The notes below the pieces were generated by a model that worked only from the letters and a program-made list of their open reading frames with translations, did not search any database and was not told the origin of the DNA. The position numbers were made by a program, and so were the translations under genes. DNA of 64,000 nt from an uncultured Tropicimonas sp. (lineage in GTDB: Bacteria; Pseudomonadota; Alphaproteobacteria; Rhodobacterales; Rhodobacteraceae), in NCBI GenBank assembly GCA_947497945.1, contig CANMIP010000031.1, positions 1 through 64,000 of the forward strand. The letters run 5' to 3'. Below are positions 1 to 64,000 of the stretch, piece by piece (the stretch's first letter is position 1; every line of letters begins with the position of its first letter).

Positions 1-30
1 GCGGTCAACGCCCTCGATATAGCCCGGCAT
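1..30 (-). CDS. Transposase N-terminus, IS1182-like (partial, runs off window)
   Basis: The minus strand starts an ATG at position 30 and reads MPGYIEGVDR before leaving the window. IS1182-family transposases open with a similar MxxFIxGxDR motif. A purine-rich stretch (gaggcaggc) sits just upstream of the start and could act as a ribosome binding site. Ten residues are too few for a firm call. It would be the only apparently intact transposase start in the window. Confidence 0.4.
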   Translation of the reverse strand, partial: MPGYIEGVDR

Positions 31-105
31 GCCTGCCTCAAACTGTTGAAGACGAGTATACCCACAGTTCGAGTTTCTACACAGCCTCGGCCCACTGCAG
101 ACGCT
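1..105 (-). mobile_element. Edge of an IS1182-like insertion sequence (cut by window)
   Basis: The first 30 bases encode, on the minus strand, the first ten residues of a transposase-like protein. The stretch that follows (about 65-105) resembles the outer end of IS1182/IS5-group elements from alphaproteobacteria, reading gagtttctacacagcctcgg. Only the 5' end of the element is present, so its family and intactness cannot be checked. The resemblance of the end sequence is from memory, not from alignment. Confidence 0.4.
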
Positions 106-192
106 TGGGCGGCCCCGGTTGTACGTCCGGTTCGGCGACGCAGAGCGCATTGGAGGAACGGAGGCATCAGCGATGAGATCCCATGTGCATGT

Positions 193-441
193 CTATTCCA
201 GCAGGTCGGCCGTCCAGACGCGCTCGAATTTCGCGCCTGCCTCCCGCTGTACATTCCGAACCGACTCAGAATCCCGCGCTTCGTATTCGCAGATCATGCG
301 CTTTCGGTCCTCGCTCCAGTAGCTCCGGATCCACTGGACATCGTACAGGTCGAGACAGGGCGCCATCCGCTCCTCGGTTGCAGAAAGGTCCTCCTGGCTG
401 AGTGGTGGCTCGAAATTGCGCTCTACGATGAACTTGGGCAT
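193..441 (-). CDS. DUF4242-family small protein (SCO4226-like fold)
   Basis: An 82-residue protein starting MPKFIVERNF. Its length and pattern, a short beta-strand start followed by an acidic helix and a WIRSYW segment, fit the DUF4242 family. That family has a ferredoxin-like fold, and one member (SCO4226) is described as nickel-binding. No signal peptide or membrane helix is visible. It lies 24 bp downstream of the SARP-type regulator gene on the same strand and is probably co-transcribed with it. Its role is unknown; small-ligand or metal binding, or a monooxygenase-like subunit, are possible. Confidence 0.7.
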   Translation of the reverse strand: MPKFIVERNFEPPLSQEDLSATEERMAPCLDLYDVQWIRSYWSEDRKRMICEYEARDSESVRNVQREAGAKFERVWTADLLE

Positions 442-465
442 GGCGTGATTCTTTCCATTTTGTTG

Positions 466-3447
466 TTATTCGTCTTGACGTGCAGCCCGGGACAAAACTC
501 GCCGAACCCTTGCCGTGAACGCCGGAGAAGACGGATCTCTGGACCATTCCCAAAGGGCCTCCGGGTCGCCCACCGTCTCGCCGAACAAATATGCCTGCGC
601 CTGGGCAAGAGCCCGCTCGTTGCCATTGTCGATTGCATCGGCATAGGAATAGGCCCGTTTCGCCAGCTCGGCGGCGATGCACCTGCTGCCATTCCTGGCC
701 GCCTTCTCCGCTGCGAGGTTCAGGGCATATGCCAGGTGGGATTTGTCATCCGCGCGCTCCAAAGATGCCAGGGCCGTTTCCAGGGCATCGGAATCGTCCC
801 GCGCCAATGCCCGGATCGTCTCCGCCAGCGGCGCCATCGCCCCTTCGCCGACCTTGCCCGCGAGACTCCGGAGATCGCCGGCAAACTCAATCGCCGCTGC
901 CGGAAGATCCCGTTCCAGAGCGATCATCGCGGCCCATGTCAGGCATTTGCACTCCCGCCAGCGATCTTCGCTTTGACGGGCGAGGGCAAGGGCATTGTCG
1001 AGCTTCTCGGCGGCACTGGCGAGATCGCCCTGCCAATAGGCGAGCAGTCCCTGGCTCCAGAAAACCTCAACATCGGAAATCCCTTCCGCCTCGGCAAATG
1101 CCCGGGCATCCCGGCAGAGTTCCTCGGCTCTCGGAATGTCCCGGCCGAGTTCGAGCAGGCAGCGGGCCGAATTGGCCAGTTGCCGGACCCGTTTTCGGGC
1201 CTTCATACGGCTGGCGGCGGTGGCCGCGCGCGCTGTTGCCTGGCTTGCCGCCTCGAGATCGCCCAATTCCTGATGGAGGACGGACAGAAGGTATTCGCCC
1301 TCTGCCACCTCCGGCGCCATGGCATGCTGGCTGGCCAGCGATACCTGCGTGCTGAGATCGGCCACCAGCTTCGGGAGCTTTCCGGTCGAAAACCCGGAAA
1401 GCGCCAGCACCAGGCACCGGTAGAGCCGGATGAAGAGCGATATCCGTGCCGGGCCGGGGCCGAGCTTTTCTGCATGAAAGAGCCCCTTGCGAGCGATCTC
1501 GGCGGCTTCCGCATTGGCCAGCGCGCGCAATGCGTGCGCGCCGGCCAGAACGGCCGCACGCGCAGCGAGTTCGTGACGGTCGGACATGGCGGCGTGATGC
1601 AAAACCTGCACTGCCTGATCGGGGGCCGTCTCCATGTCGCGGGCAAGCAGATCGGCGATCCGGCCATGCATGAGCCTGCGCCTCGTAATGGAGAGGCGCT
1701 CATAGGTTGTGTCGCGAATGAGATCGTGGGTGAACTCGCACGTGCCCCCGTCGAGCGACCTCGTCATCTCATGACGCTCCAGTTCTTCGACCAGATCGAG
1801 CGCTTCCGAGACCTCGCTACCCGACGCCTCGACCGCCTTGTCCATGGGGATGCTGCGCCCGAAAACCGATGCCCATGAGGCCAGGTTGATGGCCGGTTGC
1901 GACAGGCGTTCGATACGGTTGGACAAGGCATCATCCAGTGACGCCGACGTCTCGGGGGCAGCGTCTCGCCGCGACAGGACCTTCAGGTAGAGCGGGTTTC
2001 CCTGCGCCATGCGCACGCTCTCCGAAACTTCGCCCTCCGGCTGCAGGGTACGTGCAAGCGTCAGGGCGTCGTCCGTGGCAAGCCCGGTCAGGGACAGCCG
2101 CCGAAGCCGCTCTCCGAGGCTCGACAGGAGTGACTGAACCGCCTCGTTATCGTCAATCTCCCCCGCTCTGGCGGCGAGGCAGAAGCGGACCGGCTCGGTT
2201 TGCAGGTTTCGGACGAGATAGCTCAACAAGGCGCAGGAGGACGGTTCCATCCATTGCAGGTCATCCAGAGCCACCAGAACCGGACCGGTCGTGGCGAGAG
2301 CGGACAGGAACGCCCGGAAGGGCTCGAAATGCTGCTCTTTGCTCCGGGACGCGGTTTTTCCAACGTGGTCGTCGAGCAGATCCTTCAACGCGTCTCTCAG
2401 GCCCGCATCGACACCATCAACCGACAGAGAGCGTAGCGCGTCGCGCCAGATCCCGAGCGGGCGCAGACGTTCGGCCTCGACTGCGCGGGCGGAGAGGCGC
2501 AAGTCTCCGAAACGCCGCCCGACTTCCGACAGGAGGGCCGACTTGCCGATCCCCGGCGCCCCCACGATCAGAATAACCTCCGCGGGCATCCGGTCCAGCG
2601 CCTCCCGGATCAGCGACAGTTCCTCCTGCCGCCCAACAAAACCGGACGATACGGTTCGGGGTGATGGAAAACTGTTGATTTCCCGAAGCCCGGGCGCGTC
2701 GGGCATCGGGTCGGTCGGCTCCCGGCAGGCCTGTTCGAGCGCTGGCGACGGTTCGAGTCCCAACTCCGCCCGAAAGATCTTGCGGCATTGCGTAGCCTGC
2801 GCCCTGGCTTCCGCGGCGCGTCCGAGCGAAAACTGCAGCTCGATCACCCGGATATGGGCCGCCTCGTCGAAAGGGTTCAGCCCGACCAGTTTATGCGCGA
2901 ACTCCAGCGCCTGTTTCGGATCGCTCCGGGTTCTGGAGAGGAGCGTTGTCAGGAGTTGCTCGTGGAGTCTCACCAGACGGGATCGCTCGGCCTGGCACCA
3001 TTCATGGAAACTGTAGCATTCCGACAGGTCCAGCCCGTTCAGGAACTCGCCCCGAAACAGCGCCTGTGTCCGCATCAACGCTTCCGTGGGAGCACCGTCG
3101 ATCTGGCTCGACACCACCTCGACAGACGCGAGATCGGTCTCCAACGCCTCCCGGCGAAGGTCCACAATGTTCCGATCCGCGACAAGCCGCTCCGGACCGA
3201 GCGCCGTCCGCAGCTTGCTGAGGCTCCAGCGCAACGCCGCGCGCGGGTCTTCCGCATCCTCCCACAGCAGATCGCATAACTCGGAGCGCGTCCGGGCACG
3301 GTCGCTTGAAAGCAGGTAGCCGAGCAAACCACGGGTCTTCTTCGAGGCCGGCAGCGCGATACCCTGACCGTCTACCGAAACGCGCAAGTGACCGAACAGC
3401 TCTGCCTTGAGCACAACCGTTTGATTCCTTCTTTCCGCGATCGGCAA
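466..3447 (-). CDS. SARP/BTAD-type transcriptional activator with AAA ATPase and C-terminal helical repeats
   Basis: A 993-residue regulator. Residues 12-95 look like an OmpR-type winged helix (LFGHLRVSVDG, then RWSLSKLRTALG) and about 96-245 like the bacterial transcriptional activation domain. A STAND/AAA-type NTPase follows, with Walker A GAPGIGKS near residue 294 and Walker B LVALDDLQW near 390. The rest is Ala/Leu-rich and probably TPR-like. Such proteins activate nearby operons by binding direct repeats. The start is TTG, with AAAGGA 8 bases upstream. It is divergent from the methyltransferase-nitrilase-GFA operon, its likely target, and upstream of the DUF4242 gene. Confidence 0.85.
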   Translation of the reverse strand: MPIAERRNQTVVLKAELFGHLRVSVDGQGIALPASKKTRGLLGYLLSSDRARTRSELCDLLWEDAEDPRAALRWSLSKLRTALGPERLVADRNIVDLRREALETDLASVEVVSSQIDGAPTEALMRTQALFRGEFLNGLDLSECYSFHEWCQAERSRLVRLHEQLLTTLLSRTRSDPKQALEFAHKLVGLNPFDEAAHIRVIELQFSLGRAAEARAQATQCRKIFRAELGLEPSPALEQACREPTDPMPDAPGLREINSFPSPRTVSSGFVGRQEELSLIREALDRMPAEVILIVGAPGIGKSALLSEVGRRFGDLRLSARAVEAERLRPLGIWRDALRSLSVDGVDAGLRDALKDLLDDHVGKTASRSKEQHFEPFRAFLSALATTGPVLVALDDLQWMEPSSCALLSYLVRNLQTEPVRFCLAARAGEIDDNEAVQSLLSSLGERLRRLSLTGLATDDALTLARTLQPEGEVSESVRMAQGNPLYLKVLSRRDAAPETSASLDDALSNRIERLSQPAINLASWASVFGRSIPMDKAVEASGSEVSEALDLVEELERHEMTRSLDGGTCEFTHDLIRDTTYERLSITRRRLMHGRIADLLARDMETAPDQAVQVLHHAAMSDRHELAARAAVLAGAHALRALANAEAAEIARKGLFHAEKLGPGPARISLFIRLYRCLVLALSGFSTGKLPKLVADLSTQVSLASQHAMAPEVAEGEYLLSVLHQELGDLEAASQATARAATAASRMKARKRVRQLANSARCLLELGRDIPRAEELCRDARAFAEAEGISDVEVFWSQGLLAYWQGDLASAAEKLDNALALARQSEDRWRECKCLTWAAMIALERDLPAAAIEFAGDLRSLAGKVGEGAMAPLAETIRALARDDSDALETALASLERADDKSHLAYALNLAAEKAARNGSRCIAAELAKRAYSYADAIDNGNERALAQAQAYLFGETVGDPEALWEWSRDPSSPAFTARVRRVLSRAARQDE

Positions 3448-3459
3448 ATTCCCCGTCCT

Positions 3460-3529
3460 TTCAAACGCTGGTTCAAACGATCCGCTGCGAGTGTTGGTGC
3501 GTCAACAACGAAATCGCCGAACGTTCGGC
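3460..3529. promoter_or_regulatory. Divergent control region: TTCAAACG direct repeat and 14-bp palindrome
   Basis: Between the SARP-type gene and the methyltransferase gene lie two copies of TTCAAACG (3460-3467 and 3472-3479, 12 bp apart). A perfect 14-bp palindrome GCCGAACGTTCGGC follows at 3516-3529, just before the GAGGAG ribosome binding site at 3538-3543. Direct repeats about one helical turn apart are what SARP-type activators bind, so self- or operon control is inferred. The palindrome could be an operator for a different dimeric regulator, or an mRNA leader hairpin. Confidence 0.45.
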
Positions 3530-3550
3530 CCCGCTCCGAGGAGAAACCCA

Positions 3551-4408
3551 ATGAACGCGATGCAATTTGACCCCGTCGCTTACAAGCTCGCAACGACCCG
3601 TCAGTGGCAGAACGCCGCCAAGGCCTGGAGCGAATGGGGTAGAACCCTTCGCGTGTGGCTTGGCCCGGCGACCGAGATCATGATCGACAGCGCCGAGATC
3701 CGCGACGGCGACAGCGTGCTGGACGTGGCGGCGGGTGCGGGCGATCAGTCCATGCAGGTGGCCGATCGAGTTGGCGCGGACGGATACGTGCTGGCCACCG
3801 ACATCTCGTCGAACATCCTCGACCATGCCGCGGCCAATGCCCGTTCGAACGGCTACAGCCAGATCGATTTCCAGGTGATGGACGGGGAAGAGCTGACGAC
3901 AGCTCCGGAATGTTTCGACGCCGTCGTCTCGCGCGTCGGAATGATCTACTTCCCTGACCAGATGAAGGCACTTGCCGGCATCCATCGCACCCTGAAGCCC
4001 GGAGGCTGGTTTTCCGCCATCGTCTATTCGACGCCGGAACGGAACGCGTTCTTCTCGATCCCCGTGGGCATCATCCGCAAGGCCGCGCAATTGCCGCCGC
4101 CGGCCAAGGGCCAGCCCGGCCCGTTCAGCCTCGGCCAGCATGGTGTTCTGGCCGGATTGCTGGCGAAGGCAGGCTTCGCCAACATTCGGGAACGGACGAT
4201 CGCAGCGCCGCTGGATCTGCCCCGTGCCGCCGATTGCGTCCGCTTCGAGCGGGAGAGCTTCGGTGCGTTGCACGAGATGCTGAAGGGCCTTGGGGCAGAA
4301 GAGCAATCCAACGTCTGGGACGAGATCGAATCCGCGCTTCAGACCTTCGAAAACGGGTCCGGCTTCTCTGGCCCCTGCGAACTGATCGTCGTCGCCGGCC
4401 AGAAGTGA
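3551..4408 (+). CDS. Class I SAM-dependent methyltransferase (UbiE/COQ5-like)
   Basis: A 285-residue cytoplasmic methyltransferase. The SAM-binding glycine loop VLDVAAGAGDQ lies near residues 56-66, followed by an acidic residue in ATDIS, a post-I motif FQVMDGEEL and a UbiE-like SRVGMIYFPD. The ATG at 3551 was chosen over upstream codons because GAGGAG precedes it by 7 bases. It is first in an apparent operon with nitrilase (31 bp gap) and GFA-family genes. The substrate is unknown. It is not next to ubiquinone genes, so a role in modifying a small metabolite is more likely than quinone synthesis. Confidence 0.8.
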   Translation: MNAMQFDPVAYKLATTRQWQNAAKAWSEWGRTLRVWLGPATEIMIDSAEIRDGDSVLDVAAGAGDQSMQVADRVGADGYVLATDISSNILDHAAANARSNGYSQIDFQVMDGEELTTAPECFDAVVSRVGMIYFPDQMKALAGIHRTLKPGGWFSAIVYSTPERNAFFSIPVGIIRKAAQLPPPAKGQPGPFSLGQHGVLAGLLAKAGFANIRERTIAAPLDLPRAADCVRFERESFGALHEMLKGLGAEEQSNVWDEIESALQTFENGSGFSGPCELIVVAGQK

Positions 4409-4439
4409 TCCCACAGAACAACAGCAACAGGAGAAAACC

Positions 4440-5378
4440 ATGTCGAACAAGATTGCCGTCATCCAGACCCCGCCCGTCCTGCTGAACCTTGAACAATCCA
4501 TGGCCCGCGCCGTGGCCAGCATCGAAGAGGTCGCCGCGAACGGTGCCGAGCTTGCCGTCTTCCCCGAGGCCTTCCTGCCCGGCTATCCCACTTGGATCTG
4601 GCGCCTGCGCCCGGGCGGTGACATGGCATTGACCGGTACGATCCACCGGCGCCTGCGCGAAAACGCCGTCGACATCGGCAAGGGAGACCTGGCGCCGCTG
4701 TGTGACGCCGCCGCGAAGCACAACATCACCGTCGTGATGGGCATGAGCGAGGTGGATGGCGCGTTCAGCGGAAGCACGCTCTACAACACCGTCGTCGTCA
4801 TCGGACCGGATGGAACCCTGCTGAACCGTCACCGCAAGCTTCTGGCGACCAACCCCGAACGCATGGTCTGGGGGCATGGCGATGCCAGCGGGCTCAGGGT
4901 GATCGACACGCCCGTCGGGCGCATCGGGACGCTGCTCTGCTGGGAAAACTACATGCCGCTCTCTCGTTTTGCGCTCTACGCGCAGAACCTCGATATCCTC
5001 ATCGCACCCACCTGGGATTGCGGCGAGGCCTGGCTCGCCTCGATGCGCCATATCGCCCGCGAAGGCGGTTGCTGGGTGGTCTCGCTGGCCACCGCGCTCA
5101 ACGAAAGCGACATCCCCGATGACTTCCCCAGCCGGGACGAGTTGTTCGGCGAGGACGGGTGGGTCTGCGATGGCGACGCGGTTGTCATGGAACCTTTCGG
5201 CGGCCCGGTGGCGGGACCGCTCCACCGCAAACAGGAAGTTCTCTACGCCGAGATCGACGCCTCCCGGGCAGCCTCGGCACGCCGCTCGCTCGACGTGGCC
5301 GGGCATTATGGGCGGCCGGACATCTTCAATCTTTCGGTCAACCGCGCGCCCATGCAGCCGGTGTCCTTCACCGGATAA
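4440..5378 (+). CDS. Nitrilase (carbon-nitrogen hydrolase superfamily)
   Basis: A 312-residue cytoplasmic enzyme with the full nitrilase triad: Glu43 in VFPEAFLPGYP, Lys133 in NRHRKLLATNPERMVW, and Cys167 in TLLCWENYMPL. The CWENYMPL signature is typical of true nitrilases (nitrile to acid plus ammonia) rather than amidases or carbamoylases. Length is slightly short of the usual 330-360 residues, and the C-terminal tail is minimal. The start at 4440 follows ACAGGAG. It sits between the methyltransferase and GFA genes on the same strand. The natural nitrile is unknown; cyanide-dihydratase activity cannot be excluded from sequence alone. Confidence 0.85.
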   Translation: MSNKIAVIQTPPVLLNLEQSMARAVASIEEVAANGAELAVFPEAFLPGYPTWIWRLRPGGDMALTGTIHRRLRENAVDIGKGDLAPLCDAAAKHNITVVMGMSEVDGAFSGSTLYNTVVVIGPDGTLLNRHRKLLATNPERMVWGHGDASGLRVIDTPVGRIGTLLCWENYMPLSRFALYAQNLDILIAPTWDCGEAWLASMRHIAREGGCWVVSLATALNESDIPDDFPSRDELFGEDGWVCDGDAVVMEPFGGPVAGPLHRKQEVLYAEIDASRAASARRSLDVAGHYGRPDIFNLSVNRAPMQPVSFTG

Positions 5379-5405
5379 CCAAGCAGACAGAAAAGGAGAC
5401 ATGTT

Positions 5406-5837
5406 ATGAACCGTTCAACCTACAAGGGGCAGTGCTTCTGCGGCAGCGTGAAATTCGAGGTCAGTGGAGCGCCGGAAGGTATGGGCTATTGCCATTGCGA
5501 AAGCTGCCGCAGCTGGTCGGCCGCCCCGGTCAACGGCTTTACGTTGTGGAACCCGGACGGCCTGACGATCACCGAGGGTACGGAACATGTGGGCGAGTAC
5601 CACAAGACGGAGAACAGCCACCGGAAGTTCTGCACCAGATGCGGCGGTCACCTGATGACCGACCATCCCGGCATGGGGCTTGTGGACATCTTTTCGGCCA
5701 TGCTGCCCGACCTCGATTTCGAGCCGGGACTGCACGTACACTATGGTGAGAAAGTGCTGTCCATTCCGGATGGATTGCCGAAATTCGCCGACCTTCCCGG
5801 TGATTTCGGAGGATCCGACCAGCAACTCCCGGAATAG
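5406..5837 (+). CDS. GFA-family (glutathione-dependent formaldehyde-activating enzyme-like / CENP-V fold) protein
   Basis: A 143-residue protein with the GFA zinc-ligand pattern: Cys10/Cys12 (QCFCGSV), Cys29/Cys31/Cys34 (YCHCESCR) and Cys76/Cys79 (FCTRCGG). A clear AAGGAG ribosome binding site precedes the ATG at 5406, and the gap after the nitrilase gene is 27 bp. Most members of this family are not true formaldehyde-glutathione enzymes, so the activity here is unknown. The context suggests handling of a reactive product, perhaps an aldehyde or thiol adduct, in the same pathway as the nitrilase. Confidence 0.85.
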   Translation: MNRSTYKGQCFCGSVKFEVSGAPEGMGYCHCESCRSWSAAPVNGFTLWNPDGLTITEGTEHVGEYHKTENSHRKFCTRCGGHLMTDHPGMGLVDIFSAMLPDLDFEPGLHVHYGEKVLSIPDGLPKFADLPGDFGGSDQQLPE

Positions 5838-6048
5838 GAAGGCAATCACTTGTAAATGCAGGTAGTCCCGACAATCCAAAGGGCGGTCGCGGTCGATCCG
5901 TAGGCCGCCTGATACCATCTGGTGTTTCGAATAACACCGGACATTCGTTCAGAGCGCGGCGAACCTCCGCCTTCCGCCCTTCTTGACAGATGCTGCATTC
6001 CGCATTGGCATTGGCTTTGACGCTTGAAGACACCGATCAGTTCGGCCG

Positions 6049-6456
6049 TCACGAACGGCGGCTTCGGCCAAGCTCGCCGAAGTATACAGGTTGCGCCTCC
6101 CACTCTTCGGTAAACGGCTCCAGCACCCTTGCCAACGTCACCTCCGGCCCCTGCGTCCGATCCAGGATCGTCTCGACGATGTCCGGCGCGAGCAGTGTCA
6201 GACGCGGGACACGTGTCATGTAGGAGGGAGCGATTCCCTTGCGCTGGACCAGTTCGTTGATGGTGACAAATTCGCCGGACTCCAGCATCCGTTTCCAGCG
6301 GAAGGCGCGGGCCAGCGCCTTGACGAGGGCGGCGTCGGTCCCGTGCTGCTGCGGGGCATTTTCAGGCAGATGCATCTCCTTGCGACCACCGCGCTTCAAG
6401 ATGCGGAACGGAACATGGAGCGTCACGGTCTCGGGGAGCGGCACCTCGCCATTCAT
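6049..6456 (-). CDS. Recombinase-associated small HTH-like protein
   Basis: A 135-residue protein whose ATG overlaps the recombinase stop codon by four bases (ATGA), so the two are translationally coupled. Residues about 60-100 (FVTINELVQRKGIAPSYMTR, then LTLLAPDIVETILD) resemble a helix-turn-helix of the kind often found in a small gene just after large serine recombinases in alphaproteobacteria. The C-terminal part (VLEPFTEEWEAQ) matches that pattern from memory. The reading frame is intact even though the recombinase is truncated. Function unknown; possibly a recombination directionality or accessory factor. Confidence 0.6.
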   Translation of the reverse strand: MNGEVPLPETVTLHVPFRILKRGGRKEMHLPENAPQQHGTDAALVKALARAFRWKRMLESGEFVTINELVQRKGIAPSYMTRVPRLTLLAPDIVETILDRTQGPEVTLARVLEPFTEEWEAQPVYFGELGRSRRS

Positions 6457-7412
6457 GCGGCGGCGCCCAGATTGTCCGCCTGCAGTTCGCGCGCGAGTCC
6501 GGCGAGCCCGTCAATGCGGAGCTGTAGGCTCAGCCCATCGGCGCCGATATCGATCCGCTCGGCCAGCAGGGCCACGATACGCGCCTGTTCGGCGGGGAAG
6601 AGTTCGTCCCGGAGCGGATCCAGTTGCTGGAGAGCCGCGCGGGCGTCGGCCTCCGCCACCTCGCCATCCTGCGCCCTTGCCGCTTTCCACGTACCTGCGA
6701 CGATCTCCGGCTGACGGAACACCGCGCGCAACTGGTCGATGATGGCGGCCTCGATCTCGCCCGCCGGCACGCGGCCGATCGGACACGCCCCGGCGCCGTG
6801 CTTCAGAACCGTCTGACTGACATAATAACGATAGAGCTTCCCGCCCTTGCGGGTGTGGATCGGTGAGAAGGCGGCGCCGTCCGGGCCATGGAGCAGCCCC
6901 TTCAGCAGGGCCGGAGTGTCGGCCCGCGTCCGCGCGGCGCGTTTTCGGGGGCTTTCCTTCAGAATAGCGTGCACGCGGTCCCATGTCTCGCGATCAACAA
7001 AGGCCTTGTGCTCGCCGGGATAGCTGTTTCCCTTGTGCACCGCCTCGCCGATATAGGCGCGATTGTAGAGCATGCGATAGAGATACTTCTTGTCGATCCG
7101 GTTGCCCTTCGGCGTACGGACACCGCTCTTGTCGACCTCGCGCGCCACCTCGGTGCCGGAGCCGATCTCGAGGAAACGGGCGAAGATCCAGCGGACATGC
7201 TCGGCCCGCTCGCCATCCGCGACCAGCTTCCGGTTCTCGACGCGGTAGCCATAGGGCGGCACCCCGCCCATCCAAATGCCCTTCTTCCGGCTGGCGGCGA
7301 CCTTGTCGCGGATCCGCTCGGCCGTCACCTCGCGCTCGAACTGGGCAAAGCTGAGCAGGATGTTCAGCGTCAGCCGCCCTATGGACGACGTGGTGTTGAA
7401 GGATTGGGTGTC
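6453..7412 (-). pseudogene. Large serine recombinase lacking the N-terminal catalytic domain
   Basis: Recombinase-domain sequence is clear: FNTTSSIGRLTLN (reading back to about 7412), LLSFAQFEREVTAERIRDK, GVPPYGYRV, then the zinc-ribbon region. Upstream of about 7412 the frame loses all resemblance and hits a stop, so the resolvase catalytic domain with its serine nucleophile is missing. A GTG at 7328 could still start a C-terminal fragment of 291 residues. It is followed, with a four-base overlap, by its small partner gene. This is probably the relic of an integrated element, cut by deletion or rearrangement. Confidence 0.8.
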
Positions 7413-8113
7413 CGACGTCCGGGCTGCAGTTGTGGCCTGTCAAACAGAGAACGCTGGTGGAGTTCTGCCGTCTGGATTTTCCGTAAAAAAGAAAGGCGCC
7501 CTGGCGTGGCGACAAAAGACTGTCTCGGAGAATTGTCCAAAAAAAAATCAGGAGCAGCTTTCCCCTGCACGCGCTGCTGGCTGCCCGCGCGCACTGAATC
7601 CATCGATGTGTTTTTCTTTTTCACGGTCATTCCTTCCTTGTTCCTCTTCCTGGTTCCCTTCCTTGTTTGTCTCCGGCCTCGTGGAAGGGGCCCCTCTTTC
7701 ACGGCGCAGTGGGGGACTCCTGCAGGGCGGACGGGGGGGGCGGAATGGTCGCGCGGGTCTCATGCGGCGCCGACGACTTCGAACCCGCGCGACTCTCTGG
7801 CGGTGGGGAAGCTGTAATGGGTGGATCAGGCCGCCCCGGTCCGGGCATCGAAGCGGCGCTCCCGCCGGATCAGTCCGCGCTCCTCGAGAATGCGCAGATG
7901 TGTGTTGACGGTCGAGACAGAGAACCGGCATCGTTGCTCCTGATTGCCCCCGGCAGGGCGCAGGCAAACGTGTTTGCGTAACTGCGCCCTCCGGGGGGTC
8001 CACCCCAACAAGCGGCGGGGGGACCTTCTAAAATCATGGAGTAGTATCAGTTTTTCGTGATTGAGGAGCCCGGGCTTATTTCCTTCGAGAAATGACAAAG
8101 GGCAGGAAAGATC
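7413..8113. other. Gene-poor junk region next to the truncated recombinase
   Basis: About 700 bases without an intact recognisable gene. It contains homopolymer runs (nine A's near 7540, eight G's near 7732), a pyrimidine-rich tract at about 7608-7680, and a relic HTH reading frame at 7826-7925. The composition differs sharply from the GC-rich coding background. I read it as scar sequence of a decayed mobile element. No attachment site or terminal repeat was identified. Confidence 0.5.
7826..7925 (-). pseudogene. HTH-domain relic (replication-initiator or HTH_36-like C-terminus)
   Basis: The minus-strand frame reads STVNTHLRILEERGLIRRER before a stop at 7826. This resembles the recognition helix and wing of HTH_36-type domains of plasmid or phage replication and accessory proteins. 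The upstream part of the same frame (7926-8161) has no recognisable sequence, so only a fragment remains. It lies inside the gene-poor scar beside the truncated recombinase. Confidence 0.35.
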
Positions 8114-8377
8114 ATGAACGACAACGCACGGATCCGGGTTCTTGAAGAACGGCTGAAGCAAGCCAGAGCGCAGGCTTTACGGAACAAGAATAAAGACGAC
8201 ACACGCCGCAGAACTCTATATGGAGCCGCGGCGCTGAAATTCGCGGAAAGCATGCAGGATCCAGGTCGGGATAGGTTTCTACAGGCGCTTCACAAACATT
8301 TCTCGAGACCAACGGACCGGAAGTTTCTTGGGCTATCTTGCGGGGGCTCACCTGCTCATGCTCGATTCACGAACTGA
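8114..8377 (+). CDS. Possible conjugal transfer TraD/MobC-like accessory protein
   Basis: An 87-residue ORF with a good AGGAAAG ribosome binding site 4 bases before its ATG. A charged N-terminal helix (RIRVLEERLKQARAQ) is followed by DDTRRRTLYGAAALKFAES and RPTDRKFLGL. That layout resembles the short TraD/mobilisation accessory proteins beside relaxase genes, which have an RRxxxxGA core and end with a DRxLF-like motif. No relaxase is present here. The final 15 residues look unrelated, so the 3' end may be truncated. Membership in the decayed mobile element is inferred. Confidence 0.4.
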   Translation: MNDNARIRVLEERLKQARAQALRNKNKDDTRRRTLYGAAALKFAESMQDPGRDRFLQALHKHFSRPTDRKFLGLSCGGSPAHARFTN

Positions 8378-8434
8378 CTCCCGAAAACGCACGCGGCAAC
8401 GCATGTGTTCCGCAAAACCTGCCTTCGATAATTA

Positions 8435-8962
8435 TCATTTCTGCGCACCCGGCTGGTTCGCGTCCCCGCCAATTGCACGGACCACCGCCATTGTGGCCAG
8501 GCAAGGCAAGGAAAGCGCTTCGCGCACAAGGTCGACCCGGGCCTCGGTATAGTAATGCTCTTCGTGCAGGATGTTCATCGTGGCAACGAGAGAGCCGCCA
8601 AGGACAATCGGCAGGTTCACGACCGAGCCGCATCCCAGCCCGCCGATCACGACATGATCCGGAAACACCTCCGCGATCTCGGCCAGCGTGTTGGCGACGA
8701 AGCATTCGCCTTGACCATGGACAATCTCGAACCAGGAATTGTGCTGGACCGGCTTGGTGCCGGAGGTGGGATAGCTGACCGGGTCACTTGAATAGTTGCG
8801 ACGGGCGACCCCGGCCGCCATGTCGACACTCATGATCGTGAACAGCTTTGCGCCAACGGTCGCCTGCGTCAGCATGCACAGCGCGTCGAAGGCGGCCTCG
8901 GATGTCGTTGCACCGGCCAGGGCTGCGCGAAAGGTCTCAAGGTGGCGGGAAGTGTCGGTCAT
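8435..8962 (-). CDS. GAF domain-containing protein
   Basis: A 175-residue single-domain soluble protein. TVGAKLFTIMSVD near the start, and GSVVNLPIVLGGSLVATMNI with ALSLPCLATMAVV near the end, fit a free-standing GAF domain, which binds small ligands. No output domain is attached. Its start overlaps the stop of the ABC ATPase gene by four bases (ATGA), making it the last gene of the importer operon. It may act as an intracellular sensor of, or binding protein for, the imported compound. That role is inferred from position only. Confidence 0.75.
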   Translation of the reverse strand: MTDTSRHLETFRAALAGATTSEAAFDALCMLTQATVGAKLFTIMSVDMAAGVARRNYSSDPVSYPTSGTKPVQHNSWFEIVHGQGECFVANTLAEIAEVFPDHVVIGGLGCGSVVNLPIVLGGSLVATMNILHEEHYYTEARVDLVREALSLPCLATMAVVRAIGGDANQPGAQK

Positions 8963-9717
8963 TGTCCGTCCTTTGATGCGATCTCGTCGCCCCCGCTGGC
9001 AGCGTAGAGATGCTGGGCATAGGGGTCGGAGAAATCGCCGGTTCGAAGCGCCGATGAGGGCGCGGTCTCCACGACCCGGCCGGCATTCATCACCGCCATG
9101 CGGTCACACATGAAGGCCACGACCGGCAGGTTGTGCGTTACCATCAGATAGGTCAGCCCCTGGTCGCGGCGCAGCCGCTTCAACAGGTTCAGGATCTCTG
9201 CCTGCACCGACACATCGAGCGCGCTGGTCGGCTCGTCCAGCAACATGATCCGGGGCTTGAGCATCAAGGCGCGCGCGATTGCCACGCGCTGGCGTTGGCC
9301 GCCGGACAGCTGATGCGGGAATCGAAACCGGAACTCCTGCCCGAGGCCGACCATGTCGAGCGCCTCGGACACCCGGCCCGAGCGCTCGGAGAGGCCATGC
9401 ACGATGAGCGGCTCGCTCAGGACCGAATCCACCGTCTTGCGCGGGTGGAGCGATCCATACGGGTCCTGAAACACCATTTGGCAGGTGCGGGCGAAGGCGC
9501 GATCCGGCCCATGGCCGCGTGGCGCACCAAGCACGCTGATCTCGCCGGTCCATTCCGGCGCAAGGCCGGCAATGGCGCGCAGCACCGTCGACTTTCCGGA
9601 CCCGCTCTCGCCGACAAGCGCGAAGCTCTCGCCATCGCCGATCTCCAGCGACACGTCATGCACGGCGGGGATGCCGCCATAGGAAATTGTCAGCGACTTC
9701 AGGGAGATCGCAGTCAT
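8959..9717 (-). CDS. Peptide-type ABC transporter ATP-binding protein (DppF/OppF-like)
   Basis: A 252-residue cytoplasmic ATPase. Walker A GESGSGKST is at residues 36-44, the signature LSGGQRQRVAIARAL near 145, and Walker B with D-loop LLDEPTSALDVS near 167. The VFQDPYGSLHPRKTV segment is typical of the peptide/nickel (Dpp/Opp) subfamily. It overlaps both neighbours by four bases, so it is translated from one message with the other ATPase and the permeases. With them it would power uptake of a peptide or similar oligomeric solute. Confidence 0.9.
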   Translation of the reverse strand: MTAISLKSLTISYGGIPAVHDVSLEIGDGESFALVGESGSGKSTVLRAIAGLAPEWTGEISVLGAPRGHGPDRAFARTCQMVFQDPYGSLHPRKTVDSVLSEPLIVHGLSERSGRVSEALDMVGLGQEFRFRFPHQLSGGQRQRVAIARALMLKPRIMLLDEPTSALDVSVQAEILNLLKRLRRDQGLTYLMVTHNLPVVAFMCDRMAVMNAGRVVETAPSSALRTGDFSDPYAQHLYAASGGDEIASKDGQ

Positions 9718-10547
9718 GTTCCGCTCCAGGCGCTGCGATCCAGAACCGGCAGCACGTCCCGGGTCTCGTCGATCCGCGGGATCGCGGCCAGAAGCCCGCG
9801 CGTATAGGGATGCGTGGCGGCGTGCAGATCCGCCGCGTCACAGCTTTCGACCACCTCGCCGGAGTTCATCACCAGGATCCGGTCGCAGTAACGGGCGACG
9901 AGGTTCAGGTCATGGCTGATCAGGAGCAGACCCATGCCGTTATTGACGATCAGCTCGTCGATCAGGTCCAGAACCTGCGCCTGGACCGACACATCGAGGG
10001 CGCTGGTCGGCTCGTCCGCAATCAGCAGATCGGGCCGGGGGATCAGCATCATGGCGATCATCACCCGTTGCCCCATCCCGCCGGAAACCTCGTGCGGATA
10101 CATGCGCGCCACCCGGTCCGGATCGTTGATCCGCACGGCTTCGAGCATTTCGCGCACCCGGTTGGCCAGCGCGCGCCGCGGCACGGATTCGTGGGCGCGC
10201 ACGGCTTCGGCAATCTGCGCGCCAACCGTCATCACCGGGTTGAGCGAAAACTTGGGGTCCTGCATGATCATCGACATGCGCGCCCCGCGCAGCGGCCGCA
10301 TCGCGCGCTCGCTACGGCTCAAAAGGTCCGTGCCGTCGAACATCATCCGCTCGGCCGTCACCTCGCCGGGCGACCGGATCAGCCGCAGGATCGCACGCCC
10401 GGTCATCGACTTTCCCGAGCCACTTTCGCCAACGATACCAAGCCGTTCCCGCCCGAGGGTGAAGCTCACACCCTTCACAACCTCGATGCGGCCCTGGGTC
10501 GTGGGGAAGCTGACGCGCAGGTTCTCGATCTCGAGCAACGGGGTCAT
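9714..10547 (-). CDS. Peptide-type ABC transporter ATP-binding protein (DppD/OppD-like)
   Basis: A 277-residue ATPase. Walker A GESGSGKS is at residues 40-47, the signature is the variant VSGGMGQRVMIAM, and Walker B reads LLIADEPTSALDVS. The segment MIMQDPKFSLNPVMTVG is typical of the DppD side of the pair. It lacks much of the extended C-terminal region seen in DppD/OppD proteins of about 320 residues, so it is on the short side. Four-base overlaps join it to the permease gene upstream and the second ATPase downstream. Confidence 0.9.
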   Translation of the reverse strand: MTPLLEIENLRVSFPTTQGRIEVVKGVSFTLGRERLGIVGESGSGKSMTGRAILRLIRSPGEVTAERMMFDGTDLLSRSERAMRPLRGARMSMIMQDPKFSLNPVMTVGAQIAEAVRAHESVPRRALANRVREMLEAVRINDPDRVARMYPHEVSGGMGQRVMIAMMLIPRPDLLIADEPTSALDVSVQAQVLDLIDELIVNNGMGLLLISHDLNLVARYCDRILVMNSGEVVESCDAADLHAATHPYTRGLLAAIPRIDETRDVLPVLDRSAWSGT

Positions 10548-11449
10548 GACTTGCCCGCCTGTTTGGGGTCCAGCACGTCGCGCAGCCCATCACCGAGGAA
10601 ACAGAAGCCGAGGGAAACCAGAATGATCGCGAAACCGGGCATCGTGGCCACCCACCACTGATCGAGGATGAACACGCGCCCGCGCGAGATCATGGCGCCC
10701 CATTCCGGCAGCGGCGGTTGCGCGCCAAGGCCGAGGAAGCCGAGCCCCGCCGCGGTCAGGATGATCCCGGCCATGTCGAGCGTGACCCGGACGATCATCG
10801 AGGACATGCAGAGGGGGACGACATGCAGCCCGATGATCCGCGCATCCGAGGCGCCAACCAGCTTGACCGCCGAGATGAACTCGGAGCTGCGGAAGGTGAT
10901 TGTCTCGGCGCGCGCGATGCGGGCATAGGCCGGCCAGGCGGTGATCGCGATGGCGATGATGGCGTTTTCGATGCCCGGCCCGAGCGCGGCGACGAAGGCC
11001 AGCGCGAGGATGAGCTTGGGCATCGACAGGAAGATATCCGTGAAGCCCATCAGCAGCTTGTCGACCCAGCCGCCGAAATACCCGGCAACCGCGCCAATGA
11101 TCAGCCCGAGGGGCGCGGCGATAATCGCCACCAGCGCGACGATCATCAGGGTGATCCGCGCGCCGTAGACCACGCGGGAAAAGATGTCCCGGCCCAGCTC
11201 GTCCGTGCCCATCCAGTTGGCGGAGGATGGCGGCAGGAGCCTGCGGTCGAGCATCTGGCCAACCGGGCTTTCGGGAGCGATCCAGGGCGCGAACACCGCG
11301 GTTGCGATCAGCAGCAGGATGATCAGCGCGCCAAGAACCGCCAGCGGGTTGCGCAGAAGCGCCAGCCCCATGCGATAGAACCGGCCGGCATTGGCCTGCA
11401 TGCGGGAATTGGGGGACTCGTCGAGGAGCCAGTCGCGGGCGCTCATCAT
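10544..11449 (-). CDS. Peptide-type ABC transporter permease (DppC-like)
   Basis: A 301-residue inner-membrane permease. It has an N-terminal helix (LLRNPLAVLGALIILLLIA), the DppC signature WMGTDELGRDIFSRVVYG, several further membrane segments, and a C-terminal RDVLDPK tail. The start at 11449 gives an ATGA overlap with the preceding permease stop; a longer frame upstream is only the shadow of that gene. It forms the channel with the DppB-like partner. Confidence 0.9.
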   Translation of the reverse strand: MMSARDWLLDESPNSRMQANAGRFYRMGLALLRNPLAVLGALIILLLIATAVFAPWIAPESPVGQMLDRRLLPPSSANWMGTDELGRDIFSRVVYGARITLMIVALVAIIAAPLGLIIGAVAGYFGGWVDKLLMGFTDIFLSMPKLILALAFVAALGPGIENAIIAIAITAWPAYARIARAETITFRSSEFISAVKLVGASDARIIGLHVVPLCMSSMIVRVTLDMAGIILTAAGLGFLGLGAQPPLPEWGAMISRGRVFILDQWWVATMPGFAIILVSLGFCFLGDGLRDVLDPKQAGKS

Positions 11450-12489
11450 GTGCTCCTCGGGTCGAGGACGCGGTAGAGCACGTCGGATGTCTTGTTGATG
11501 CCGATGAACACAGCGCCGATGATCAGCGTGGCGCCGAGCACCGCGTTCATATCCGCGTTCAGCAGCGCAACGGTGAGATAATTGCCGATCCCCGGCCAGC
11601 TGAAGACGGTTTCGATCATCACCGACCCTTCCAGCAGCCCGGCATAGGACAGCCCGATGACCGTGATCAGCGGCACCCGGATCGGCGCGAAGGCATGGAC
11701 CCAGATCACCCGCCATTCCGAGACGCCCTTGACCCGCGCGGTGGTGATATATTCCTGCCCCAACTGGTCGAGCATGAAGGACCGCGTCATCCGCGCGATA
11801 TAGGCGAGGCTGAAGAAGCCGAGGATCGCCGCCGGCAGCACGAGATGGCTGAGCGCGTTGCGGAACACCTCCCAGTCGCCGGCAAGGATGCTGTCGACCA
11901 GCAGCAGCCCGGTGACCGGATCGACGACGCCGTCATAGAAGATGTCCACCCGTCCCGGCCCCGAGACCCAGCCGAGGCTGGCATAGAACAGCGCCAGCCC
12001 GACAAGCCCGAGCCAGAATGCCGGGACCGAATAGCCGAGCAGCGCCAGCACGCGAATGCCCTGGTCCAGCCAGCTGCCCTGGTGCGCCGCGGCCGTGACC
12101 CCCATGGGAACACCAAGCCCGACACCGATGATGATGCCGATCGTGGCCATTTCGAGGGTCGCGGGGAACACCCGGGCGAGATCCTCGGCCACGAGGCGGT
12201 TGGTCGAGACCGAGCGCCCGAGATCGCCCTGGACCACGTCGCCGACATAGGAGACGAACTGAAGGATCAACGGTCGGTCCAGCCCCATGGCGATCTTCAT
12301 CGCATCATATTGTTCCTGAGTCGCCCGATCGCCCACGACCGCGAGCACCGGGTCGATCGGAACCACCCTGCCAATAAAAAACGTGATCGCCAGAAGTCCC
12401 AGGAAAGTCAGCGCAATCGTCAGGACGAAGCCCGTCAAGACCCTGAAAAATCGTAATATTCCGTCTCTGCTTCGGAAATCTATCGGCAC
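11446..12489 (-). CDS. Peptide-type ABC transporter permease (DppB-like)
   Basis: A permease of about 347 residues with an N-terminal membrane helix (VLTIALTFLGLLAITFFIG), the DppB-type periplasmic segment around MGLDRPLILQFV, and a VEGSVMIETVFSWPGIGNYL-like C-terminal motif. The GTG at 12489 is preferred. The longest frame starts at 12741, inside the divergent regulator gene, and no ATG lies between. The ribosome binding site is weak, so the exact start is uncertain. It is the first gene of the five-gene operon running to the GAF protein. Confidence 0.8.
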   Translation of the reverse strand: MPIDFRSRDGILRFFRVLTGFVLTIALTFLGLLAITFFIGRVVPIDPVLAVVGDRATQEQYDAMKIAMGLDRPLILQFVSYVGDVVQGDLGRSVSTNRLVAEDLARVFPATLEMATIGIIIGVGLGVPMGVTAAAHQGSWLDQGIRVLALLGYSVPAFWLGLVGLALFYASLGWVSGPGRVDIFYDGVVDPVTGLLLVDSILAGDWEVFRNALSHLVLPAAILGFFSLAYIARMTRSFMLDQLGQEYITTARVKGVSEWRVIWVHAFAPIRVPLITVIGLSYAGLLEGSVMIETVFSWPGIGNYLTVALLNADMNAVLGATLIIGAVFIGINKTSDVLYRVLDPRST

Positions 12490-12530
12490 GTTGGCGGGGC
12501 CTGTTCGGTTGGAGAGGTTGCACCACGGGT

Positions 12531-12581
12531 AAATTTTTTTCTTGGGTAAAGCAAAAGTTTTTGCCTTAATCAAAAAAATTT
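12531..12581. promoter_or_regulatory. AT-rich inverted repeat, likely operator between regulator and importer operons
   Basis: Nested inverted repeats lie in the divergent promoter region. The outer arms AAATTTTTTT (12531-12540) and AAAAAAATTT (12572-12581) flank a central GCAAAA-GT-TTTTGC (12551-12564). The position, between the DppB-like gene and the XRE-cupin gene, is where an XRE-cupin regulator would act on both operons. The AT-richness also supplies promoter-like sequence. Binding is inferred. Confidence 0.5.
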
Positions 12582-12614
12582 TTCTGACTGCGCCCTGCGA
12601 GGAGACCAACAACC

Positions 12615-13241
12615 ATGGCACGTGCTGGGCAGAAACCGGACCCGCAACTCGGTCCGTTGATCCGAAACCGACGCAAGAAACTCGGCCTGACCTTGCAGGC
12701 GGCGGGAGATCTTGCCGGCGTTTCCGTTGGATACCTGTCACAGGTCGAGCGGGACAACGCGACGCCCTCGCTGGGAACCCTGGCCCAGATCGCGCAGGCG
12801 CTCGATGTTGGGCTGGAATATTTCGTGGCGACCCCGAAACCGGCGGACAGCCTGACCCGCGCCGAGCGGCGCCCGCAATTCGCGATTACCGAGAACGGGA
12901 TCGCCTACGAGTCGCTTGCCGCGGAGTTTCCGGGCGTCGAGCTGTCCTCCTACATCCTGCATACCCCGCCGGGCTTTGTCTCCGAACTGTCCCAGCACGA
13001 CGGCGAAGAGATCATCTATATCCTCGAAGGCGAGATCGAACAGATGCTGGGCGGCGAGGTCTTCACCATGCGCCAGGGCGACAGCCTGCATTACAGCGGC
13101 GCCACCCCGCATTCCTGGAAAAACCTGACCGACAGCCCGGCCCGCATCCTGTGGGTTGGAACGCTGGCGGTCTTGCAGAGCGCCGGCCAACGGCGCCTCC
13201 CGACACTCATGCCTGTTCCGCAAGACACCAAACAACTCTGA
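12615..13241 (+). CDS. XRE-family transcriptional regulator with C-terminal cupin sensor domain
   Basis: A 208-residue DNA-binding protein. The HTH_3 domain at about residues 11-70 (LGLTLQAAGDLAGVSVGYLS, then NATPSLGTLAQIAQAL) is followed by a cupin at about 115-190 (HDGEEIIYILEGEIEQ, then GDSLHYSGATPHSW). The cupin presumably senses a small ligand. GAGGAG precedes the start. It is co-oriented with, and 20 bp from, the solute-binding protein gene and divergent from the importer operon. It is therefore the likely local regulator. Confidence 0.9.
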   Translation: MARAGQKPDPQLGPLIRNRRKKLGLTLQAAGDLAGVSVGYLSQVERDNATPSLGTLAQIAQALDVGLEYFVATPKPADSLTRAERRPQFAITENGIAYESLAAEFPGVELSSYILHTPPGFVSELSQHDGEEIIYILEGEIEQMLGGEVFTMRQGDSLHYSGATPHSWKNLTDSPARILWVGTLAVLQSAGQRRLPTLMPVPQDTKQL

Positions 13242-13261
13242 GATACCTGAAGGAGACATTC

Positions 13262-14851
13262 ATGTCCTTGTTGCGATCGACCCTGCTGGCCACCGCCCTG
13301 GTGCTGCCACTCACCGCCCCGGCTGTCTGGGCCGAGACACCGGACGGCATCCTGGTGGTTGCGCAGAATATCGACGACATTGTCGCGATCGACCCTGCGC
13401 AAGCCTATGAGTTCACCTCCGGCGAACTGGTCACCAATATCTACGACCGGCTGGTCCAGTATGACGCCGAAGATCCCACGGTGATGGCGGCCGGCCTTGC
13501 GACCGACTGGGCCATCGATGCCGATGCCAAGACCATCACCTTCACCCTGCGGGACGGCGCGAGCTTCCACTCCGGGAACCCGGTCACCACGGCGGATGTC
13601 GTCGGCTCGCTGGCGCGCGTCATCAAGCTGAACCTGACCCCGGCCTTCATCCTCGCGCAGCTCGGCTGGACCCCGGAAAATGTCGAACAGATGGTCACCG
13701 CGGACGACACGACCGTGACGATCAAATATGACGGCGATTTCTCGCCCGCCTTCGTGATGAACGTCCTGGCGTCGAGGCCGGCCTCCATCGTCGACATGAA
13801 GACGGTGATGGAGAACGAAGTCGATGGCGACATGGGCAATGCCTGGCTGAACGAGAATTCCGCCGGAACAGGCCCCTTCTCGCTGCAATCCTACCGCCCG
13901 GCGGAGCTGGTGCGGCTGAAGGCGAACCCGGATTATTTCAAGGGCGCGCCCAAGGTCAAAAGCGTCATCGTGCAGCATGTTGCCGAGGCCGCGACGCAGC
14001 AATTGCTGCTGGAATCCGGCGATGTCGACATGGCGAAGAACCTGACGCCGGACCAGATTGCCGGGATGAGCGGCGACGCCCTCAAGGTCGAGACCTTCCC
14101 GCAGGCCGCGGTGCATTTCCTGTCCTTCAACCAGAAGACCGAGAGCCTGACCCCGCCCGCCGTCTGGGAAGCCTCGCGCTACCTCGTCGACTATGAAGGC
14201 ATGACCAGCACCATCATCGCAGGACAGATGGAAGTGCATCAGGCGTTCTGGCCCAAGGGCTTCCCGGGCTCCTATGACGAAACCCCGTTCAGCTACGATC
14301 CCGAAAAGGCCAAGGGCATCCTGGCCGAGGCCGGCATCGAGACGCCGATCACCGTCACGCTGGACGTGATCAACGCGGCCCCGTTCACCGATATGGCGCA
14401 GTCGCTGCAGGCGAGCTTTGCAGATGCCGGGATCAATTTCGAGATCCTGCCGGGCACCGGCGCGCAGGTGATCACCAAGTATCGCGACCGGACCCATCAG
14501 GCGATGCTGCTTTATTGGGGCCCGGACTTCATGGACCCGCATTCCAACGCCAAGGCCTTTGCCTATAACTCCGACAACTCGGACGGAAACTATGCGGCGA
14601 CCACGACCTGGCGGAATGCCTGGGCGGTGCCGGATGAGCTTAACACGCTGACCAAATCCGCGCTGACCGAAGCCGACCCGGACAAGCGGATCGCGATGTA
14701 CCAGGACCTGCAACAGAAGGTGCAGGAAAACTCGCCGATCGTGATCATGTTCCAGGCTTCCTACCAGGTTGCCATGGATAGCGGCGTGACCGGATACGTG
14801 AACGGCGCGACCTCGGATTTCGTGTTCTATCGCCTGGTCGAAAAGAACTGA
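13262..14851 (+). CDS. Peptide-type ABC transporter substrate-binding protein (SBP_bac_5)
   Basis: A 529-residue periplasmic binding protein. A Sec signal peptide ends at AVWA near residue 23. The mature part has the family-5 layout: ELVTNIYDRLVQYDAEDPT, then ATDWAIDADAKTITFTLRDG, then FHSGNPVTTADVV, and LVDYEGMTS later. AAGGAGA lies before the ATG. The binding protein shares an operon with the regulator, while permeases and ATPases are divergent, an arrangement that allows separate expression. The ligand is unknown; dipeptides, opines or similar solutes are possible. A strong terminator follows at once. Confidence 0.9.
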   Translation: MSLLRSTLLATALVLPLTAPAVWAETPDGILVVAQNIDDIVAIDPAQAYEFTSGELVTNIYDRLVQYDAEDPTVMAAGLATDWAIDADAKTITFTLRDGASFHSGNPVTTADVVGSLARVIKLNLTPAFILAQLGWTPENVEQMVTADDTTVTIKYDGDFSPAFVMNVLASRPASIVDMKTVMENEVDGDMGNAWLNENSAGTGPFSLQSYRPAELVRLKANPDYFKGAPKVKSVIVQHVAEAATQQLLLESGDVDMAKNLTPDQIAGMSGDALKVETFPQAAVHFLSFNQKTESLTPPAVWEASRYLVDYEGMTSTIIAGQMEVHQAFWPKGFPGSYDETPFSYDPEKAKGILAEAGIETPITVTLDVINAAPFTDMAQSLQASFADAGINFEILPGTGAQVITKYRDRTHQAMLLYWGPDFMDPHSNAKAFAYNSDNSDGNYAATTTWRNAWAVPDELNTLTKSALTEADPDKRIAMYQDLQQKVQENSPIVIMFQASYQVAMDSGVTGYVNGATSDFVFYRLVEKN

Positions 14852-14866
14852 TCTCATAGAGATCTC

Positions 14867-14898
14867 GGGCTGCCGGAGCAATTCGGCAGCCCTTTTTG
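14867..14898 (+). terminator. Rho-independent terminator after the binding-protein gene
   Basis: A perfect 9-bp stem GGGCTGCCG/CGGCAGCCC (14867-14875 and 14884-14892) with an 8-base loop is followed by TTTTT. It starts 15 bases after the stop codon of the family-5 binding protein. Confidence 0.9.
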
Positions 14899-15000
14899 TT
14901 CTCAGTCACTGGCTGAATGCACACGGCAAAGCTCCTGTGCTCAGGGTCGAAGCCCCCTGCCCCTGCAATCCGATCCACGCTCACCCGGTTTCGACCGGGA

Positions 15001-15675
15001 TCACCGGTCGCCGAGAACGTCCCGGATTGCTTTGGTCCAGAGATCATAGGCAAAAGGCGTCAGATGAACGCCGTCATAGCTGACGTCCCGGGCTTGCTGT
15101 CCCGCGAGCGCCTTGTCGAGATCGAGAAGGCGCGCCGAGCTGTCAAGAGGCGTAATCGCCTGCGTGATGGACGCATTCAGGGCCAGCACATCAGCTTGCC
15201 CCAGGCCGTATGTAGCCGGCACATTCGAGACCAGCAGAGCCGCATCGGGCCATCTCTCCGCCAGGTGTTCAACCACCCCCCGCAGCGCCTCGTCAAACGG
15301 GCCGGACGCAACTGCAGACTTGCGTTCGGTCGCCCGGAAGGCCTCGACCGAACCGAAAGCGATGATGACGGCCGTCGGCGCCACATCCGGCAACAGGGCG
15401 AGACTCCCCTGCCCGTCTCGCGCGGTCAGCCCCTGACGGGCGCAGTTGACCGGGAAATACCCCGGAACGGACCAACCATGATCGAAGAGCAGGCTGTTGC
15501 CGAAGAGCAGCAGCACTGGATCGTTACTTCTCTCCGCCGCGATGGCGGGGGCGCTTGGACGGCACGCGAGCTGGACCGGCGTAGCCGTCGGCTGATTGGC
15601 CGGCAGGAGCCGGATCGCGGAAAAAAGGAGCGCGGCGGCAATACCGGCCCAGGCAAACCAACGCCAGTTTTTCAT
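15001..15675 (-). CDS. SGNH/GDSL-type hydrolase-like exported protein
   Basis: A 224-residue protein with an N-terminal signal or membrane anchor (WFAWAGIAAALLFSAIRLL). Motifs are the nucleophile block LLFGNSLLFDHGW (a GxSL variant of GDSL), IIAFGSVEAF and VSNVPATY in the middle, and DGVHLTPFAYDLW near the end carrying the Asp-x-x-His pair. The start overlaps the stop of the AlgJ/X-like gene. It is likely periplasmic and the last gene of a polysaccharide O-acetylation module, as an acetyltransferase or esterase. The exact activity is not predictable. Confidence 0.75.
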   Translation of the reverse strand: MKNWRWFAWAGIAAALLFSAIRLLPANQPTATPVQLACRPSAPAIAAERSNDPVLLLFGNSLLFDHGWSVPGYFPVNCARQGLTARDGQGSLALLPDVAPTAVIIAFGSVEAFRATERKSAVASGPFDEALRGVVEHLAERWPDAALLVSNVPATYGLGQADVLALNASITQAITPLDSSARLLDLDKALAGQQARDVSYDGVHLTPFAYDLWTKAIRDVLGDR

Positions 15676-16838
15676 GATGCGTCCTTGAGAATTCGGCTCG
15701 GATCCATTCTGTGCAATTGCCGCTCCACCAGGACCTTCAGGACGATATCGGGATCGATCCTGTCCACCAGGTCCATATCCATTGCGTTGGTCCAGACGAA
15801 ATGAACCTCTCCGAAGGTGTTGGCCAGCACCGGTACGGTCGCCACTCCGAAGGAGTCCATGAGTACAAGGAGCCTTTCGGAACGCGCATTTTCATTCCGG
15901 CAGACGATCCTGGTCCAGGGGAAAATATTGAGCGTGTTCACCGTGAAGACGGTTCCGTCCGCGGACAGGCATTGGAAATCCGGGGGCTCAGGAAAAACCG
16001 GGACCTCCTCGGAGAGCCGGTTCTGCCAGCCGAGCATCCGCGCCAGGTCACCAGCCCGGCCCGCGGATCTCACGGTCATCTCCGGGACGGGGATCTCGAT
16101 CCCGAGCGGCGCAAACACGGCCTGCATTGCCAGCGCCGCGCCATGCCGGTTCCAGTGCGTGTCCGTCTTGTGGTAAAGGGGCGTTCCGGGAAGCTCGCCG
16201 CGCTTTGCGGCAAGGACCATGCGCAGATCCGGGGTCTCGTAGGGAAGGTGTTCCCGGGCCATTTCCATGACCGCGCCGGTACGCGTCTCGCCACGGCGCT
16301 CCGCCAGCCATCGCGGCAGAAACTCGCCATAGACACTGTTCTTGTTGGGACCCAATGCGAACAGGAACGGGATATCGCGGGCGCTGGATTCGGCGGCCAT
16401 CCGATCAAAGAATGACGCCCAGACGCCAAGATAGCCCTCCGGGATCGCCGGGTAGCCCTGCACGAAGTCTCGCAATCCATCGGACATGTAGAACAGGAAA
16501 CCGTCTTTCCCCAAGGCGACCGCATCGTTCGGGCTATGTCCGAAAAGCCCGATCTTCACCGCGCTGTCGATGTCGCGGAAGGTTTCATTGAGCCAGATCC
16601 CGTTGCGGGCATGCTGTTTCAGGTAGGCTTTCGAGGCCGCAACAAAGGCCGGCAGGTCGGAGGCGCCTGTCATCAGCGAGGGCATTGGCGCCACCGTCTC
16701 CTCGGGCGCCAGGCCCGGATCGTCGAAGAGATCGACCATGCTCGCCAGCCCGATGGCCAGCAGGCTGAGCAGGCCAAGAACCGCCGCCGGAAAGACAAAC
16801 GGAAGGGGTTGCTCGTCTCTGGGGAGATCTGTGGGCAT
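15672..16838 (-). CDS. AlgJ/AlgX-like polysaccharide O-acetyltransferase (SGNH fold)
   Basis: A 388-residue membrane-anchored periplasmic protein: one N-terminal helix (VFPAAVLGLLSLLAIGLAS), then an SGNH-like domain. The AlgJ/AlgX hallmark HKTDTHWNRHGAALAMQ lies near residue 230, and LVLMDSFG near 330 contains the candidate catalytic serine block. The start at 16838 (MPTDLPRDE) was chosen because the longer frame upstream is only the shadow of the MBOAT gene. Such proteins take acetyl from an MBOAT partner. Here that partner gene is broken, so the module may be inactive. Confidence 0.8.
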   Translation of the reverse strand: MPTDLPRDEQPLPFVFPAAVLGLLSLLAIGLASMVDLFDDPGLAPEETVAPMPSLMTGASDLPAFVAASKAYLKQHARNGIWLNETFRDIDSAVKIGLFGHSPNDAVALGKDGFLFYMSDGLRDFVQGYPAIPEGYLGVWASFFDRMAAESSARDIPFLFALGPNKNSVYGEFLPRWLAERRGETRTGAVMEMAREHLPYETPDLRMVLAAKRGELPGTPLYHKTDTHWNRHGAALAMQAVFAPLGIEIPVPEMTVRSAGRAGDLARMLGWQNRLSEEVPVFPEPPDFQCLSADGTVFTVNTLNIFPWTRIVCRNENARSERLLVLMDSFGVATVPVLANTFGEVHFVWTNAMDMDLVDRIDPDIVLKVLVERQLHRMDPSRILKDAS

Positions 16839-16840
16839 CT

Positions 16841-18252
16841 TCAGAACCGGAAATAGATGAAGGGAGAATAGGAAGCGGCGCCCGCGGACACCACTGCGAC
16901 TGCGAAAAGCGTCAGCATCCCGGCGGAGAGAACCGCGCCAGCCGCCCGCGCGGGCAGCCGTTCGACAAGGTGCCAACGGAGCCAATGCCCCACCGGGATG
17001 CAGAACAGCATGGCAAGGCCAAGGATCACGGCGATATAGGCGTCGAAGAAGCGGTCGAGCGGGAAGATATCGGCCTGCGATCCGCGCTGCCCCAGCAGCA
17101 TCGCCCCCCAGAAATCGAGGGTTTGCTGCATGCCGTCGGCCCGGAAGGGAATCCAGCCCAGGATGACCACAAGCAGCAGGTAGACATGGCGCAGCGCCAC
17201 CGGGAGCCGGCTCAGGATCCGCCCGAGGCCAAGGCGCTCGAGGACGAGGAAGGCGCCATGATAGGCGCCCCAGAACACGAAATTCCACGCCGCGCCATGC
17301 CAGAACCCGGTCAGCACGAAGACGATCGAGAGATTGAGATAGGTCCGGCCGGAGCCGTGCCGTTTGCCGCCGAGAGGGATGTAGACATAGTCTCGAAACC
17401 AGCGCGACAGGGTCATGTGCCACCGTCGCCAGAACTCGGTGATCGACCGGGAAATATAGGGATAGTTGAAGTTCTCGGGGAACCTGAAGCCCATCACCCG
17501 CCCAAGCCCGATTGCCATGTCCGAATAGGCAGAGAAGTCGAAAAAGAGCTGGAGAGAATAGGCCAGCGCCCCGAGCCAGGCGGTTTCGGGCGAGAGCCCG
17601 CCCGCAGGGATGGCAAAGATCTGGTCGGCGACAAGGCCGAGCGGATCGGCAATCAGGGTCTTCTTGGACAGGCCAAGCACGAAACGCTCGAAGCCGATGG
17701 CAGTATCGGAGCGGGTGGTCTTGCGCTCGGTCAGCGCTGTCTCCACCTCCGAATAGCGCACGATCGGGCCGGCGATGAGCTGCGGGAACATCGAGATATA
17801 CAGTGCCAGCCGGAACGGGTCGCGCTGCACGGCGATCCTGCGGCCCGACAGGTCAATCAGGTATGAAAGCGCCTGGAAGGTGAAGAACGAGATCCCGATC
17901 GGAAGGGCCGGCGCGACATCGGCGGCATTCTCGACGCCGAGATTCTCCAGCAGGAAGCCGAAATACTTGTAATATCCCAGCGGCCCGAGATAGGCCCGAC
18001 CCCCAGGCCAAGCCACAGGGACCGGCGCTGGCTGGCCTCGATGGCGAGGCCGAAGGCGTAGTTCATCCCGATCGAGGCCAGCAGCACGAGAATTTAGACC
18101 TGCTCGCCCCAGGCATAGAAAATCAGGCTCGCCAACAGCAACAGCCCGTTCTTCAATGCCTGCGGTGCCAGCAAATATGCGACCAGGAAAAGCGGCAGGA
18201 ACAAGAACAGGAACAGGAACAGGAACAGGAAGAATGGATCTGAAAAAACCAA
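16841..18252 (-). pseudogene. AlgI-like MBOAT acyltransferase, disrupted by a nonsense codon and a frameshift
   Basis: The coding trace starts at a TTG at 18252, with GGAG 8 bases upstream, and reads LVFSDPFFLFLF, then LLLLASLIFYAWGEQV. It meets TAA at 18096-18094, where AlgI homologues have a tyrosine codon. The frame then continues (ILVLLASIGMNYAFGLAIEA) until about 18005, where one base appears missing near a C-run. The next frame carries the rest of the MBOAT (LGPLGYYKYFGFLL, ISFFTFQALSYLIDL, ITEFWRRWHMTLSRWFRDY, GFWHGAAWNFVFWG). Total length matches a full AlgI of about 470 residues. A GTG at 18016 could give a 391-residue fragment lacking the first membrane helices. Confidence 0.85.
18201..18230 (-). 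repeat. Hexanucleotide ACAGGA tandem repeat in the MBOAT 5' coding region
   Basis: Four perfect ACAGGA units (18207-18230) preceded by one ACAAGA. On the coding strand this gives alternating Leu-Phe residues in the first membrane helix. Copy-number change would stay in frame, altering helix length in two-residue steps. Confidence 0.8.
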
Positions 18253-18626
18253 CTATGCTTCTCCGAAAATGCGCGCGTGGATCGGAGACCAGCCTGGTCG
18301 CGGCAGACGAATAGAAATCCGTAGAAACCTAGGAGACCTTACGTAACCTGTCCATCCCCGTTGCCAGAAACGGATCGCCGCCCCCGAAACCTCGGAGCCA
18401 GTCCCGAAACTCTGGCCGCATCTTCAACGCTCCGCAGGCCCGGAAAATCACCAGGTCCAGGCAAGGCATAGACGCGTTTCCGGCGGATCAGGAGGTCCGG
18501 CACGGCTTTCCCGAGACCGCCTGTCAGCGCCATTGCGTCCCCTCCGCAGACGGCTTGTCAATCTGTCCGATGGAGGACGGCGCGCCCCGGCGCTATTGTC
18601 CGCTCAGGACCACCAGAAATTGCAGG
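18253..18626. other. Intergenic region between the MBOAT pseudogene and the P1B ATPase
   Basis: About 370 bases with no convincing gene. Short frames exist, for example 18339-18533 on the minus strand, but lack any recognisable domain or good ribosome binding site. It should hold the divergent promoters of the acetylation module and the metal ATPase gene. No clear operator was found. Confidence 0.5.
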
Positions 18627-20594
18627 ATGAGCCGGATGTTCAGGATCGACGAGGAAGACAGACCGTTGCTCCTGACGGGGCTGACACTGGCCGGGATGCT
18701 CGTCGCCGCGATTGCATATTGGGGCCTGCCGGACGGCTTTGCCTGGATCGGACACGCGGCCCTGCTCGTTGTGTTTGCGGCGGGCGGGGTTCCGGCGGCC
18801 ACGCGTGCGCTCACCGCGCTCTGGAAAGAGGGCGAACTCGATATCGACCTGCTCATGGTCATCGCCGCGGTTGCCGCGGCGCTGGTCGGGGCCGCCTTCG
18901 AGGGCGGCGTCCTGCTGGCCCTGTTCAGCCTCTCGACCACGCTGGAAGAGCGCGCGATGGGCCGCGCGCGCCGCGCCATCGAATCCTTGATGGAATTGCG
19001 ACCGGACACGGCGCTGCGCCGCACCCCGGCCGGCACCGAAGAGGTCGCGCTGGAAGAGCTTGTTCCCGGCGATGTCGTCGTGCTGCGTCCGGGCGCAAGG
19101 GTGCCTGTCGATGGGGAGATCCTCGAAGGCGAGGGCGAGATCGACGAATCCACCATCACCGGCGAGGCGGTCCCGGTGATGAAATCCGCCGGCGACCCGG
19201 TCTTCGAGGCAACCGTGAACCAGAATGGCGTTCTGGCGGTGCGTGTCGACCGGCCGCTGGCCGAGAGCACCGTGGCGCGGATGATCGCGCTCGTCACCGA
19301 AGCGCAGGCCGCCCGCGCTCCCTCGGAGCAGTTTTCGAGCTGGTTCGGACAGCGCTACACGATCTTTGTCCTCTGTTTCTCCTCCCTCGCCTTTCTCGGC
19401 TTCCTGCTGCTCGACAATGGATGGCACGACGCGCTTTACCGTGCCGCGACCCTGCTGGTTGCGGCCAGCCCCTGCGCCATCGTCATCTCGGTGCCGGCCG
19501 CGATCCTGTCGGCGCTCTCCGCCTCCGCGCGCGGCGGGGTGCTGTTCAAGGGAGGGGCGGCGCTGGAAACGCTCGCCTCCGTCTCCTCCTTTGCCTTCGA
19601 CAAGACCGGCACCCTGACCACGGGCCGGCAAGAGCTGACGGGGCTGCGCTGCGAGGGCGACGAGAACGTGTTCCTCGCCCGGCTGGCCGGCATCGAGGCG
19701 CAGTCGGAACACCCGGTCGCGGACGCGATCCGCCGCGCAGCCTCCGAACGCGGTGTCACGCCCATCGAGATGCGCGAGGCCCGGGCCGTGCCGGGCGAGG
19801 GCATTATCGCCCTGGACGGCGAAGGGGTGGTCTGGGCCGGCAATGAACGCCTCGCGAAACGCATGGCGGAGCATGCCGTGCCGATGGAATGCCCCGCCTT
19901 CCTCGCGGCGCTGCGCGACACGCCCCGGACCCTGGTGCTGATGGGGCGCGGCGCGCATGTCCATGGCGTCGCAACGGTGGAAGACCGGCCGCGGGCCTCG
20001 GCGCGGCCGGGTCTCGATGCGCTGCGCGCGCGGGGCATCACGCAACTCGCGATGGTCACCGGCGACAGGGCTGCGGTCGCCGAGCGCGTCGGAGCGGAAC
20101 TGGGAATCGCGCGCGACGCGATCCATGCGGACCTGCGCCCGCAGGACAAGGTGGACATTGTGGCCAGGCTTGCCGAGGGGAACCGTGTGGCCTTCGTCGG
20201 GGACGGGGTGAATGATGCCGCCGCGCTGGCCCGGGCGGATGTCGGCATCGCGATGGGGGCAGCGGGCTCCGAGGTCGCGCTCCAGGCCGCCGATGTGGCG
20301 CTTCTGTCGGATGACCTGAGGCGGCTGGCGGCCGCGCACCGGCTGGCGCAGCGGGCGGCGCGGATCATCCGCCAGAACCTGATTTTCGCCACCGGCGCGA
20401 TGGTGACGCTGGTGCTGGCAGGGCTGTTCTTCCACCTGCCGCTTCCTCTCGCGGTGATCGGCCATGAGGGCGGCACGGTCCTCGTTGTCCTCAACGGGCT
20501 GCGCCTGCTGGCCGACCCGATCCGGCTGGCACAGGATCGGGTCGCCGCGGATGCGCCGGACGGCCCGGCCTTTGCGGCGGATCGCCACGTTTGA
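18627..20594 (+). CDS. P1B-4-type heavy-metal translocating P-type ATPase
   Basis: An inner-membrane metal exporter of about 655 residues without an N-terminal metal-binding domain. It has the TGE loop (ITGEAVPV), the SPC metal site in helix 6 (residues 281-283), the phosphorylation site DKTGTLT (Asp325), VGDGVNDAAALARA, and HEGGT in the last helix pair (from His613). SPC plus HEGGT marks the P1B-4 (CoaT/CtpD/PfeT) group, which exports Co, Fe, Zn or Cd. The start is uncertain: ATGs at 18570, 18627 and 18636 are all possible. A ZIP carrier gene follows 78 bp downstream. Confidence 0.85.
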   Translation: MSRMFRIDEEDRPLLLTGLTLAGMLVAAIAYWGLPDGFAWIGHAALLVVFAAGGVPAATRALTALWKEGELDIDLLMVIAAVAAALVGAAFEGGVLLALFSLSTTLEERAMGRARRAIESLMELRPDTALRRTPAGTEEVALEELVPGDVVVLRPGARVPVDGEILEGEGEIDESTITGEAVPVMKSAGDPVFEATVNQNGVLAVRVDRPLAESTVARMIALVTEAQAARAPSEQFSSWFGQRYTIFVLCFSSLAFLGFLLLDNGWHDALYRAATLLVAASPCAIVISVPAAILSALSASARGGVLFKGGAALETLASVSSFAFDKTGTLTTGRQELTGLRCEGDENVFLARLAGIEAQSEHPVADAIRRAASERGVTPIEMREARAVPGEGIIALDGEGVVWAGNERLAKRMAEHAVPMECPAFLAALRDTPRTLVLMGRGAHVHGVATVEDRPRASARPGLDALRARGITQLAMVTGDRAAVAERVGAELGIARDAIHADLRPQDKVDIVARLAEGNRVAFVGDGVNDAAALARADVGIAMGAAGSEVALQAADVALLSDDLRRLAAAHRLAQRAARIIRQNLIFATGAMVTLVLAGLFFHLPLPLAVIGHEGGTVLVVLNGLRLLADPIRLAQDRVAADAPDGPAFAADRHV

Positions 20595-20672
20595 ATCCGC
20601 CGCCGGCTCCGTCATCCCGGGCCCACGTCAGAAATGCGGTCAGTCCTCTGATCCAACTCCCAGGAAATTGGC

Positions 20673-21446
20673 ATGTCCCCTGTTCTTCTCGGCTTTCTTG
20701 GAAGCCTCGTCGCCGGCCTGATGACCGCCGTCGGCGCGCTTCCGGTGCTTGTCCACCGGATGCCCGGGCGCGGTTTCCGGGACATGTCACTCGGCTTCGC
20801 CGCCGGCGTGATGCTCGCGGCCTCGTTCTTCTCGCTGATCATTCCCGCGCTCGACGCGGCCGGGGAGCGTCTCGATGGCGCCGCCATGCCGGCCTTCATC
20901 GTCTGTATCGGAATCCTGATCGGGATGGCGGCCGTCGCCTATCTCAACGAGAAGCTGCCGCATGAGCATTTCAAGCTCGGACATGAGGGGCCGGAAAGCG
21001 CCTCGCTCCGCCGGGTCTGGCTCTTCATCTTCGCGATCACCATCCACAATTTCCCTGAAGGCCTGGCCGTTGGCGTCGCCTTCGGCGCGGGCGGCCTCGA
21101 AGGCGGGCTGCCGCTGGCGATCGGGATCGGGCTGCAGAACGCGCCCGAAGGGCTGGCAGTCGCCGTCTCCCTGCTCGGCGAGGGCTATAACAGGTACCGC
21201 GCCTGGGGGATCGCCGCCCTGACCGGGCTTGTCGAACCCATCGGCGGGCTGATCGGCGCCGGCGCCATCAGCTATTCCGAACCCTTCCTGCCCTGGGGGC
21301 TGGCCTTTGCCGCTGGGGCGATGATCTACGTGATCAGCCACGAGATCATTCCCGAAACCCATCGCAGCGGGCATCAGAACAAGGCCACGCTGGGCCTCGC
21401 CATCGGCTTGGTCGTGATGCTGTTCCTCGATGTGACGCTGGGCTGA
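20673..21446 (+). CDS. ZIP-family metal transporter
   Basis: A 257-residue membrane protein with about eight helices. Helix 4 carries HNFPEGLAVGVAFG, helix 5 carries NAPEGLAVAVSLL, and a late helix has ISHEIIPETH, together the binuclear metal site of ZIP carriers. The cytoplasmic loop after helix 3 is His-poor (EKLPHEHFKLGHEG). It is likely to bring zinc, iron or another divalent metal into the cytoplasm. It is downstream of a P1B-4 exporter in the same direction, so import and export may be co-regulated, or the pair may handle different metals. Confidence 0.85.
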   Translation: MSPVLLGFLGSLVAGLMTAVGALPVLVHRMPGRGFRDMSLGFAAGVMLAASFFSLIIPALDAAGERLDGAAMPAFIVCIGILIGMAAVAYLNEKLPHEHFKLGHEGPESASLRRVWLFIFAITIHNFPEGLAVGVAFGAGGLEGGLPLAIGIGLQNAPEGLAVAVSLLGEGYNRYRAWGIAALTGLVEPIGGLIGAGAISYSEPFLPWGLAFAAGAMIYVISHEIIPETHRSGHQNKATLGLAIGLVVMLFLDVTLG

Positions 21447-21515
21447 GACCGCACCAGCCCAGCCCTCACGCGTCCTGGCGAGGACCCCGCGCGCGGCGCG
21501 CAGGGCCGCCTGCCG

Positions 21516-22718
21516 TTATACGCTCTGGCGCCGCCGGAAAAGCGGCTGGACGAGACGCCGCCAACTCAGCGCCAAGCCGGTATAGACCATGAACACGCTG
21601 GCCAGCGAGGCCAGCCCGGCGATGGTCTGTCCGATCAACCCGTAGAACTCGCCGGTATGGACAAACCGCATCCACATCCGCGCCTTCGTGGCCGGTGAGC
21701 GGTCGGAAAACGTCGAAACAGCCGTCACCTCGCCGCTCTGCTGCGAGATCGTGAGCGTCTCCTGCCGGGTCAGTTGCTTGCCGGTGCCTGTGTCGACCCT
21801 GACGCTCACATCCGCGGCATGCGCGTCCTGCGGCAGAGTCAGGGTGATCCAGTTCCAGCCGGCATCATGCCCGGCCGCCGTCTCAAGGATCGCCTGCAGG
21901 CCGACGCCGGCCGCGCCGGTGGCGCCCCCCGTTGCTTGTTCGGTACCGTGGTCGTCATGATCGCCCTCACGCTGCCCATGTCCGCGCCCGCGCCCGAGAC
22001 CGCCGCCGAAGCCGCCGCCGGGGCCATCGGAACGGCGCATCTCTTCGCCATAGGCCGTGAAGAGCATCTTGCCGGCCCAGTCATAGGAGAGCACGACGCC
22101 GGAGAGAATGATCACGAAGAGCGGCAGCGCCGCCCAGGCCGCAAAGACATGATGCCAGGCGAAGTCGCGCGCCTTGGCGTTGGGATAGTCGCGGCGAAAC
22201 AGCAGCCGGGTCTTCAGCATGCCCCATTTCCACAGCCTGGGCAGCCAGAGATAGGCGCCCGAGAGCAGCAGGAAGCCGAAGACGAGATTGGCCGCGCCGG
22301 TGATCGCGCCGCCGGTCTCGTTCGGTCCGGAGAGGGACAGCCAGCGATGCAAGGTCGTGACCGTACCGAAAAAGCCTTCCAGCCCCGCCGTCCCCTCGCC
22401 AAGAACCGCGCCGCTATAGGGATCGAGGAAGATCTTCCCCTCCCGGCCGGAGGTGGCCTTGACCGCGGCGGCCGGGTCGTTTTCGAAGGTCAGCGCGGTT
22501 GCCTTGCCATCGGTCTCCGCGCGCGCGATCGCGGCCAGCTCATCCGCCGGCAGCGGCAGGGTCCCGGGTGCGCTCACATCGTAACGGTTCTCGGTCCACT
22601 GCGTGATCTGCGCCTCATAGGTCAACAGAACGCCCGTGACGGCAAGCATCAGGACAACAAGGCCTGCGGCCAGGCCAGCGACGAGATGGCTCCAGAACAG
22701 GATCTTTCGGAAGGGCAT
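21516..22718 (-). CDS. PepSY-associated transmembrane protein
   Basis: A 400-residue inner-membrane protein. The first helix (LVVLMLAVTGVLLTYEAQI) is followed by a periplasmic PepSY-like part with WTENRYDV and IFLDPYSGAVLG. Then come LHRWLSL, a helix with a WLPRLWKW loop, AWHHVFAAWAALPLFVIILSG, a low-complexity Gly/His/Asp insert near residues 250-270, and the last pair (MWMRFVHTGEFYGLIGQTIA). This architecture is typical of PepSY_TM proteins found near metal and siderophore uptake genes, some proposed as reductases. Paired His residues in helices could bind haem. Confidence 0.8.
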   Translation of the reverse strand: MPFRKILFWSHLVAGLAAGLVVLMLAVTGVLLTYEAQITQWTENRYDVSAPGTLPLPADELAAIARAETDGKATALTFENDPAAAVKATSGREGKIFLDPYSGAVLGEGTAGLEGFFGTVTTLHRWLSLSGPNETGGAITGAANLVFGFLLLSGAYLWLPRLWKWGMLKTRLLFRRDYPNAKARDFAWHHVFAAWAALPLFVIILSGVVLSYDWAGKMLFTAYGEEMRRSDGPGGGFGGGLGRGRGHGQREGDHDDHGTEQATGGATGAAGVGLQAILETAAGHDAGWNWITLTLPQDAHAADVSVRVDTGTGKQLTRQETLTISQQSGEVTAVSTFSDRSPATKARMWMRFVHTGEFYGLIGQTIAGLASLASVFMVYTGLALSWRRLVQPLFRRRQSV

Positions 22719-22828
22719 GGTGGGCTCCTCTGGATGTCACGCGATCACGGAGGCGGAAGCCGGGTTCCTTGTGGAAATGTCGTTTCGGCAACCGGGGCCC
22801 GTCAATCACATGTTGAAGACAGGGACGT

Positions 22829-22858
22829 GAAAGGGCGGGTGAGAGAACTCACCCGCCC
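22829..22858 (-). terminator. Terminator hairpin downstream of the EF-hand gene
   Basis: An 11-bp perfect stem, GGGCGGGTGAG at 22833-22843 and CTCACCCGCCC at 22848-22858, with a 4-base loop. On the minus strand it is followed by TTTC and lies 22 bases past the stop codon of the EF-hand protein. Confidence 0.75.
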
Positions 22859-22880
22859 CGCCGGGACAAGGCCCGGCCTG

Positions 22881-23882
22881 CTAAAGCTCGGCTTCCAAGC
22901 AAACAGGAACGAAACCGGCCGCAGCAGTGCTGTCGGCAACGACCTTGCAGGCAAGGATGTCACCGGTGCGCGTATCGACGATCCAGAGCGCACCGTCTTC
23001 GGTCGGGTAGGCCGCGAAGGGAACGCCCTGCTGGCCGCCGCCTTTTCCGCCGCGTTGTCCCTTGCCCTGCTGGCGGTCCATCGTCATCCCGGACGAACCG
23101 CGCGCGCCCTGGCCGCGACCCTGCTGGTATCCGGGCTGCTGGCTGCCTTGCTGGTCCATCATCCGGCCCTGGCCACCCATGCCCTGGCCGCCCTTGCCTT
23201 GTCCGTGGCCCTGGCCATAGCCTTGGCCTTGGCTGTAACCTTGGCCCTGGCTGTAGCCCTGACCTTGACCTTGACCTTGACCTTGGCCTTTGCCTTGTCC
23301 GCGGCCTTGCCCGGCGCCGCGCCCCTGGCCCTGCTGCATGCCGGGCTGCTGGTCCTGCATCTGCGCCATCCGGCCCTGGCCCTGGCCTTGACCCTGGCCT
23401 CTGCCCTGCCCACGGCCCTGCATGTTGCCCTGCGCGCCCATTCCGGCCCCGAAATCCTGAACGGTGACAGTGCCGTTGCCATCCTTGTCCATGACCCCCA
23501 TCCAGACCACCGAGGCGGCAAGGAACTCTTCGAGCGAGACGCGCCCGTCGCTGTCGGCATCGCTCGCGGCGAGGGACAACGCCTGCTCCGCCCGTCCCGC
23601 GCCATTCCCGCGATCGGCGGGGCGCTGCATCGACTCGGTGCGGGCCTGATCATAGACGCCGAATTCCTCGGCGCTCAGCGCCCCGTCCTCGTTGTCGTCG
23701 AAGGCAGCGAAGATATCGGCGCGCCGCTCATTGAGCTCCTCGAGGGTGATCGTGCCATCCTCGTCGGCGTCCCAGTTGGTCAGGAAATTGACACCGGGTT
23801 CGAATGGTTCGTCGGTTTGCGCAAGGGCCGGTCCGGCCACGATTGCGGACAGGGCGACTGCGGTAAGAAGGATCGGTTTCAT
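22881..23882 (-). CDS. Exported EF-hand protein with long Gly-Gln-rich repeat region
   Basis: A 333-residue secreted protein. A signal peptide ends at ALA near residue 21. Four canonical EF-hand loops lie at 38-49 (DADEDGTITLEE), 62-73, 108-119 and 132-143 (DKDGNGTVTVQD). Residues about 147-290 are a low-complexity tract rich in GQG triplets with interspersed Arg, Lys, Met and Tyr. A short C-terminal domain has two cysteines (DILACKVV, VPVCLEAEL). AAGGGA precedes the ATG; the longer frame upstream of 23882 is noise. Calcium binding is expected. The repeat tract may act as a flexible or surface-binding linker. Confidence 0.8.
   Translation of the reverse strand: MKPILLTAVALSAIVAGPALAQTDEPFEPGVNFLTNWDADEDGTITLEELNERRADIFAAFDDNEDGALSAEEFGVYDQARTESMQRPADRGNGAGRAEQALSLAASDADSDGRVSLEEFLAASVVWMGVMDKDGNGTVTVQDFGAGMGAQGNMQGRGQGRGQGQGQGQGRMAQMQDQQPGMQQGQGRGAGQGRGQGKGQGQGQGQGQGYSQGQGYSQGQGYGQGHGQGKGGQGMGGQGRMMDQQGSQQPGYQQGRGQGARGSSGMTMDRQQGKGQRGGKGGGQQGVPFAAYPTEDGALWIVDTRTGDILACKVVADSTAAAGFVPVCLEAEL
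23027..23444 (-). repeat. Degenerate GQG-coding repeat tract
   Basis: The coding sequence for the Gly-Gln-rich part of the EF-hand protein is an array of near-identical 6- to 9-base units; ccttga and ccttgg recur on the plus strand near 23220-23300. Because of the repeats, the antisense strand also stays open for over 700 codons, which is an artefact. Confidence 0.75.
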
Positions 23883-24267
23883 CGGGAAGTCCCTTCGGTT
23901 CCTGTTTGCTATACAGAAGATACGCAATAGGCCCGGAGTTCCGTCGCCCGCCGCACAAAAAAACTTTCGAAGCGCCGCAGGCTGGCCCGCAGGGGCCGGA
24001 GCAAGGCCCCCTCTCCCGGACATCAGCAGCCGATGCGCATCCATGTCGCCTTGCGCTGCGCAAGCGCGGGCAGCACGCGCCCGGGACGAAGGAGCCGCCT
24101 TGGCCCGGTTCCTGTCCCGACGATGCGCTGCCCGCCCTGTCCCGGAGCCGCGAAAAGAGGCAAAAACTGACGCGTGCCGCACCCCGGACGTCGTGTCTCA
24201 TTGATCGGCGCGCGGCACGGTGTCTCCATGACCGCACAGGAAGTGACCCGGGGGGAGCGACATCGGA
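23883..24267. other. Divergent intergenic region in the metal island
   Basis: About 385 bases between the EF-hand gene and the DUF2946-like gene, which point away from each other. Frames in this stretch have no recognisable domains. It should contain both promoters. At its right end CGGGGGGAGCG is the ribosome binding site of the plus-strand gene. No palindrome matching a known metalloregulator was identified by eye. Confidence 0.5.
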
Positions 24268-24675
24268 ATGTGGAGGAGGACGCGACATGGCCCGGCCGCC
24301 CCCGGACAGGCGCTGCTGTCTGTGCTGGCGCTGTTGGCGATGCTCGTCCAGGTCCTGTTCACGGCAGACCACCTTGGCGCTTCGGCCGTCCGGGCCTTCG
24401 GATCGGAGGCAGGCCTGTCCGGCTTCGGGATCATGGAGATCTGCGCCGGGGACGGGGTCGAGATCATCGGTTCCGGGGACGGCTCGGGCGATGATTGCCC
24501 GGTCTGCGCCAGCGCCGCCGTTGCCGATTTCGGCGAGGCCGGGACAGCCGCGCCCCCTGCCCCGTCCGTCACCCTGCTCGCCCATGGCTGGGCCCCCCGG
24601 CGGGAAGACCATGCGACCGCCCTGCGCCCTTCCGGGACCAAGCCGATACGCGCGCCGCCCGTTGTCCTGACCTGA
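24268..24675 (+). CDS. DUF2946-like small exported or membrane protein
   Basis: A 135-residue protein with one N-terminal hydrophobic segment (LLSVLALLAMLVQVLFTADH), a DDCPVCASAA motif in the middle and a Pro-rich C-terminus. That layout, with a single helix ending in a His, a CPxC centre and a basic Pro-rich tail, fits DUF2946 proteins, which often sit beside TonB copper receptors. GGGGAGCG precedes the ATG. It begins the plus-strand run leading into the NosL-like genes, with a 149-bp gap. A copper-related role is inferred from family habit and neighbours. Confidence 0.6.
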   Translation: MWRRTRHGPAAPGQALLSVLALLAMLVQVLFTADHLGASAVRAFGSEAGLSGFGIMEICAGDGVEIIGSGDGSGDDCPVCASAAVADFGEAGTAAPPAPSVTLLAHGWAPRREDHATALRPSGTKPIRAPPVVLT

Positions 24676-24824
24676 GCGCATTGGGGGCAGTCTCCGCTGC
24701 GACCTGACCCGGTTCACGGACAGGCCCCTGTCTCATGCACGCCTTCCACATGCATCCGCCCCCAACGGGCCGGACCCGCATGGCAGGGCGTCTTCCCATG
24801 CATCAAAAAGCAGGACACAGATAC

Positions 24825-25427
24825 ATGAAACGTCGCGATTTCATCCTCACGACATCCGCTGGCGCGCTCCTTGCCGCCGGAACCGCCTCCGCGCAGACAA
24901 TGATGAAGACCCCCTGGGACTGGACCGACGAGAACGGCCTGGCCCGGTTCCTGAAGCAAGACCCGGACCCGCTGGAGAACGAGTTCGAGAAGTATCCCCG
25001 CTGCCCCTATTGCGGCATGATGCGCAAGCAGTGGAGCCATTCCCGCCACCTCATCCATTACGATGACGATACGGTCGATGGCACATGTTCGATCCATTGC
25101 GCCGCGATCAGCCTGTCCCTCAACATGGATCGGGGGCCGCGTGTCATCTATGCCGGCGATGCCGGCGCCGAGGGCGAGGTGAAGCCGCTCGCCGACAGCG
25201 CGGCGATGTCCTACGTGATCAACCCCGCGCAGATGGGAACGATGACCAGACAGTCGAAATGGGCCTATTCCGACCCGGCAGCGGCCAGGGCCGCAGCGGC
25301 GGAAGGCGAAGGGGCCATGATCGTCGGATTCGACGACGCCCTGCGCGCCGCCTTCGCCTCGATGGCGGAAGACACGATCGCGATCCGCAAGCGCCGGGCC
25401 GAGCGCCGGGCGCGGGCCGCCCAGTAG
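24825..25427 (+). CDS. NosL-like copper-binding protein with twin-arginine signal
   Basis: A 200-residue exported protein. The N-terminus MKRRDFILTTSAGALLAAGT looks like a twin-arginine signal. The NosL metal-site motif CPYCGM is at residues 60-65, with a second Cys pair TCSIHCAA at 88-92. The C-terminal tail is rich in Arg and Ala. NosL proteins are periplasmic copper chaperones in nitrous-oxide reductase clusters, but no nosZ, nosD or nosR is in this window. The ATG at 24825 is chosen because the twin-arginine signal starts there; 24798 is an alternative. It is followed by a second NosL-like gene. Confidence 0.75.
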   Translation: MKRRDFILTTSAGALLAAGTASAQTMMKTPWDWTDENGLARFLKQDPDPLENEFEKYPRCPYCGMMRKQWSHSRHLIHYDDDTVDGTCSIHCAAISLSLNMDRGPRVIYAGDAGAEGEVKPLADSAAMSYVINPAQMGTMTRQSKWAYSDPAAARAAAAEGEGAMIVGFDDALRAAFASMAEDTIAIRKRRAERRARAAQ

Positions 25428-25494
25428 CGCCGATCGTTCCGGCCTGTCCGGCGCCCCGCTGGACAGGCCGCATCCCTTTCGAAACGGACCTGTC

Positions 25495-26028
25495 ATGTGC
25501 ACCCATTCCCACGATCCCGCCCGCCGGCGCCTGCTGGCCTTCCTCCCGGCCGCGACGCTCCTTACCCTGGCCGGACGCCGCCCGGCCCTGGCCGACGCCG
25601 CCCCTGTCGACCTGCCGGCACCGGCGCCCCGCGACACCTGCCCTGTCTGCGGAATGTTCGTGGCCCAATATCCGGAATGGGTCGCCACGATCCTCTGGCA
25701 GGATGGCGCGGCGGTCCATTTCGACGGCGCGAAGGACTTCTTCAAATACCTCCACGATCTCGGGAAATACGCCCCCGGCCGCCGCGCCGACCAGATCGTG
25801 GGCATGGGGGTGACCGAGTATTACGGCTTGCGGCTGGTCGATGCCCGGGCGGCCGAATATGTCATCGGATCGGATGTCTACGGCCCGATGGGGCACGAGC
25901 TGATCCCGCTCGCAACCGCGCTGGACGCAACCGATTTTCTAAACGATCACAAGGGCAAGGCGCGCGTATTCTTCGACGACGTCACCGCCGAGATGCTGGC
26001 CGCGCTGGACGCAGGGTCGATCAAATGA
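25495..26028 (+). CDS. NosL-family copper chaperone-like protein
   Basis: A 177-residue protein with an RRR-containing signal peptide (residues 9-33) and the NosL motif CPVCGM at 49-54. It is followed by IYF/AVHFDGAKDFFKYLHD-like sequence and YVIGSDVYGPMGHELIPL, the conserved NosL second half. The N-terminus also holds CTHSH, which might bind metal before processing. It overlaps the next gene by four bases (ATGA). It differs enough from the preceding NosL-like protein to suggest two distinct chaperones, for instance one passing copper to the other or to the FtsX-type permease. Confidence 0.85.
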   Translation: MCTHSHDPARRRLLAFLPAATLLTLAGRRPALADAAPVDLPAPAPRDTCPVCGMFVAQYPEWVATILWQDGAAVHFDGAKDFFKYLHDLGKYAPGRRADQIVGMGVTEYYGLRLVDARAAEYVIGSDVYGPMGHELIPLATALDATDFLNDHKGKARVFFDDVTAEMLAALDAGSIK

Positions 26029-26357
26029 CCCGGCGCAGCCCCCTCGTCTTCGGGCTCATCGGCGCCGGTTGCGCCCTGCTCGCGCTGGAAGCGATGCACA
26101 GCAAATTGATGACGCCTGCCGGGGCCGCGCGCATGGCCCGCTCGGCCGAGCTCGTGCGGCGCGCCGGGCTGACCGACCTTGCTCTCTTCACCGAGGCCCG
26201 CTTTGCCCGCAACCCCGCCCTGGCAGACCTGCACACCGCCTTCCAGGACAGCCCGCTCTCCTTCGAACATTTCCCCTCCGGCACGTTCGCCCCCCGTCCC
26301 GCCGCCGGCTTCGGACAGGGGACGCTGCGCTTTGGCACAGAGGAGGACGCCCGGTGA
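26025..26357 (+). CDS. Small membrane-anchored protein of unknown function in the NosL/ABC operon
   Basis: A 110-residue protein with one N-terminal hydrophobic segment (LVFGLIGAGCALLALEAM) and a soluble, probably periplasmic, remainder. The rest contains SKLMTPAGAARMARSAELVR and ends FGQGTLRFGTEEDAR. It has a single Cys, in the anchor. Start and stop overlap the NosL-like gene (ATGA) and the permease gene (GTGA), which supports it as a real coding sequence. I do not recognise the family. Position suggests a periplasmic adaptor between the chaperones and the permease. Confidence 0.7.
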   Translation: MTRRSPLVFGLIGAGCALLALEAMHSKLMTPAGAARMARSAELVRRAGLTDLALFTEARFARNPALADLHTAFQDSPLSFEHFPSGTFAPRPAAGFGQGTLRFGTEEDAR

Positions 26358-27496
26358 CACCCTGGGTCCGCCGCCAGCAGGCGCTGGCCGACTACACGCT
26401 CGCCGCGATGGCCCGCCGCAGGGTCAAGAATATCGGCCTGCTGCTGATCTACGCGCTGGTGATCTTCGTCATCGCCTCCGCCACGCTCTTTTCCACCGCC
26501 CTTCGGCACGAGGCCGAGATCGTCCTTGCCGAGGCCCCGGAACTCATTGTCCAGAATCTCGTGATGGGGCGGCATGACATGATCTCCGCCGAGATCATCG
26601 AGGAGCTGGAAGCCATCCGCGGCGTGGGTGGCGTAACGGGCCGGCTCTGGGGCTATTTCTACGATCGGGTCAATGGCGCCAATTACACGCTGATGGTGCC
26701 GCTGGACCCGAAAATGGTGCCGCCAGCGGGACAGGCGCTCTTCGGCGAGGCCCTGCCGCGGACGCGCGGTCTCGGCTGGGACACCGCCCCGCTCTTTCTC
26801 AGCCGGTATCCGGGCGACCTGTTCCGCCTCGACCCCGCCGGACGGCTGAGCCATGAAAGCGCCCTCGTCAGCGCCGACCTTATCCTGCTCGGGGAGGAGG
26901 ATTTCCGCGCCTTCTTCGATCTGCCGCCAGCGGTCTACACCGATATCGCGGTCTCGATCCGCAACAGCCGCGAGATCGACACCATCGTCGCCAAGGCCGG
27001 CAAGCTGCTTCCGAATGCGCGGCTGGTCACCCGCGACGAGATCTCCCGCACCTATCAGAAACTGTTCTACTGGCGGGAGGGGATCATGGTCGCGATGGCC
27101 GGGGCGTCGGTGCTGGCCTTCGCCATCTTCGCGGCCGAGAAAGCCTCCGGCCTCTCGGCGGAGGAGACCCGGGAGATCGGCATCCTGAAGGCCATCGGCT
27201 GGGACACGCGAGACGTGATCGCGATGAAGCTCTGGGAAGGCGGGCTGATTTCGCTCGGGGCCTTCCTGTTCGGGACCGGGCTCGCCTATCTGCATGTCTT
27301 TGCCTTCGATGCCGCGCTCTTCGCTTCCGTGCTCAAGGGATGGTCGGTGATCTACCCGGATTTCCGGCTGACGCCGATGATCGACGGCGTGCAGCTGACC
27401 GCGCTCTTCTTCCTCACGGTCCTTCCCTACACGGCCGCCACGATCGTGCCGATCTGGCGGGCGGCGACGGCCGATCCCGACCAGGTCATGCGATAG
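26354..27496 (+). CDS. FtsX/MacB-type ABC transporter permease
   Basis: A 380-residue inner-membrane protein in FtsX-like layout: an N-terminal helix (NIGLLLIYALVIFVIASATLF), a periplasmic domain of about 220 residues, then three helices near the end (MAGASVLAFAIFAAE, GGLISLGAFLFGTGLAYLHV, LTALFFLTVLPYTAATIVPI). EEIREIGILKAIGW-like sequence (EETREIGILKAIGW) is the cytoplasmic coupling motif of this class. The start is GTG, overlapping the previous stop. Such permeases work in lipoprotein release, peptide efflux or mechanotransmission. Here they would act with the ATPase 9 bp downstream and NosL-like partners, probably not as a classic solute channel. Confidence 0.85.
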   Translation: MTPWVRRQQALADYTLAAMARRRVKNIGLLLIYALVIFVIASATLFSTALRHEAEIVLAEAPELIVQNLVMGRHDMISAEIIEELEAIRGVGGVTGRLWGYFYDRVNGANYTLMVPLDPKMVPPAGQALFGEALPRTRGLGWDTAPLFLSRYPGDLFRLDPAGRLSHESALVSADLILLGEEDFRAFFDLPPAVYTDIAVSIRNSREIDTIVAKAGKLLPNARLVTRDEISRTYQKLFYWREGIMVAMAGASVLAFAIFAAEKASGLSAEETREIGILKAIGWDTRDVIAMKLWEGGLISLGAFLFGTGLAYLHVFAFDAALFASVLKGWSVIYPDFRLTPMIDGVQLTALFFLTVLPYTAATIVPIWRAATADPDQVMR

Positions 27497-27505
27497 GAGG
27501 CGACG

Positions 27506-28186
27506 ATGATTTCCCTGCACGCGGTAAGGAAACTCTACAATGAAGGCCGTCCCAGCGAGGTCACGGCCCTCGGCGGCATCGATCTCGAGATCGCGCGAGA
27601 CGCGCTGACCGTCTTCAGGGGGCCGTCCGGATCGGGCAAGACGACGCTGCTGTCGGTGATCTCCTGCATGGCCCGGCCAAGCTCGGGACGGGTCTTCGTC
27701 GATGGCCGGAATGTCTCCGGCCTGCCGGAGAGCTTCCTGACGCAGGAGCGCCGCCGCACCTTCGGCTTCGTCTTTCAGCGGTTCAACCTGATCCGCGGCC
27801 TGACCGTGCTGGAAAACGTGCTCCTGCCCGCCGCCCCGCTTGGCCGCGCCCCGCGCGACGACGCGGAGCGCGCGACCGCCCGGCTGGAGGCGCTCGGGCT
27901 GGGGCCGAAGGCGCATGTGCTGGTCGAGCAGCTCTCCGGCGGCGAGGCGCAGCGGACCGCGATTGCCCGCGCCCTGATCAACGACCCGCCGGTGCTGATC
28001 GCGGACGAGCCGACGGCCAATCTCGACACCGAGCTGGCGATGCGCTTTCTCGACATCGTCGCCGGCCTGCGGGCCGAGGGGCGGACGGTCGTGATGACCA
28101 GCCACGATCCGCGGATCTGGCAGGCCGCGCTGGTGGACCGGGTTGTCGCCCTGCGCGACGGCCGGCTGGACGAGGAACAGCCATGA
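27506..28186 (+). CDS. LolD/MacB-type ABC transporter ATP-binding protein
   Basis: A 226-residue cytoplasmic ATPase. Walker A GPSGSGKTT is at residues 39-47, the Q-loop is FGFVFQRFNLIRGLTVLENV, the signature is QLSGGEAQRTAIARALI, and Walker B is LIADEPTANLD. The RFNLI Q-loop and ANLD D-loop are typical of the LolD/MacB group that pairs with FtsX-type permeases. It starts nine bases after the permease stop and overlaps the next gene by four bases. Together they form the energised part of the NosL-associated system. Confidence 0.9.
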   Translation: MISLHAVRKLYNEGRPSEVTALGGIDLEIARDALTVFRGPSGSGKTTLLSVISCMARPSSGRVFVDGRNVSGLPESFLTQERRRTFGFVFQRFNLIRGLTVLENVLLPAAPLGRAPRDDAERATARLEALGLGPKAHVLVEQLSGGEAQRTAIARALINDPPVLIADEPTANLDTELAMRFLDIVAGLRAEGRTVVMTSHDPRIWQAALVDRVVALRDGRLDEEQP

Positions 28187-29181
28187 TCCTCCAGGTGCCG
28201 ATCCTCGCACTGCTCCTGGGCTCGGCCCTGGCCAGCGCCGTGGCGCTCTGGGCGGCGTGTTTTGCCATCCGGGTGCTGCGTGGCTGGGACATCACGAATG
28301 GCAGCGGCCAGCAGCTCGCGCTCGAACGCGCGACCCAGCTTGTCTCCACCCTGTTCGGCCTCGTCATGCTGATCGAGATCGCGGCCCTGTTCCTGTTCGT
28401 TTTCAACGCCGACCGCATGGCCACGCTCTTCGTCGGCGCAATGTGCGCGGTGGGCACGTTCAACGCCAATGCATGGGGCTTTCCGGCCCTCACGCTCAAG
28501 ATCGCGGTGTTCTTCGCGGCAGCACTCTGGCTGCGGCTCGACCGGCTGGATCGGGCGGGCCATGACTACCCGCTGACCCGGGTGAAATATGCCGCCATCC
28601 TCGGGATCGCCCCGCTCCTGCTCGCCAATGCAGCAGCGGAGCTGGCCTATTTCCTCAACCTGAAGACGGATGTCATCACCTCCTGCTGCTCGAAGCTCTA
28701 CACGCCGGCCAATGCGGGGCTGGCCGCCGAGATGACCGGGCTCGCGCCCGGACGCGCGCTCTGGCTGCTGGCGATCTGTGGCCTCGCGGTGGCGCTGGCC
28801 GGCGGCGCGGTGCTGCTGCGGGGACGCGGCGCGCGGCTGCTGGCGCTGGCCGGGATCGCCTTCTTCCTTGCCGCGCTGACCGCCATCGTTTCGGTGATCT
28901 CGCTCTATGTCTACGATCACCCCAACCATCATTGCCCCTTCTGCCTGTTGAAGCGGGATTACGGGTATTTCGGCTACGCGCTCTACATCCCGCTCTTCGC
29001 GGGCACGGCCCTTGCCGCAGGCGTCGGGATGATGCGGGCCCTGCCCCGCAGCGACAGCCTCGCCGCGATCACGCCGCTCGCGATCCGCCGGCACACCCGT
29101 CGCGCCCTTGCCGCCTTCGCCCTCTTCGGCGCCGCGGTCCTCTGGGCAATAGCGTCCTCGCAGCTCATCCTGTTCGGCTAG
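28183..29181 (+). CDS. Polytopic membrane protein with vicinal Cys pair and HHCPFC motif
   Basis: A 332-residue inner-membrane protein with about eight hydrophobic segments. Two loops hold conspicuous cysteines: a vicinal pair at residues 168-169 (SCCSKLY) and a CPFC at 251-254 preceded by two His (HPNHHCPFCLLK). These could form a metal site or a redox relay like those of disulfide-exchange membrane proteins. I cannot assign a family. It is the last gene of the NosL/FtsX/ABC operon and is joined to the ATPase by an ATGA overlap, so it very likely belongs to the same machine. Confidence 0.75.
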   Translation: MILQVPILALLLGSALASAVALWAACFAIRVLRGWDITNGSGQQLALERATQLVSTLFGLVMLIEIAALFLFVFNADRMATLFVGAMCAVGTFNANAWGFPALTLKIAVFFAAALWLRLDRLDRAGHDYPLTRVKYAAILGIAPLLLANAAAELAYFLNLKTDVITSCCSKLYTPANAGLAAEMTGLAPGRALWLLAICGLAVALAGGAVLLRGRGARLLALAGIAFFLAALTAIVSVISLYVYDHPNHHCPFCLLKRDYGYFGYALYIPLFAGTALAAGVGMMRALPRSDSLAAITPLAIRRHTRRALAAFALFGAAVLWAIASSQLILFG

Positions 29182-29196
29182 CCGGCTGCAACGACG

Positions 29197-29213
29197 GAGG
29201 GACATCGTCCCTC
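29197..29213. terminator. Short hairpin between convergent genes
   Basis: A 7-bp perfect stem GAGGGAC/GTCCCTC with a 3-base loop lies 15 bases past the membrane-protein stop and before the convergent DUF3047 gene end. There is no T-tract, so it would be a weak or Rho-assisted terminator. Confidence 0.3.
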
Positions 29214-29259
29214 GCGTCCGGGTGGTTTCGAACCGGACAGGAGCGCCGGAGCGAGCGGC

Positions 29260-29898
29260 CTAGTCGAGGCGGAGATCGCCAAGCCGGGCGCGGATGGAGG
29301 AGTCGGTGTCATCGCTGTCGGAGGAGACTGCGAGCCCGACCAGGACAGTTTTCGGACTGCCGAAGGCGCGCTGGAAATCCGCCTCCAGATTTACGCTTTC
29401 CTGGAAGCTTCCGGTGCCCGCCGGCCGGCGGATGATGGTCTTCCCGCGCTTGCCGAGATAGGGCGAGGGCAGGATCTCGTTGCGGGCGTGATCCCCGCCC
29501 CAGACATACATGAGCACGCGGGCGTCGCGCGACCTGAGCAACTGGCGGACATTGGCATCGCGGCTGGCCTCGGCGCGGTCGGCCGGCAGGAACAGGAAAT
29601 AGAGCGAGAGGTTCCGGTCGTCCCCGCCCTTGCGGGTAAGTTGCGTGCCCGGCACGCTTTGCTGCACTGACCAGTCCCAGCTCGCCCCTGTCGCCGCGCC
29701 TTCGGAGGCCGGCAACCGGGTCCAGATCAGGGAGACGGACCCGTCCGAGCGCACGTCCACCCCCCGGGAGGACTGGATCCAGCTATTGCTGGACAGGCGG
29801 GGAAATTCCTGTTCTGCCCATCCCCCGAAAGGCACCGACTGGGCGGCCGAGGCTGCAAGGGACAGTGTCAGGGCAAGGGCCGTAATCGCCTTCATCAT
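29260..29898 (-). CDS. DUF3047-family exported protein
   Basis: A 212-residue secreted protein. The signal peptide MMKAITALALTLSLAASAAQ is followed by a beta-rich domain: ASWDWSVQQSVPGTQLTRKG, then GGDDRNLSLYFLF, VLMYVWGGDH, and late VGLAVSSDSDDTDSSIRA. The W-x-W / GDD / YxW / DSDxT pattern is the DUF3047 signature. GGAGAGAA precedes the ATG at 29898; a longer frame starting at 30009 is not needed. No function is established for the family. It is convergent with the NosL/ABC operon and probably transcribed alone. Confidence 0.8.
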   Translation of the reverse strand: MMKAITALALTLSLAASAAQSVPFGGWAEQEFPRLSSNSWIQSSRGVDVRSDGSVSLIWTRLPASEGAATGASWDWSVQQSVPGTQLTRKGGDDRNLSLYFLFLPADRAEASRDANVRQLLRSRDARVLMYVWGGDHARNEILPSPYLGKRGKTIIRRPAGTGSFQESVNLEADFQRAFGSPKTVLVGLAVSSDSDDTDSSIRARLGDLRLD

Positions 29899-30160
29899 TT
29901 CTCTCCGCGCGTCCGTTTGAATGTGGCGATGATAGCCTGATCGGCAGGCAGGGAAAGACCGCGCGGCCCGCGTGACGCCCCGGCTCCCGAAGACGTGAAA
30001 TCCCGTCACCGGCCCGTTGGCGGCTTTTCGCGGTCATGAGACGCCCCGAAACCCCGCACCGGATGCCGCGCGCCGGGATGGCGCGGAACCCGCTTTCACG
30101 CTCCAAGCGGGCGTTGAAGACGCCACCGATCCGGCCGGACCAGCGCGGCGCGGGACGGTC

Positions 30161-30802
30161 TCAGCCGAGAGCGCGGACCAGCCGGGCAGCGGCCTCGACA
30201 CCGTCCAGCACAGGCACGGACACCCGCGCGCGCAATTCGGCGGCCAGCCGAGCCATGCCGCCGCATCCCAGGATGATGCAGTCGCAGCCATCCTCGGCCA
30301 CGGCCCGCCCGGCTTCCGCCGCGATCCGCGCCGCCGCCCCTTCCCCGGTCTCGGTGGTCTCCAGCACCGGCAGGTCGCTGGCGCGCACCCGCCCGAGATG
30401 TCCCTCGAGCCCGTAGCGCCGGATATTCTCCTCAATCACCGGAACAGAGACATCCAGCGTCGTGACGACGGAGAAGCGCTCGCTGCGCAAGGCGGCGACG
30501 TGAAAGGCGGCCTGGCCGATGCCGATCACCGGGCAGGCCGCGACGGCATTGGCCTCTGCAAGACCGGTATCGTCGAAACAGCCGATGATGATGATGTCGA
30601 TCTCCGGCCCGGCGCGGGCGACGAGATCGAGCAGCGGCGGCACGGCCAGCGCGCCATCCTCCGGCCCCTGGATCGCGGGCGGACCGTTGCGGGAGGTCCA
30701 GCCGACGAAATCCACGTCCGGGGCGACGGCCTCGGCCGCCCGGACCATCGAGGCGGTCATTTCCTGCGTGTTGTTGGGGTTGATCAGCAGGGCGCGCGGC
30801 AT
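30161..30802 (-). CDS. Asp/Glu/hydantoin racemase family protein
   Basis: A 213-residue cytoplasmic enzyme. The two-cysteine racemase layout is clear: Cys75 in IIIIGCFDDTG and Cys180 in CIILGCGGMARL, near the ends of equivalent half domains. INPNNTQEM at the N-terminus is typical of the hydantoin/allantoin racemase subgroup. It directly follows the last permease gene of a spermidine-type ABC importer (adjacent codons), as its final gene. It would interconvert enantiomers of a 5-substituted hydantoin, allantoin or similar imported compound. The N-carbamoyl-D-amino-acid hydrolase gene 11 kb away fits that theme. Confidence 0.8.
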   Translation of the reverse strand: MPRALLINPNNTQEMTASMVRAAEAVAPDVDFVGWTSRNGPPAIQGPEDGALAVPPLLDLVARAGPEIDIIIIGCFDDTGLAEANAVAACPVIGIGQAAFHVAALRSERFSVVTTLDVSVPVIEENIRRYGLEGHLGRVRASDLPVLETTETGEGAAARIAAEAGRAVAEDGCDCIILGCGGMARLAAELRARVSVPVLDGVEAAARLVRALG

Positions 30803-31645
30803 TCAGAGCATCCCCTTGCCGGCATCCGAGCCTTGCCGCGCCCGGCGGCGCGCCTGCAGCCAGACCGTCAGTAGGAAGATCGCGATGACAAGGAAGGAGA
30901 ACAGCGTTGTCAGCGTGCCGAGCGCAAAGATCACCGGCGTGGTGACATTCGTGGTCATGCCGTAGATCTCCAGCGGCAACGTGTTGTAGCTGCCCGAGGT
31001 CAGCAGCGTCCGGGCGAACTCGTCATAGCTCAGCGTGAAGCCGAACAGCGCCACCCCGATCAGCGAGGGCGCGATGATCGGCAGCACGACATGGCGGATC
31101 GTCTGCCAGTTGCTGGCGCCCTGGTCGCGCGCCGCCTCCTCGTAGCTCGGATCGAAGCGGTTGAAGACGGCGAACATGATCAAGAGGCCGAAAGGCAGCG
31201 TCCAGGTGAGCTGCGAGCCGTAGCCGGAGGTCGACCAATGCACGTTCAGCCCGGATTGCGAGAAGATCAGCCCGACGCCGAGCGAGACGAGGATCGAGGG
31301 GATCACCAGCGAGGTGATGACGAGGTAGAAGACCACCGAGGAGCCGGCGAAGCGCTTGCGGAAGGCCAGCCCGCCCATGACCGAGACGACGACTGTCGTG
31401 ACCATGACCATCAGCCCGAGCACCAGCGAGCGCGAGAAGCTGCCCCAGATATCGCCCACCGCCTGCTGACGGAAGAGATCGGCGAACCAGTACGTCGAGA
31501 CGCCACGCATCGGGAAGGTCAGCCCGCCATCCGGCCCCTGGAAGGAGAGGATCGCGATGGTCATCGTCGGCCCGTAGAGGAAGAGCAGGAACAGCGCGAA
31601 GAAACCGGCGAGAAGGTAAAAACTGCGAGAGCGTTTGCCGGACAT
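30803..31645 (-). CDS. ABC transporter permease (PotC-like)
   Basis: A 280-residue inner-membrane permease. Helices include FYLLAGFFALFLLFLYGPTM, a tryptophan-containing periplasmic loop, VMVTTVVVSVMGGLAFRKR, and a last TLTTLFSFLVIAIFLLTVWLQARRR. The cytoplasmic EAA-type loop reads EEAARDQGASNWQTIRHVVLP, as in polyamine-type permeases. It begins one base before the stop region of the PotB-like gene and runs directly into the racemase gene. It pairs with that permease and the ATPase further upstream. Confidence 0.9.
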   Translation of the reverse strand: MSGKRSRSFYLLAGFFALFLLFLYGPTMTIAILSFQGPDGGLTFPMRGVSTYWFADLFRQQAVGDIWGSFSRSLVLGLMVMVTTVVVSVMGGLAFRKRFAGSSVVFYLVITSLVIPSILVSLGVGLIFSQSGLNVHWSTSGYGSQLTWTLPFGLLIMFAVFNRFDPSYEEAARDQGASNWQTIRHVVLPIIAPSLIGVALFGFTLSYDEFARTLLTSGSYNTLPLEIYGMTTNVTTPVIFALGTLTTLFSFLVIAIFLLTVWLQARRRARQGSDAGKGML

Positions 31646-31646
31646 G

Positions 31647-32510
31647 TCAGAGCTCCTTGCGAATATCGACGAAGCGCAGCAGCACGGCGATGATCAGCAA
31701 CACCGTGGCCAGCAGGACGACGGCCGTTGCGGCGGCGGAAGGGTATTGCAGCAGCGCGATATCGTTGGAAATCAAGCGGCCGACATTGGCCGATTGCGAG
31801 CCGGACATGAAGCGCACGGTGATGAAATCGCCCATGACCAGCGTCACCACGAAAATCGAACCGATCATGATGCCGGGCTTGGTCAGCGGGATGATGACAT
31901 TGGTCAGCGTCTGCAGGCCGGAGGCGCCATTGTCATAGGCCGCCTCGATCAGCGAGCGGTCGATCCGCATCATCGTGTTGAAGATCGGCACCACCATGAA
32001 CAGCGTGTAGAGATGCACGAAGGCGAGGATCACCGAGAAATCGGAGAAGAGCAGCCACTCGACCGGCTCGTCGATCACGCCCCAGGAAATCAGCGTCGAA
32101 TTCGCGAGCCCGTTGCGGCCGAGAAACGGAATCCAGCTGATCATGCGGATGATGTTCGAGGTCCAGAAGGGGATCGTGCAGAGCAGGAAGAGCGCGATCT
32201 GCCAGGTCAGCGTGCGGACATGGAAGGCGAGGAAATAAGCCACGGTGAAGCCGATCCCGAGGGTAAAGACCCAGGTGATGGCGGCGTATTTGAACGTGTT
32301 GAAGAAGACCGAATAGGTCACGGGCGAGCCGAAGAGGAACGCGTAATTGTCGAAGAGGAAGGCCGGGTAGATCGAGAATTCCGTCGCGCCCCAGAAGCTG
32401 ACCACGACGATCATCACGATCGGCAGCACAAGGAAAAGGAGCAGCACGGCCGAGAGCGGCGCGGCCAGGAGCCATCCCGACAAGTGACGGTTTTTCAACA
32501 GGTTGCGCAT
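31647..32510 (-). CDS. ABC transporter permease (PotB-like)
   Basis: A 287-residue permease starting MRNLLKNRHLSGWLLAAPLS with about six helices. The EAA loop reads EAAYDNGASGLQTLTNVIIP, and GDFITVRFMSGSQSANVGRL is typical of spermidine/putrescine permeases. The start at 32510 is supported by CGGAGC upstream; longer frames cover the intergenic gap only. The downstream permease follows after one base. It works with the Tat-exported binding protein and the PotA-like ATPase of the same operon. Confidence 0.9.
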   Translation of the reverse strand: MRNLLKNRHLSGWLLAAPLSAVLLLFLVLPIVMIVVVSFWGATEFSIYPAFLFDNYAFLFGSPVTYSVFFNTFKYAAITWVFTLGIGFTVAYFLAFHVRTLTWQIALFLLCTIPFWTSNIIRMISWIPFLGRNGLANSTLISWGVIDEPVEWLLFSDFSVILAFVHLYTLFMVVPIFNTMMRIDRSLIEAAYDNGASGLQTLTNVIIPLTKPGIMIGSIFVVTLVMGDFITVRFMSGSQSANVGRLISNDIALLQYPSAAATAVVLLATVLLIIAVLLRFVDIRKEL

Positions 32511-32622
32511 CGAAGCTCCGGTTCGGGAAAGGGCGCCCCCTTCCAGGAGAGACGGAAGGGGGCAATGCGGGGCGACGCGGAAGGGAAAAGGTCCCGCCGC
32601 CCCGGCAGTCTCGTGGGCCGGA

Positions 32623-33903
32623 TCAGGCGGCGATGAACTCGTTCCACTTGCGGACCATGTGCTGGTTCTCGTCCATGACCGCGTTCCAGCAGGCGACCGC
32701 GCCCATGCGGTCGTAGAAGGAGCCGCCATCGCGCACGGCGCCGGCCTTTTCCATGACCTTGCCGAACGGGTTGGTGATGTCGCCCTGCGCCGGCTTGCCC
32801 TCGAACCAGAAGCCCCACTCGTCCTCGGACATGTGGTTCTTCGAGGTTTCCGGCACCGCCGAGTAATAGCCCTGGCGCATCAGGAACCCGCCGACCCAGC
32901 CGTCGAGATACCAGTTGATATATTCATAGGCCGCGTCCAGCTCGAGCCCGGAGAGGGATTTCGACAGTCCAATGCCGCCGCCCCAGCTCCGGTAGCCCTC
33001 TTTCAGCGGCTGGTAGACGCAGGGAATGCCCTGGCTGCGCACCGCGGTGATTGCCGGCGACCACATGGACTGGATCACCACCTCGCCCGAAGCCATCAGG
33101 TTGACGCTCTCGTCGAAGGTCTTCCAGAAGGCGCGGAACTGGCCGGCTTTCTTGGCCTCGGTGAAGATCGCCATCGTCTTGTCGATCTCCTCCTTGGTCA
33201 TGTTGCCCTTGTCGCCATAGGCGATCTCGCCCATCGCCTCGCAGACCATCGCCGCGTCCATGATGCCGATGGAGGAGATGTCGAGGATCGAGGCCTTGCC
33301 GGCGAATTCCGGGTTCAGCAGCTCCGCCCAGGTGTTGATCTCGCGGCCGATCAGGTCGGGGCGGATGCCCAGCGTGTCGGCGTTGTAGATGGTCGGGATC
33401 AGGGTCATCCAGCCGGATTCCTCGGCCACGAATTCCTTGCCGTCCACACCATCGACAAAGCCGACGCTATGCGGCGCGGTGCCCTGCGCGATCGTGCTCT
33501 CCGGCGTCAGCTTGCCATCGCGGAAGATGCCGACGATCTTGTCATAGTTCTTGATCTTGTTGACATCCATCGCCTGCAGGTTGCCCGTCGGCCAGACCTT
33601 CTTGCAGATCCAGTACTCGATATCGGCAATGTCGAAACTGTCCGGCTGGGTGGCGGCGCGCTGCGTCACGGCGTCGGAATCGAGCGCGGTCATCTCCAGC
33701 GTGAAGCCGAGATCTTCCTTCACCCTGGCGGCGACCTCGTTGAGGTTGCTGACACCGGTGCCGAACTGGCGCAGGGTCACGTCCTTGATGTTCTGCGCCC
33801 AGATCATCGGCGCGCCGAGCGTCGAGGCGCCGGCAGCGGTCACGGTGGCGGCGGCGCCTTTCAACACGCTGCGGCGGCTGAGCTTGGGGGGGAAGTCTTT
33901 CAT
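32623..33903 (-). CDS. Extracellular solute-binding protein, family 1 (PotD/PotF-like), Tat signal
   Basis: A 426-residue periplasmic binding protein with a twin-arginine signal (SRRSVLKGAAATVTAAGAST). The mature part has the polyamine-type order: DVTLRQFGTGVSNL, then FDIADIEYWICKKVW, VGFVDGVDGKEF, SGEVVIQSMWSPAITAV and a C-terminal WNEFIAA. At 426 residues it is longer than PotD/PotF (about 350). The ligand need not be a polyamine: related proteins bind other amines and amino-acid derivatives, and the neighbouring racemase argues for a hydantoin- or ureide-like solute. Confidence 0.85.
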   Translation of the reverse strand: MKDFPPKLSRRSVLKGAAATVTAAGASTLGAPMIWAQNIKDVTLRQFGTGVSNLNEVAARVKEDLGFTLEMTALDSDAVTQRAATQPDSFDIADIEYWICKKVWPTGNLQAMDVNKIKNYDKIVGIFRDGKLTPESTIAQGTAPHSVGFVDGVDGKEFVAEESGWMTLIPTIYNADTLGIRPDLIGREINTWAELLNPEFAGKASILDISSIGIMDAAMVCEAMGEIAYGDKGNMTKEEIDKTMAIFTEAKKAGQFRAFWKTFDESVNLMASGEVVIQSMWSPAITAVRSQGIPCVYQPLKEGYRSWGGGIGLSKSLSGLELDAAYEYINWYLDGWVGGFLMRQGYYSAVPETSKNHMSEDEWGFWFEGKPAQGDITNPFGKVMEKAGAVRDGGSFYDRMGAVACWNAVMDENQHMVRKWNEFIAA

Positions 33904-33941
33904 TGTCCGTCTCCTGTTGCGGGATGTGGTCTTGTCCGAGT

Positions 33942-34925
<984 letters not shown>

Positions 34926-35067
34926 TGTCGCTCCCGTGCTTCTTCGTTCCACCTTCCTGTGCGAGCGGCGAAAGCTGAAACGGGACGGGGTCGGAAACCG
35001 GGGCCAGACGGGATTTGCCCGCGATCCACGCGGCCTCAAGCGGGGTTCGTATATTTTTGAGGCAGGG

Positions 35068-35079
35068 ATTGTATACAAT
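35068..35079. promoter_or_regulatory. Perfect 12-bp palindrome ATTGTATACAAT, likely GntR operator
   Basis: It lies in the divergent region, 143 bases from the ATPase start and 86 bases from the chosen regulator start. The sequence closely matches the TTGTATACAA type of site bound by FadR-subfamily (FCD) GntR proteins. It would let the regulator control both itself and the importer-racemase operon. Binding is inferred from sequence and position. Confidence 0.65.
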
Positions 35080-35164
35080 GCATCCGATCTGGGTCGACAA
35101 ACCCGGCGAATCTTGCACCCATTGCCCTTGGCGTCCTATCACCGTGGCGAAAAGGGAGTATCCA

Positions 35165-35857
35165 GTGATCGGTGCCTTCAAATCCACCAACCAGCGCGCC
35201 CGGGTCGTCGCCGAAGGGATCGCAACGGCAATCCACGAACACCGCCTTGCCCCGGGCATGAAACTCATCGAGGACGAGGTTGGCGAGATCTATGGTGTCA
35301 GCCGCACCATCGTGCGCAGCGCGCTGCAATCGCTCTCCCATGAGAAACTGGTGGAAATCGAGCCCAATCGCGGCGCCTTTGTCGCTCGCCCCAGCGTGCG
35401 CGACGCGCGCGAGGTCTTCGAGGCCCGCGCGCTGCTGGAGCCGCGCACCGCCCATTCCGCGGCAACCCGCACGACGCCGGCCGATATCGAGCTGCTGAAG
35501 CGGCATATCGAAGAAGAGCATGCGGCGCTTGATGCCGAGGAGGTCGGGCGGGCGCTACGTCTCTCCGGCAATTTCCACATCGAGATCGCCCGGATCGCCA
35601 ACCAGGCGACGATTGCCGCCTTTATCGGCCAGCTTGTCGCGCGCTCCTCGCTCATCATCGCGCTCTACTGGCGGCGGCGCAACGCGCTCTGCGAGAGCCA
35701 CGCCCATCACGCCCTTCTCGACGCGCTGGCCCGCAATGAGGCCGACCGGGCGGAAGAGCTGATGACAAGCCATCTCGTCGATCTCGTCTCGCTGCTCGAC
35801 CTGACCGAGCCGCCGGTGGAGCCGACCTCGCTCAAGGAGGCATTGGGCGCCGAATGA
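35165..35857 (+). CDS. GntR-family regulator, FadR subfamily (FCD domain)
   Basis: A regulator of about 230 residues. The winged HTH at residues 10-75 includes IHEHRLAPGMKLIEDEVGEI and VSRTIVRSALQSLSHEKLVE. The FCD domain at about 90-215 has FEARALLEPRTAH, FHIEIARIANQ and HHALLDALARNEADRAEELM, whose His residues normally bind a metal and the effector. The GTG at 35165 is preferred, with AGGGAG just upstream; an ATG at 35078 would overlap the operator. The stop overlaps the GNAT gene by four bases. The likely effector is the imported amino-acid derivative. Confidence 0.85.
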   Translation: MIGAFKSTNQRARVVAEGIATAIHEHRLAPGMKLIEDEVGEIYGVSRTIVRSALQSLSHEKLVEIEPNRGAFVARPSVRDAREVFEARALLEPRTAHSAATRTTPADIELLKRHIEEEHAALDAEEVGRALRLSGNFHIEIARIANQATIAAFIGQLVARSSLIIALYWRRRNALCESHAHHALLDALARNEADRAEELMTSHLVDLVSLLDLTEPPVEPTSLKEALGAE

Positions 35858-36681
35858 TCCTGCGCAAGATGACATTGGCCGAGCTGACCACTGTGCTCGA
35901 CTGGGCCGCGAGTGAAGGCTGGAACCCGGGTCTTGACGACGCGGCCGCCTTCCTTGCCGCCGACCCCGACGGGTTCTTTGTTGCCGAGCTGGACGGCGCC
36001 CTGGCCGCGGCCATCTCGGTGGTCAACCATTCCGACAGTTTTGCCTTTCTCGGCCTCTATATCTGCCACCCGGACTATCGCGGGCGCGGCATCGGCATGG
36101 CGCTCTGGACCCATGCGCTGGCCCATGCCGGCGACCGGACAGTCGGGCTCGACGGCGTGCCCGCGCAGCAGGAGAATTACCGGCGCTCGGGATTCGTTTA
36201 CGCCTCGGAGACGGCGCGGTTCGAAGGCGTGCTCTCCCCTGCCCCGTCCGCCTCGCTGCGCCCAGCGGAAGCGGCCGACCTGAGCGGGATGATTGCGCGA
36301 TGCGCCGCCGCCAATGGCTACGGAATGGAGCCCTTTCTCGACAGCTGGCTGCGGCCGGCCGGCACCCGACAGACGCTTGTCTTCGAAGGTGAGGCCGGTG
36401 GCCCTGGTTTCGCCACCTGGCGGCGCTGCCAACGTGGCGTCAAGATCGGCCCGTTGGTGGCTGACAGCCTGGAGACCGCGCGCGCGCTGCTGCATGGGAT
36501 CGCCGCCGAGGTGCCCGGCGAACAGCTTGTTGTCGATGTCCCGCGCGAGATGACCGAACTTGCCGCCCATTGCCGCGCCGAGGGGATGGACTGCGTCTTC
36601 TCAACGGCCCGGATGTATCGCGGAGCCGCGCCGATCGCAGGGAGCGGCATTCACACGATCGCCACGCTCGAACTGGGCTGA
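35854..36681 (+). CDS. GNAT-family N-acetyltransferase (two-domain)
   Basis: A 275-residue cytoplasmic acyltransferase. The N-terminal GNAT half has the acetyl-CoA loop HPDYRGRGIGMALWTHAL at about residues 70-87 and ENYRRSGFVYASE. The C-terminal half (FATWRRCQRGVKIGPLVADS) resembles the second GNAT-like domain of YitH-type proteins. It is translationally coupled to the GntR gene by ATGA. Acetylation of an amine liberated from the imported compound is a reasonable guess, but the substrate is unknown. Confidence 0.8.
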   Translation: MILRKMTLAELTTVLDWAASEGWNPGLDDAAAFLAADPDGFFVAELDGALAAAISVVNHSDSFAFLGLYICHPDYRGRGIGMALWTHALAHAGDRTVGLDGVPAQQENYRRSGFVYASETARFEGVLSPAPSASLRPAEAADLSGMIARCAAANGYGMEPFLDSWLRPAGTRQTLVFEGEAGGPGFATWRRCQRGVKIGPLVADSLETARALLHGIAAEVPGEQLVVDVPREMTELAAHCRAEGMDCVFSTARMYRGAAPIAGSGIHTIATLELG

Positions 36682-36740
36682 CGATCGACACCGAGCCGGG
36701 CAGAGCCCTTGCAACCGACCGGATCTCCGGCCGGTTCATC

Positions 36741-36836
36741 TTGCGTCAACAATGACCTTCAAATCATTGAAAAAATTCAGCAAACACATCCTGCGCAATT
36801 TTCATCCGGCAACCTGACCAACTGCGTCAATTTTCA
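36741..36836. promoter_or_regulatory. Upstream region of the TRAP operon with repeated CTGCG(T)CAATTTTCA
   Basis: Two near-identical blocks, CTGCGCAATTTTCA at 36791-36804 and CTGCGTCAATTTTCA at 36822-36836, differ by one inserted base. A related TTGCGTCAA lies at 36741-36749. They occupy an AT-rich stretch 100-200 bases before the TRAP small-permease gene, where a regulator would bind. No palindrome like that of the GntR gene is seen. Confidence 0.4.
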
Positions 36837-36937
36837 GCGATGCCGCGCAACCGGCCCTGGGCCGGCGCGGCTGCGCTTGCCGCGACGCCTCTCTCTGCCA
36901 CCCTGAGACCAGTTGCAAGTCTCGGAGGACGCCACGA

Positions 36938-37468
36938 ATGGGCGACATGGCGAAACAGGCACGCGCGTTGAGCCTGCGCCTCAACAAGCTGGTCGAGGTG
37001 ACCTGCGTGGTCCTGCTGGTGCTGCTGGTGCTCGATGTCTGGCTGGGTGTACTGGTGCGCTATGTCATTCCGCTGCCGCTGACTTTCACCGAGGAGCTGG
37101 CGCGCTACCTGATGATCTGGATGGCGCTGCTCGCGGTCTCGTCGGGCATCGCCTATCGCGAGCATATCGGCGTGGAATTCGTCTTCTCCCGCCTGCCCGC
37201 CCGCACGCGCCGAACGCTTGCTGTTGCGTTCGACCTGATCGCCTTCACCTTCTTCTTCCTGCTCTTCTGGCACGGGCTGACTTTCGTCGAGAAAGGTTTC
37301 TCCCGGATCACGATGATCTACGGCATCCCCAAGGGCTACCCCTTCATCGGCGTGCCGCTTGCCGCCGCACTGGCCTGCGTCCAGCTCGCGTTGGTGGGCA
37401 TCCATGACATCTTCGACGATCGCCCGCCCGACAGCACGGGCGAAGCCCTGGCCGGGGGAGCGGAATAA
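36938..37468 (+). CDS. TRAP transporter small permease (DctQ-like)
   Basis: A 176-residue membrane protein with four helices: VVLLVLLVLDVWLGVLVRY, LARYLMIWMALLAVSSGIAY, LIAFTFFFLLFWHGLTF and the last near LAAALACVQLALVGI. The sequence TFTEELARYLMIWMAL is the DctQ hallmark. GGAGGAC precedes the ATG. Its stop shares one base with the start of the large permease gene (TAATG). It serves the tripartite high-affinity uptake system with the next two genes. Confidence 0.9.
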   Translation: MGDMAKQARALSLRLNKLVEVTCVVLLVLLVLDVWLGVLVRYVIPLPLTFTEELARYLMIWMALLAVSSGIAYREHIGVEFVFSRLPARTRRTLAVAFDLIAFTFFFLLFWHGLTFVEKGFSRITMIYGIPKGYPFIGVPLAAALACVQLALVGIHDIFDDRPPDSTGEALAGGAE

Positions 37469-38751
37469 TGGGTCTCTGGCTGGTCCCCCTCGCCTTTTTC
37501 GGCTTCCTCGCCTTCGGCATGCCGGTGGGCTTCGCCATCGGTGTCGCGGGCATGATCGGCATCTTCGACATGGGGCCGAAATTCATGACAATGGCGCCGG
37601 ACCGGCTTTTCGCCGGGTTGGACCTCTTCCCCTTCCTCGCCATGCCCTTCTTCATCCTCGCCGGCGAGATCATGAACCGTTCCGGCATCACGCAAGGTCT
37701 GGTCAAGCTCGCGGACGCGCTGGTCGGCTGGATGCGGGGCGGCATGGCACATTCCAACATGGTCGCCTCGGTGATGTTCGCCGGGCTGACCGGCTCGGCC
37801 ACCGCCGACGCCGCCGCTTTCGGCAACACGCTGGTGCCGGCGATGCAGAAGGCCGGCTATTCGCGCCCCTATGCCTGCGCGGTCACCGCCGCCGGTTCCA
37901 TCATCGGCCCGACCATCCCACCCTCGACGCTGGCCATCATCTACGGCTCGATCATGGGCGTCTCCATCGCCGGGCTCTTTGCCGCCGGGATTCTGCCGGG
38001 GCTTTTGATCTGCGCCATCTGCATGGGGGTGATCGCCCTTACGGCCCGGCGCAAGGGCCTGCCCAAGGGCGAAGGCCGGCCGAGCTTCCGCGGCGTGCTT
38101 TCGGCCCTGCGCGAAGGCTTCCTCGCCGCCCTGTTGCCGGTCTTCATCCTCGGCTCGATCCTTGGCGGCTTCGCCACCCCGACCGAGGCCGCCGCCATTG
38201 CCGTCGCCTATGCGCTCTTCGTCGGTGGGGTGATCTACCGGGCGCTCTCCTGGTCCGACCTCTACCAGATCGCCGTGCGCACGACGCGCATCACTGGCGT
38301 GATCTTCCTCATCATCGCCTCCGCCTCGATCCTTGGCTGGTGGATGACCTTCAACCGCATCCCGCAGGCCGTGGCCGAAGGCATGCTCTCGCTCTCCTCC
38401 AACCCGAAAGTGATCATCGGCCTGATCCTGATCCTGCTGCTGCTGATCGGGCTGGTGATGGATATCAACGCCACGCTGATAATCCTCGCCCCGGTGCTCG
38501 CGCCGCTGACAGTCAAGATCGGCATGGATCCGGTCCATGCCGGGATCATGATCATCCTCGCGCTCAATATCTCGCTGATGACACCACCGGTGGGCGCCTG
38601 CCTCTTCGTGCTGGCCTCGGTCACCGGCGAAAAGGTCGAGGCGATTACGAAAGAGCTCTGGCCCTTCATCCTGGCCGAGGTGGCGATCCTGATCGTCGTC
38701 GCCTTCTGGTCCGACCTGACCCTCTTTGTCCCGAGGCTCTTTGGCCTCTGA
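37468..38751 (+). CDS. TRAP transporter large permease (DctM-like)
   Basis: A 427-residue membrane protein with about twelve helices. Characteristic DctM segments are FAFGMPVGFAIGVAGMIG, MPFFILAGEIMNRSGITQ, FAGLTGSATADAAAFG, the PTIPPSTLAIIYG motif, and ALNISLMTPPVGACLFV near the C-terminus. It uses the sodium gradient to drive import of a small acid. It overlaps the small permease gene and is followed 42 bp later by the binding protein. Confidence 0.92.
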   Translation: MGLWLVPLAFFGFLAFGMPVGFAIGVAGMIGIFDMGPKFMTMAPDRLFAGLDLFPFLAMPFFILAGEIMNRSGITQGLVKLADALVGWMRGGMAHSNMVASVMFAGLTGSATADAAAFGNTLVPAMQKAGYSRPYACAVTAAGSIIGPTIPPSTLAIIYGSIMGVSIAGLFAAGILPGLLICAICMGVIALTARRKGLPKGEGRPSFRGVLSALREGFLAALLPVFILGSILGGFATPTEAAAIAVAYALFVGGVIYRALSWSDLYQIAVRTTRITGVIFLIIASASILGWWMTFNRIPQAVAEGMLSLSSNPKVIIGLILILLLLIGLVMDINATLIILAPVLAPLTVKIGMDPVHAGIMIILALNISLMTPPVGACLFVLASVTGEKVEAITKELWPFILAEVAILIVVAFWSDLTLFVPRLFGL

Positions 38752-38793
38752 TCCCGTCCCAATCTGACCCCTCCCAACAGGAAAGGAAACGAA

Positions 38794-39831
38794 ATGAGTT
38801 TCATGAAAACAGCCGCACTCGGCCTCGCGGCCGCGTTGACCGCCTCGACGGCCTTCGCCGCCGATGTCACGATCCGGCTCGCGCATCTCAACCCCGAGGA
38901 TCCGTTCCAGAGCCATTCCGGCACCATGGCCGCGGTGTTCAAATCGCTGGTGGAGAGCAATTCCAACGGCGCCATCGAGGTGCAGCTCTTCCCGAACGGA
39001 CAGCTCGGCAAGGACAATGAAGTGATCGAACAGGTCCGCGGCGGGCTGGTCGAAAGCACCATCTCCTCCTCCGGCGGCATGGCGCAGCATTACCCGCTTG
39101 TCGGCGTGTTCGACATCCCCTTCGCCTTCCCCAATATCGGCGTCGCCTCCCAGGTGATGACCAAGGAGAGTTCCTTCGGCGAGAAATTCGTCGGCGATCT
39201 CGAAGCCAAGACCGGCCTGAAGGTGCTCGGCCTGATCGATTCCGGCGGCTTCTTCGCCTTCACCAACTCGAAAAAGCCCATCGCCTCGGTCGAGGATATG
39301 GACGGGCTGCGTATCCGCACCATGACGCTGCCGACGCATGAGGCGATCATCTCCTCGCTCGGCGGCCAGCCGACGCCGCTGCCCTGGGCCGAGGTCTATA
39401 CCGCGCTGCAGACCGGCGTTGCCGATGGCCAGATGAACCCGGTGCCGATCATCGCCTTTGCCAAGTTCGACGAGGTACAGAAATACCTCTCGATCACCAA
39501 CCACGTGATCACGCCCTATATCTGGACGATGAACCCGGAGTTCTACGAGGGCCTCTCCGACGAGCACAAGACGCTGGTCAACTGGGCCGCCGAGGTCGCC
39601 ACCGAGTCCGGCCGCGCCATGAGCCGGGTGATCGAGGCCTCCGAGAAGGGCCTGCCGCTGCTGGCCGAGAAGATGGAAGTCAACGTGGTGCCGCCCGCCG
39701 AGCAGGCCAAGTTCGCCGAGGCCGCCCAGCCCGCCGTGCGTGCGCTGATCGAGGAGCAATATGGCGCCGAGGGGATCGAGATGCTTGACGCCCTGCTGGC
39801 CAGCATCGAAGAAGAAAAAGCCGCTTACTGA
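38794..39831 (+). CDS. TRAP transporter substrate-binding protein (DctP-like)
   Basis: A 345-residue periplasmic protein. The signal peptide ends at AFA near residue 22, followed by DVTIRLAHLNPEDPFQSHSG. IEVQLFPNGQLGKDNEVIEQ, GLRIRTMTLPTHEAIISSLG and the WAEVYTALQTGVADGQMNP segment hold the conserved Arg and ligand-binding residues of the DctP family. AAAGGAA lies before the ATG. The ligand cannot be told from sequence; co-localised enzymes suggest an N-carbamoyl or diamino acid. A hairpin follows the stop. Confidence 0.9.
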   Translation: MSFMKTAALGLAAALTASTAFAADVTIRLAHLNPEDPFQSHSGTMAAVFKSLVESNSNGAIEVQLFPNGQLGKDNEVIEQVRGGLVESTISSSGGMAQHYPLVGVFDIPFAFPNIGVASQVMTKESSFGEKFVGDLEAKTGLKVLGLIDSGGFFAFTNSKKPIASVEDMDGLRIRTMTLPTHEAIISSLGGQPTPLPWAEVYTALQTGVADGQMNPVPIIAFAKFDEVQKYLSITNHVITPYIWTMNPEFYEGLSDEHKTLVNWAAEVATESGRAMSRVIEASEKGLPLLAEKMEVNVVPPAEQAKFAEAAQPAVRALIEEQYGAEGIEMLDALLASIEEEKAAY

Positions 39832-39843
39832 GACTGGCGCAGC

Positions 39844-39873
39844 CCCGGACGGTCGCTGGCCGTCCGGGCCTTT
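39844..39873 (+). terminator. Hairpin between the TRAP and enzyme genes (attenuating terminator)
   Basis: A perfect 9-bp stem CCCGGACGG/CCGTCCGGG (39844-39852 and 39860-39868) is followed by CCTTTC. The T-tract is short, so it may reduce rather than abolish read-through into the ammonia-lyase gene. Confidence 0.65.
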
Positions 39874-39885
39874 CATGGACAGCGA

Positions 39886-41106
39886 ATGACCCCAGACATT
39901 TCCCGCGCCGAGGGTTCGGCGGACGACTTCACCCTCACGATAAACGCCGCCGCCGACCGCGCCGCCCCCTGGACCGCGCGCCAGGACGAGATCCTGAGCG
40001 ATACCGCTTTCGACACGGCGCGCGCCACGATCGCCTCCTGGCCCGGCTATGGCGAGACGCCCCTGCACGCCCTGCCCGCCCGCGCCGCCGATCTCGGCAT
40101 CGCGGCGCTGCATTACAAGGATGAGGCCGGGCGCTTCGGGCTGGGCAGCTTCAAGGCGCTTGGCGGCGCCTATGCCGTGATCCGGCTGCTGCAGAAACAG
40201 GTCGAGACGGCGCTCGGGTATCCCGTGCCGATGGCGGAGATCGTCAGCGGCGCGCATGAGGAGATCACCTCGCAGCTCACCGTCTGCTGCGCCACCGATG
40301 GCAATCACGGTCGCTCCGTCGCCTGGGGCGCGCAGAGCTTCGGCTGCAAATGCGTGATCTTCATCCACGCCACCGTCTCCGAGGGCCGCAAATCCGCCAT
40401 CGAGGCCTATGGCGCAGAAGTTCGGCGCACCGCCGGCAATTATGACGATTCTGTCCGCGAGGCGCAGGAAACCTCCGCCCGCGAAGGCTGGTTCGTGGTT
40501 TCGGACACTTCCTATCCCGGCTACCTGGAGGTGCCCAAGGACGTGATGCAGGGCTACGAGCTTATGGCGGCGGAGGCCTTCGACGCGCTGGCCGAACCGC
40601 CCACCCATATCTTCCTGCAGACCGGCGTCGGCGGCATGGCCGCAGCCGTCACAGCACAGGCCAAGCGCCGCTGGGGCGCGGAACGGCCCATGATTGTGCT
40701 GGCGGACCCCGATCTCTCGGCCTGCTGGCTCGAGAGCTACCGCGCTGGCAAACCGGCAATCATCGAGGGCGATCTCGACACGCTGATGGCCGGGCTGGCC
40801 TGCGGCGAGGTCTCGGCGCTGGCCTGGGAGATCCTGGAGACCCATGCCGATGGCGCCATGGCGCTGCCGGACAGCTCGGCCATCCGCGAAATGCGAAACC
40901 TCGCCGCCCCCCCGGCGGGAGACCCGTCCATCGTTGCCGGTGAAAGCGCGGTCGCAGGTTTGTCCGGTCTCATCAACGCGCTGAAACATGGCAATGCCGC
41001 CAATGCGCTTGGACTCGATGAGGACACCCGCGCGCTGGTCTTTGGCACCGAAGGCGCCACCGACCCCGCGCTCTATCGCGAGATAATCCAAGGGAGCGCC
41101 GCATGA
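39886..41106 (+). CDS. dpaL: Diaminopropionate ammonia-lyase (PLP-dependent)
   Basis: A 406-residue fold-type II PLP enzyme. The Schiff-base lysine is Lys90 in LGSFKALGGAYA, TDGNHGRSVAWGAQ recognises PLP or the substrate, and TGVGGMAAAV is the phosphate-binding glycine loop. AALHYKDEAGRFGLGSFK and the overall order match diaminopropionate ammonia-lyase (YgeX/DpaL), which splits 2,3-diaminopropionate to pyruvate and two ammonia. It ends with an ATGA overlap into the carbamoylase gene, so the two act together. Confidence 0.85.
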   Translation: MTPDISRAEGSADDFTLTINAAADRAAPWTARQDEILSDTAFDTARATIASWPGYGETPLHALPARAADLGIAALHYKDEAGRFGLGSFKALGGAYAVIRLLQKQVETALGYPVPMAEIVSGAHEEITSQLTVCCATDGNHGRSVAWGAQSFGCKCVIFIHATVSEGRKSAIEAYGAEVRRTAGNYDDSVREAQETSAREGWFVVSDTSYPGYLEVPKDVMQGYELMAAEAFDALAEPPTHIFLQTGVGGMAAAVTAQAKRRWGAERPMIVLADPDLSACWLESYRAGKPAIIEGDLDTLMAGLACGEVSALAWEILETHADGAMALPDSSAIREMRNLAAPPAGDPSIVAGESAVAGLSGLINALKHGNAANALGLDEDTRALVFGTEGATDPALYREIIQGSAA

Positions 41107-42005
41107 GCCGCAGCTTCATCGCCGCCGCCGCACAGATGGGGCCGATCTGGCGCGACGAGCCGCGCAGCTCCGCCGTCGCCCGGATGATGGAGATGATGCG
41201 CGAGGCCCATGCGCGGGGCGCCGAGCTGGTGGTGTTTCCGGAGCTGGCGCTGACCACATTCTTCCCACGCTGGCTGCTTGAAGGCGACGAACTGGAGCGC
41301 TGGTTCGAGACCGAGATGCCCTCAGCCGAGACCCGCCCGCTTTTCGAGCTGTCCGCCGAGCTCGGGATCGGCTTCCATCTCGGCTATGCCGAACGCACGC
41401 CGGAGGGACGCCATTTCAATACCGCGATCACGGTTGACCGCGCGGGCACGATCATCGGCACATATCGCAAGATCCACCTTCCCGGCCACCGGGAGCATGA
41501 GGACTGGCGCCCGTTCCAGCATCTCGAGAAGCGTTATTTCGAGAAGGGCGACCTGGGATTTCCGGTGTTCGACGGGTTCGGCGGCAAGCTCGGCATGTGC
41601 ATCTGCAATGACCGGCGCTGGCCAGAGACCTGGCGGATGCTCGGCCTTGGCGGCGCGGAACTGGTCCTGCTGGGATACAATACCCCCCTGCAGTACCCGC
41701 CAGCGCCTGAGCATGATCACTTGCAGTATTTCCACAACGAGCTGTCGGTCCAGGCCGGCTGCTATCAGAACGGGCTCTGGGCCATCGCGGTGGCCAAGGC
41801 CGGTCGGGAAGAGGGGTGTGACCTGATCGGCGGCAGCATGATCGTCGCGCCGACCGGCGAGATTCTCGCCCGGGCTGCGGGGGTGGAAGACGAGGTGATC
41901 ACCGCGCGGATCGATCTTGAGCGCTGTTCGGAAATCCGCAGGAACGTGTTCAACTTCAGCCAGCACAGGCAGCCAGAGGAATACGGGCTGCTCGTCACGC
42001 GCTGA
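41103..42005 (+). CDS. N-carbamoyl-D-amino-acid hydrolase
   Basis: A 300-residue carbon-nitrogen hydrolase with the triad Glu47 (VFPELALTTFFPRW), Lys123 (TYRKIHLPGHREHEDW) and Cys168 (GMCICNDRRWPE). The ICNDRRWPE block and FFPRW are hallmarks of D-carbamoylases, which release the D-amino acid, carbon dioxide and ammonia. Length equals the Agrobacterium enzyme (about 304). It is coupled to the ammonia-lyase gene by a four-base overlap. Together they suggest use of N-carbamoylated or hydantoin-derived diamino acids. Confidence 0.9.
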   Translation: MSRSFIAAAAQMGPIWRDEPRSSAVARMMEMMREAHARGAELVVFPELALTTFFPRWLLEGDELERWFETEMPSAETRPLFELSAELGIGFHLGYAERTPEGRHFNTAITVDRAGTIIGTYRKIHLPGHREHEDWRPFQHLEKRYFEKGDLGFPVFDGFGGKLGMCICNDRRWPETWRMLGLGGAELVLLGYNTPLQYPPAPEHDHLQYFHNELSVQAGCYQNGLWAIAVAKAGREEGCDLIGGSMIVAPTGEILARAAGVEDEVITARIDLERCSEIRRNVFNFSQHRQPEEYGLLVTR

Positions 42006-42129
42006 ACGGCGACGGTCCGGCCCTGTTCCTTCGAGCTGCGGGAGAGATCCGCGCCTTGCGCGCGACCGAACACGCCGGCCCCGCCCGACGCCTCGCGGGC
42101 GCAGGCGCGCTCCGCGGTCGAGAGCGAGA

Positions 42130-42522
42130 TCAGGCGGCGGTCTCGTGTTTCTTCATGATCGGGCAGTCGTGGTTCACATGGCCCTGTACGGGACAGCTCG
42201 TCAGCGCCTCGAGGGGGCCGACCTCATCCCGGCAACTCCGCAGCGCCTCTTGAACAGTTTGATATTTCTCGGTCTGCGAGCGGCGCAGGCTCGCGGCGCA
42301 GGCCGAACAGAGAAGCGCGCCGACCTCCCCCTCGAAGGAGCCGTTGCGCGGATAGCTGTTCAGCGTTTCCGGGTCCGCCTGGTGCAGGCCCTCGGGCACA
42401 CCGTCCGAGAAGGCGAGATCGAAGATCGTCTCGAGCGCCTTTGCGGTGTGCTCGAACCCCTTTGCCCTGGCCAATGTCCTGACCTGGTGAACCGTGATCT
42501 GTTCCAGAGTGAGCTGTGGCAT
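42130..42522 (-). CDS. Hypothetical protein with a conserved-looking cysteine cluster
   Basis: A 130-residue soluble protein without signal or membrane helix. Cysteines cluster in the second half: LLCSACAASL, RSCRDEVG, and TSCPVQGHVNHDCPIMKK at the C-terminus, with two His between Cys. This could bind zinc or an iron-sulfur cluster. The N-terminal half is helical (VRTLARAKGFEHTAKALETI). I do not recognise a family. It stands alone, with an AT-rich repeat-containing region upstream. Confidence 0.6.
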   Translation of the reverse strand: MPQLTLEQITVHQVRTLARAKGFEHTAKALETIFDLAFSDGVPEGLHQADPETLNSYPRNGSFEGEVGALLCSACAASLRRSQTEKYQTVQEALRSCRDEVGPLEALTSCPVQGHVNHDCPIMKKHETAA

Positions 42523-42540
42523 TTCTACGCCCCGAGTGAC

Positions 42541-42581
42541 TTCACGGAAGGGTTAATTCACGAAGTTTAATTATCCGTGAA
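42541..42581. promoter_or_regulatory. Inverted and direct repeats TTCACGGA upstream of the Cys-cluster gene
   Basis: TTCACGGA at 42541-42548 faces TCCGTGAA at 42574-42581, and a third related TTCACGAA lies between them (42558-42565). This AT-rich block starts 19 bases upstream of the minus-strand start, where a repressor or activator could bind. The factor is unknown. Confidence 0.4.
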
Positions 42582-42767
42582 CAATCTCACCAATCGGGAT
42601 GATCCGCGCCTGCAGGGCCAAAGTATTTTTCGGGATCCGGCCCGCCGGTCGCCGCGTCCGGATTGCCTGCACTGCAAGCCATTCCCACTCCGGCCCTGGC
42701 GCATTCAGGCTTTCTTCAGACGGTCGGACTATGATTGCGCCCACTGATATCAGGAAAGATATGCGCA

Positions 42768-43196
42768 ATGTTGACAAACCGTGAGTTGATTCAGGCCTTC
42801 TATGATCGAATCTGGGTCGCCGGCGCCCTGGATGAGGCGCAGGAGTTCTTCGATTTCGAGGCCGAGGCAAGCGGATTGATGCCCGACCTGGCGATCGGCG
42901 CAGCGGAGTTTCACGAGTTTGTCGAGGCCCTGCTGAGCCAGCTCAAGGTCCGGCGTGTCACATTGGAAAAGACCGTCGAACAGGGCGAATGGATTACGGT
43001 GATGGCAAGCTTCGAGGCGATCGTTCTGGCGACCGGCCAACCGATCTCCGGCGGCGGTATGCTGATGACACGCATCGTCGATGGCAAGATCCGGGAAGCC
43101 TATAACTGCATGGATTTTATGGGTTTCTTCGAGAAACTCGGCCTGCTGCCGGAACACTCCCTGGAGCTTTGCATGACCGGACAGCGCCTGGGTTGA
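42768..43196 (+). CDS. SnoaL/NTF2-like protein
   Basis: A 142-residue soluble protein. MLTNRELIQAFYDRIWVAGAL opens a cone-shaped NTF2-like fold, and SGGGMLMTRIVDGKIREAYN, then CMDFMGFFEKLGLL, closes it in SnoaL-like style. AGGAAAG lies nine bases before the ATG at 42768. Such proteins are often ligand-binding or act as ester cyclases or isomerases, but many have no known role. No partner enzyme lies next to it. The gene is divergent from the Cys-cluster protein. Confidence 0.7.
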   Translation: MLTNRELIQAFYDRIWVAGALDEAQEFFDFEAEASGLMPDLAIGAAEFHEFVEALLSQLKVRRVTLEKTVEQGEWITVMASFEAIVLATGQPISGGGMLMTRIVDGKIREAYNCMDFMGFFEKLGLLPEHSLELCMTGQRLG

Positions 43197-43229
43197 AGGC
43201 CATGCACTGCCGGTATTCCGCCTCGACGC

Positions 43230-43745
43230 TTACATGCGCCAATCCCAGGTAACGTCGTTCTCGCCGAGCCTGCTGTTCTTGCCGGCCCGTTCGAGCGCGG
43301 CTGAGATCGGAACGTCGACCCGTTTGGGCAGGATAAAGGGAACACGCCCCGACGCGAGACCGAGCGGATCGCCCGGGCGAATCTCATCCGTGGTGTCGAG
43401 ATAGGGCACGGCCGCCTGGCACTCCCAGGAGCCGCCCTACTCCCGGGTGACCGGGTAGTAGGACCGCGTGGGGTATTGGCAGATCGCCGTATCGCTGCCG
43501 CTTTGCCTGGTCGTCCAGCGGCTCGGAACACCGCGGCAATTGTAGGGATGCCACTGCGAGGCGCGCCCGTTTCGGACCAGAAACTCGATCTGCGTTCCGT
43601 ACGGGTCGTCATGCCCTTTCACCATCTTGCCCGCGAGGAAGTGTTGCAGACGCTCCGGTGTTGCCGCGGCCTGCTCAAGTTCGGCCGCCTCGCGGCTGTC
43701 AGGCGGTGTCGCGTCGAGGATGCCCTGTTTGTGTCCGGCTTCCGT
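43230..43745 (-). pseudogene. Probable secreted protein, disrupted by in-frame stop codons
   Basis: One minus-strand frame reads TEAGHKQGILDATPPDSREA, then PERLQHFLAGKMVKGHDDPY, GTQIEFLVRNGRASQWHPYN, CQYPTRSYYPVTRE, then a TAG at 43439-43437. It continues GGSWECQAAVPYLDTTDEI, LPKRVDVPISAALERAGKNS and ends ENDVTWDWRM with TAA. The sequence on both sides of the TAG looks like one protein. Just upstream, the same frame has a hydrophobic LVSASFLFLVS ended by TGA (43748-43746), like a signal peptide cut off. Both stops could derive from TGG. Cysteines near its centre fit an exported protein. I do not recognise the family. Confidence 0.6.
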
Positions 43746-43865
43746 TCAGCTGACAAGAAAAAGGAAACTCGCCGAGACGAGGGTTGGATGACCTGCCCTG
43801 AACTTGATCGTTCCGGCGAAGGTAGCGCGTGGCCGCATTGAACCCGCATTTTCCTCGCCTTGAAG

Positions 43866-43903
43866 GCGCCAATTCGCCGCCGCCCGAGCCTTGCAATTGG
43901 CGC
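43866..43903. repeat. Inverted repeat upstream of sspB
   Basis: GCGCCAATT (43866-43874) pairs with AATTGGCGC (43895-43903) across a 20-base loop. It lies about 90 bases before the sspB start, between that gene and the degraded secreted-protein gene. It could be an operator or part of a leader structure. Confidence 0.4.
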
Positions 43904-43992
43904 TGGCGCCCCCGGCGCGGGGAGGGCTACCAATCCCCTTCGAATCCCTTATTGTGGGGGAGGCGTAATTCAGCAAAAGGAAGCCAAGGCCC

Positions 43993-44499
43993 ATGTCGTC
44001 GGACAGCATCGACTATGGAAAGCTCATGCACAGGGCCATGCGCAGCCTGATCCAGGATGTGCTTGGCGAAGTTGCCGAAAACGGCCTGCCCGGCCAGCAC
44101 CATTTCTTCATCACCTTCGACACGACCCATGAAGACGTGGAGCTCGCGAGCTGGCTGCGGGACCGTTACCCGGAGGAAATGACCGTCGTCATCCAGCATT
44201 GGTTCGACAAGCTGGAAGTGACCGATGCGGGCTTCTCGGTGACGCTGAATTTCGGTGAGAGCCCCGAGCCGCTCTATATCCCATATGACGCCATCTTCAC
44301 CTTCGTGGATCCGTCCGTCGAGTTCGGCCTGCGGTTCGAAAGCGGTCAGGACGAGGTGGAAGAGGAGTATCTCTCCGAGGTCGAGCCCCTCTCGGAAGAC
44401 GAGGAAGACGAGGAGGCCCCGCTGGCCGAGGATGTCGAACCTGAAGAGGAAGAGCCGCGCGACGCCGAGATCGTCAGCCTCGATTCGTTCCGAAAGTAA
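43993..44499 (+). CDS. sspB: ClpXP protease adaptor SspB (alphaproteobacterial type)
   Basis: A 168-residue adaptor. The N-terminal SspB fold (residues about 10-120) has HHFFITFDTTHEDVELASWL and VTLNFGESPEPLYIPYDAI. An acidic flexible linker follows (DEEDEEAPLAEDVEPEEEEP), then a C-terminal EIVSLDSFRK that matches the ClpX-binding tail. In this group SspB delivers ssrA-tagged and other substrates to ClpXP. AAAGGAAG precedes the start. It appears monocistronic, with a strong terminator after it. Confidence 0.92.
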   Translation: MSSDSIDYGKLMHRAMRSLIQDVLGEVAENGLPGQHHFFITFDTTHEDVELASWLRDRYPEEMTVVIQHWFDKLEVTDAGFSVTLNFGESPEPLYIPYDAIFTFVDPSVEFGLRFESGQDEVEEEYLSEVEPLSEDEEDEEAPLAEDVEPEEEEPRDAEIVSLDSFRK

Positions 44500-44541
44500 C
44501 GCATGGCCGGCCGCCGCAAGGGGCCGCTGCCGCGTTTTCTG

Positions 44542-44571
44542 CGCCCCGGACAAGCCTGCCCGGGGCGTTTT
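44542..44571 (+). terminator. Rho-independent terminator after sspB
   Basis: An 8-bp stem CGCCCCGG/CCGGGGCG (44542-44549 and 44560-44567) is followed by TTTT, 42 bases past the sspB stop. The opposite-facing esterase gene ends just beyond. Confidence 0.8.
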
Positions 44572-44580
44572 CCTGTCCGT

Positions 44581-45255
44581 TCAGCCGGCGTCTTCGAGCC
44601 CGAGCTTTGCGCGCAGGAAGCCGACGGCCTGGCCGAGCCCCTCCGGGGCGATGCCGTGGCCGGTTCCCTTCATCACGAAGGCATAGGTCTCGAACTCCGC
44701 CGCCACCAGCGCATCGGCGGCTTCCTTGAGCGAGGCGAAGGGGACGACATCGTCCTGGTCGCCATGCAACAGCAAGATCGGCATCTTCACCCGCGCCTCC
44801 TCGGCCAGTGTCTCAGGCGCCATCAAGCGCCCCGAGAACCCGACAAGCGCCGCGATGGCCGCGTCCCGGCGCGGCGCGGCATGCAGCGACATCATCGTGC
44901 CCTGCGAGAAGCCGACCAGCGCCAGGCGGTCCGCGCCAAGCCCTTCTTCTTCAAGGATGCGATCGAGAAAGGCGTTCAGGTCGTCGAGCGAGGCCGCCAT
45001 GGACGCCCTGGCATCCTCCTCCTTCGACCCGTCGAGCCAGGGGATCGGAAACCACTGATATCCCATGGGGTTGCCCACGCAGCGCTCTGGCGCGTCGGGC
45101 GAATAGAAGGTCGTGTCCGGCAGATGAGGCGCCAGCGGATCGGCCAGCCCCAGAAGGTCGGCCCCGTCGGCGCCGTAGCCATGCACGAAGACCACGACCT
45201 GTTTCGCGCTGCCCTTCGGCGCGCCCCTGCGTTCGGATTTCAGTTCCCTGACCAT
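44581..45255 (-). CDS. Alpha/beta hydrolase (carboxylesterase/phospholipase family)
   Basis: A 224-residue soluble esterase. The oxyanion region VVVFVHGYGADGADLL leads, the nucleophile elbow is GFSQGTMM, the Asp lies in LLLHGDQDDVVPF and the His in KGTGHGIAPEGL, so the full Ser-Asp-His triad is present in family order. WFPIPWLDG marks the acyl-protein-thioesterase-like carboxylesterases. GGAGCGG precedes the ATG at 45255; the longer frame is not needed. The substrate is unknown, probably short acyl esters. Confidence 0.85.
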   Translation of the reverse strand: MVRELKSERRGAPKGSAKQVVVFVHGYGADGADLLGLADPLAPHLPDTTFYSPDAPERCVGNPMGYQWFPIPWLDGSKEEDARASMAASLDDLNAFLDRILEEEGLGADRLALVGFSQGTMMSLHAAPRRDAAIAALVGFSGRLMAPETLAEEARVKMPILLLHGDQDDVVPFASLKEAADALVAAEFETYAFVMKGTGHGIAPEGLGQAVGFLRAKLGLEDAG

Positions 45256-45356
45256 GCGTCCGCTCCAATTCCGTTCCTTTGCGGACTGGGTGACAGGCGC
45301 GGCGCGCAGGGTCCAGTGGAAAAAGCCCCCTGGAAGAGCTCCGGGGAGTGTTTCCG

Positions 45357-45494
45357 TCAGAGCAGCGTGAAGAGCATGACAGCGCCCAGACTGGCCAGCA
45401 GAACGGCCAGGCCAAGCCCTACCAGCGTTTCGAGATCGCCTGTGTCGCGATGTCCCTGGTCCGAATTGCGATCGACTGTCTTTGAATGCTCCAT
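45357..45494 (-). CDS. 45-residue single-helix membrane protein
   Basis: A short ORF with a strong GGAGAAAGAG ribosome binding site directly before its ATG. It starts with a charged segment (MEHSKTVDRNSDQGHRDTGD) and ends with one hydrophobic helix (LVGLGLAVLLASLGAVMLFT). The organisation, charged N-terminus then helix, fits a small inner-membrane protein. It lies 101 bp upstream of the esterase gene on the same strand. The function is unknown. Confidence 0.55.
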   Translation of the reverse strand: MEHSKTVDRNSDQGHRDTGDLETLVGLGLAVLLASLGAVMLFTLL

Positions 45495-45637
45495 CTCTTT
45501 CTCCGGCAAATCGCGCCCATCCGGCACCATAGCCCTGGGCGCATACCGGATATACGCATTCAGCCACGCGATTTCGCGTCACGCAGCCCCGTGATGCCGG
45601 CCTGTCAAAGCGGTCCGATCAGCCCGCCCGGAGGCAC

Positions 45638-47455
45638 TCAGGCGGCATCCGCGCCGGAATCGGCCGCCCGCTGCACTGCCCACATCCCGGCATAGCGCCC
45701 GTGCAGCTCCAGCAGGTCCGCATGGCTGCCCCGCTCGACCACGCGCCCCTCTTCGAGCACCACGATCTGGTCCGCCTCGACCACGGTCGACAGCCTGTGC
45801 GCGATCATGATCACCGTCCGGCCGCGTCCCATCCGACCCAGCGAGGCCTGGATCTCCTGTTCGGTGCGGGTGTCGAGCGCCGAGGTCGCCTCGTCGAGCA
45901 GCAGGATCGGCGGATCCTTCAGGATGGTCCGGGCGATGCCAACGCGCTGTTTCTCGCCGCCCGAGAGCTTCAGCCCGCGCTCGCCGACCAGCGTCTCGTA
46001 GCCCCGCGGCAGGGTCTCGATGAAGTCATGGATCTCGGCGGACCGCGCCGCCGCCTCGACCTCTTCGCGGCTGGCATCCGGGCGCCCATAGGCGATGTTG
46101 TAATAGATCGTGTCGTTGAAGAGCACCGTGTCCTGCGGCACCACGCCGATGGCCGAATGCAGCGAGCTCTGGGTGACCGCGCGGACATCCTGATCGTCGA
46201 TCCGCAAGGCGCCGCCATCGACGTCGTAGAACCGGAAGAGCAACCGCCCGATGGTGGATTTCCCGGACCCGGTCGGGCCGACAATGGCCAGGCTCTGCCC
46301 GGCCGGCACATCGAGCGAGAGTCCGCGCAGGATCGGCCTCTCCGGCTCATAGGCGAAATGCACATCCTCGAACCTCACGGCGCCCCCGGTGACGCGAAGC
46401 GGTTCGGCATCAGCCGCATCGGTCACTTCGGCAGGCTGGTCGAGCAGGTCGAACATCTCGCCCATGTCGACAAGGCTCTGGCGGATCTCGCGATAGACCG
46501 TGCCGAGAAAGTTCAGCGGCATGATGATCTGAAGCATGTAGGCGTTGACCATGACGAAATCGCCGACGGTGAAATCGCCCGAGGTCACGCCCATCGCGGC
46601 CATGACCATGACCCCGACCAGCCCGGCATTGATGATCACCCCCTGGCCGAAATTGATCAGCGCCAGCGAATAGGCGGTCTTGAGAGCGGCGGACTCATAC
46701 CCCTCCATCGCCTGGTCGTAGCGGGCGGCTTCGCGGCCATCGGCGGCGAAGTATTTCACCGTCTCGAAATTCAGCAGCGAGTCGATGGCGCGCTGGTTGG
46801 CCTCGTTATCCTGCTCGTTCATCTCGCGGCGGATGCGCACGCGCCATTCGGTGATGGCGAAGGTGAACCAGACATAGAGCGCGATGGTGACGACCAGAAC
46901 GCCAAGGAATCGCCAGTCGAAAAGTGTCGCCAGGACGACGCAGACCAGGATCAGTTCCAGCCCCAGCGGGCCGATGGAGAAGAGCAGGAAGCGCAGCAGG
47001 AAAGAGACGCCCTTGACGCCGCGCTCCATGATCCGCGAAAGCGCGCCGGTCTTGCGGCTTATGTGATAGCGCAGCGAGAGGGCATGGATGTGCCGGAAGG
47101 TGCGCAGGGCGAGCTGGCGCAGCGCGCCCTGGCTCACACGGGCGAAGATCACGTCGCGCAATTGCTGGAAAGCGACCGAGAAGAGCCGCGCGCCGCCATA
47201 GGCGACGGTCAGCCCGATGGCCCCCAGCCCAAGCACCGTCGCCGCGTCTGGCGCATCGCCGGCGAGCGCATCGACCGCCTGTTTGTAGAAAAGCGGCGTG
47301 GCCACGGCGACAAGCTTGGCCACCACCAGCACGACCAACGCCGCCACGACCCGGATTTTCACCTCCCGATCGCCCGGCGGCCAGAGATAGGGCATCACGT
47401 CCCTGAGCACCCGCCTGCCCCGCCGGCGTTCCTGCTGCGCGATCGTCTCGGTCAT
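45638..47455 (-). CDS. Atm1/ABCB7-type ABC exporter (half transporter)
   Basis: A 605-residue fused transporter. The membrane domain (residues about 20-320) includes VRVVAALVVLVVAKLVAVATPLF-like helices and FVMVNAYMLQIIMPLNFLGT. The ATPase domain has Walker A GPTGSGKST, a signature KLSGGEKQRVGIARTIL and Walker B LLLDEATSALD. YHISRKTGALSRIMERGVKG in the first cytoplasmic loop is typical of Atm1-type exporters, which move glutathione-based or metal-linked compounds out of the cytosol. The start at 47455 has GAGGAC upstream. It is divergent from a TRAP binding-protein gene. Confidence 0.9.
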   Translation of the reverse strand: MTETIAQQERRRGRRVLRDVMPYLWPPGDREVKIRVVAALVVLVVAKLVAVATPLFYKQAVDALAGDAPDAATVLGLGAIGLTVAYGGARLFSVAFQQLRDVIFARVSQGALRQLALRTFRHIHALSLRYHISRKTGALSRIMERGVKGVSFLLRFLLFSIGPLGLELILVCVVLATLFDWRFLGVLVVTIALYVWFTFAITEWRVRIRREMNEQDNEANQRAIDSLLNFETVKYFAADGREAARYDQAMEGYESAALKTAYSLALINFGQGVIINAGLVGVMVMAAMGVTSGDFTVGDFVMVNAYMLQIIMPLNFLGTVYREIRQSLVDMGEMFDLLDQPAEVTDAADAEPLRVTGGAVRFEDVHFAYEPERPILRGLSLDVPAGQSLAIVGPTGSGKSTIGRLLFRFYDVDGGALRIDDQDVRAVTQSSLHSAIGVVPQDTVLFNDTIYYNIAYGRPDASREEVEAAARSAEIHDFIETLPRGYETLVGERGLKLSGGEKQRVGIARTILKDPPILLLDEATSALDTRTEQEIQASLGRMGRGRTVIMIAHRLSTVVEADQIVVLEEGRVVERGSHADLLELHGRYAGMWAVQRAADSGADAA

Positions 47456-47768
47456 TTCGGTTGTCCTCGAGAAAACAGGGGCGCAGACTATGTGCTTGCG
47501 CGGGCAAAGGCCAGAGAGAGCGGCCGCGCTCCCCTGCCGCAAGAGACGGATCGATCCGGATGCGCGCCCGCCCCGTCGGCCCTGCCTGTGGGCCGGGCCG
47601 AAAGATCTCGCGCATGGGCTCCGAGGAAATCTCCGCCTGCCGCGCGAAACGCGTCGACACTGGAGGAAAGGACGCGGCCACGGGAGGCGGTTTTTCCTGT
47701 TCCGCCGGTCCCGTTCTGCTTTAAGCTCTTCATGGAACGCGCAATTTCAAGCAAAGGATGCCAGCCGG
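47456..47768. other. Divergent intergenic region
   Basis: About 313 bases between the Atm1-type exporter and a TRAP binding protein, which point away from each other. It should hold both promoters. Frames in it lack recognisable domains. No clear operator was found. Confidence 0.5.
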
Positions 47769-48800
47769 ATGACGTTGAAGGTCTTCTCAGCTTGTGCGTT
47801 GCTTGTCACGACCGTGGCCCATGCCGAAGACTATCTCGACATCGTCTCCAGCTATCATCACGACCTGCCCATTTACGGCACGCAAAGCACGCATTTCGTT
47901 GACGCTTTCAACGCGATTTCGACGAATGTCCAGTTTCGCCGGCATGACCCGGGCAAGCTGGTTCCGGCCTCGCAGGCGCTGGAAGCGGTTGCCTCGGGAC
48001 AGGTCGACGCGGCGTTCTCGGTTGCCGGCTATTGGTGGGACCGTCTGCCCGCGGCGATCCTGTTCTCCTCCTTTCCCTTCGATTTCGATCCAGGTGGACG
48101 CCTGGCCTGGCTGCTGGAGGGAAACGGGGGCGCGCTGTACCAGGAGATGTATTCCAGGGCCGGATATGATGTGAAGGTCCTGCCCTGCGGGTTGAACCCG
48201 GGCGAGACGTCCGGCTGGTTCCGCTCGGAGATCACCTCGGTCGAGGATCTCGACGGGTTGAAGATGCGGATCTTCGGCCTTGGCGGGGAGGTCATGGAGA
48301 AGCTGGGGGTCGAGACGCGCAAACTCCTGGCAGACGAGCTGTCCTACGCGATCAAGACTGGCGAGCTTGACGGTGCGGAATTCGGGACCATGGCGGCGGA
48401 TGTCTTTCTCGGTCTGCACGAGAACGCGAATTACGTCTACTTCCCCTCCTGGCACCAGCGCTCCGGGACGACGGAGCTGCTTGTGAACGGAGCGACCTGG
48501 GAGCGGTTGCCGGACATGGCGCGGCACGCGATGGAGATCACCTGCCTGTCCAACATCACCCTGAACATGGCCGATGCGGAAATGGCGAATGCGCGGGCCT
48601 ACAGGCAGGTTAGGGCGGCCGGACAGGTCGAGTTCCGGACATGGTCGCCCGAGATCCTGGCCGCTTTCGAGGCGGCCTGGAACGAAGTTGTGGCGGAGAA
48701 GGTCGCGCTTGACCCGTTCTTCGCCAGGGTTTGGAAGGATATCGAGGCCTTCCGGAGTGAAAGGGAAGGCTGGCTTGCGGTCTCAAAGTCGCAACACTAA
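47769..48800 (+). CDS. TRAP-type (DctP) solute-binding protein without a linked permease
   Basis: A 343-residue exported protein. The signal peptide (FSACALLVTTVAHA) is followed by YLDIVSSYHHDLPIYGTQST. The DctP pattern includes GLNPGETSGWFRSEITSVED, LDGLKMRIFGLGGEVMEKLG and DGAEFGTMAADVFLGLHENA. Unlike the TRAP system at 36.9-39.8 kb, no DctQ/M genes are near. Its 3' end overlaps the likely start of a hybrid sensor kinase gene, which suggests a sensing rather than transport role. The ligand is unknown. Confidence 0.8.
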   Translation: MTLKVFSACALLVTTVAHAEDYLDIVSSYHHDLPIYGTQSTHFVDAFNAISTNVQFRRHDPGKLVPASQALEAVASGQVDAAFSVAGYWWDRLPAAILFSSFPFDFDPGGRLAWLLEGNGGALYQEMYSRAGYDVKVLPCGLNPGETSGWFRSEITSVEDLDGLKMRIFGLGGEVMEKLGVETRKLLADELSYAIKTGELDGAEFGTMAADVFLGLHENANYVYFPSWHQRSGTTELLVNGATWERLPDMARHAMEITCLSNITLNMADAEMANARAYRQVRAAGQVEFRTWSPEILAAFEAAWNEVVAEKVALDPFFARVWKDIEAFRSEREGWLAVSKSQH

Positions 48801-51282
48801 CTTGCTGGACGCGAGCCTGCGCCCCGGCTCGCCCTTGCGCCACTGGCCGACCTTGCTGGTCGGCATCGTGGTTGCCATTTTCGCGATCACCTTCGACATT
48901 CAGAACCAGCGGCTGCGCTATGAGCAGCGTCGCGATCTCGTGGCCTTCGAGCTCGAGGCCGTCCGCTCGGGGGTCGACTGGCAGTTGCAGGAGGCAACCG
49001 AGATCGGGCGCCGCATCGCGGCCCGAATGGAACGGCATGCCGATCTCGGCAGCGCTCGCTTTCGCGATATCGCCCAGCCATTCTTCCCGGTTCCGCCCGA
49101 AGCCTTCGCTGTCTCCTGGGCGCCGGGTCTCGTCGTCACGGCCAGCATTCGCCCGGAAGCCTGGGACCGGATGCTCGGACGGTTCCTGCGAGACTCGTCG
49201 ATCTATGGGCAACGGCTCGAAAGCCAGTTGCTCGCCGATGAGGTCCTGTCCGAGGGGCCGCGCGTCGGGGCACAGGGACGGGTGATGCTCCAGGTGCATT
49301 TCCCGGTCCGGGAGACCATCCATGGCGAGGAGATCCTTCGCGGCGTTGTCACGGTCGCGATCTCGCTCGGCGATGTGCTCGAAGAGATCGGCGTCTATGG
49401 CGGCAACTCCCGGATCGATGTCTCGATCATCACCAGCGGCCGATCGGGGGGGCCGGAAAAGGTCGTCCTCGGCGAGCAGGATGTTCTCGCCAGGAGCCCG
49501 GTCTTTGCCAAGACGATCACGCCCGGCGATGGCGGCTTCACCCTGCTCGGCCTTCCGCAGGACGGCTGGGAGGCGAGCGGTTCCCGCTCCGGCCTGCAGA
49601 CCCTGACGGTCTTTGCGGCCTGGCTGCTGATCACCTCGCTGACCTATTTCGCGAATACCGCCGCGTTTCACCGCCGCCAGGCAGCGGTCGCGCGCGACAC
49701 CGCCGAAAGCCGCCTGAGCGGCGTGCTCGCGAACCTGCCCGGAGCGGCTTTCACCTACACGATGCCGCCGGGCCATGTGAACTTGGGGCCCGAGGACAGC
49801 GTGCTGTTCTTCAACAAGGAGGCTTGCCACGAGATCTGGGGAGTCGACCCGGTGCGCGCCGAACGCGATGTCATGGCGCTGTGGGCGACGCGGGACGATC
49901 CGGACCCGGTGGGCGACCTGGAGCGCGCCTTCGCGCAATCGGCGGTCGACCTGCAGCCCTGGCATGCGATCTGGCCGATCCGGACGCCGCAGGGAGAGCA
50001 GAAATGGCTGGACGGCCGGGGCCATCCGACCCGGCTGCCGGATGGATCGACCCTCTGGTTCAGCCTTGTCGTCGATGCGACCAGGGAGGTCGAGCGCGAG
50101 CAACAGCTCGAGCATGAGCGCGAACTCAGCCTGCGCTCCCAGAAACAGCAGAGCATCGGCCAGCTGACCGGCGGCGTCGCGCATGATTTCAACAATCTTC
50201 TCGCCGTCATCATGGGCAATCTCGAATTGCTGCGCGACGAGGAGACCGATCCCGAGAAGATCGCGATGATCGATTCCGGCATCGGCGCGGCCGGGCGCGG
50301 CGCAGATCTGACCCGCAGCATGCTTGCCTTTGCCCGTAAGGCGAAGTTGGAGCCGCAACCGATCGAGTTGAACAGCCTGGTGCGGGACACCTGCAACTGG
50401 GCTGGACGGACCCTGCCCGAACGTATCGTGATCGAGACCTCGCTTCTGGCCGGCCTCTGGGGCATCGAGGCGGACCCGGCCTCAACGGAAGCCGCCCTGC
50501 TGAACCTGATCGTGAATGCCCGCGATGCGATGTCCGGCTCCGGCAAACTCACGATCGAGACCTCCAATGTCCGGATCGATGAGGCCTATATCGACCTGCG
50601 CAACACGGAGGTGCGGCCGGGCCGCTACGTGATGCTGGCGGTCTCCGATACCGGCCATGGCATCCCCGCCGACAAGCTGACCGAGATCTTCGAGCCGTTC
50701 TACACCACCAAGGCGCCCGGGGCGGGATCCGGCCTTGGTCTGTCAATGACCCAGGGGTTCATGGAACAATCCGGCGGCACCGTGCAGGTCTATTCCGAAC
50801 CCGGCAAGGGAACGACCTTCAAGCTCTACTTCCCCGCCTGCAAGGGCGCTGACACACGGGTCGCGGCAGAGACCGCCAACGCGGCCAGGCCGGAGGGACA
50901 ACCGCGGATCCTGGTTGTAGAGGATGAGGAAGAGGTCCGGGTTGTGCTCTCCCGGACGCTGGAACGGAGCGGTTATCACGTCACCACCGCCCGAACCGGC
51001 GACGAGGCCTTCGCCCTGTACCAGAACGCCCCCGATTTCGACCTGCTACTGACCGACATCGTGATGCCGGGCGAGTTGCAGGGAACACATCTGAGCCGAA
51101 AGATACGCGCCTTGACGCCGGAGCTGCCGATTGTGTTCATGTCCGGCTATGCGAGCGAAGCCACGGTCCATGGCAACGGGTTGCAACCGTCCGATGTGCG
51201 GCTGATGAAGCCGGTGCAGCGCTCCGAATTGCTGGGCGCGATCTCACGGTCGTTGCCGAAGAAGTCCTCCACCTCCGCCTGA
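48775..51282 (+). CDS. Membrane hybrid sensor histidine kinase/response regulator
   Basis: A protein of about 835 residues. Helix 1 (LLVGIVVAIFAITFDI) is followed by a periplasmic CHASE-like domain (residues about 45-285) with RFRDIAQPFF and VSWAPGLVV. Helix 2 (LTVFAAWLLITSLTYFANT) precedes a PAS-like segment, then the H-box VAHDFNNLLAVIMGNLELL with His470. HATPase motifs are NLIVNARDAM, DTGHGIP and SGLGLSM. A receiver domain has Asp761 (LLLTDIVMPG). The TTG at 48775, with GGGAAGG upstream, overlaps the binding-protein gene by 26 bp. The two genes are probably translated together. Confidence 0.85.
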   Translation: MRSQSRNTNLLDASLRPGSPLRHWPTLLVGIVVAIFAITFDIQNQRLRYEQRRDLVAFELEAVRSGVDWQLQEATEIGRRIAARMERHADLGSARFRDIAQPFFPVPPEAFAVSWAPGLVVTASIRPEAWDRMLGRFLRDSSIYGQRLESQLLADEVLSEGPRVGAQGRVMLQVHFPVRETIHGEEILRGVVTVAISLGDVLEEIGVYGGNSRIDVSIITSGRSGGPEKVVLGEQDVLARSPVFAKTITPGDGGFTLLGLPQDGWEASGSRSGLQTLTVFAAWLLITSLTYFANTAAFHRRQAAVARDTAESRLSGVLANLPGAAFTYTMPPGHVNLGPEDSVLFFNKEACHEIWGVDPVRAERDVMALWATRDDPDPVGDLERAFAQSAVDLQPWHAIWPIRTPQGEQKWLDGRGHPTRLPDGSTLWFSLVVDATREVEREQQLEHERELSLRSQKQQSIGQLTGGVAHDFNNLLAVIMGNLELLRDEETDPEKIAMIDSGIGAAGRGADLTRSMLAFARKAKLEPQPIELNSLVRDTCNWAGRTLPERIVIETSLLAGLWGIEADPASTEAALLNLIVNARDAMSGSGKLTIETSNVRIDEAYIDLRNTEVRPGRYVMLAVSDTGHGIPADKLTEIFEPFYTTKAPGAGSGLGLSMTQGFMEQSGGTVQVYSEPGKGTTFKLYFPACKGADTRVAAETANAARPEGQPRILVVEDEEEVRVVLSRTLERSGYHVTTARTGDEAFALYQNAPDFDLLLTDIVMPGELQGTHLSRKIRALTPELPIVFMSGYASEATVHGNGLQPSDVRLMKPVQRSELLGAISRSLPKKSSTSA

Positions 51283-51334
51283 CTGCCCCGCCGGCACGTC
51301 CTCCCCTCGCCCCTTCGGGCGGCGGCGGGCGGGC

Positions 51335-52369
51335 CTAGTTCGGAAGCCGCACGCGGTTGGGCTGCGAGGCCAGGATCTTGCGGACAAGGTCCCGGTGCTC
51401 TTCGTTGAAATCGGCCATGTAGTCTTCGTAGACCGAGCGTGTCGCGGCCACGAATTCGGACGAGTCGCTGACATGCGAGATCTCGATTCCGGCCGCGGCC
51501 ATTGCCTCCAGCGCCTCGCTCTCCAGCGCCATCCCATCCGTATTCATCACCTCGGCCCAGACCGTGGCGGCTGCGTCGATGGCGGCCTGCTGCTCCGGCG
51601 ACATGCGGCCATAGGTGGCCAGGCTCATGACAAGGGCGCCGCTGTTGGAGACAACCGGCAGGTCCGACACGTAGCGCTGAACCTCGTGGAACCTGTTCGA
51701 AAAGAGCGCCGAGGCACCGTTCTCGTTGCCATCCACCACGCCGTTCTGGAGCGCGGAATAGACCTCCTCGAAGGGAAGCGGCACCGGGGTCGCGCCAAGC
51801 GCCCGGTAGACATCGCGATGCAGCGGCACTTCCATCGTGCGCATGATCAGCCCCTTGAAATCCTCGACACTGGTGATCGGCCGCTCGTCATTCATCGGCA
51901 GCCGGAACATTGGTCCCGCAATGGCCAGCACCCTGATGCCGGAAGCATCGCCCTCGACCCGCGCCAGCGCCAGGATCTCCGCCCCGAGCTCTCCGGTTGT
52001 TACCTCGATGAAATGCTCCGGGCTGGCAAAGACGAAAGGCAGGTTCAGCGCGTTGATCGCCTGTATCCGGTTGCCGACAACCCCGACCGACAGCGCCTGG
52101 AGATCGATCCGGCCTTCCTGCACCGCCTTGAGAATGTCGCGTTCGCCGCCGAGCTGGCTGCGGGGATAGACCTGAACACGGACCTCGCCTTCCGTCGCCT
52201 CGGCGAGGTTCGCCGCAAAGGCAAGACCGGCGGTGTGATAAGGATAGGTCGTCGTGTTCGCGTGGCCATAACGCAGATCGATAGTTTCAGCCACGGCCGG
52301 TTTCGCCGCACTTGAGACCAGGGCCGCAATTCCAGCGGCTGCCAGAATCATCCCGGATCGACTGTACAC
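51335..52369 (-). CDS. TRAP-type (DctP) solute-binding protein without a linked permease
   Basis: A 344-residue exported protein. The signal peptide ends at VAETIDLRYG. The DctP pattern is strong: EVRVQVYPRSQLGGERDILK, GLIMRTMEVPLHRDVYRALG, FEEVYSALQNGVVDGNENGA. It is convergent with the hybrid kinase gene and forms a second binding protein beside that kinase, with no DctQ/M genes in view. Its mature sequence is quite different from the first, so the two would bind different ligands. It could also serve a permease elsewhere in the genome. Confidence 0.85.
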   Translation of the reverse strand: MYSRSGMILAAAGIAALVSSAAKPAVAETIDLRYGHANTTTYPYHTAGLAFAANLAEATEGEVRVQVYPRSQLGGERDILKAVQEGRIDLQALSVGVVGNRIQAINALNLPFVFASPEHFIEVTTGELGAEILALARVEGDASGIRVLAIAGPMFRLPMNDERPITSVEDFKGLIMRTMEVPLHRDVYRALGATPVPLPFEEVYSALQNGVVDGNENGASALFSNRFHEVQRYVSDLPVVSNSGALVMSLATYGRMSPEQQAAIDAAATVWAEVMNTDGMALESEALEAMAAAGIEISHVSDSSEFVAATRSVYEDYMADFNEEHRDLVRKILASQPNRVRLPN

Positions 52370-52646
52370 ACGCTATCCCCCTTTATCCGAAGGCGATGGC
52401 CCTGTTCGAGTGGTTCGCGGCCATGTCCCGTATCCCGCGGCGCCTGGCGACCGACGCCCTTCCGGTGGCAGGAAAGCTCGCGCTATCCGGACCCAAGGTC
52501 AAGTGCAAGCGAATGCCTCCGCGAAAAAGTCTTTCGCACCCCCCGGGCTGGCCGCATTGCGCCGGATCGCGGCCGCGCGCCCCCTTGCCCAGAGTCACGC
52601 GCGCTGTTAGGGCTGCCGAACCCGAGAAAAACAATCAGCGATAGCC

Positions 52647-53723
52647 GTGCCCGACCAGCCCCGCCTAGAAATCGAAGACATTTCGCGCCGTTTCGAAGGG
52701 CGCGATGTCGTCAACGGCATCTCGCTGCAGGTGGCCCCGGGACATGTAACCTGCCTGCTCGGTCCCTCGGGCTGCGGTAAATCGACCAGCTTGCGGATTG
52801 TCGCGGGCGTGGACCGGCAGAATTCCGGCCGGATCCTCGTCGGCGGAACGGTGGTCTCGGACGACCAGCAGCACATGCCGCCCGAACGCCGCGGCATCGG
52901 CCTGATGTTCCAGGATTTCGCCCTGTTCCCGCATATGAGCGTGGCCGAGAACGTGGCCTTCGGTCTCGCCGGCGGAACCCGCGCGAATCGAAGCCGGGTG
53001 ATGGACCTGCTCGAAAGGGTCGACCTGCCGCGATTCGCGGATGCCTATCCGCACCAGCTCTCGGGCGGCGAGCAACAGCGGGTGGCGCTGGCGCGCGCAT
53101 TGGCGCCCCGCCCCGCCATCATGCTCATGGACGAGCCCTTCTCCGGCCTTGACAACCGGCTGCGCGACGATATCCGCGACCGCACGCTGGCGCTGCTCAA
53201 GGAGGAGAACACCGCCGTGCTGCTGGTCACGCATGAGCCCGACGAGGCGATGCGCATGGCCGACGAGATCGCGCTGATGCGGGAGGGGCGGATCGTGCAG
53301 CGCGGCGCGCCCTATCACATCTACAACAACCCCGTTGACCGCGCCGCTGCCGGTTTCTTCAGCGATATCAATATCGTGCGCGGCACATCTCGCGGCGCGC
53401 TGACGGAGACGCCCTTTGGCCAGTTCCTCACGCCGGGCCACAAGGATGGCGCCGCCGTGGAGATCGTCATCCGCCCGCAGCATCTTCGCATCGATTTCGA
53501 CCGCCAGGGGCGCGGCCCCAACCCGACCCCGAGCGATGGCGCCGCGGCGCGCGGCATCGTCGAACGGGCCCGGTTCATGGGGCGCGAAAGCCTCGTCGAG
53601 TTCCGCATGGAGTATGACGACTCCCGGCTCAAGGCCACCGTCCCGGCCGTCTTCCTGCCCAAACCCGGAACCCCGCTCTGGCTGACCCTGCGGCGTGATC
53701 GCTGTTTCGTGTTCCCGGCTTGA
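52647..53723 (+). CDS. Iron-type ABC transporter ATP-binding protein (FbpC-like), orphan
   Basis: A 358-residue ATPase. Walker A GPSGCGKST is at residues 39-47, the signature is LSGGEQQRVALARALA, Walker B is IMLMDEPFSGLD, and a C-terminal TOBE-like region includes EIVIRPQHLRI. Residues LFPHMSVAENVAFGL fit the FbpC/PotA group. No permease or binding-protein gene is adjacent, so it must work with components elsewhere or be a relic. The start codon is GTG and the ribosome binding site is weak. Confidence 0.85.
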   Translation: MPDQPRLEIEDISRRFEGRDVVNGISLQVAPGHVTCLLGPSGCGKSTSLRIVAGVDRQNSGRILVGGTVVSDDQQHMPPERRGIGLMFQDFALFPHMSVAENVAFGLAGGTRANRSRVMDLLERVDLPRFADAYPHQLSGGEQQRVALARALAPRPAIMLMDEPFSGLDNRLRDDIRDRTLALLKEENTAVLLVTHEPDEAMRMADEIALMREGRIVQRGAPYHIYNNPVDRAAAGFFSDINIVRGTSRGALTETPFGQFLTPGHKDGAAVEIVIRPQHLRIDFDRQGRGPNPTPSDGAAARGIVERARFMGRESLVEFRMEYDDSRLKATVPAVFLPKPGTPLWLTLRRDRCFVFPA

Positions 53724-53809
53724 GGTCCGGACACTGGACTTGCTCCTGCGAGGTCATATGTGCAGATGCATACGGTCCGCGCTGGACCAGGACCCAACAG
53801 GAGAAGCCG

Positions 53810-54052
53810 ATGAAACGACTCGCCCTAGTCGCCCTCTGTCTGGCCGTTGCCGCGCCGGCAAGCGCCATGTCGAATATGGAACTGTCGGTCCAGAAGGAAC
53901 TTCGCCAACGAGGTTACGCCGAGGACTGCATCGCCAAACTGACGACGAATGATTCAGCACGCATCTTCAGCTGGATGAATGACGGCGAAATGACCGATGG
54001 CTCGAAGAACCGTCGCATCACCGACGAAGCCAACAAGATCTGCCGTCGCTGA
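53810..54052 (+). CDS. Small exported protein of unknown function
   Basis: An 80-residue protein with a signal peptide (RLALVALCLAVAAPASAM) and a short mature part holding ELRQRGYAEDCIAKLTTNDS and DEANKICRR, with two Cys that could form a disulfide. AACAGGAGAAG precedes the ATG. It ends one base before the convergent aminotransferase gene. The family is not recognised; small helical two-Cys proteins of this kind are common in the periplasm. Confidence 0.7.
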   Translation: MKRLALVALCLAVAAPASAMSNMELSVQKELRQRGYAEDCIAKLTTNDSARIFSWMNDGEMTDGSKNRRITDEANKICRR

Positions 54053-55243
54053 TCAGCACGCCGGCAGTTTCACGACTTCTTCCCGGATGATGCGAGCAAT
54101 CATATCGCAATCTTCAGGGCTGAAGGTCAGCGGAAGTCGCAGGTCCAGCAGGCCGGCGAGGATGCGATCCGTGCGCGGCAAGCGCGCGGGGGCGGCGTAG
54201 CGCCAGTGATCGTAGCGCGAGGTGAAGGCAACCGGCTCTTCGCCGCCGAACCATTTCAGCTCCACGCCCCGCGCTGCGCAGCCGGCAACGAATGCCGTCA
54301 TGTCGGCCGCGGTCCGGTCCGGCAGGAGGAACTGGAAGGAGGAGCCGACGGGCAACGCCGCCTCCGGACGCGAGACCAGAGTGACGCCTTCGACGTCGGC
54401 TAACCCCGCCTCTATCCGTGCCAGCCGCTCATTCCAGGCCGCGACTTTCTCCGGCAGGCGCGCGAGCTGCGGGCGCAGGATGGCAGCGCGCAGATTGTCC
54501 ATCCGACCGGAAATATTGGGCGTCTCCATACGCAGCCCCTCGAAGACCCCTGCGGGCGGGCTGGCGAGGTGGCGTTCATAGAGCATGTAGCTGCCCGAGA
54601 GCAGCGTGGCGCGAGCCATGACCTCGGCATCGTCGCTGACGATCAACCCGCCCTCACCCGAATTGAGATGCTTGTAGGTCTGGGTCGAATAGCAGCCGAT
54701 CTTCCCGTGCCGCCCCGATGGCACGCCGCGCCATTCCGCCCCCATCGTGTGGGCGCAATCCTCGATCACCACCAGCCCGGCCGCTTCCGCGATCTCCATC
54801 AGCCGGTCCATGTCGCAGATATGGCCGCGCATATGGCTCAGCAGCAGCACCCGCGCCTCACCGGCCCTCGCGACAAGATCGTCGAGGTCGATGGTCAGCG
54901 CCTCGGTGACTTCGACAAAGACCGGCCGCGCACCGAGCGAGGCAATCGCCCCCGGCACCGGTGCCAGCGTGAAGGCATTGGTCAGGACCGGATCGCCCGG
55001 TTTCACACCGACAGCGCGCAGCGCCGTGGCCAGCGCATACCCCCCCGAGGCAACCGCGAGGCAGTATTTCGCGCCGGTGAAACGGGCGAATTCCTGCTCG
55101 AGCAGCGCGGTCTCGCCCGCCTCGCCCGCAGCCGTGTTGTAGCGGTGCAGGCGCCCGTGGCGCATCACTTCGAGCGCGGCCGCGATGGCCTCCTCGGGGA
55201 TGGGTTCCTGCTGAGTGAAATTGCCGTCGAACCTGTCTGTCAT
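54053..55243 (-). CDS. DegT/DnrJ/EryC1/StrS-family aminotransferase
   Basis: A 396-residue PLP enzyme. The Schiff-base lysine is about Lys191 in TQTYKHLNSGEGG; VIEDCAHTMGAEWRG holds the PLP-ring Asp and GPYGYAL-like sequence (ASGGYALATALRA) is near residue 65. Members transfer amino groups to keto-sugars or act in related sugar and antibiotic chemistry. No other sugar-biosynthesis genes adjoin it, so the pathway is unclear. It is followed on the same strand by no gene, and the HAD phosphatase gene is upstream. Confidence 0.85.
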   Translation of the reverse strand: MTDRFDGNFTQQEPIPEEAIAAALEVMRHGRLHRYNTAAGEAGETALLEQEFARFTGAKYCLAVASGGYALATALRAVGVKPGDPVLTNAFTLAPVPGAIASLGARPVFVEVTEALTIDLDDLVARAGEARVLLLSHMRGHICDMDRLMEIAEAAGLVVIEDCAHTMGAEWRGVPSGRHGKIGCYSTQTYKHLNSGEGGLIVSDDAEVMARATLLSGSYMLYERHLASPPAGVFEGLRMETPNISGRMDNLRAAILRPQLARLPEKVAAWNERLARIEAGLADVEGVTLVSRPEAALPVGSSFQFLLPDRTAADMTAFVAGCAARGVELKWFGGEEPVAFTSRYDHWRYAAPARLPRTDRILAGLLDLRLPLTFSPEDCDMIARIIREEVVKLPAC

Positions 55244-55291
55244 GGGTCCGGTTTGGAACGGCGGCGCAGATGGGTCAAGCCCGCAGATCCC

Positions 55292-55963
55292 TCAGGCCAG
55301 CAGCTTTTCCACCAGAGCGGGCAGCGCTGTGTAATTGTCCAGCAATGCGTCGGGCTCGAGTTCCGCCACGCCCTGCCCGTCCGGACCGAAGGTCACGAGG
55401 ATACAGGGCATCTTCGCGGCCCGGGCGGTTTCCCGGTCGGTCTCCGTGTCGCCAACGAGCAATGCGCGCTCCGGATGCCCGCCGATCCGGGACACCGCCT
55501 CCAGCAGCGGCGCGGCGTGCGGCTTGCGTACCGGCAGCGTATCCGCTCCGATCAGGGTATCGAAGGCCGGGCGGATGCCCAGCCGAACGAGCAGGGTCTC
55601 GGCCAGCCCCTCGGGCTTGTTGGTGCAGATGCCGATTCCGACCCCCGCGTCGCGCAGGGCCTCCACCGCTTCCATCGCGCCCGGGTAGAGCCGCGTATGC
55701 ACGTCGATCGCCGCCTCGTAATTGCCCAGAAGCGGACGGAAACAGCGCTCGACAGCGGCGTCCAGCCTGCCCGCTTCCAGCCCCAGCCGCGAAAACCCCA
55801 GCCGCAACATCGCCCGCCCGCCGCGAAAGGCCGTGCTGGCATCAAGCTGCGGGTCAAGCTGGTCACCATGCCCCTCGGCGCGAAAACAGGCATTGGCCGC
55901 CGCGATCAGGTCGCCGCTGGTATCGGCCAGCGTCCCGTCGAGATCGAAAATCACTGTGCGCAT
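55292..55963 (-). CDS. HAD-family phosphatase (phosphoglycolate phosphatase-like)
   Basis: A 223-residue cytoplasmic HAD hydrolase. Motif I FDLDGTLADTSGDL carries Asp7 and Asp9, motif II CTNKPEGLAE, motif III the Lys in LPVRKPHAAPL, and motif IV LLVGDTETDRETARAA. It matches phosphoglycolate phosphatase or beta-phosphoglucomutase-like enzymes. GGGGGAGCG precedes the ATG at 55963. It lies divergent from glmU, 149 bp away, an order common in Rhodobacteraceae. Confidence 0.85.
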   Translation of the reverse strand: MRTVIFDLDGTLADTSGDLIAAANACFRAEGHGDQLDPQLDASTAFRGGRAMLRLGFSRLGLEAGRLDAAVERCFRPLLGNYEAAIDVHTRLYPGAMEAVEALRDAGVGIGICTNKPEGLAETLLVRLGIRPAFDTLIGADTLPVRKPHAAPLLEAVSRIGGHPERALLVGDTETDRETARAAKMPCILVTFGPDGQGVAELEPDALLDNYTALPALVEKLLA

Positions 55964-56112
55964 CGCGCTCCCCCTGACGCCCCGAGCAGCCCTGTCGGCG
56001 GGCTGTTGCCGAGCCATGTTTCAATCTGACACCGCTTTTGACTCTCCGGCCCCTTGCGGGGCGCTCTGCCTCGCGTATTACGGATGCGAAACGAAGAAAA
56101 GGGGCAGGACCG

Positions 56113-57471
56113 ATGTCAGATTCCAATACCGCGCTCGTCATCCTGGCCGCCGGCCAGGGCACACGGATGAAATCTGACCTGCCGAAAGTCCTGCACGAGG
56201 TCGCCGGAGCGCCACTGCTGCATCACGCCATGTTTTCGGGCGCTTCGCTGGAACCGGCGCACAGCGTGATCGTCGCCGGGTATGGTGCCGAGGCGGTGGA
56301 GGCCGCCGCGCAGGAGCTGGACCCGGATGCGACCACGGTGGTGCAGACCGAGCAGCTGGGCACCGCGCATGCGACCGACCAGGCCCGGGAAGCGCTGGCC
56401 GAGTTCGAGGGCAACGTGATCGTGCTCTATGGCGACACGCCTTTCATCCGCCCAGAGACCCTTGAGGCGATGGTTGCCGCGCGGAAGAAGAACGCCGTCG
56501 TCGTGCTCGGCTTCGAGCCTGCGGATCCGGCCCGCTACGGGCGGCTGGTCATGCAGGGCGAGATGCTGGAGAAAATCGTCGAGTTCAAGGAAGCGACGGA
56601 TGAAGAGCGCGCCATAGCATTCTGTAATTCCGGCGTTATCTGTGCGGATGCGCAGCTCCTGTTTCAACTCATCGCCGCCGTGGGCAACGAGAACGCCTCC
56701 GGCGAGTATTACCTCACCGATATCGTCGGACTGGCCCGCGAACGCGGTCTGCCCGTCACCGCCGTGACCTGCGAGGAAGAGGAAACGATGGGGGTCAATT
56801 CCCGCCTCGACCTCGCCCGTGCCGAAGCCGCCTACCAGGCGCGCCGCCGCATGGACGCCTTGGTCGAGGGCGTCACCATGCAGGCCCCCGAAACCGTCTT
56901 CTTCAGCTTCGACACGGTGATCGGCCGCGATGCGGAGCTGGAACCGAATATCGTCTTCGGCCCGGGAGTGACCATCGAGACAGGCGCCCGCATCCGCGCC
57001 TTTTCGCATCTGGAAGGCTGCCATGTCTCGCGCGGCGCGATTGTCGGGCCCTATGCCCGGCTGCGCCCCGGCGCCGAGCTGGCCGAGGACACGCATATCG
57101 GCAATTTCGTCGAGATCAAGAATGCCCAGATCGCCGAGGGCGCCAAGGTGAACCACCTTTCCTATATCGGCGACGCCTCCGTCGGGGCCGCCACCAATAT
57201 CGGCGCCGGCACCATCACCTGCAATTATGACGGTGTTTTCAAGCATCGCACCGAAATCGGGGCCCGCGCCTTTATCGGCTCGGACACGATGCTGATCGCG
57301 CCGGTGAAGATCGGTGACGACGCCATGACCGCAACCGGCGCGGTCGTGACCACGGATGTGCCCGCCGGCGCGCTGGCCGTCGCCCGCGCCAAGCAGGTCA
57401 ACAAGCCCGGATTTGCCATTCGTTTCATGGAGCGCCTGCGCGCGCTCAAGCTTAAAAAATCACAGGAATAG
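56113..57471 (+). CDS. glmU: Bifunctional UDP-GlcNAc pyrophosphorylase / glucosamine-1-P acetyltransferase
   Basis: A 452-residue enzyme. The N-terminal nucleotidyltransferase opens with LVILAAGQGTRMKSDLPKVL. The C-terminal left-handed beta-helix acetyltransferase starts near residue 245 and includes CHVSRGAIVGPYARLRPGAE, KVNHLSYIGDASVGAATNIG and NYDGVFKHRTEIGARAFIGS. It makes UDP-GlcNAc for peptidoglycan and lipid A. The ATG at 56113 follows GGGGCAGGA. It is four bases upstream of glmS, so the two genes of the hexosamine pathway are co-transcribed. Confidence 0.95.
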   Translation: MSDSNTALVILAAGQGTRMKSDLPKVLHEVAGAPLLHHAMFSGASLEPAHSVIVAGYGAEAVEAAAQELDPDATTVVQTEQLGTAHATDQAREALAEFEGNVIVLYGDTPFIRPETLEAMVAARKKNAVVVLGFEPADPARYGRLVMQGEMLEKIVEFKEATDEERAIAFCNSGVICADAQLLFQLIAAVGNENASGEYYLTDIVGLARERGLPVTAVTCEEEETMGVNSRLDLARAEAAYQARRRMDALVEGVTMQAPETVFFSFDTVIGRDAELEPNIVFGPGVTIETGARIRAFSHLEGCHVSRGAIVGPYARLRPGAELAEDTHIGNFVEIKNAQIAEGAKVNHLSYIGDASVGAATNIGAGTITCNYDGVFKHRTEIGARAFIGSDTMLIAPVKIGDDAMTATGAVVTTDVPAGALAVARAKQVNKPGFAIRFMERLRALKLKKSQE

Positions 57472-57475
57472 AGAC

Positions 57476-59293
57476 ATGTGCGGAATTGTTGGAGTTCTTG
57501 GAAATCACGAGGCGGCCCCGCTGCTGGTCGAAGCGCTCAAGCGGCTGGAATATCGCGGCTACGACTCGGCCGGAATTGCAACGGTGAACGCGGGCGTGCT
57601 CGACCGCCGACGCGCTGTCGGCAAGCTCGTCTCGCTTTCGGACCTGCTGGTCCACGAGCCGCTGGCCGGCCGCTCCGGGATCGGCCACACCCGCTGGGCC
57701 ACCCATGGCGCGCCCAATGTCACCAATGCCCATCCGCATCGCGCCGGCCCGGTCGCCGTCGTCCATAACGGGATAATCGAGAATTTCCGCGAGCTGCGCG
57801 AGGAACTGGCCGCCAAGGGCCTGCATTTCGAGACCGAGACCGACACCGAGACAATCGCCATGCTGGTGCAATCCTGTCTCGATGAAGGTCTTTCCCATCG
57901 CGATGCCGCCGCCAAGGCCATCGCCCGGCTCGACGGCGCCTTCGCGCTGGCGCTGCTTTTCGATGGCGAGGACGACCTGATGATCGTTGCCCGCAAGGGG
58001 TCGCCGCTGGCCATCGGTCATGGCGAGGGCGAGGTCTTTGTCGGCTCCGACGCCATCGCGCTTTCGCCCATGACCGACCGGATCACCTATCTCGAAGAAG
58101 GCGACTGGGCCTATCTGACCCGCTCCACCATCGAGACCCGCGACGCTTCCGGCGCGCTGGTCAACCGCCCCGTCGAAACGGTCAATGTCGACATGGCGCA
58201 GGTCGACAAGGGCAGGCATCGCCACTTCATGGCCAAGGAGATCGCCGAGCAGCCCACCGTCCTGGGCGACGCATTGGCGCATTACCTGCGCGGCGACGGA
58301 ATCGAGCTGCCCGAACCGGGACTGGATCTCTCCGGCTTCGACAGGGTTGTCATGGTCGCCTGCGGCACGGCCTATTATGCCTGCGCGGTTGCGAAATACT
58401 GGTTCGAACAGCTCGCCGGCGTGAATGTCGAGGTCGATATCGCCTCCGAGTTCCGCTACCGCGAGCCGCCAATCGGCGACCGGACGCTGGCGCTCTTCGT
58501 CTCGCAATCGGGCGAGACCGCCGACACGCTGGCCGCGCTGCGCTATTGCTCCGGCAAGGCGAAGAAGATCGTCTCCGTGGTCAATGTGACCGGAAGCTCG
58601 ATTGCCCGCGAGAGCGACCTGGTATTGCCGATCCGCGCCGGCACCGAGATCGGCGTCGCCTCGACCAAGGCCTTCACCTGCCAGCTCACCGTGCTCTTCC
58701 TGCTGGCGTTGAAGACCGCCGCAGATCGCGGCCATCTCGATCCCGACGAGATCGAGACCCGGCTCGAGGAATTGCGCCGCATTCCGGGGCTGATGAATTT
58801 CGCCCTTGCGCAATCTGTCGAGGTCGCCGCGGTGTCCAAATCGGTCGCAGAAGCCCGGGACGTGCTCTTTCTCGGCCGCGGGTCGATGTTCCCGCTCGCG
58901 ATGGAAGGGGCGTTAAAACTAAAAGAAATCAGCTACATACATGCTGAAGGTTATGCATCGGGTGAACTGAAGCACGGCCCCATCGCGCTGGTCGACCAGA
59001 CCGTGCCCGTGATCGTCTTCGCCCCCACCGACGCGCTCTTCGACAAGACCGTCTCCAACATGCAGGAAGTGATGGCGCGCGGCGGCAAGGTGCTGCTGGT
59101 CACCGATCCCGCCGGCGCCCGCATGGCCGCCGATGGCTGCTGGAAGACCTTGGTGATGCCGGAGGTCCCCCCCGTCCTTGCGCCGATCCTCTACGCCCTG
59201 CCCGCCCAGTTGCTGGCCTATCACGCCGCGATTGCCAAGGGCACGGATGTGGACCAGCCTCGCAACCTCGCCAAGTCGGTCACCGTTGAGTAA
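57476..59293 (+). CDS. glmS: Glutamine-fructose-6-phosphate transaminase (isomerizing)
   Basis: A 605-residue enzyme. The N-terminal glutamine amidotransferase domain has catalytic Cys2 (MCGIVGVLGN), LEYRGYDSAGIA, HTRWATHG and HNGIIEN. Two SIS domains follow, with VACGTAYYACAVAKYWFEQL, SQSGETADTLAALRYC and the C-terminal YASGELKHGPIALVD. It forms glucosamine-6-P, first step to UDP-GlcNAc. The stop overlaps a TTG start of the AlkD-like gene by eight bases. Confidence 0.95.
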   Translation: MCGIVGVLGNHEAAPLLVEALKRLEYRGYDSAGIATVNAGVLDRRRAVGKLVSLSDLLVHEPLAGRSGIGHTRWATHGAPNVTNAHPHRAGPVAVVHNGIIENFRELREELAAKGLHFETETDTETIAMLVQSCLDEGLSHRDAAAKAIARLDGAFALALLFDGEDDLMIVARKGSPLAIGHGEGEVFVGSDAIALSPMTDRITYLEEGDWAYLTRSTIETRDASGALVNRPVETVNVDMAQVDKGRHRHFMAKEIAEQPTVLGDALAHYLRGDGIELPEPGLDLSGFDRVVMVACGTAYYACAVAKYWFEQLAGVNVEVDIASEFRYREPPIGDRTLALFVSQSGETADTLAALRYCSGKAKKIVSVVNVTGSSIARESDLVLPIRAGTEIGVASTKAFTCQLTVLFLLALKTAADRGHLDPDEIETRLEELRRIPGLMNFALAQSVEVAAVSKSVAEARDVLFLGRGSMFPLAMEGALKLKEISYIHAEGYASGELKHGPIALVDQTVPVIVFAPTDALFDKTVSNMQEVMARGGKVLLVTDPAGARMAADGCWKTLVMPEVPPVLAPILYALPAQLLAYHAAIAKGTDVDQPRNLAKSVTVE

Positions 59294-60011
59294 TCCCGCG
59301 CCCCTGACCGCGGCGGACGCGCTCGAAAGCCTGTCCCGCGCCGCAAAGCCGCAGAAGGCCGCCGAAATGGCGGCCTATCACAAGGTCGACCGCCCCTATC
59401 TGGGCGTCGCCAATCCCGAGATCGACGGAATGACCCGTGACTGGCGGCGCGCGCTCTCCTTGCCCGACCGCCTGGCGTTGGCGGAGGGGCTCTGGGACAG
59501 CAATGTCCACGAGGGGCGCATCGCTGCCGCCAAGCTGCTGACCCAGGCGCGGATTCGGCCCGATGACAGCGATGCCTGGGCCCTGATCTGCCGCTGGGTG
59601 CCGGAATTCGACGCCTGGGCGATCGCCGATCACGCCTCGATCGCCGGGCAGAAACGTCTCGTCTGGCAGCCCGAACGGCTGGAGGATGTCGAAGCCTGGA
59701 CCCGGTCCGAGCATATGTGGAGCCGGCGCGCGGCGCTGGTCATGACCCTGCCCTGGACCAAGCTGCGCAACCCGAAGCCCGAAGAGATCGAGGCCCGCGA
59801 GCGCATCCTGGGCTGGGCGGCCGGCTATGTCTCCGATCCGGACTGGTTCATCCAAAAAGCGGTGGCCTGGTGGCTTCGCGAGCTTTCGCGCCACGCACCG
59901 GATCGCAGCCGGCAGTTTCTCGACGACCACGGGAGCCAGATGAAAGCCTTTGCCCGTCGCGAGGCCAGCCGCCACCTGCCGCCCGGCGCCGACAAAGGTC
60001 ATCACCGTTAA
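59286..60011 (+). CDS. AlkD-like DNA alkylation repair protein (HEAT-repeat)
   Basis: A cytoplasmic protein of about 241 residues. AEMAAYHKVDRPYLGVANPE is the usual AlkD-type opening, followed by helical repeats with DVEAWTRSEHMWSRRAALVM and FIQKAVAWWLRELSRHAPD. Family members remove bulky or cationic alkyl bases from DNA. The start is inferred as TTG at 59286, overlapping the glmS stop, because the coding-like sequence begins there and no ATG fits. No ribosome binding site is clear, so translation is probably coupled. Confidence 0.8.
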   Translation: MSNPAPLTAADALESLSRAAKPQKAAEMAAYHKVDRPYLGVANPEIDGMTRDWRRALSLPDRLALAEGLWDSNVHEGRIAAAKLLTQARIRPDDSDAWALICRWVPEFDAWAIADHASIAGQKRLVWQPERLEDVEAWTRSEHMWSRRAALVMTLPWTKLRNPKPEEIEARERILGWAAGYVSDPDWFIQKAVAWWLRELSRHAPDRSRQFLDDHGSQMKAFARREASRHLPPGADKGHHR

Positions 60012-60016
60012 CCATT
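60009..60016 (+). promoter_or_regulatory. Possible CtrA half-site TTAACCAT
   Basis: TTAACCAT overlaps the stop of the AlkD-like gene and lies about 72 bases before the RTX-protein start. It matches the half-site bound by CtrA in alphaproteobacteria, and TTGACG about 16 bases downstream could be part of a promoter. One short motif is weak evidence. Confidence 0.35.
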
Positions 60017-60087
60017 ACATATTGATTTACTTGACGTTTTAGACATGTCCGATCAATCTCTCAGAAGTCTGATTGGATGGATGTGCT

Positions 60088-61287
60088 GTGGGTTTCTTGC
60101 TCGCCCTGTTGAGTTGCTCTTTTTCGATCGGAGCCGTGATGGTCCTCGAAAACAACGAGGACGACACCGAGGAAGACACGATTCCCGATGAGAGCGAAGA
60201 CCTCCAGAACCTCGACGCGGATCAGGACGCGGAGGCGGAGGACAACAGTCCGGATACCTCCCTCCTGTCCCTCGATGACAGTCCCACCGATGAGCATGAT
60301 GTCCTGGAGGAGGAGTCCCAAAACCCATTTCCGACCCCCGCCCATATCGACGACACCGAGATTGACGCCCTGGCGGATGACAGCCCCGACAATCTCCCGC
60401 TGTCCGACGCGCCGCTGGAGGGTCCCGCCGGCCTGAGCGAAGAGGCGCTGGCGAAGTTGGGCTACAATATCTCGACGCCGAACGAGGCCTGCTCCGGACG
60501 GATCGAGCACGCCTCCGAGGCCGATGGCGAGCAGCTCACCGGCTGGCGCGGCGACGACGACCTCTTTGGCGCGGCGGGCGATGACGTGATCGACGGCTTT
60601 GGCGGCGCCGATTTCATCGATGGCGGCGCGGGCGACGACATTCTCATGGGCGATGCCGGCAACGACATCCTGCTGGGCGGCGACGGCGATGACACGCTCC
60701 ATGGCGGCGAGGGCCAGGATATCCTCGACGGGGGCGATGGCGATGACGACCTGCGCGGCAACACCAATATCGGGATCGAACAGCTTTACCCGGCCTGGTC
60801 TTCCGCCTACGTCACCTATGATGGCGAGGTGAGCGACAGTTACTTCGAGATGCTGGACCTGCTCGAATCCAAGGCCTTCGAGGAAGCGGATTTCAGCAGC
60901 GACATCCTCTATGGCGGCGCGGGGGAGGACATGCTCGTGGCCGGGATCGGCGATGTCATGACCGGCGGCGACGGCAGTGACGATTTCATTCTCGGGCCGT
61001 GGCTCGCTGACGCTTCAGAAGCAGATCTGTCGGCCGAACCGGCCCTGATCACGGATTTCGATCCCGAAGAAGACTCGCTTGTCATCGTACACGACGCGGA
61101 AACGGAAGCCGCGCCCGACGATATCTCCGTGGTACTGACAGAGGATGGTGACAGCCTCGTGAAGCAAGGCGATACCGTGCTCGCCCGGGTTGCCGGCGTG
61201 CAGATCACGGAGGCGGATGTCGTCGTGGCGGAATATGGCGACTATTTCACCGATTTCGTTCAAGCGGATCACGCGATCGCGCGCTAG
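60088..61287 (+). CDS. Acidic RTX-type calcium-binding repeat protein
   Basis: A protein of about 399 residues. A hydrophobic N-terminus (MGFLLALLSCSFSIGAVMV) is followed by a strongly acidic region (residues about 25-85), then six or more RTX nonapeptides near 150-215 such as GDDVIDGFGGADFIDGGAG and GGDGDDTLHGGEG. Two further ones are GGAGEDMLVAG and GGDGSDDFILG. The C-terminus is acidic. Type-I secretion or surface display is expected, but no transporter gene is nearby. The start is uncertain: GTG at 60088 or TTG at 60073. Confidence 0.8.
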   Translation: MGFLLALLSCSFSIGAVMVLENNEDDTEEDTIPDESEDLQNLDADQDAEAEDNSPDTSLLSLDDSPTDEHDVLEEESQNPFPTPAHIDDTEIDALADDSPDNLPLSDAPLEGPAGLSEEALAKLGYNISTPNEACSGRIEHASEADGEQLTGWRGDDDLFGAAGDDVIDGFGGADFIDGGAGDDILMGDAGNDILLGGDGDDTLHGGEGQDILDGGDGDDDLRGNTNIGIEQLYPAWSSAYVTYDGEVSDSYFEMLDLLESKAFEEADFSSDILYGGAGEDMLVAGIGDVMTGGDGSDDFILGPWLADASEADLSAEPALITDFDPEEDSLVIVHDAETEAAPDDISVVLTEDGDSLVKQGDTVLARVAGVQITEADVVVAEYGDYFTDFVQADHAIAR

Positions 61288-61428
61288 CGTTCCGCACCAA
61301 AACACTCCGCCATAGGCGCGAAGCCGCAAGATCCGGATGTCCCGCGCCCACCAGGAACGGCGTCTTCTGTCCCCCCCGGTTCCAGCACAACGCCCCGGTC
61401 ACGAAACCCGGCCGGCGCGGCGCGCCTC

Positions 61429-61638
61429 CTATTCGGAAGGGTCGCTCGGCGCCAGGTCGTCGGGCCCGACGCGATCGGCTAGATCGATCAGCGAGGCAAG
61501 GATCTCCCGTTCGCGCGGTTCAAGCCGCTTCGACGCGCAGAGCGTCTCCATTTCCGGCCGCAACGCGCTCCAACGCTGGAAAAAATCGAACAGGTCTTCG
61601 ATCGGAACCATTTTCTGTCTCTCGTTCGTCATCGACAC
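61429..61638 (-). CDS. Small cytoplasmic protein of unknown function
   Basis: A 69-residue ORF starting at GTG (61638) with AAGGA five bases upstream; ATG 61632 is an alternative. It is helical and charged: VPIEDLFDFFQRWSALRPEM, then LEPREREILASLIDLADRVG. I do not recognise the family. It is divergent from the second SARP-type regulator, so the promoters and the repeats between them are shared. Confidence 0.55.
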   Translation of the reverse strand: MSMTNERQKMVPIEDLFDFFQRWSALRPEMETLCASKRLEPREREILASLIDLADRVGPDDLAPSDPSE

Positions 61639-61687
61639 TCATATCCTTGGCAGGACTTGAACCTATTGCGGGAATCGCGGCGGCGGC

Positions 61688-61706
61688 GCGTGAAAAAAGC
61701 GTGAAA
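61688..61706. promoter_or_regulatory. Two GCGTGAAA direct repeats spaced 11 bp, possible SARP-type site
   Basis: GCGTGAAA occurs at 61688-61695 and 61699-61706, exactly 11 bp apart, one helical turn, in the divergent region before the second SARP-type gene. A related GCCTGAAA lies at 61716-61723. SARP-type activators bind direct repeats with this spacing, so autoregulation is inferred. Confidence 0.45.
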
Positions 61707-61751
61707 CGCTTTGTCGCCTGAAATGTCCCGTTTAGAAAAAGCCCGTTGGCC

Positions 61752-63395
61752 ATGGAGGACGCTTTGGCGCCGAAACTCGAGATATCCCTTTTCGGGACCT
61801 GTTCTGTTTTCCTCGCCGGCAGCGAACGGATCGAGATTCGTGGCGCCAAGCACAGGGCCCTCTTCGCACTCCTGGCGACGGCGCCGATGGGCCGGCGCTC
61901 GCGCGCCAAGCTGCAGGAGACGCTCTGGGGAGCCTCGGATTACGACAGCGGCCACCAGAACCTTCGCCGGGCACTGTCGGACCTGCGCAAGCAGCTTGGT
62001 GCGAGCTTCGAGAAGGTGCTGCGCACAACCGCCACCGATGTCCAGCTCTCGCTCGATCACACCCATTTCGTCGCCGGGCATGGCGCCTTCCTCAACGACC
62101 TGAATGTCCGCGAACCGGGGTTTATCGCCTGGCGCGACGCGCTGCGCGCGCGCCCCGACCAGCTTGCCGCGCTCGGGCGCGCAAGCCAGAGCGGCGCGAT
62201 CCGCCTGCGCCCGCGCATCAGCGCCCTGCCCCTGGCCGCGCCGGATGGCGATGTGGAATTGAGCGTGACCGGCGATTGGGTGGCCGAGGAGATCTGCCGG
62301 TCGCTCTCCCGGTCCAGCCTGCTGACCGTAATCTCCCATCTCTCGGGCCGCGCCATGGCCCAACGCATGATCGACATCGCCGATGTCCGCGAAACGCTCG
62401 GCGTGGACTATCTCGTGACCGGCACGATCCGCCGTTCCGCGGCGGATCTTGTCTGCGATTTCGATTTTCTCGATGTCGCAACCGGCGAGATCCTGTGGAA
62501 CCGCAACATCGTGGTCGCGCAAGCCCGCTCCATCCAGGCGCTGCCCGAGCGGCTCTCCGACGTGTTGCAGGCCATCGGCCGCTCGGTGGCGCAGACCACG
62601 TTGCGCAACCTGCGCGGCCTGACCCTGCCGGAGATCTCGGACCACGAATTGCTGATTGCCGGCGTGACCTCGATGCATCGCCGCGCGCTACGGGATTTCC
62701 TGACCGCGCGGCAATATCTCGAAGAGACAGCCGCCCGCGCGCCGCGCTCGACCGATGTCCATGCCTGGCTTGGAAAATGGCATGTTCTCAACGTGTTCAA
62801 GGGCTATTCGACGGATCGCAGCGGTGATACCAGCCGGGCGCTTGACTGCACGGCCCGGGCGCTCGATCTCGACCCCGATTCCAGCTTCGCGCTGACCATC
62901 GACGGCTTTGCCCATGCCAATATCCTTGGCGATATCGGCGCGGCCAACCGGCGCTACACCGCCGCGCTCGACCGCAATCCGAACGAGAGCCTGAGCTGGC
63001 TGTTGCGCGGCGCGCTGCTGGCCTTCCAGGATGACGGCACCGGCGCGGTCCAGGCGACCGACACGGCCCGGCGCCTCTCGCCGATCGATCCCTTCGGCTA
63101 TTATTTCGATTCCCTCGCCAGTTCGGCCCATCTGGCGGCGGGGAATTTCGACCGCGCGCTGGAATTTGCCGAGCGCAGCCTGTCGGCCAATGACCGGCAT
63201 ATCTCGACCCTGCGCACCAAGATCACCGCCCAGCACAGCCTCGGCGATGGCGACGGGGCGCGGGCCACGGCAGCGGAACTGACGCGCCGCTTTCCGGAAT
63301 TCCGGCTCGACGAGTATCGCCGCACGCATCCTTCGGCGGAACGTCGGACGGGTCGGCTTGTGATCGAGGCTCTTCGGGCCTCGGGTATTTCTTGA
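61752..63395 (+). CDS. SARP-type winged-helix regulator with TolB/FlgO-like and TPR domains
   Basis: A 547-residue regulator. The N-terminal winged helix (LEISLFGTCSVFLAGSERIE, then LQETLWGASDYDSGHQNLRR) fills residues 8-95. A middle domain at about 150-265 has the pattern of adenylate-cyclase or CadC-associated proteins: WVAEEICRSLSRSSLLTVIS, then LGVDYLVTGTIRRSAADLV and FLDVATGEILWNRN. TPR-like repeats (residues about 290-540) end the protein. It lacks the large NTPase of the first SARP-type regulator. The GGF-repeat protein gene lies 32 bp downstream and is a likely target. Confidence 0.8.
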   Translation: MEDALAPKLEISLFGTCSVFLAGSERIEIRGAKHRALFALLATAPMGRRSRAKLQETLWGASDYDSGHQNLRRALSDLRKQLGASFEKVLRTTATDVQLSLDHTHFVAGHGAFLNDLNVREPGFIAWRDALRARPDQLAALGRASQSGAIRLRPRISALPLAAPDGDVELSVTGDWVAEEICRSLSRSSLLTVISHLSGRAMAQRMIDIADVRETLGVDYLVTGTIRRSAADLVCDFDFLDVATGEILWNRNIVVAQARSIQALPERLSDVLQAIGRSVAQTTLRNLRGLTLPEISDHELLIAGVTSMHRRALRDFLTARQYLEETAARAPRSTDVHAWLGKWHVLNVFKGYSTDRSGDTSRALDCTARALDLDPDSSFALTIDGFAHANILGDIGAANRRYTAALDRNPNESLSWLLRGALLAFQDDGTGAVQATDTARRLSPIDPFGYYFDSLASSAHLAAGNFDRALEFAERSLSANDRHISTLRTKITAQHSLGDGDGARATAAELTRRFPEFRLDEYRRTHPSAERRTGRLVIEALRASGIS

Positions 63396-63427
63396 GGAAC
63401 TTGGAAACAAATTGAAAGGACAGGGCA

Positions 63428-64000
63428 ATGAGCCAATCGGGGGGCTTCGGCGGATTTGGAGGATTTGGTGGCTTCGGAGGCTTTGGCGGTTTCGGGGGCT
63501 TCGGGGGTGGAGCGAATTTCACCGGCCTGGGCGGGTTTCTCGGCGCCGACGATACTGGCGGCTATGACGGGCTGACGACATCCGGCCTGGGAATGACGGC
63601 GGAGGCGCTGCGGCACCTGGCCGGGGACGCGCCGCCGCCGGTGCCGGGCGAGTTGACTCCGGGCGATCCGTCGAACTACGCAAGCCTGGCGGTCTGGGTC
63701 CGCGGATCGCTCTATGTGAGCGAATACCTGTCCGGGATCGCCTGGCAATCCTGCACCTCGGGAGACACCCATTCCAGCGTGCTGAAGATCGACGGGACCG
63801 ATTGGGTCAGCATCCTGCGCCCCTCGGCCGAGCTTCTGCGAGACCAGACCCGCCGGGTGGCCGATTACGCCGCCCTTCGCGAAGAGCGCGGCGCGGAGAT
63901 CCTGTCCCAGCTCGGCTTCCCGACGGCCTATTTCGCCATGATCCTCGGGCTGCATTCCGCGGCCAGCAAGAAGACCTTCGAGCTGATCACCGCGACCTAG
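63428..64000 (+). CDS. GGF-repeat protein with haloperoxidase/PAP2-like N-terminal segment
   Basis: A 190-residue ORF ending in TAG at the last base. Residues 5-25 are seven GGF repeats, followed by a Gly-rich linker. From about residue 83 (YASLAVWVRGSLYVSEYLSG, then ILRPSAELLRDQTRRVADYA and GLHSAASKKTFELITA) it resembles the N-terminal helices of bacterial vanadium-haloperoxidase/PAP2-like proteins, which normally run on to the metal-binding core. The stop right there could be a genuine end, a nonsense mutation, or a split gene continuing beyond the window. AAAGGACAGGGCA precedes the ATG. Confidence 0.6.
   Translation: MSQSGGFGGFGGFGGFGGFGGFGGFGGGANFTGLGGFLGADDTGGYDGLTTSGLGMTAEALRHLAGDAPPPVPGELTPGDPSNYASLAVWVRGSLYVSEYLSGIAWQSCTSGDTHSSVLKIDGTDWVSILRPSAELLRDQTRRVADYAALREERGAEILSQLGFPTAYFAMILGLHSAASKKTFELITAT
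63440..63502 (+). repeat. 9-bp GGF-coding tandem repeat
   Basis: Seven consecutive GGN-GGN-TTY units encode Gly-Gly-Phe at the start of the last ORF. Third bases vary (for example ggatttggaggatttggtgg), so the array is old enough to have diverged or is under protein-level selection. Unit-number change would stay in frame. Confidence 0.85.

Follow-up and report, generated by a model that had tools for sequence, protein, structure and literature searches.

A conserved NosL, FtsX and ABC gene module unlinked to nosZ, with a putative copper-sensing leader and a probable role in periplasmic copper handling

What might two different NosL proteins do beside an ABC machine at a locus that carries no nosZ? 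NosL represents the copper chaperone type tied to NosZ, as distinct from PCuAC and Sco, the oxidase type (PMC7558416; of this and the other papers cited here by PMC number, parts were available). The question is raised by seven genes, all on the forward strand by ORF calls, at positions 24268-29181 of the window, that is, the whole stretch of 64,000 nucleotides analyzed here from an uncultured Tropicimonas sp. (contig CANMIP010000031.1; Table 1). The coordinates, motifs and junctions given in a preliminary description of this DNA were reproduced when the ORFs were re-checked, including 4-nt overlaps between NosL2 and the small protein (26025-26028), the small protein and FtsX (26354-26357), and the ATPase and the polytopic protein (28183-28186), as well as a 9-nt gap from FtsX to the ATPase (27497-27505).

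Table 1. Genes and intergenic region of the module in the window
Feature	Position	Strand	Characteristics
CruR-type (DUF2946) copper-responsive upstream ORF, putative	24268..24675	+	CxxC, RAPP (available part of PMC9426467)
Leader-NosL1 intergenic region	24676..24824	+	149 nt in the window
NosL1	24825..25427	+	Twin-arginine signal, CPYCGM, second conserved CSxxC
NosL2	25495..26028	+	CPVCGM (CXXCXM type), N-terminal signal
Small protein	26025..26357	+	One N-terminal TM segment, aa 6-24
FtsX/MacB-type permease	26354..27496	+	GTG start, Pfam FtsX
ABC ATPase, FtsE/MacB/LolD/DevA group	27506..28186	+	Pfam ABC_tran
Polytopic membrane protein	28183..29181	+	SCCSKLY and HHCPFC in the window copy

These genes form a unit that recurs in other genomes. 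The last six genes stand in the order NosL1-NosL2-small protein-FtsX-ATPase-polytopic protein in 11/11 named relatives (49-88% identity), and the leader gene heads the module in all 10 whose contig extends that far; conservation of the six-gene order is far beyond chance. Likewise, NosL1 was found in 6/7 genomes of the phylum sample that have the polytopic protein and in 0/391 that do not (Fisher 1.3e-12). Outside the module, no ORF family is common to more than three of the 11 named loci. In two distant relatives, L029 and L031, the core has a P1B ATPase of the copper type and a DsbD_2 protein nearby, a pair familiar from oxidase assembly loci; L031 also has a ResA-like thioredoxin there. In G683 a TonB-dependent receptor sits between the core and NosL1-NosL2. 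When 72,556 plasmid records were searched with FtsX by tblastn, no plasmid-borne copy came up at E<=1e-5, and no description of the seven-gene module was found in the open literature searched. In the window, a PepSY_TM gene is located 1.5 kb upstream of the leader on the opposite strand, with an EF-hand gene in between.

The first gene had been recorded as DUF2946-like, but its likely nature as a regulatory leader had been missed. It encodes a single TM or export segment (aa 15-33), CPVC at aa 77-80 (24496-24507) and RAPP at aa 128-131 (24649-24660). Of 15 loci, 14 place RAPP 48 residues from CxxC and one places it at 46. In these loci 1-7 residues follow RAPP up to the C-terminus, and L014 and L016 have an RGPP variant. 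On Pfam DUF2946 (cut-off 23.7 bits) the window copy scores 12.9 bits, the L028 copy exceeds the cut-off with 25.8 bits, and 8/11 aligned copies, including that of the window, match at E<=1 (best 6.5e-7). As described in the available part of PMC9426467, CruR of Bordetella pertussis has Cys90/Cys93 and a RAPP motif at residues 139-142, followed by a gap of 162 bp, and the quoted positions give a CxxC-RAPP spacing of 46; CruR homologues are frequently found upstream of TonB-receptor and PepSY_TM genes. The B. pertussis operon cruR-bfrG/crtA-bp2921/crpH resembles the module in its DUF2946-like first gene, CxxC, RAPP, near-identical spacing and long intergenic region, whereas the genes downstream are NosL, FtsX, ABC and polytopic protein genes in the module and those of a TonB receptor and a PepSY_TM protein in Bordetella. 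In view of this CruR signature, expression of the module is predicted to be copper-controlled, and the first gene is very probably a copper-sensing leader. The gap between leader and NosL1 spans 92-285 nt in 14 loci, L012 being left out as its NosL1 start is not placeable. An alignment of 10 copies of this gap revealed no conserved RNA element, its sequence is not conserved, and a search of the leader for a C-rich Rho-type site yielded nothing distinctive. A pattern scan, which also missed the copy in L034, did not see a RAPP leader in L029-L033.

Both chaperone genes score above the Pfam NosL cut-off (PF05573, 24 bits), NosL1 with 36 and NosL2 with 92.1 bits, and they represent two NosL subfamilies, NosL1 forming one of its own. 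Translation of NosL1 from 24825 gives the twin-arginine N-terminus MKRRDFILTTSAG, an in-frame upstream start at 24735 being open as well. CPYCGM and CPVCGM are present in the alignments of NosL1 and NosL2, respectively, with CAYCGM in L034; according to the available part of PMC6530538, CXM is the Cu(I) motif of NosL and CXXCXM its clade II form. Reading by eye found neither the lipobox nor the lipid-anchor Cys of canonical NosL in either protein. The NosL2 profile matches solved NosL chains at E 2.6e-8, including that of PDB entry 7OSF, which we take to be the NosDFYL complex.

The permease reaches 37.4 bits on Pfam FtsX (cut-off 25.5) and has approximately four TM segments, with a large domain after TM1, in a single gene without a fused ATPase. 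Its predicted structure (mean pLDDT 75) matches LolE/LolC best and also MacB, HrtB and YtrF (48 PDB chains at E<=0.001), indicating, at the level of a model, a type VII ABC fold with four TM segments and an FtsX domain, similar to MacB; the comparison of FtsX sequences between loci leaves out the L033 row, whose translation was out of frame. The ATPase scores 108 bits on ABC_tran (cut-off 25) and falls under the cut-off of every one of the best 25 NCBIfam models listed. The module shares its predicted permease fold and ATPase family group with LolCDE, MacAB-TolC, HrtBA and FtsEX, but its permease is single and unfused, its genes include no MacA, TolC, LolC/E pair or EnvC partner, and it is set amid copper chaperones. 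Membership in LolCDE was rejected, since the permease scores 21.6 bits on the LolCE model and the ATPase 165 bits on the LolD model, short of the respective cut-offs of 362 and 308, and there is one FtsX gene instead of two different permease subunits. MacAB-TolC was rejected on a MacB score below cut-off, separate ATPase and permease genes and the lack of a MacA adaptor in the module, and FtsEX on an FtsE score below cut-off. Kinship with LolCDE, which, combined with no metal phenotype, had been named beforehand as evidence against a distinct system, was found for the fold, within the LolCDE/MacB superfamily, but not at the cut-off of any LolCDE family model.

The small protein has a conserved stretch, LTDxALFTEAR...FQDxP...HFPSG, and gave a sub-threshold row but no significant match in Pfam. 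In the polytopic protein, GAMC (aa 85-88), ITSCC (Cys 168-169; ITTCC in L033) and HHCPF (aa 249-253) are conserved, whereas no Pfam family at E<=1, no significant NCBIfam match and, for the predicted model, no PDB fold at E<=0.001 (best 0.18) was found. The mean pLDDT of this model is 73.5, and as the GAMC and CC loops are below 50 and HHCPF is at about 50-55, a spatial meeting of the Cys and His residues is not claimed.

The preliminary description had characterized the operon as one without nitrous-oxide reductase genes. This is correct for the locus, as tblastn detected no nosZ of either clade, nosD, nosR-like gene or nosY in 23 stretches, including the window, a module remnant (L038) and a repeat of L019 (L037), and nosF matches there were generic ABC ATPases; consistent linkage to nosZ, which had been named as contrary evidence, did not appear in the stretches searched. 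It is not correct for the genome, since nosZ and nosD, with an additional nosL, lie on a different contig. More generally, the module is physically apart from nosZ in these stretches, yet nosZ, of both clades, is present in 16/20 module genomes, compared with 76/295 genomes of a family sample and 60/398 of a phylum sample. These counts combine genomes over the TIGR04244 cut-off (72/295 and 54/398) with those having a long match below it (family: G144, G157, G205 and G365; phylum: G770, G526, G683, G536, G543 and G517), fragments and short matches (e.g., G260, G188, G494, G465 and G676) being excluded. G028 was excluded as spurious (51-residue match, E 9e-5), and G153, in which the polytopic gene survives only as a disrupted fragment and no other module gene was seen, was excluded from module counts; G809 equals G157 and was counted once, given that a 5-kb piece of L019 is unchanged in L037 and the nosZ coordinates are identical; L011 is outside the nosZ counts. 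Clade II NosZ occurs in nine module genomes, four confirmed by TIGR04246 and five assigned from a like match pattern. G394, G435, G808 and G810 lack nosZ by TIGR04244, in a search that did not include a clade III model, and G394, rated 100% complete, has the whole module and no nosZ or nosD match.

In the phylum sample, 6/7 module carriers have nosZ (Fisher 5.8e-5; 3.3e-4 minus the window genome and 1.9e-3 minus one congener as well), and in the family sample the association is weak (p=0.017 with the window genome, 0.052 without), all values being uncorrected for phylogeny. In the family sample, 72/76 nosZ genomes, including one of clade II (G205), are without the module, so NosZ does not depend on it. 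In addition, nosD was found in 18/22 genome entries, among which G205 lacks the module and G153 has no more than its remnant, the four without nosD being G394, G435, G808 and G810. It is present in 12/12 nos clusters fetched, and a replacement of NosDFY by the module was therefore rejected. NosL was found in 10 of these clusters, in nine by profile and in L059 by motif, and not in L058 or L060. NirK as a client was also rejected, its gene being over cut-off in 2/21 genome entries (G153 included). FNR-like sites with one mismatch occurred in L019 and L028 only, of 18 upstream regions, with 5% and 3% of random windows matching, which gives no general support for co-regulation by FNR or NnrR.

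Taken together, the CruR-type leader, two NosL subfamilies, the conserved Cys and His residues of the polytopic protein and the copper-type ATPases near the core in two distant relatives support the earlier proposal of a dedicated membrane module for handling copper in the periplasm, and copper is very probably the metal that it handles. The reading toward which we lean is a copper-regulated operon for periplasmic Cu(I) handling at the inner membrane, most likely as an auxiliary supply for NosZ; for NosZ as the main client, the case is evenly balanced. Copper bound at the CxxC of the nascent leader chain would govern stalling of the ribosome at RAPP and, through it, whether the operon is read, which by the precedent of CruR may occur under copper scarcity. 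FtsX and the ATPase would form a type VII ABC machine in which cytoplasmic ATP moves a periplasmic domain without pumping a solute, and such a mechanotransmission relay is a tentative proposal. The polytopic protein may provide a membrane Cu(I) site (GAMC/CC/HHC) that receives copper first, with the small anchored protein as a putative periplasmic partner; ATP-driven motion would then free copper to NosL1 and NosL2, acting as exported Cu(I) chaperones, which could deliver it to apo-NosZ or to the NosD/NosL machinery of NosZ. The boldest form of this idea, in which the module is a second, unlinked, ATP-powered pathway of NosZ metallation, with the first metal-moving type VII ABC machine, a new family of membrane Cu(I) sites loading NosL and a nascent-peptide copper switch, common to both NosZ clades, appears rather doubtful at present.

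Among other explanations, a general periplasmic copper supply for copper-poor, oxygen-limited life, with heme-copper oxidases or several cuproenzymes as clients, is possible if unlikely. Common niches would then account for the co-occurrence with NosZ, and the complete module of G394, the many family-sample nosZ genomes without it, the P1B ATPase and DsbD_2 protein in L029 and L031 and the B. pertussis CruR operon, which serves heme-copper oxidases (available part of PMC13038864), are consistent with this, whereas the enrichment of nosZ in both samples and the assignment of NosL to the NosZ-tied chaperone type argue for NosZ. Copper import through the inner membrane, on the model of CruR-headed operons for TonB-coupled copper acquisition, is improbable: the receptor in G683 and the gene context of CruR homologues would fit it, but no flanking gene, the receptor included, recurs in more than three of the 11 named loci, and no characterized type VII ABC system is known to carry solutes through that membrane. 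A LolCDE-like machine for lipoproteins or membrane extraction with coincidental NosL neighbors is very improbable, for the top fold matches of the permease and the 165-bit LolD score of the ATPase are countered by the sub-cut-off family scores, the one permease gene, NosL proteins without a visible lipobox, the CruR-type leader and the joint occurrence of NosL1 and the polytopic protein.

The module is close to NosL-NosDFY (7OSF_H), which assembles NosZ, in having a NosL-family Cu(I) chaperone next to an inner-membrane ABC machine. It differs in having no NosD, an FtsX/MacB-type permease instead of NosY, two NosL proteins in which no lipid anchor is visible and an additional polytopic Cys/His protein, as well as in being unlinked to nosZ in a genome that has nosZ, nosD and a further nosL besides. 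A Parageobacillus NosDFYL locus also combines NosL and an ABC machine without a local nosZ, but is described as NosDFY in the available part of PMC13068155, while the permease and partners of the module are different.

In these bacteria, NosZ is the enzyme that destroys N2O. According to the available part of PMC6530538, NosZ fails under copper scarcity, and a nosL mutant of P. denitrificans shows no N2O reduction under copper limitation but is normal when copper is sufficient. A separate, probably copper-regulated module in some NosZ bearers offers a deletable candidate to explain N2O reduction that might persist at low copper in some denitrifiers. If the proposed role is true, metal handling would join the tasks of type VII ABC machines, and the unnamed membrane protein family to which the polytopic protein belongs would gain a first function.

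The seven-gene module is genuine and conserved, and appears to be undescribed in the open literature. Every gene listed in the preliminary description was found in its place, as were the tight junctions from NosL2 onward (three 4-nt overlaps, with a 9-nt gap between the second and the third), and the window's NosL1, NosL2, FtsX domain and ABC ATPase passed their Pfam cut-offs. One pattern-prefiltered pass with the polytopic protein over a named genome collection, whose reach is near relatives only, yielded 11 related loci, all Rhodobacteraceae or Rhodobacterales by title or genus. The order NosL1-NosL2-small protein-FtsX-ATPase-polytopic protein was kept in all 11, and a DUF2946-like gene heads the module in 10 of the 10 whose contig extends that far (the L017 contig starts inside NosL1); frames were split or cut in one or two genes of L012, L020 and L021. 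Outside the module, no flanking family was common to more than three of the 11 loci in an all-against-all comparison of ORFs of at least 100 aa, where the larger clusters were module genes or shadow frames lying over the module.

Matches to the polytopic protein were found in 2/142 genomes of the class sample, 6/295 of the family sample and, by profile search, 7/398 of the phylum sample, with the window's own genome counted in all three; the second class match is a spurious one of 51 residues, and the six family genomes include G153 with only a broken remnant. The NosL1 profile matched six of the 398 phylum genomes, all within the seven bearing the polytopic protein; in the seventh, G435, whose locus is divergent, NosL2 is present and no NosL1 was found. 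Since NosL1 is confined to polytopic-bearing genomes in this sample, the two behave as parts of one machine. Of the module, G153 has no more than a broken piece of the polytopic gene (L038:8146-8929); with nosZ elsewhere in its genome, it is perhaps a nosZ-bearing relative that lost the module. The most divergent module has an ORF without a Pfam match between NosL2 and the small protein (L033:11105-11926).

The module had been called possibly undescribed, and indeed no description of NosL paired with an FtsX-type ABC machine was found among the matches listed in the open literature, a scope with subscription journals mostly outside it; the available text of PMC4326196 and PMC13068155, both mentioning NosL and FtsX, describes none. 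NosL plus an ABC machine is the known kind, of which the module is a variant with a copper-type leader. On their own profiles, intact module copies scored 275–353 bits (NosL1) and 191–293 bits (NosL2), and pieces of broken or contig-cut copies 123–245 bits, compared to at most 25 (NosL1 profile) and 50 bits (NosL2 profile) for nos-cluster NosL, a gap inflated by several module proteins in the seed sets but still wide. Both proteins carry CXXCXM, described for clade II NosL in the accessible part of PMC6530538, even where the genome's NosZ belongs to clade I, and NosL1 has a second CSxxC motif. A further NosL on contig C10 of the window genome (139.8 bits) has, by eye, CXM with His soon after (FCQMNVSEH), near the clade I form as described there.

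The claim that nitrous-oxide reductase genes are missing holds for the locus: the 23 stretches searched, the window among them, gave no match to nosZ, nosD, nosR-like genes or nosY. It fails for the genome, whose contig C10 carries nosZ (1139.6 bits) and nosD (477 bits), and likewise for most other genomes with the module. Among 20 distinct module genomes (the G153 remnant and one duplicate removed), 16 have nosZ, seven of them passing the cut-off of the TAT-type (clade I) model and nine being Sec-type (clade II), four of the latter confirmed by TIGR04246; the background is 76/295 in the family sample and 60/398 in the phylum sample. With genomes treated as independent and kinship ignored, Fisher tests gave 5.8e-5 in the phylum sample (3.3e-4 once the window genome is dropped, and 1.9e-3 once one of two congeners is dropped too) and 0.017 in the family sample (0.052 without the window genome), where the module occurs in three of four clade II genomes (9e-6). 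Against this tie stand four module genomes in which no nosZ was found, namely G394 (rated 100% complete), G808 and G810 (both metagenome-assembled) and G435 (divergent module), and the fact that the module is missing from 72 of the 76 family-sample genomes with nosZ. nirK exceeded its cut-off in two of 21 genome handles (G804, G808). The module is thus tied to N2O reduction statistically, not physically. In G683, two nosZ genes stand in near tandem (L058:5448-12452), the first confirmed as Sec-type, and enclose genes that look by eye like response-regulator and histidine-kinase genes.

The leader gene looks, from its sequence, like a copper-sensing leader. CruR of Bordetella pertussis, a DUF2946 family member, acts as a nascent peptide with a copper-sensing CxxC; its C-terminal RAPP arrests the ribosome, and copper lifts the arrest, upon which Rho terminates transcription before the next gene (PMC9426467, available portion). 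Across 15 loci (window, L011–L016, L018–L021, L028, L034–L036), the second Cys and the Arg are 48 apart in 14, with L028 the exception at 46, RGPP replaces RAPP in L014 and L016, one to seven residues follow this motif, and the gap to NosL1 is 92–285 nt in 14 loci (the NosL1 start of L012 is not placeable); for CruR, published residue numbers give a distance of 46, and the intergenic region is 162 bp (same portion of PMC9426467). CutF of Rhodobacter capsulatus is of a related type but opposite sense, acting via a stem-loop (PMC9973294, available portion). Because of its RAPP, its CxxC rather than CxxxC and the long gap, the leader is nearer to the CruR mode, which would also set the direction of copper regulation.

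C-richness is a requirement for a Rho site. The C/G ratio is 1.3–1.9 in 78-nt windows starting at 24502–24606, and the leader has no distinctive C-rich Rho-type stretch, early NosL1 being comparably C-rich (up to 1.7). No RAPP leader was seen in L029–L033 by a pattern scan that overlooked the L034 copy. Elsewhere in the window genome, a short Cys-rich ORF that looks exported and has GPP close to its C-terminal end (L063:5297-5776; no Pfam match) lies directly ahead of a gene that is nosR-like by eye, and looks CutF-like; CutF-like genes were reported ahead of nosZ/nosR, and NosL is already among their listed neighbours (available text of PMC9973294 and PMC8456105, respectively).

Features of the window around the module and motifs of its leader
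Feature	Position	Strand	Remarks
P1B ATPase, Zn/Cd type, then directly ZIP/ZupT-like zinc transporter	18624-21446		both on same strand; ATPase-IB2_Cd 517 bits, cut-off 313.5
PepSY_TM protein	21516-22718	-	near CruR-type-headed operon, opposite strand to module
EF-hand protein, long GQGQG-rich repeats	22881-24182	-	NCBIfam lanmodulin 44 bits, well below cut-off 135
CPVC of leader	residues 77-80		
RAPP of leader	residues 128-131		
DUF3047 protein	29260-29898	-	99.7 bits; convergent to module end
SARP-like ORF	61746-63395		by eye; ahead of GGFGGFGG-repeat protein
Protein opening with GGFGGFGG repeat	63428-64000		window's end

The zinc-related pair stands upstream of the module at a distance of about 3 kb, and in the 11 named loci neither it nor a PepSY_TM gene was found next to the module. 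CrpH, a PepSY_TM protein, belongs to the CruR operon of B. pertussis, whereas the window's gene is on the other strand from the module. The true start of the EF-hand protein is probably well inside its ORF. Outside the class, the core consists of small protein-FtsX-ATPase-polytopic protein, with NosL1-NosL2 farther downstream (L030, L031, L032; about 15 kb past the core in G683). A copper-type P1B ATPase lies between or beside these parts in L029 and L031 (TIGR01511, 556 and 560 bits, cut-off 397); both loci also have a DsbD_2 protein there, as do L030 and L032 by motif only. In the same setting, a ResA-like thioredoxin occurs in L031 (117 bits, below the ResA cut-off of 170) and, by eye, in L032, and G683 has a TonB-dependent receptor together with TonB and ExbB/ExbD-like genes seen by eye.

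The polytopic protein matched no Pfam family at E<=1, its only NCBIfam row was a chance match (E 0.29), and its model matched no PDB entry at E<=0.001. GAMC, IT[ST]CC and HHCPF are kept across eight diverse aligned copies, with the last Cys of HHCPFC changed to Asp in L033 and L034. For the permease, a model with a mean pLDDT of 75.2 matched 48 PDB chains at E<=0.001, including LolE, MacB, HrtB and YtrF, and sequence search agreed weakly (YtrF, E 8.5e-4); the kinship to LolCDE-like systems raised in the preliminary description stands at the level of the predicted fold, with the LolCDE family models staying below their cut-offs. Type VII ABC machines spend ATP on moving periplasmic domains. Since such a machine stands beside two NosL proteins and a Cys/His membrane protein, the simplest reading is that ATP would drive the release of Cu(I) to two exported NosL chaperones, with a membrane protein bearing conserved thiols and histidines alongside.
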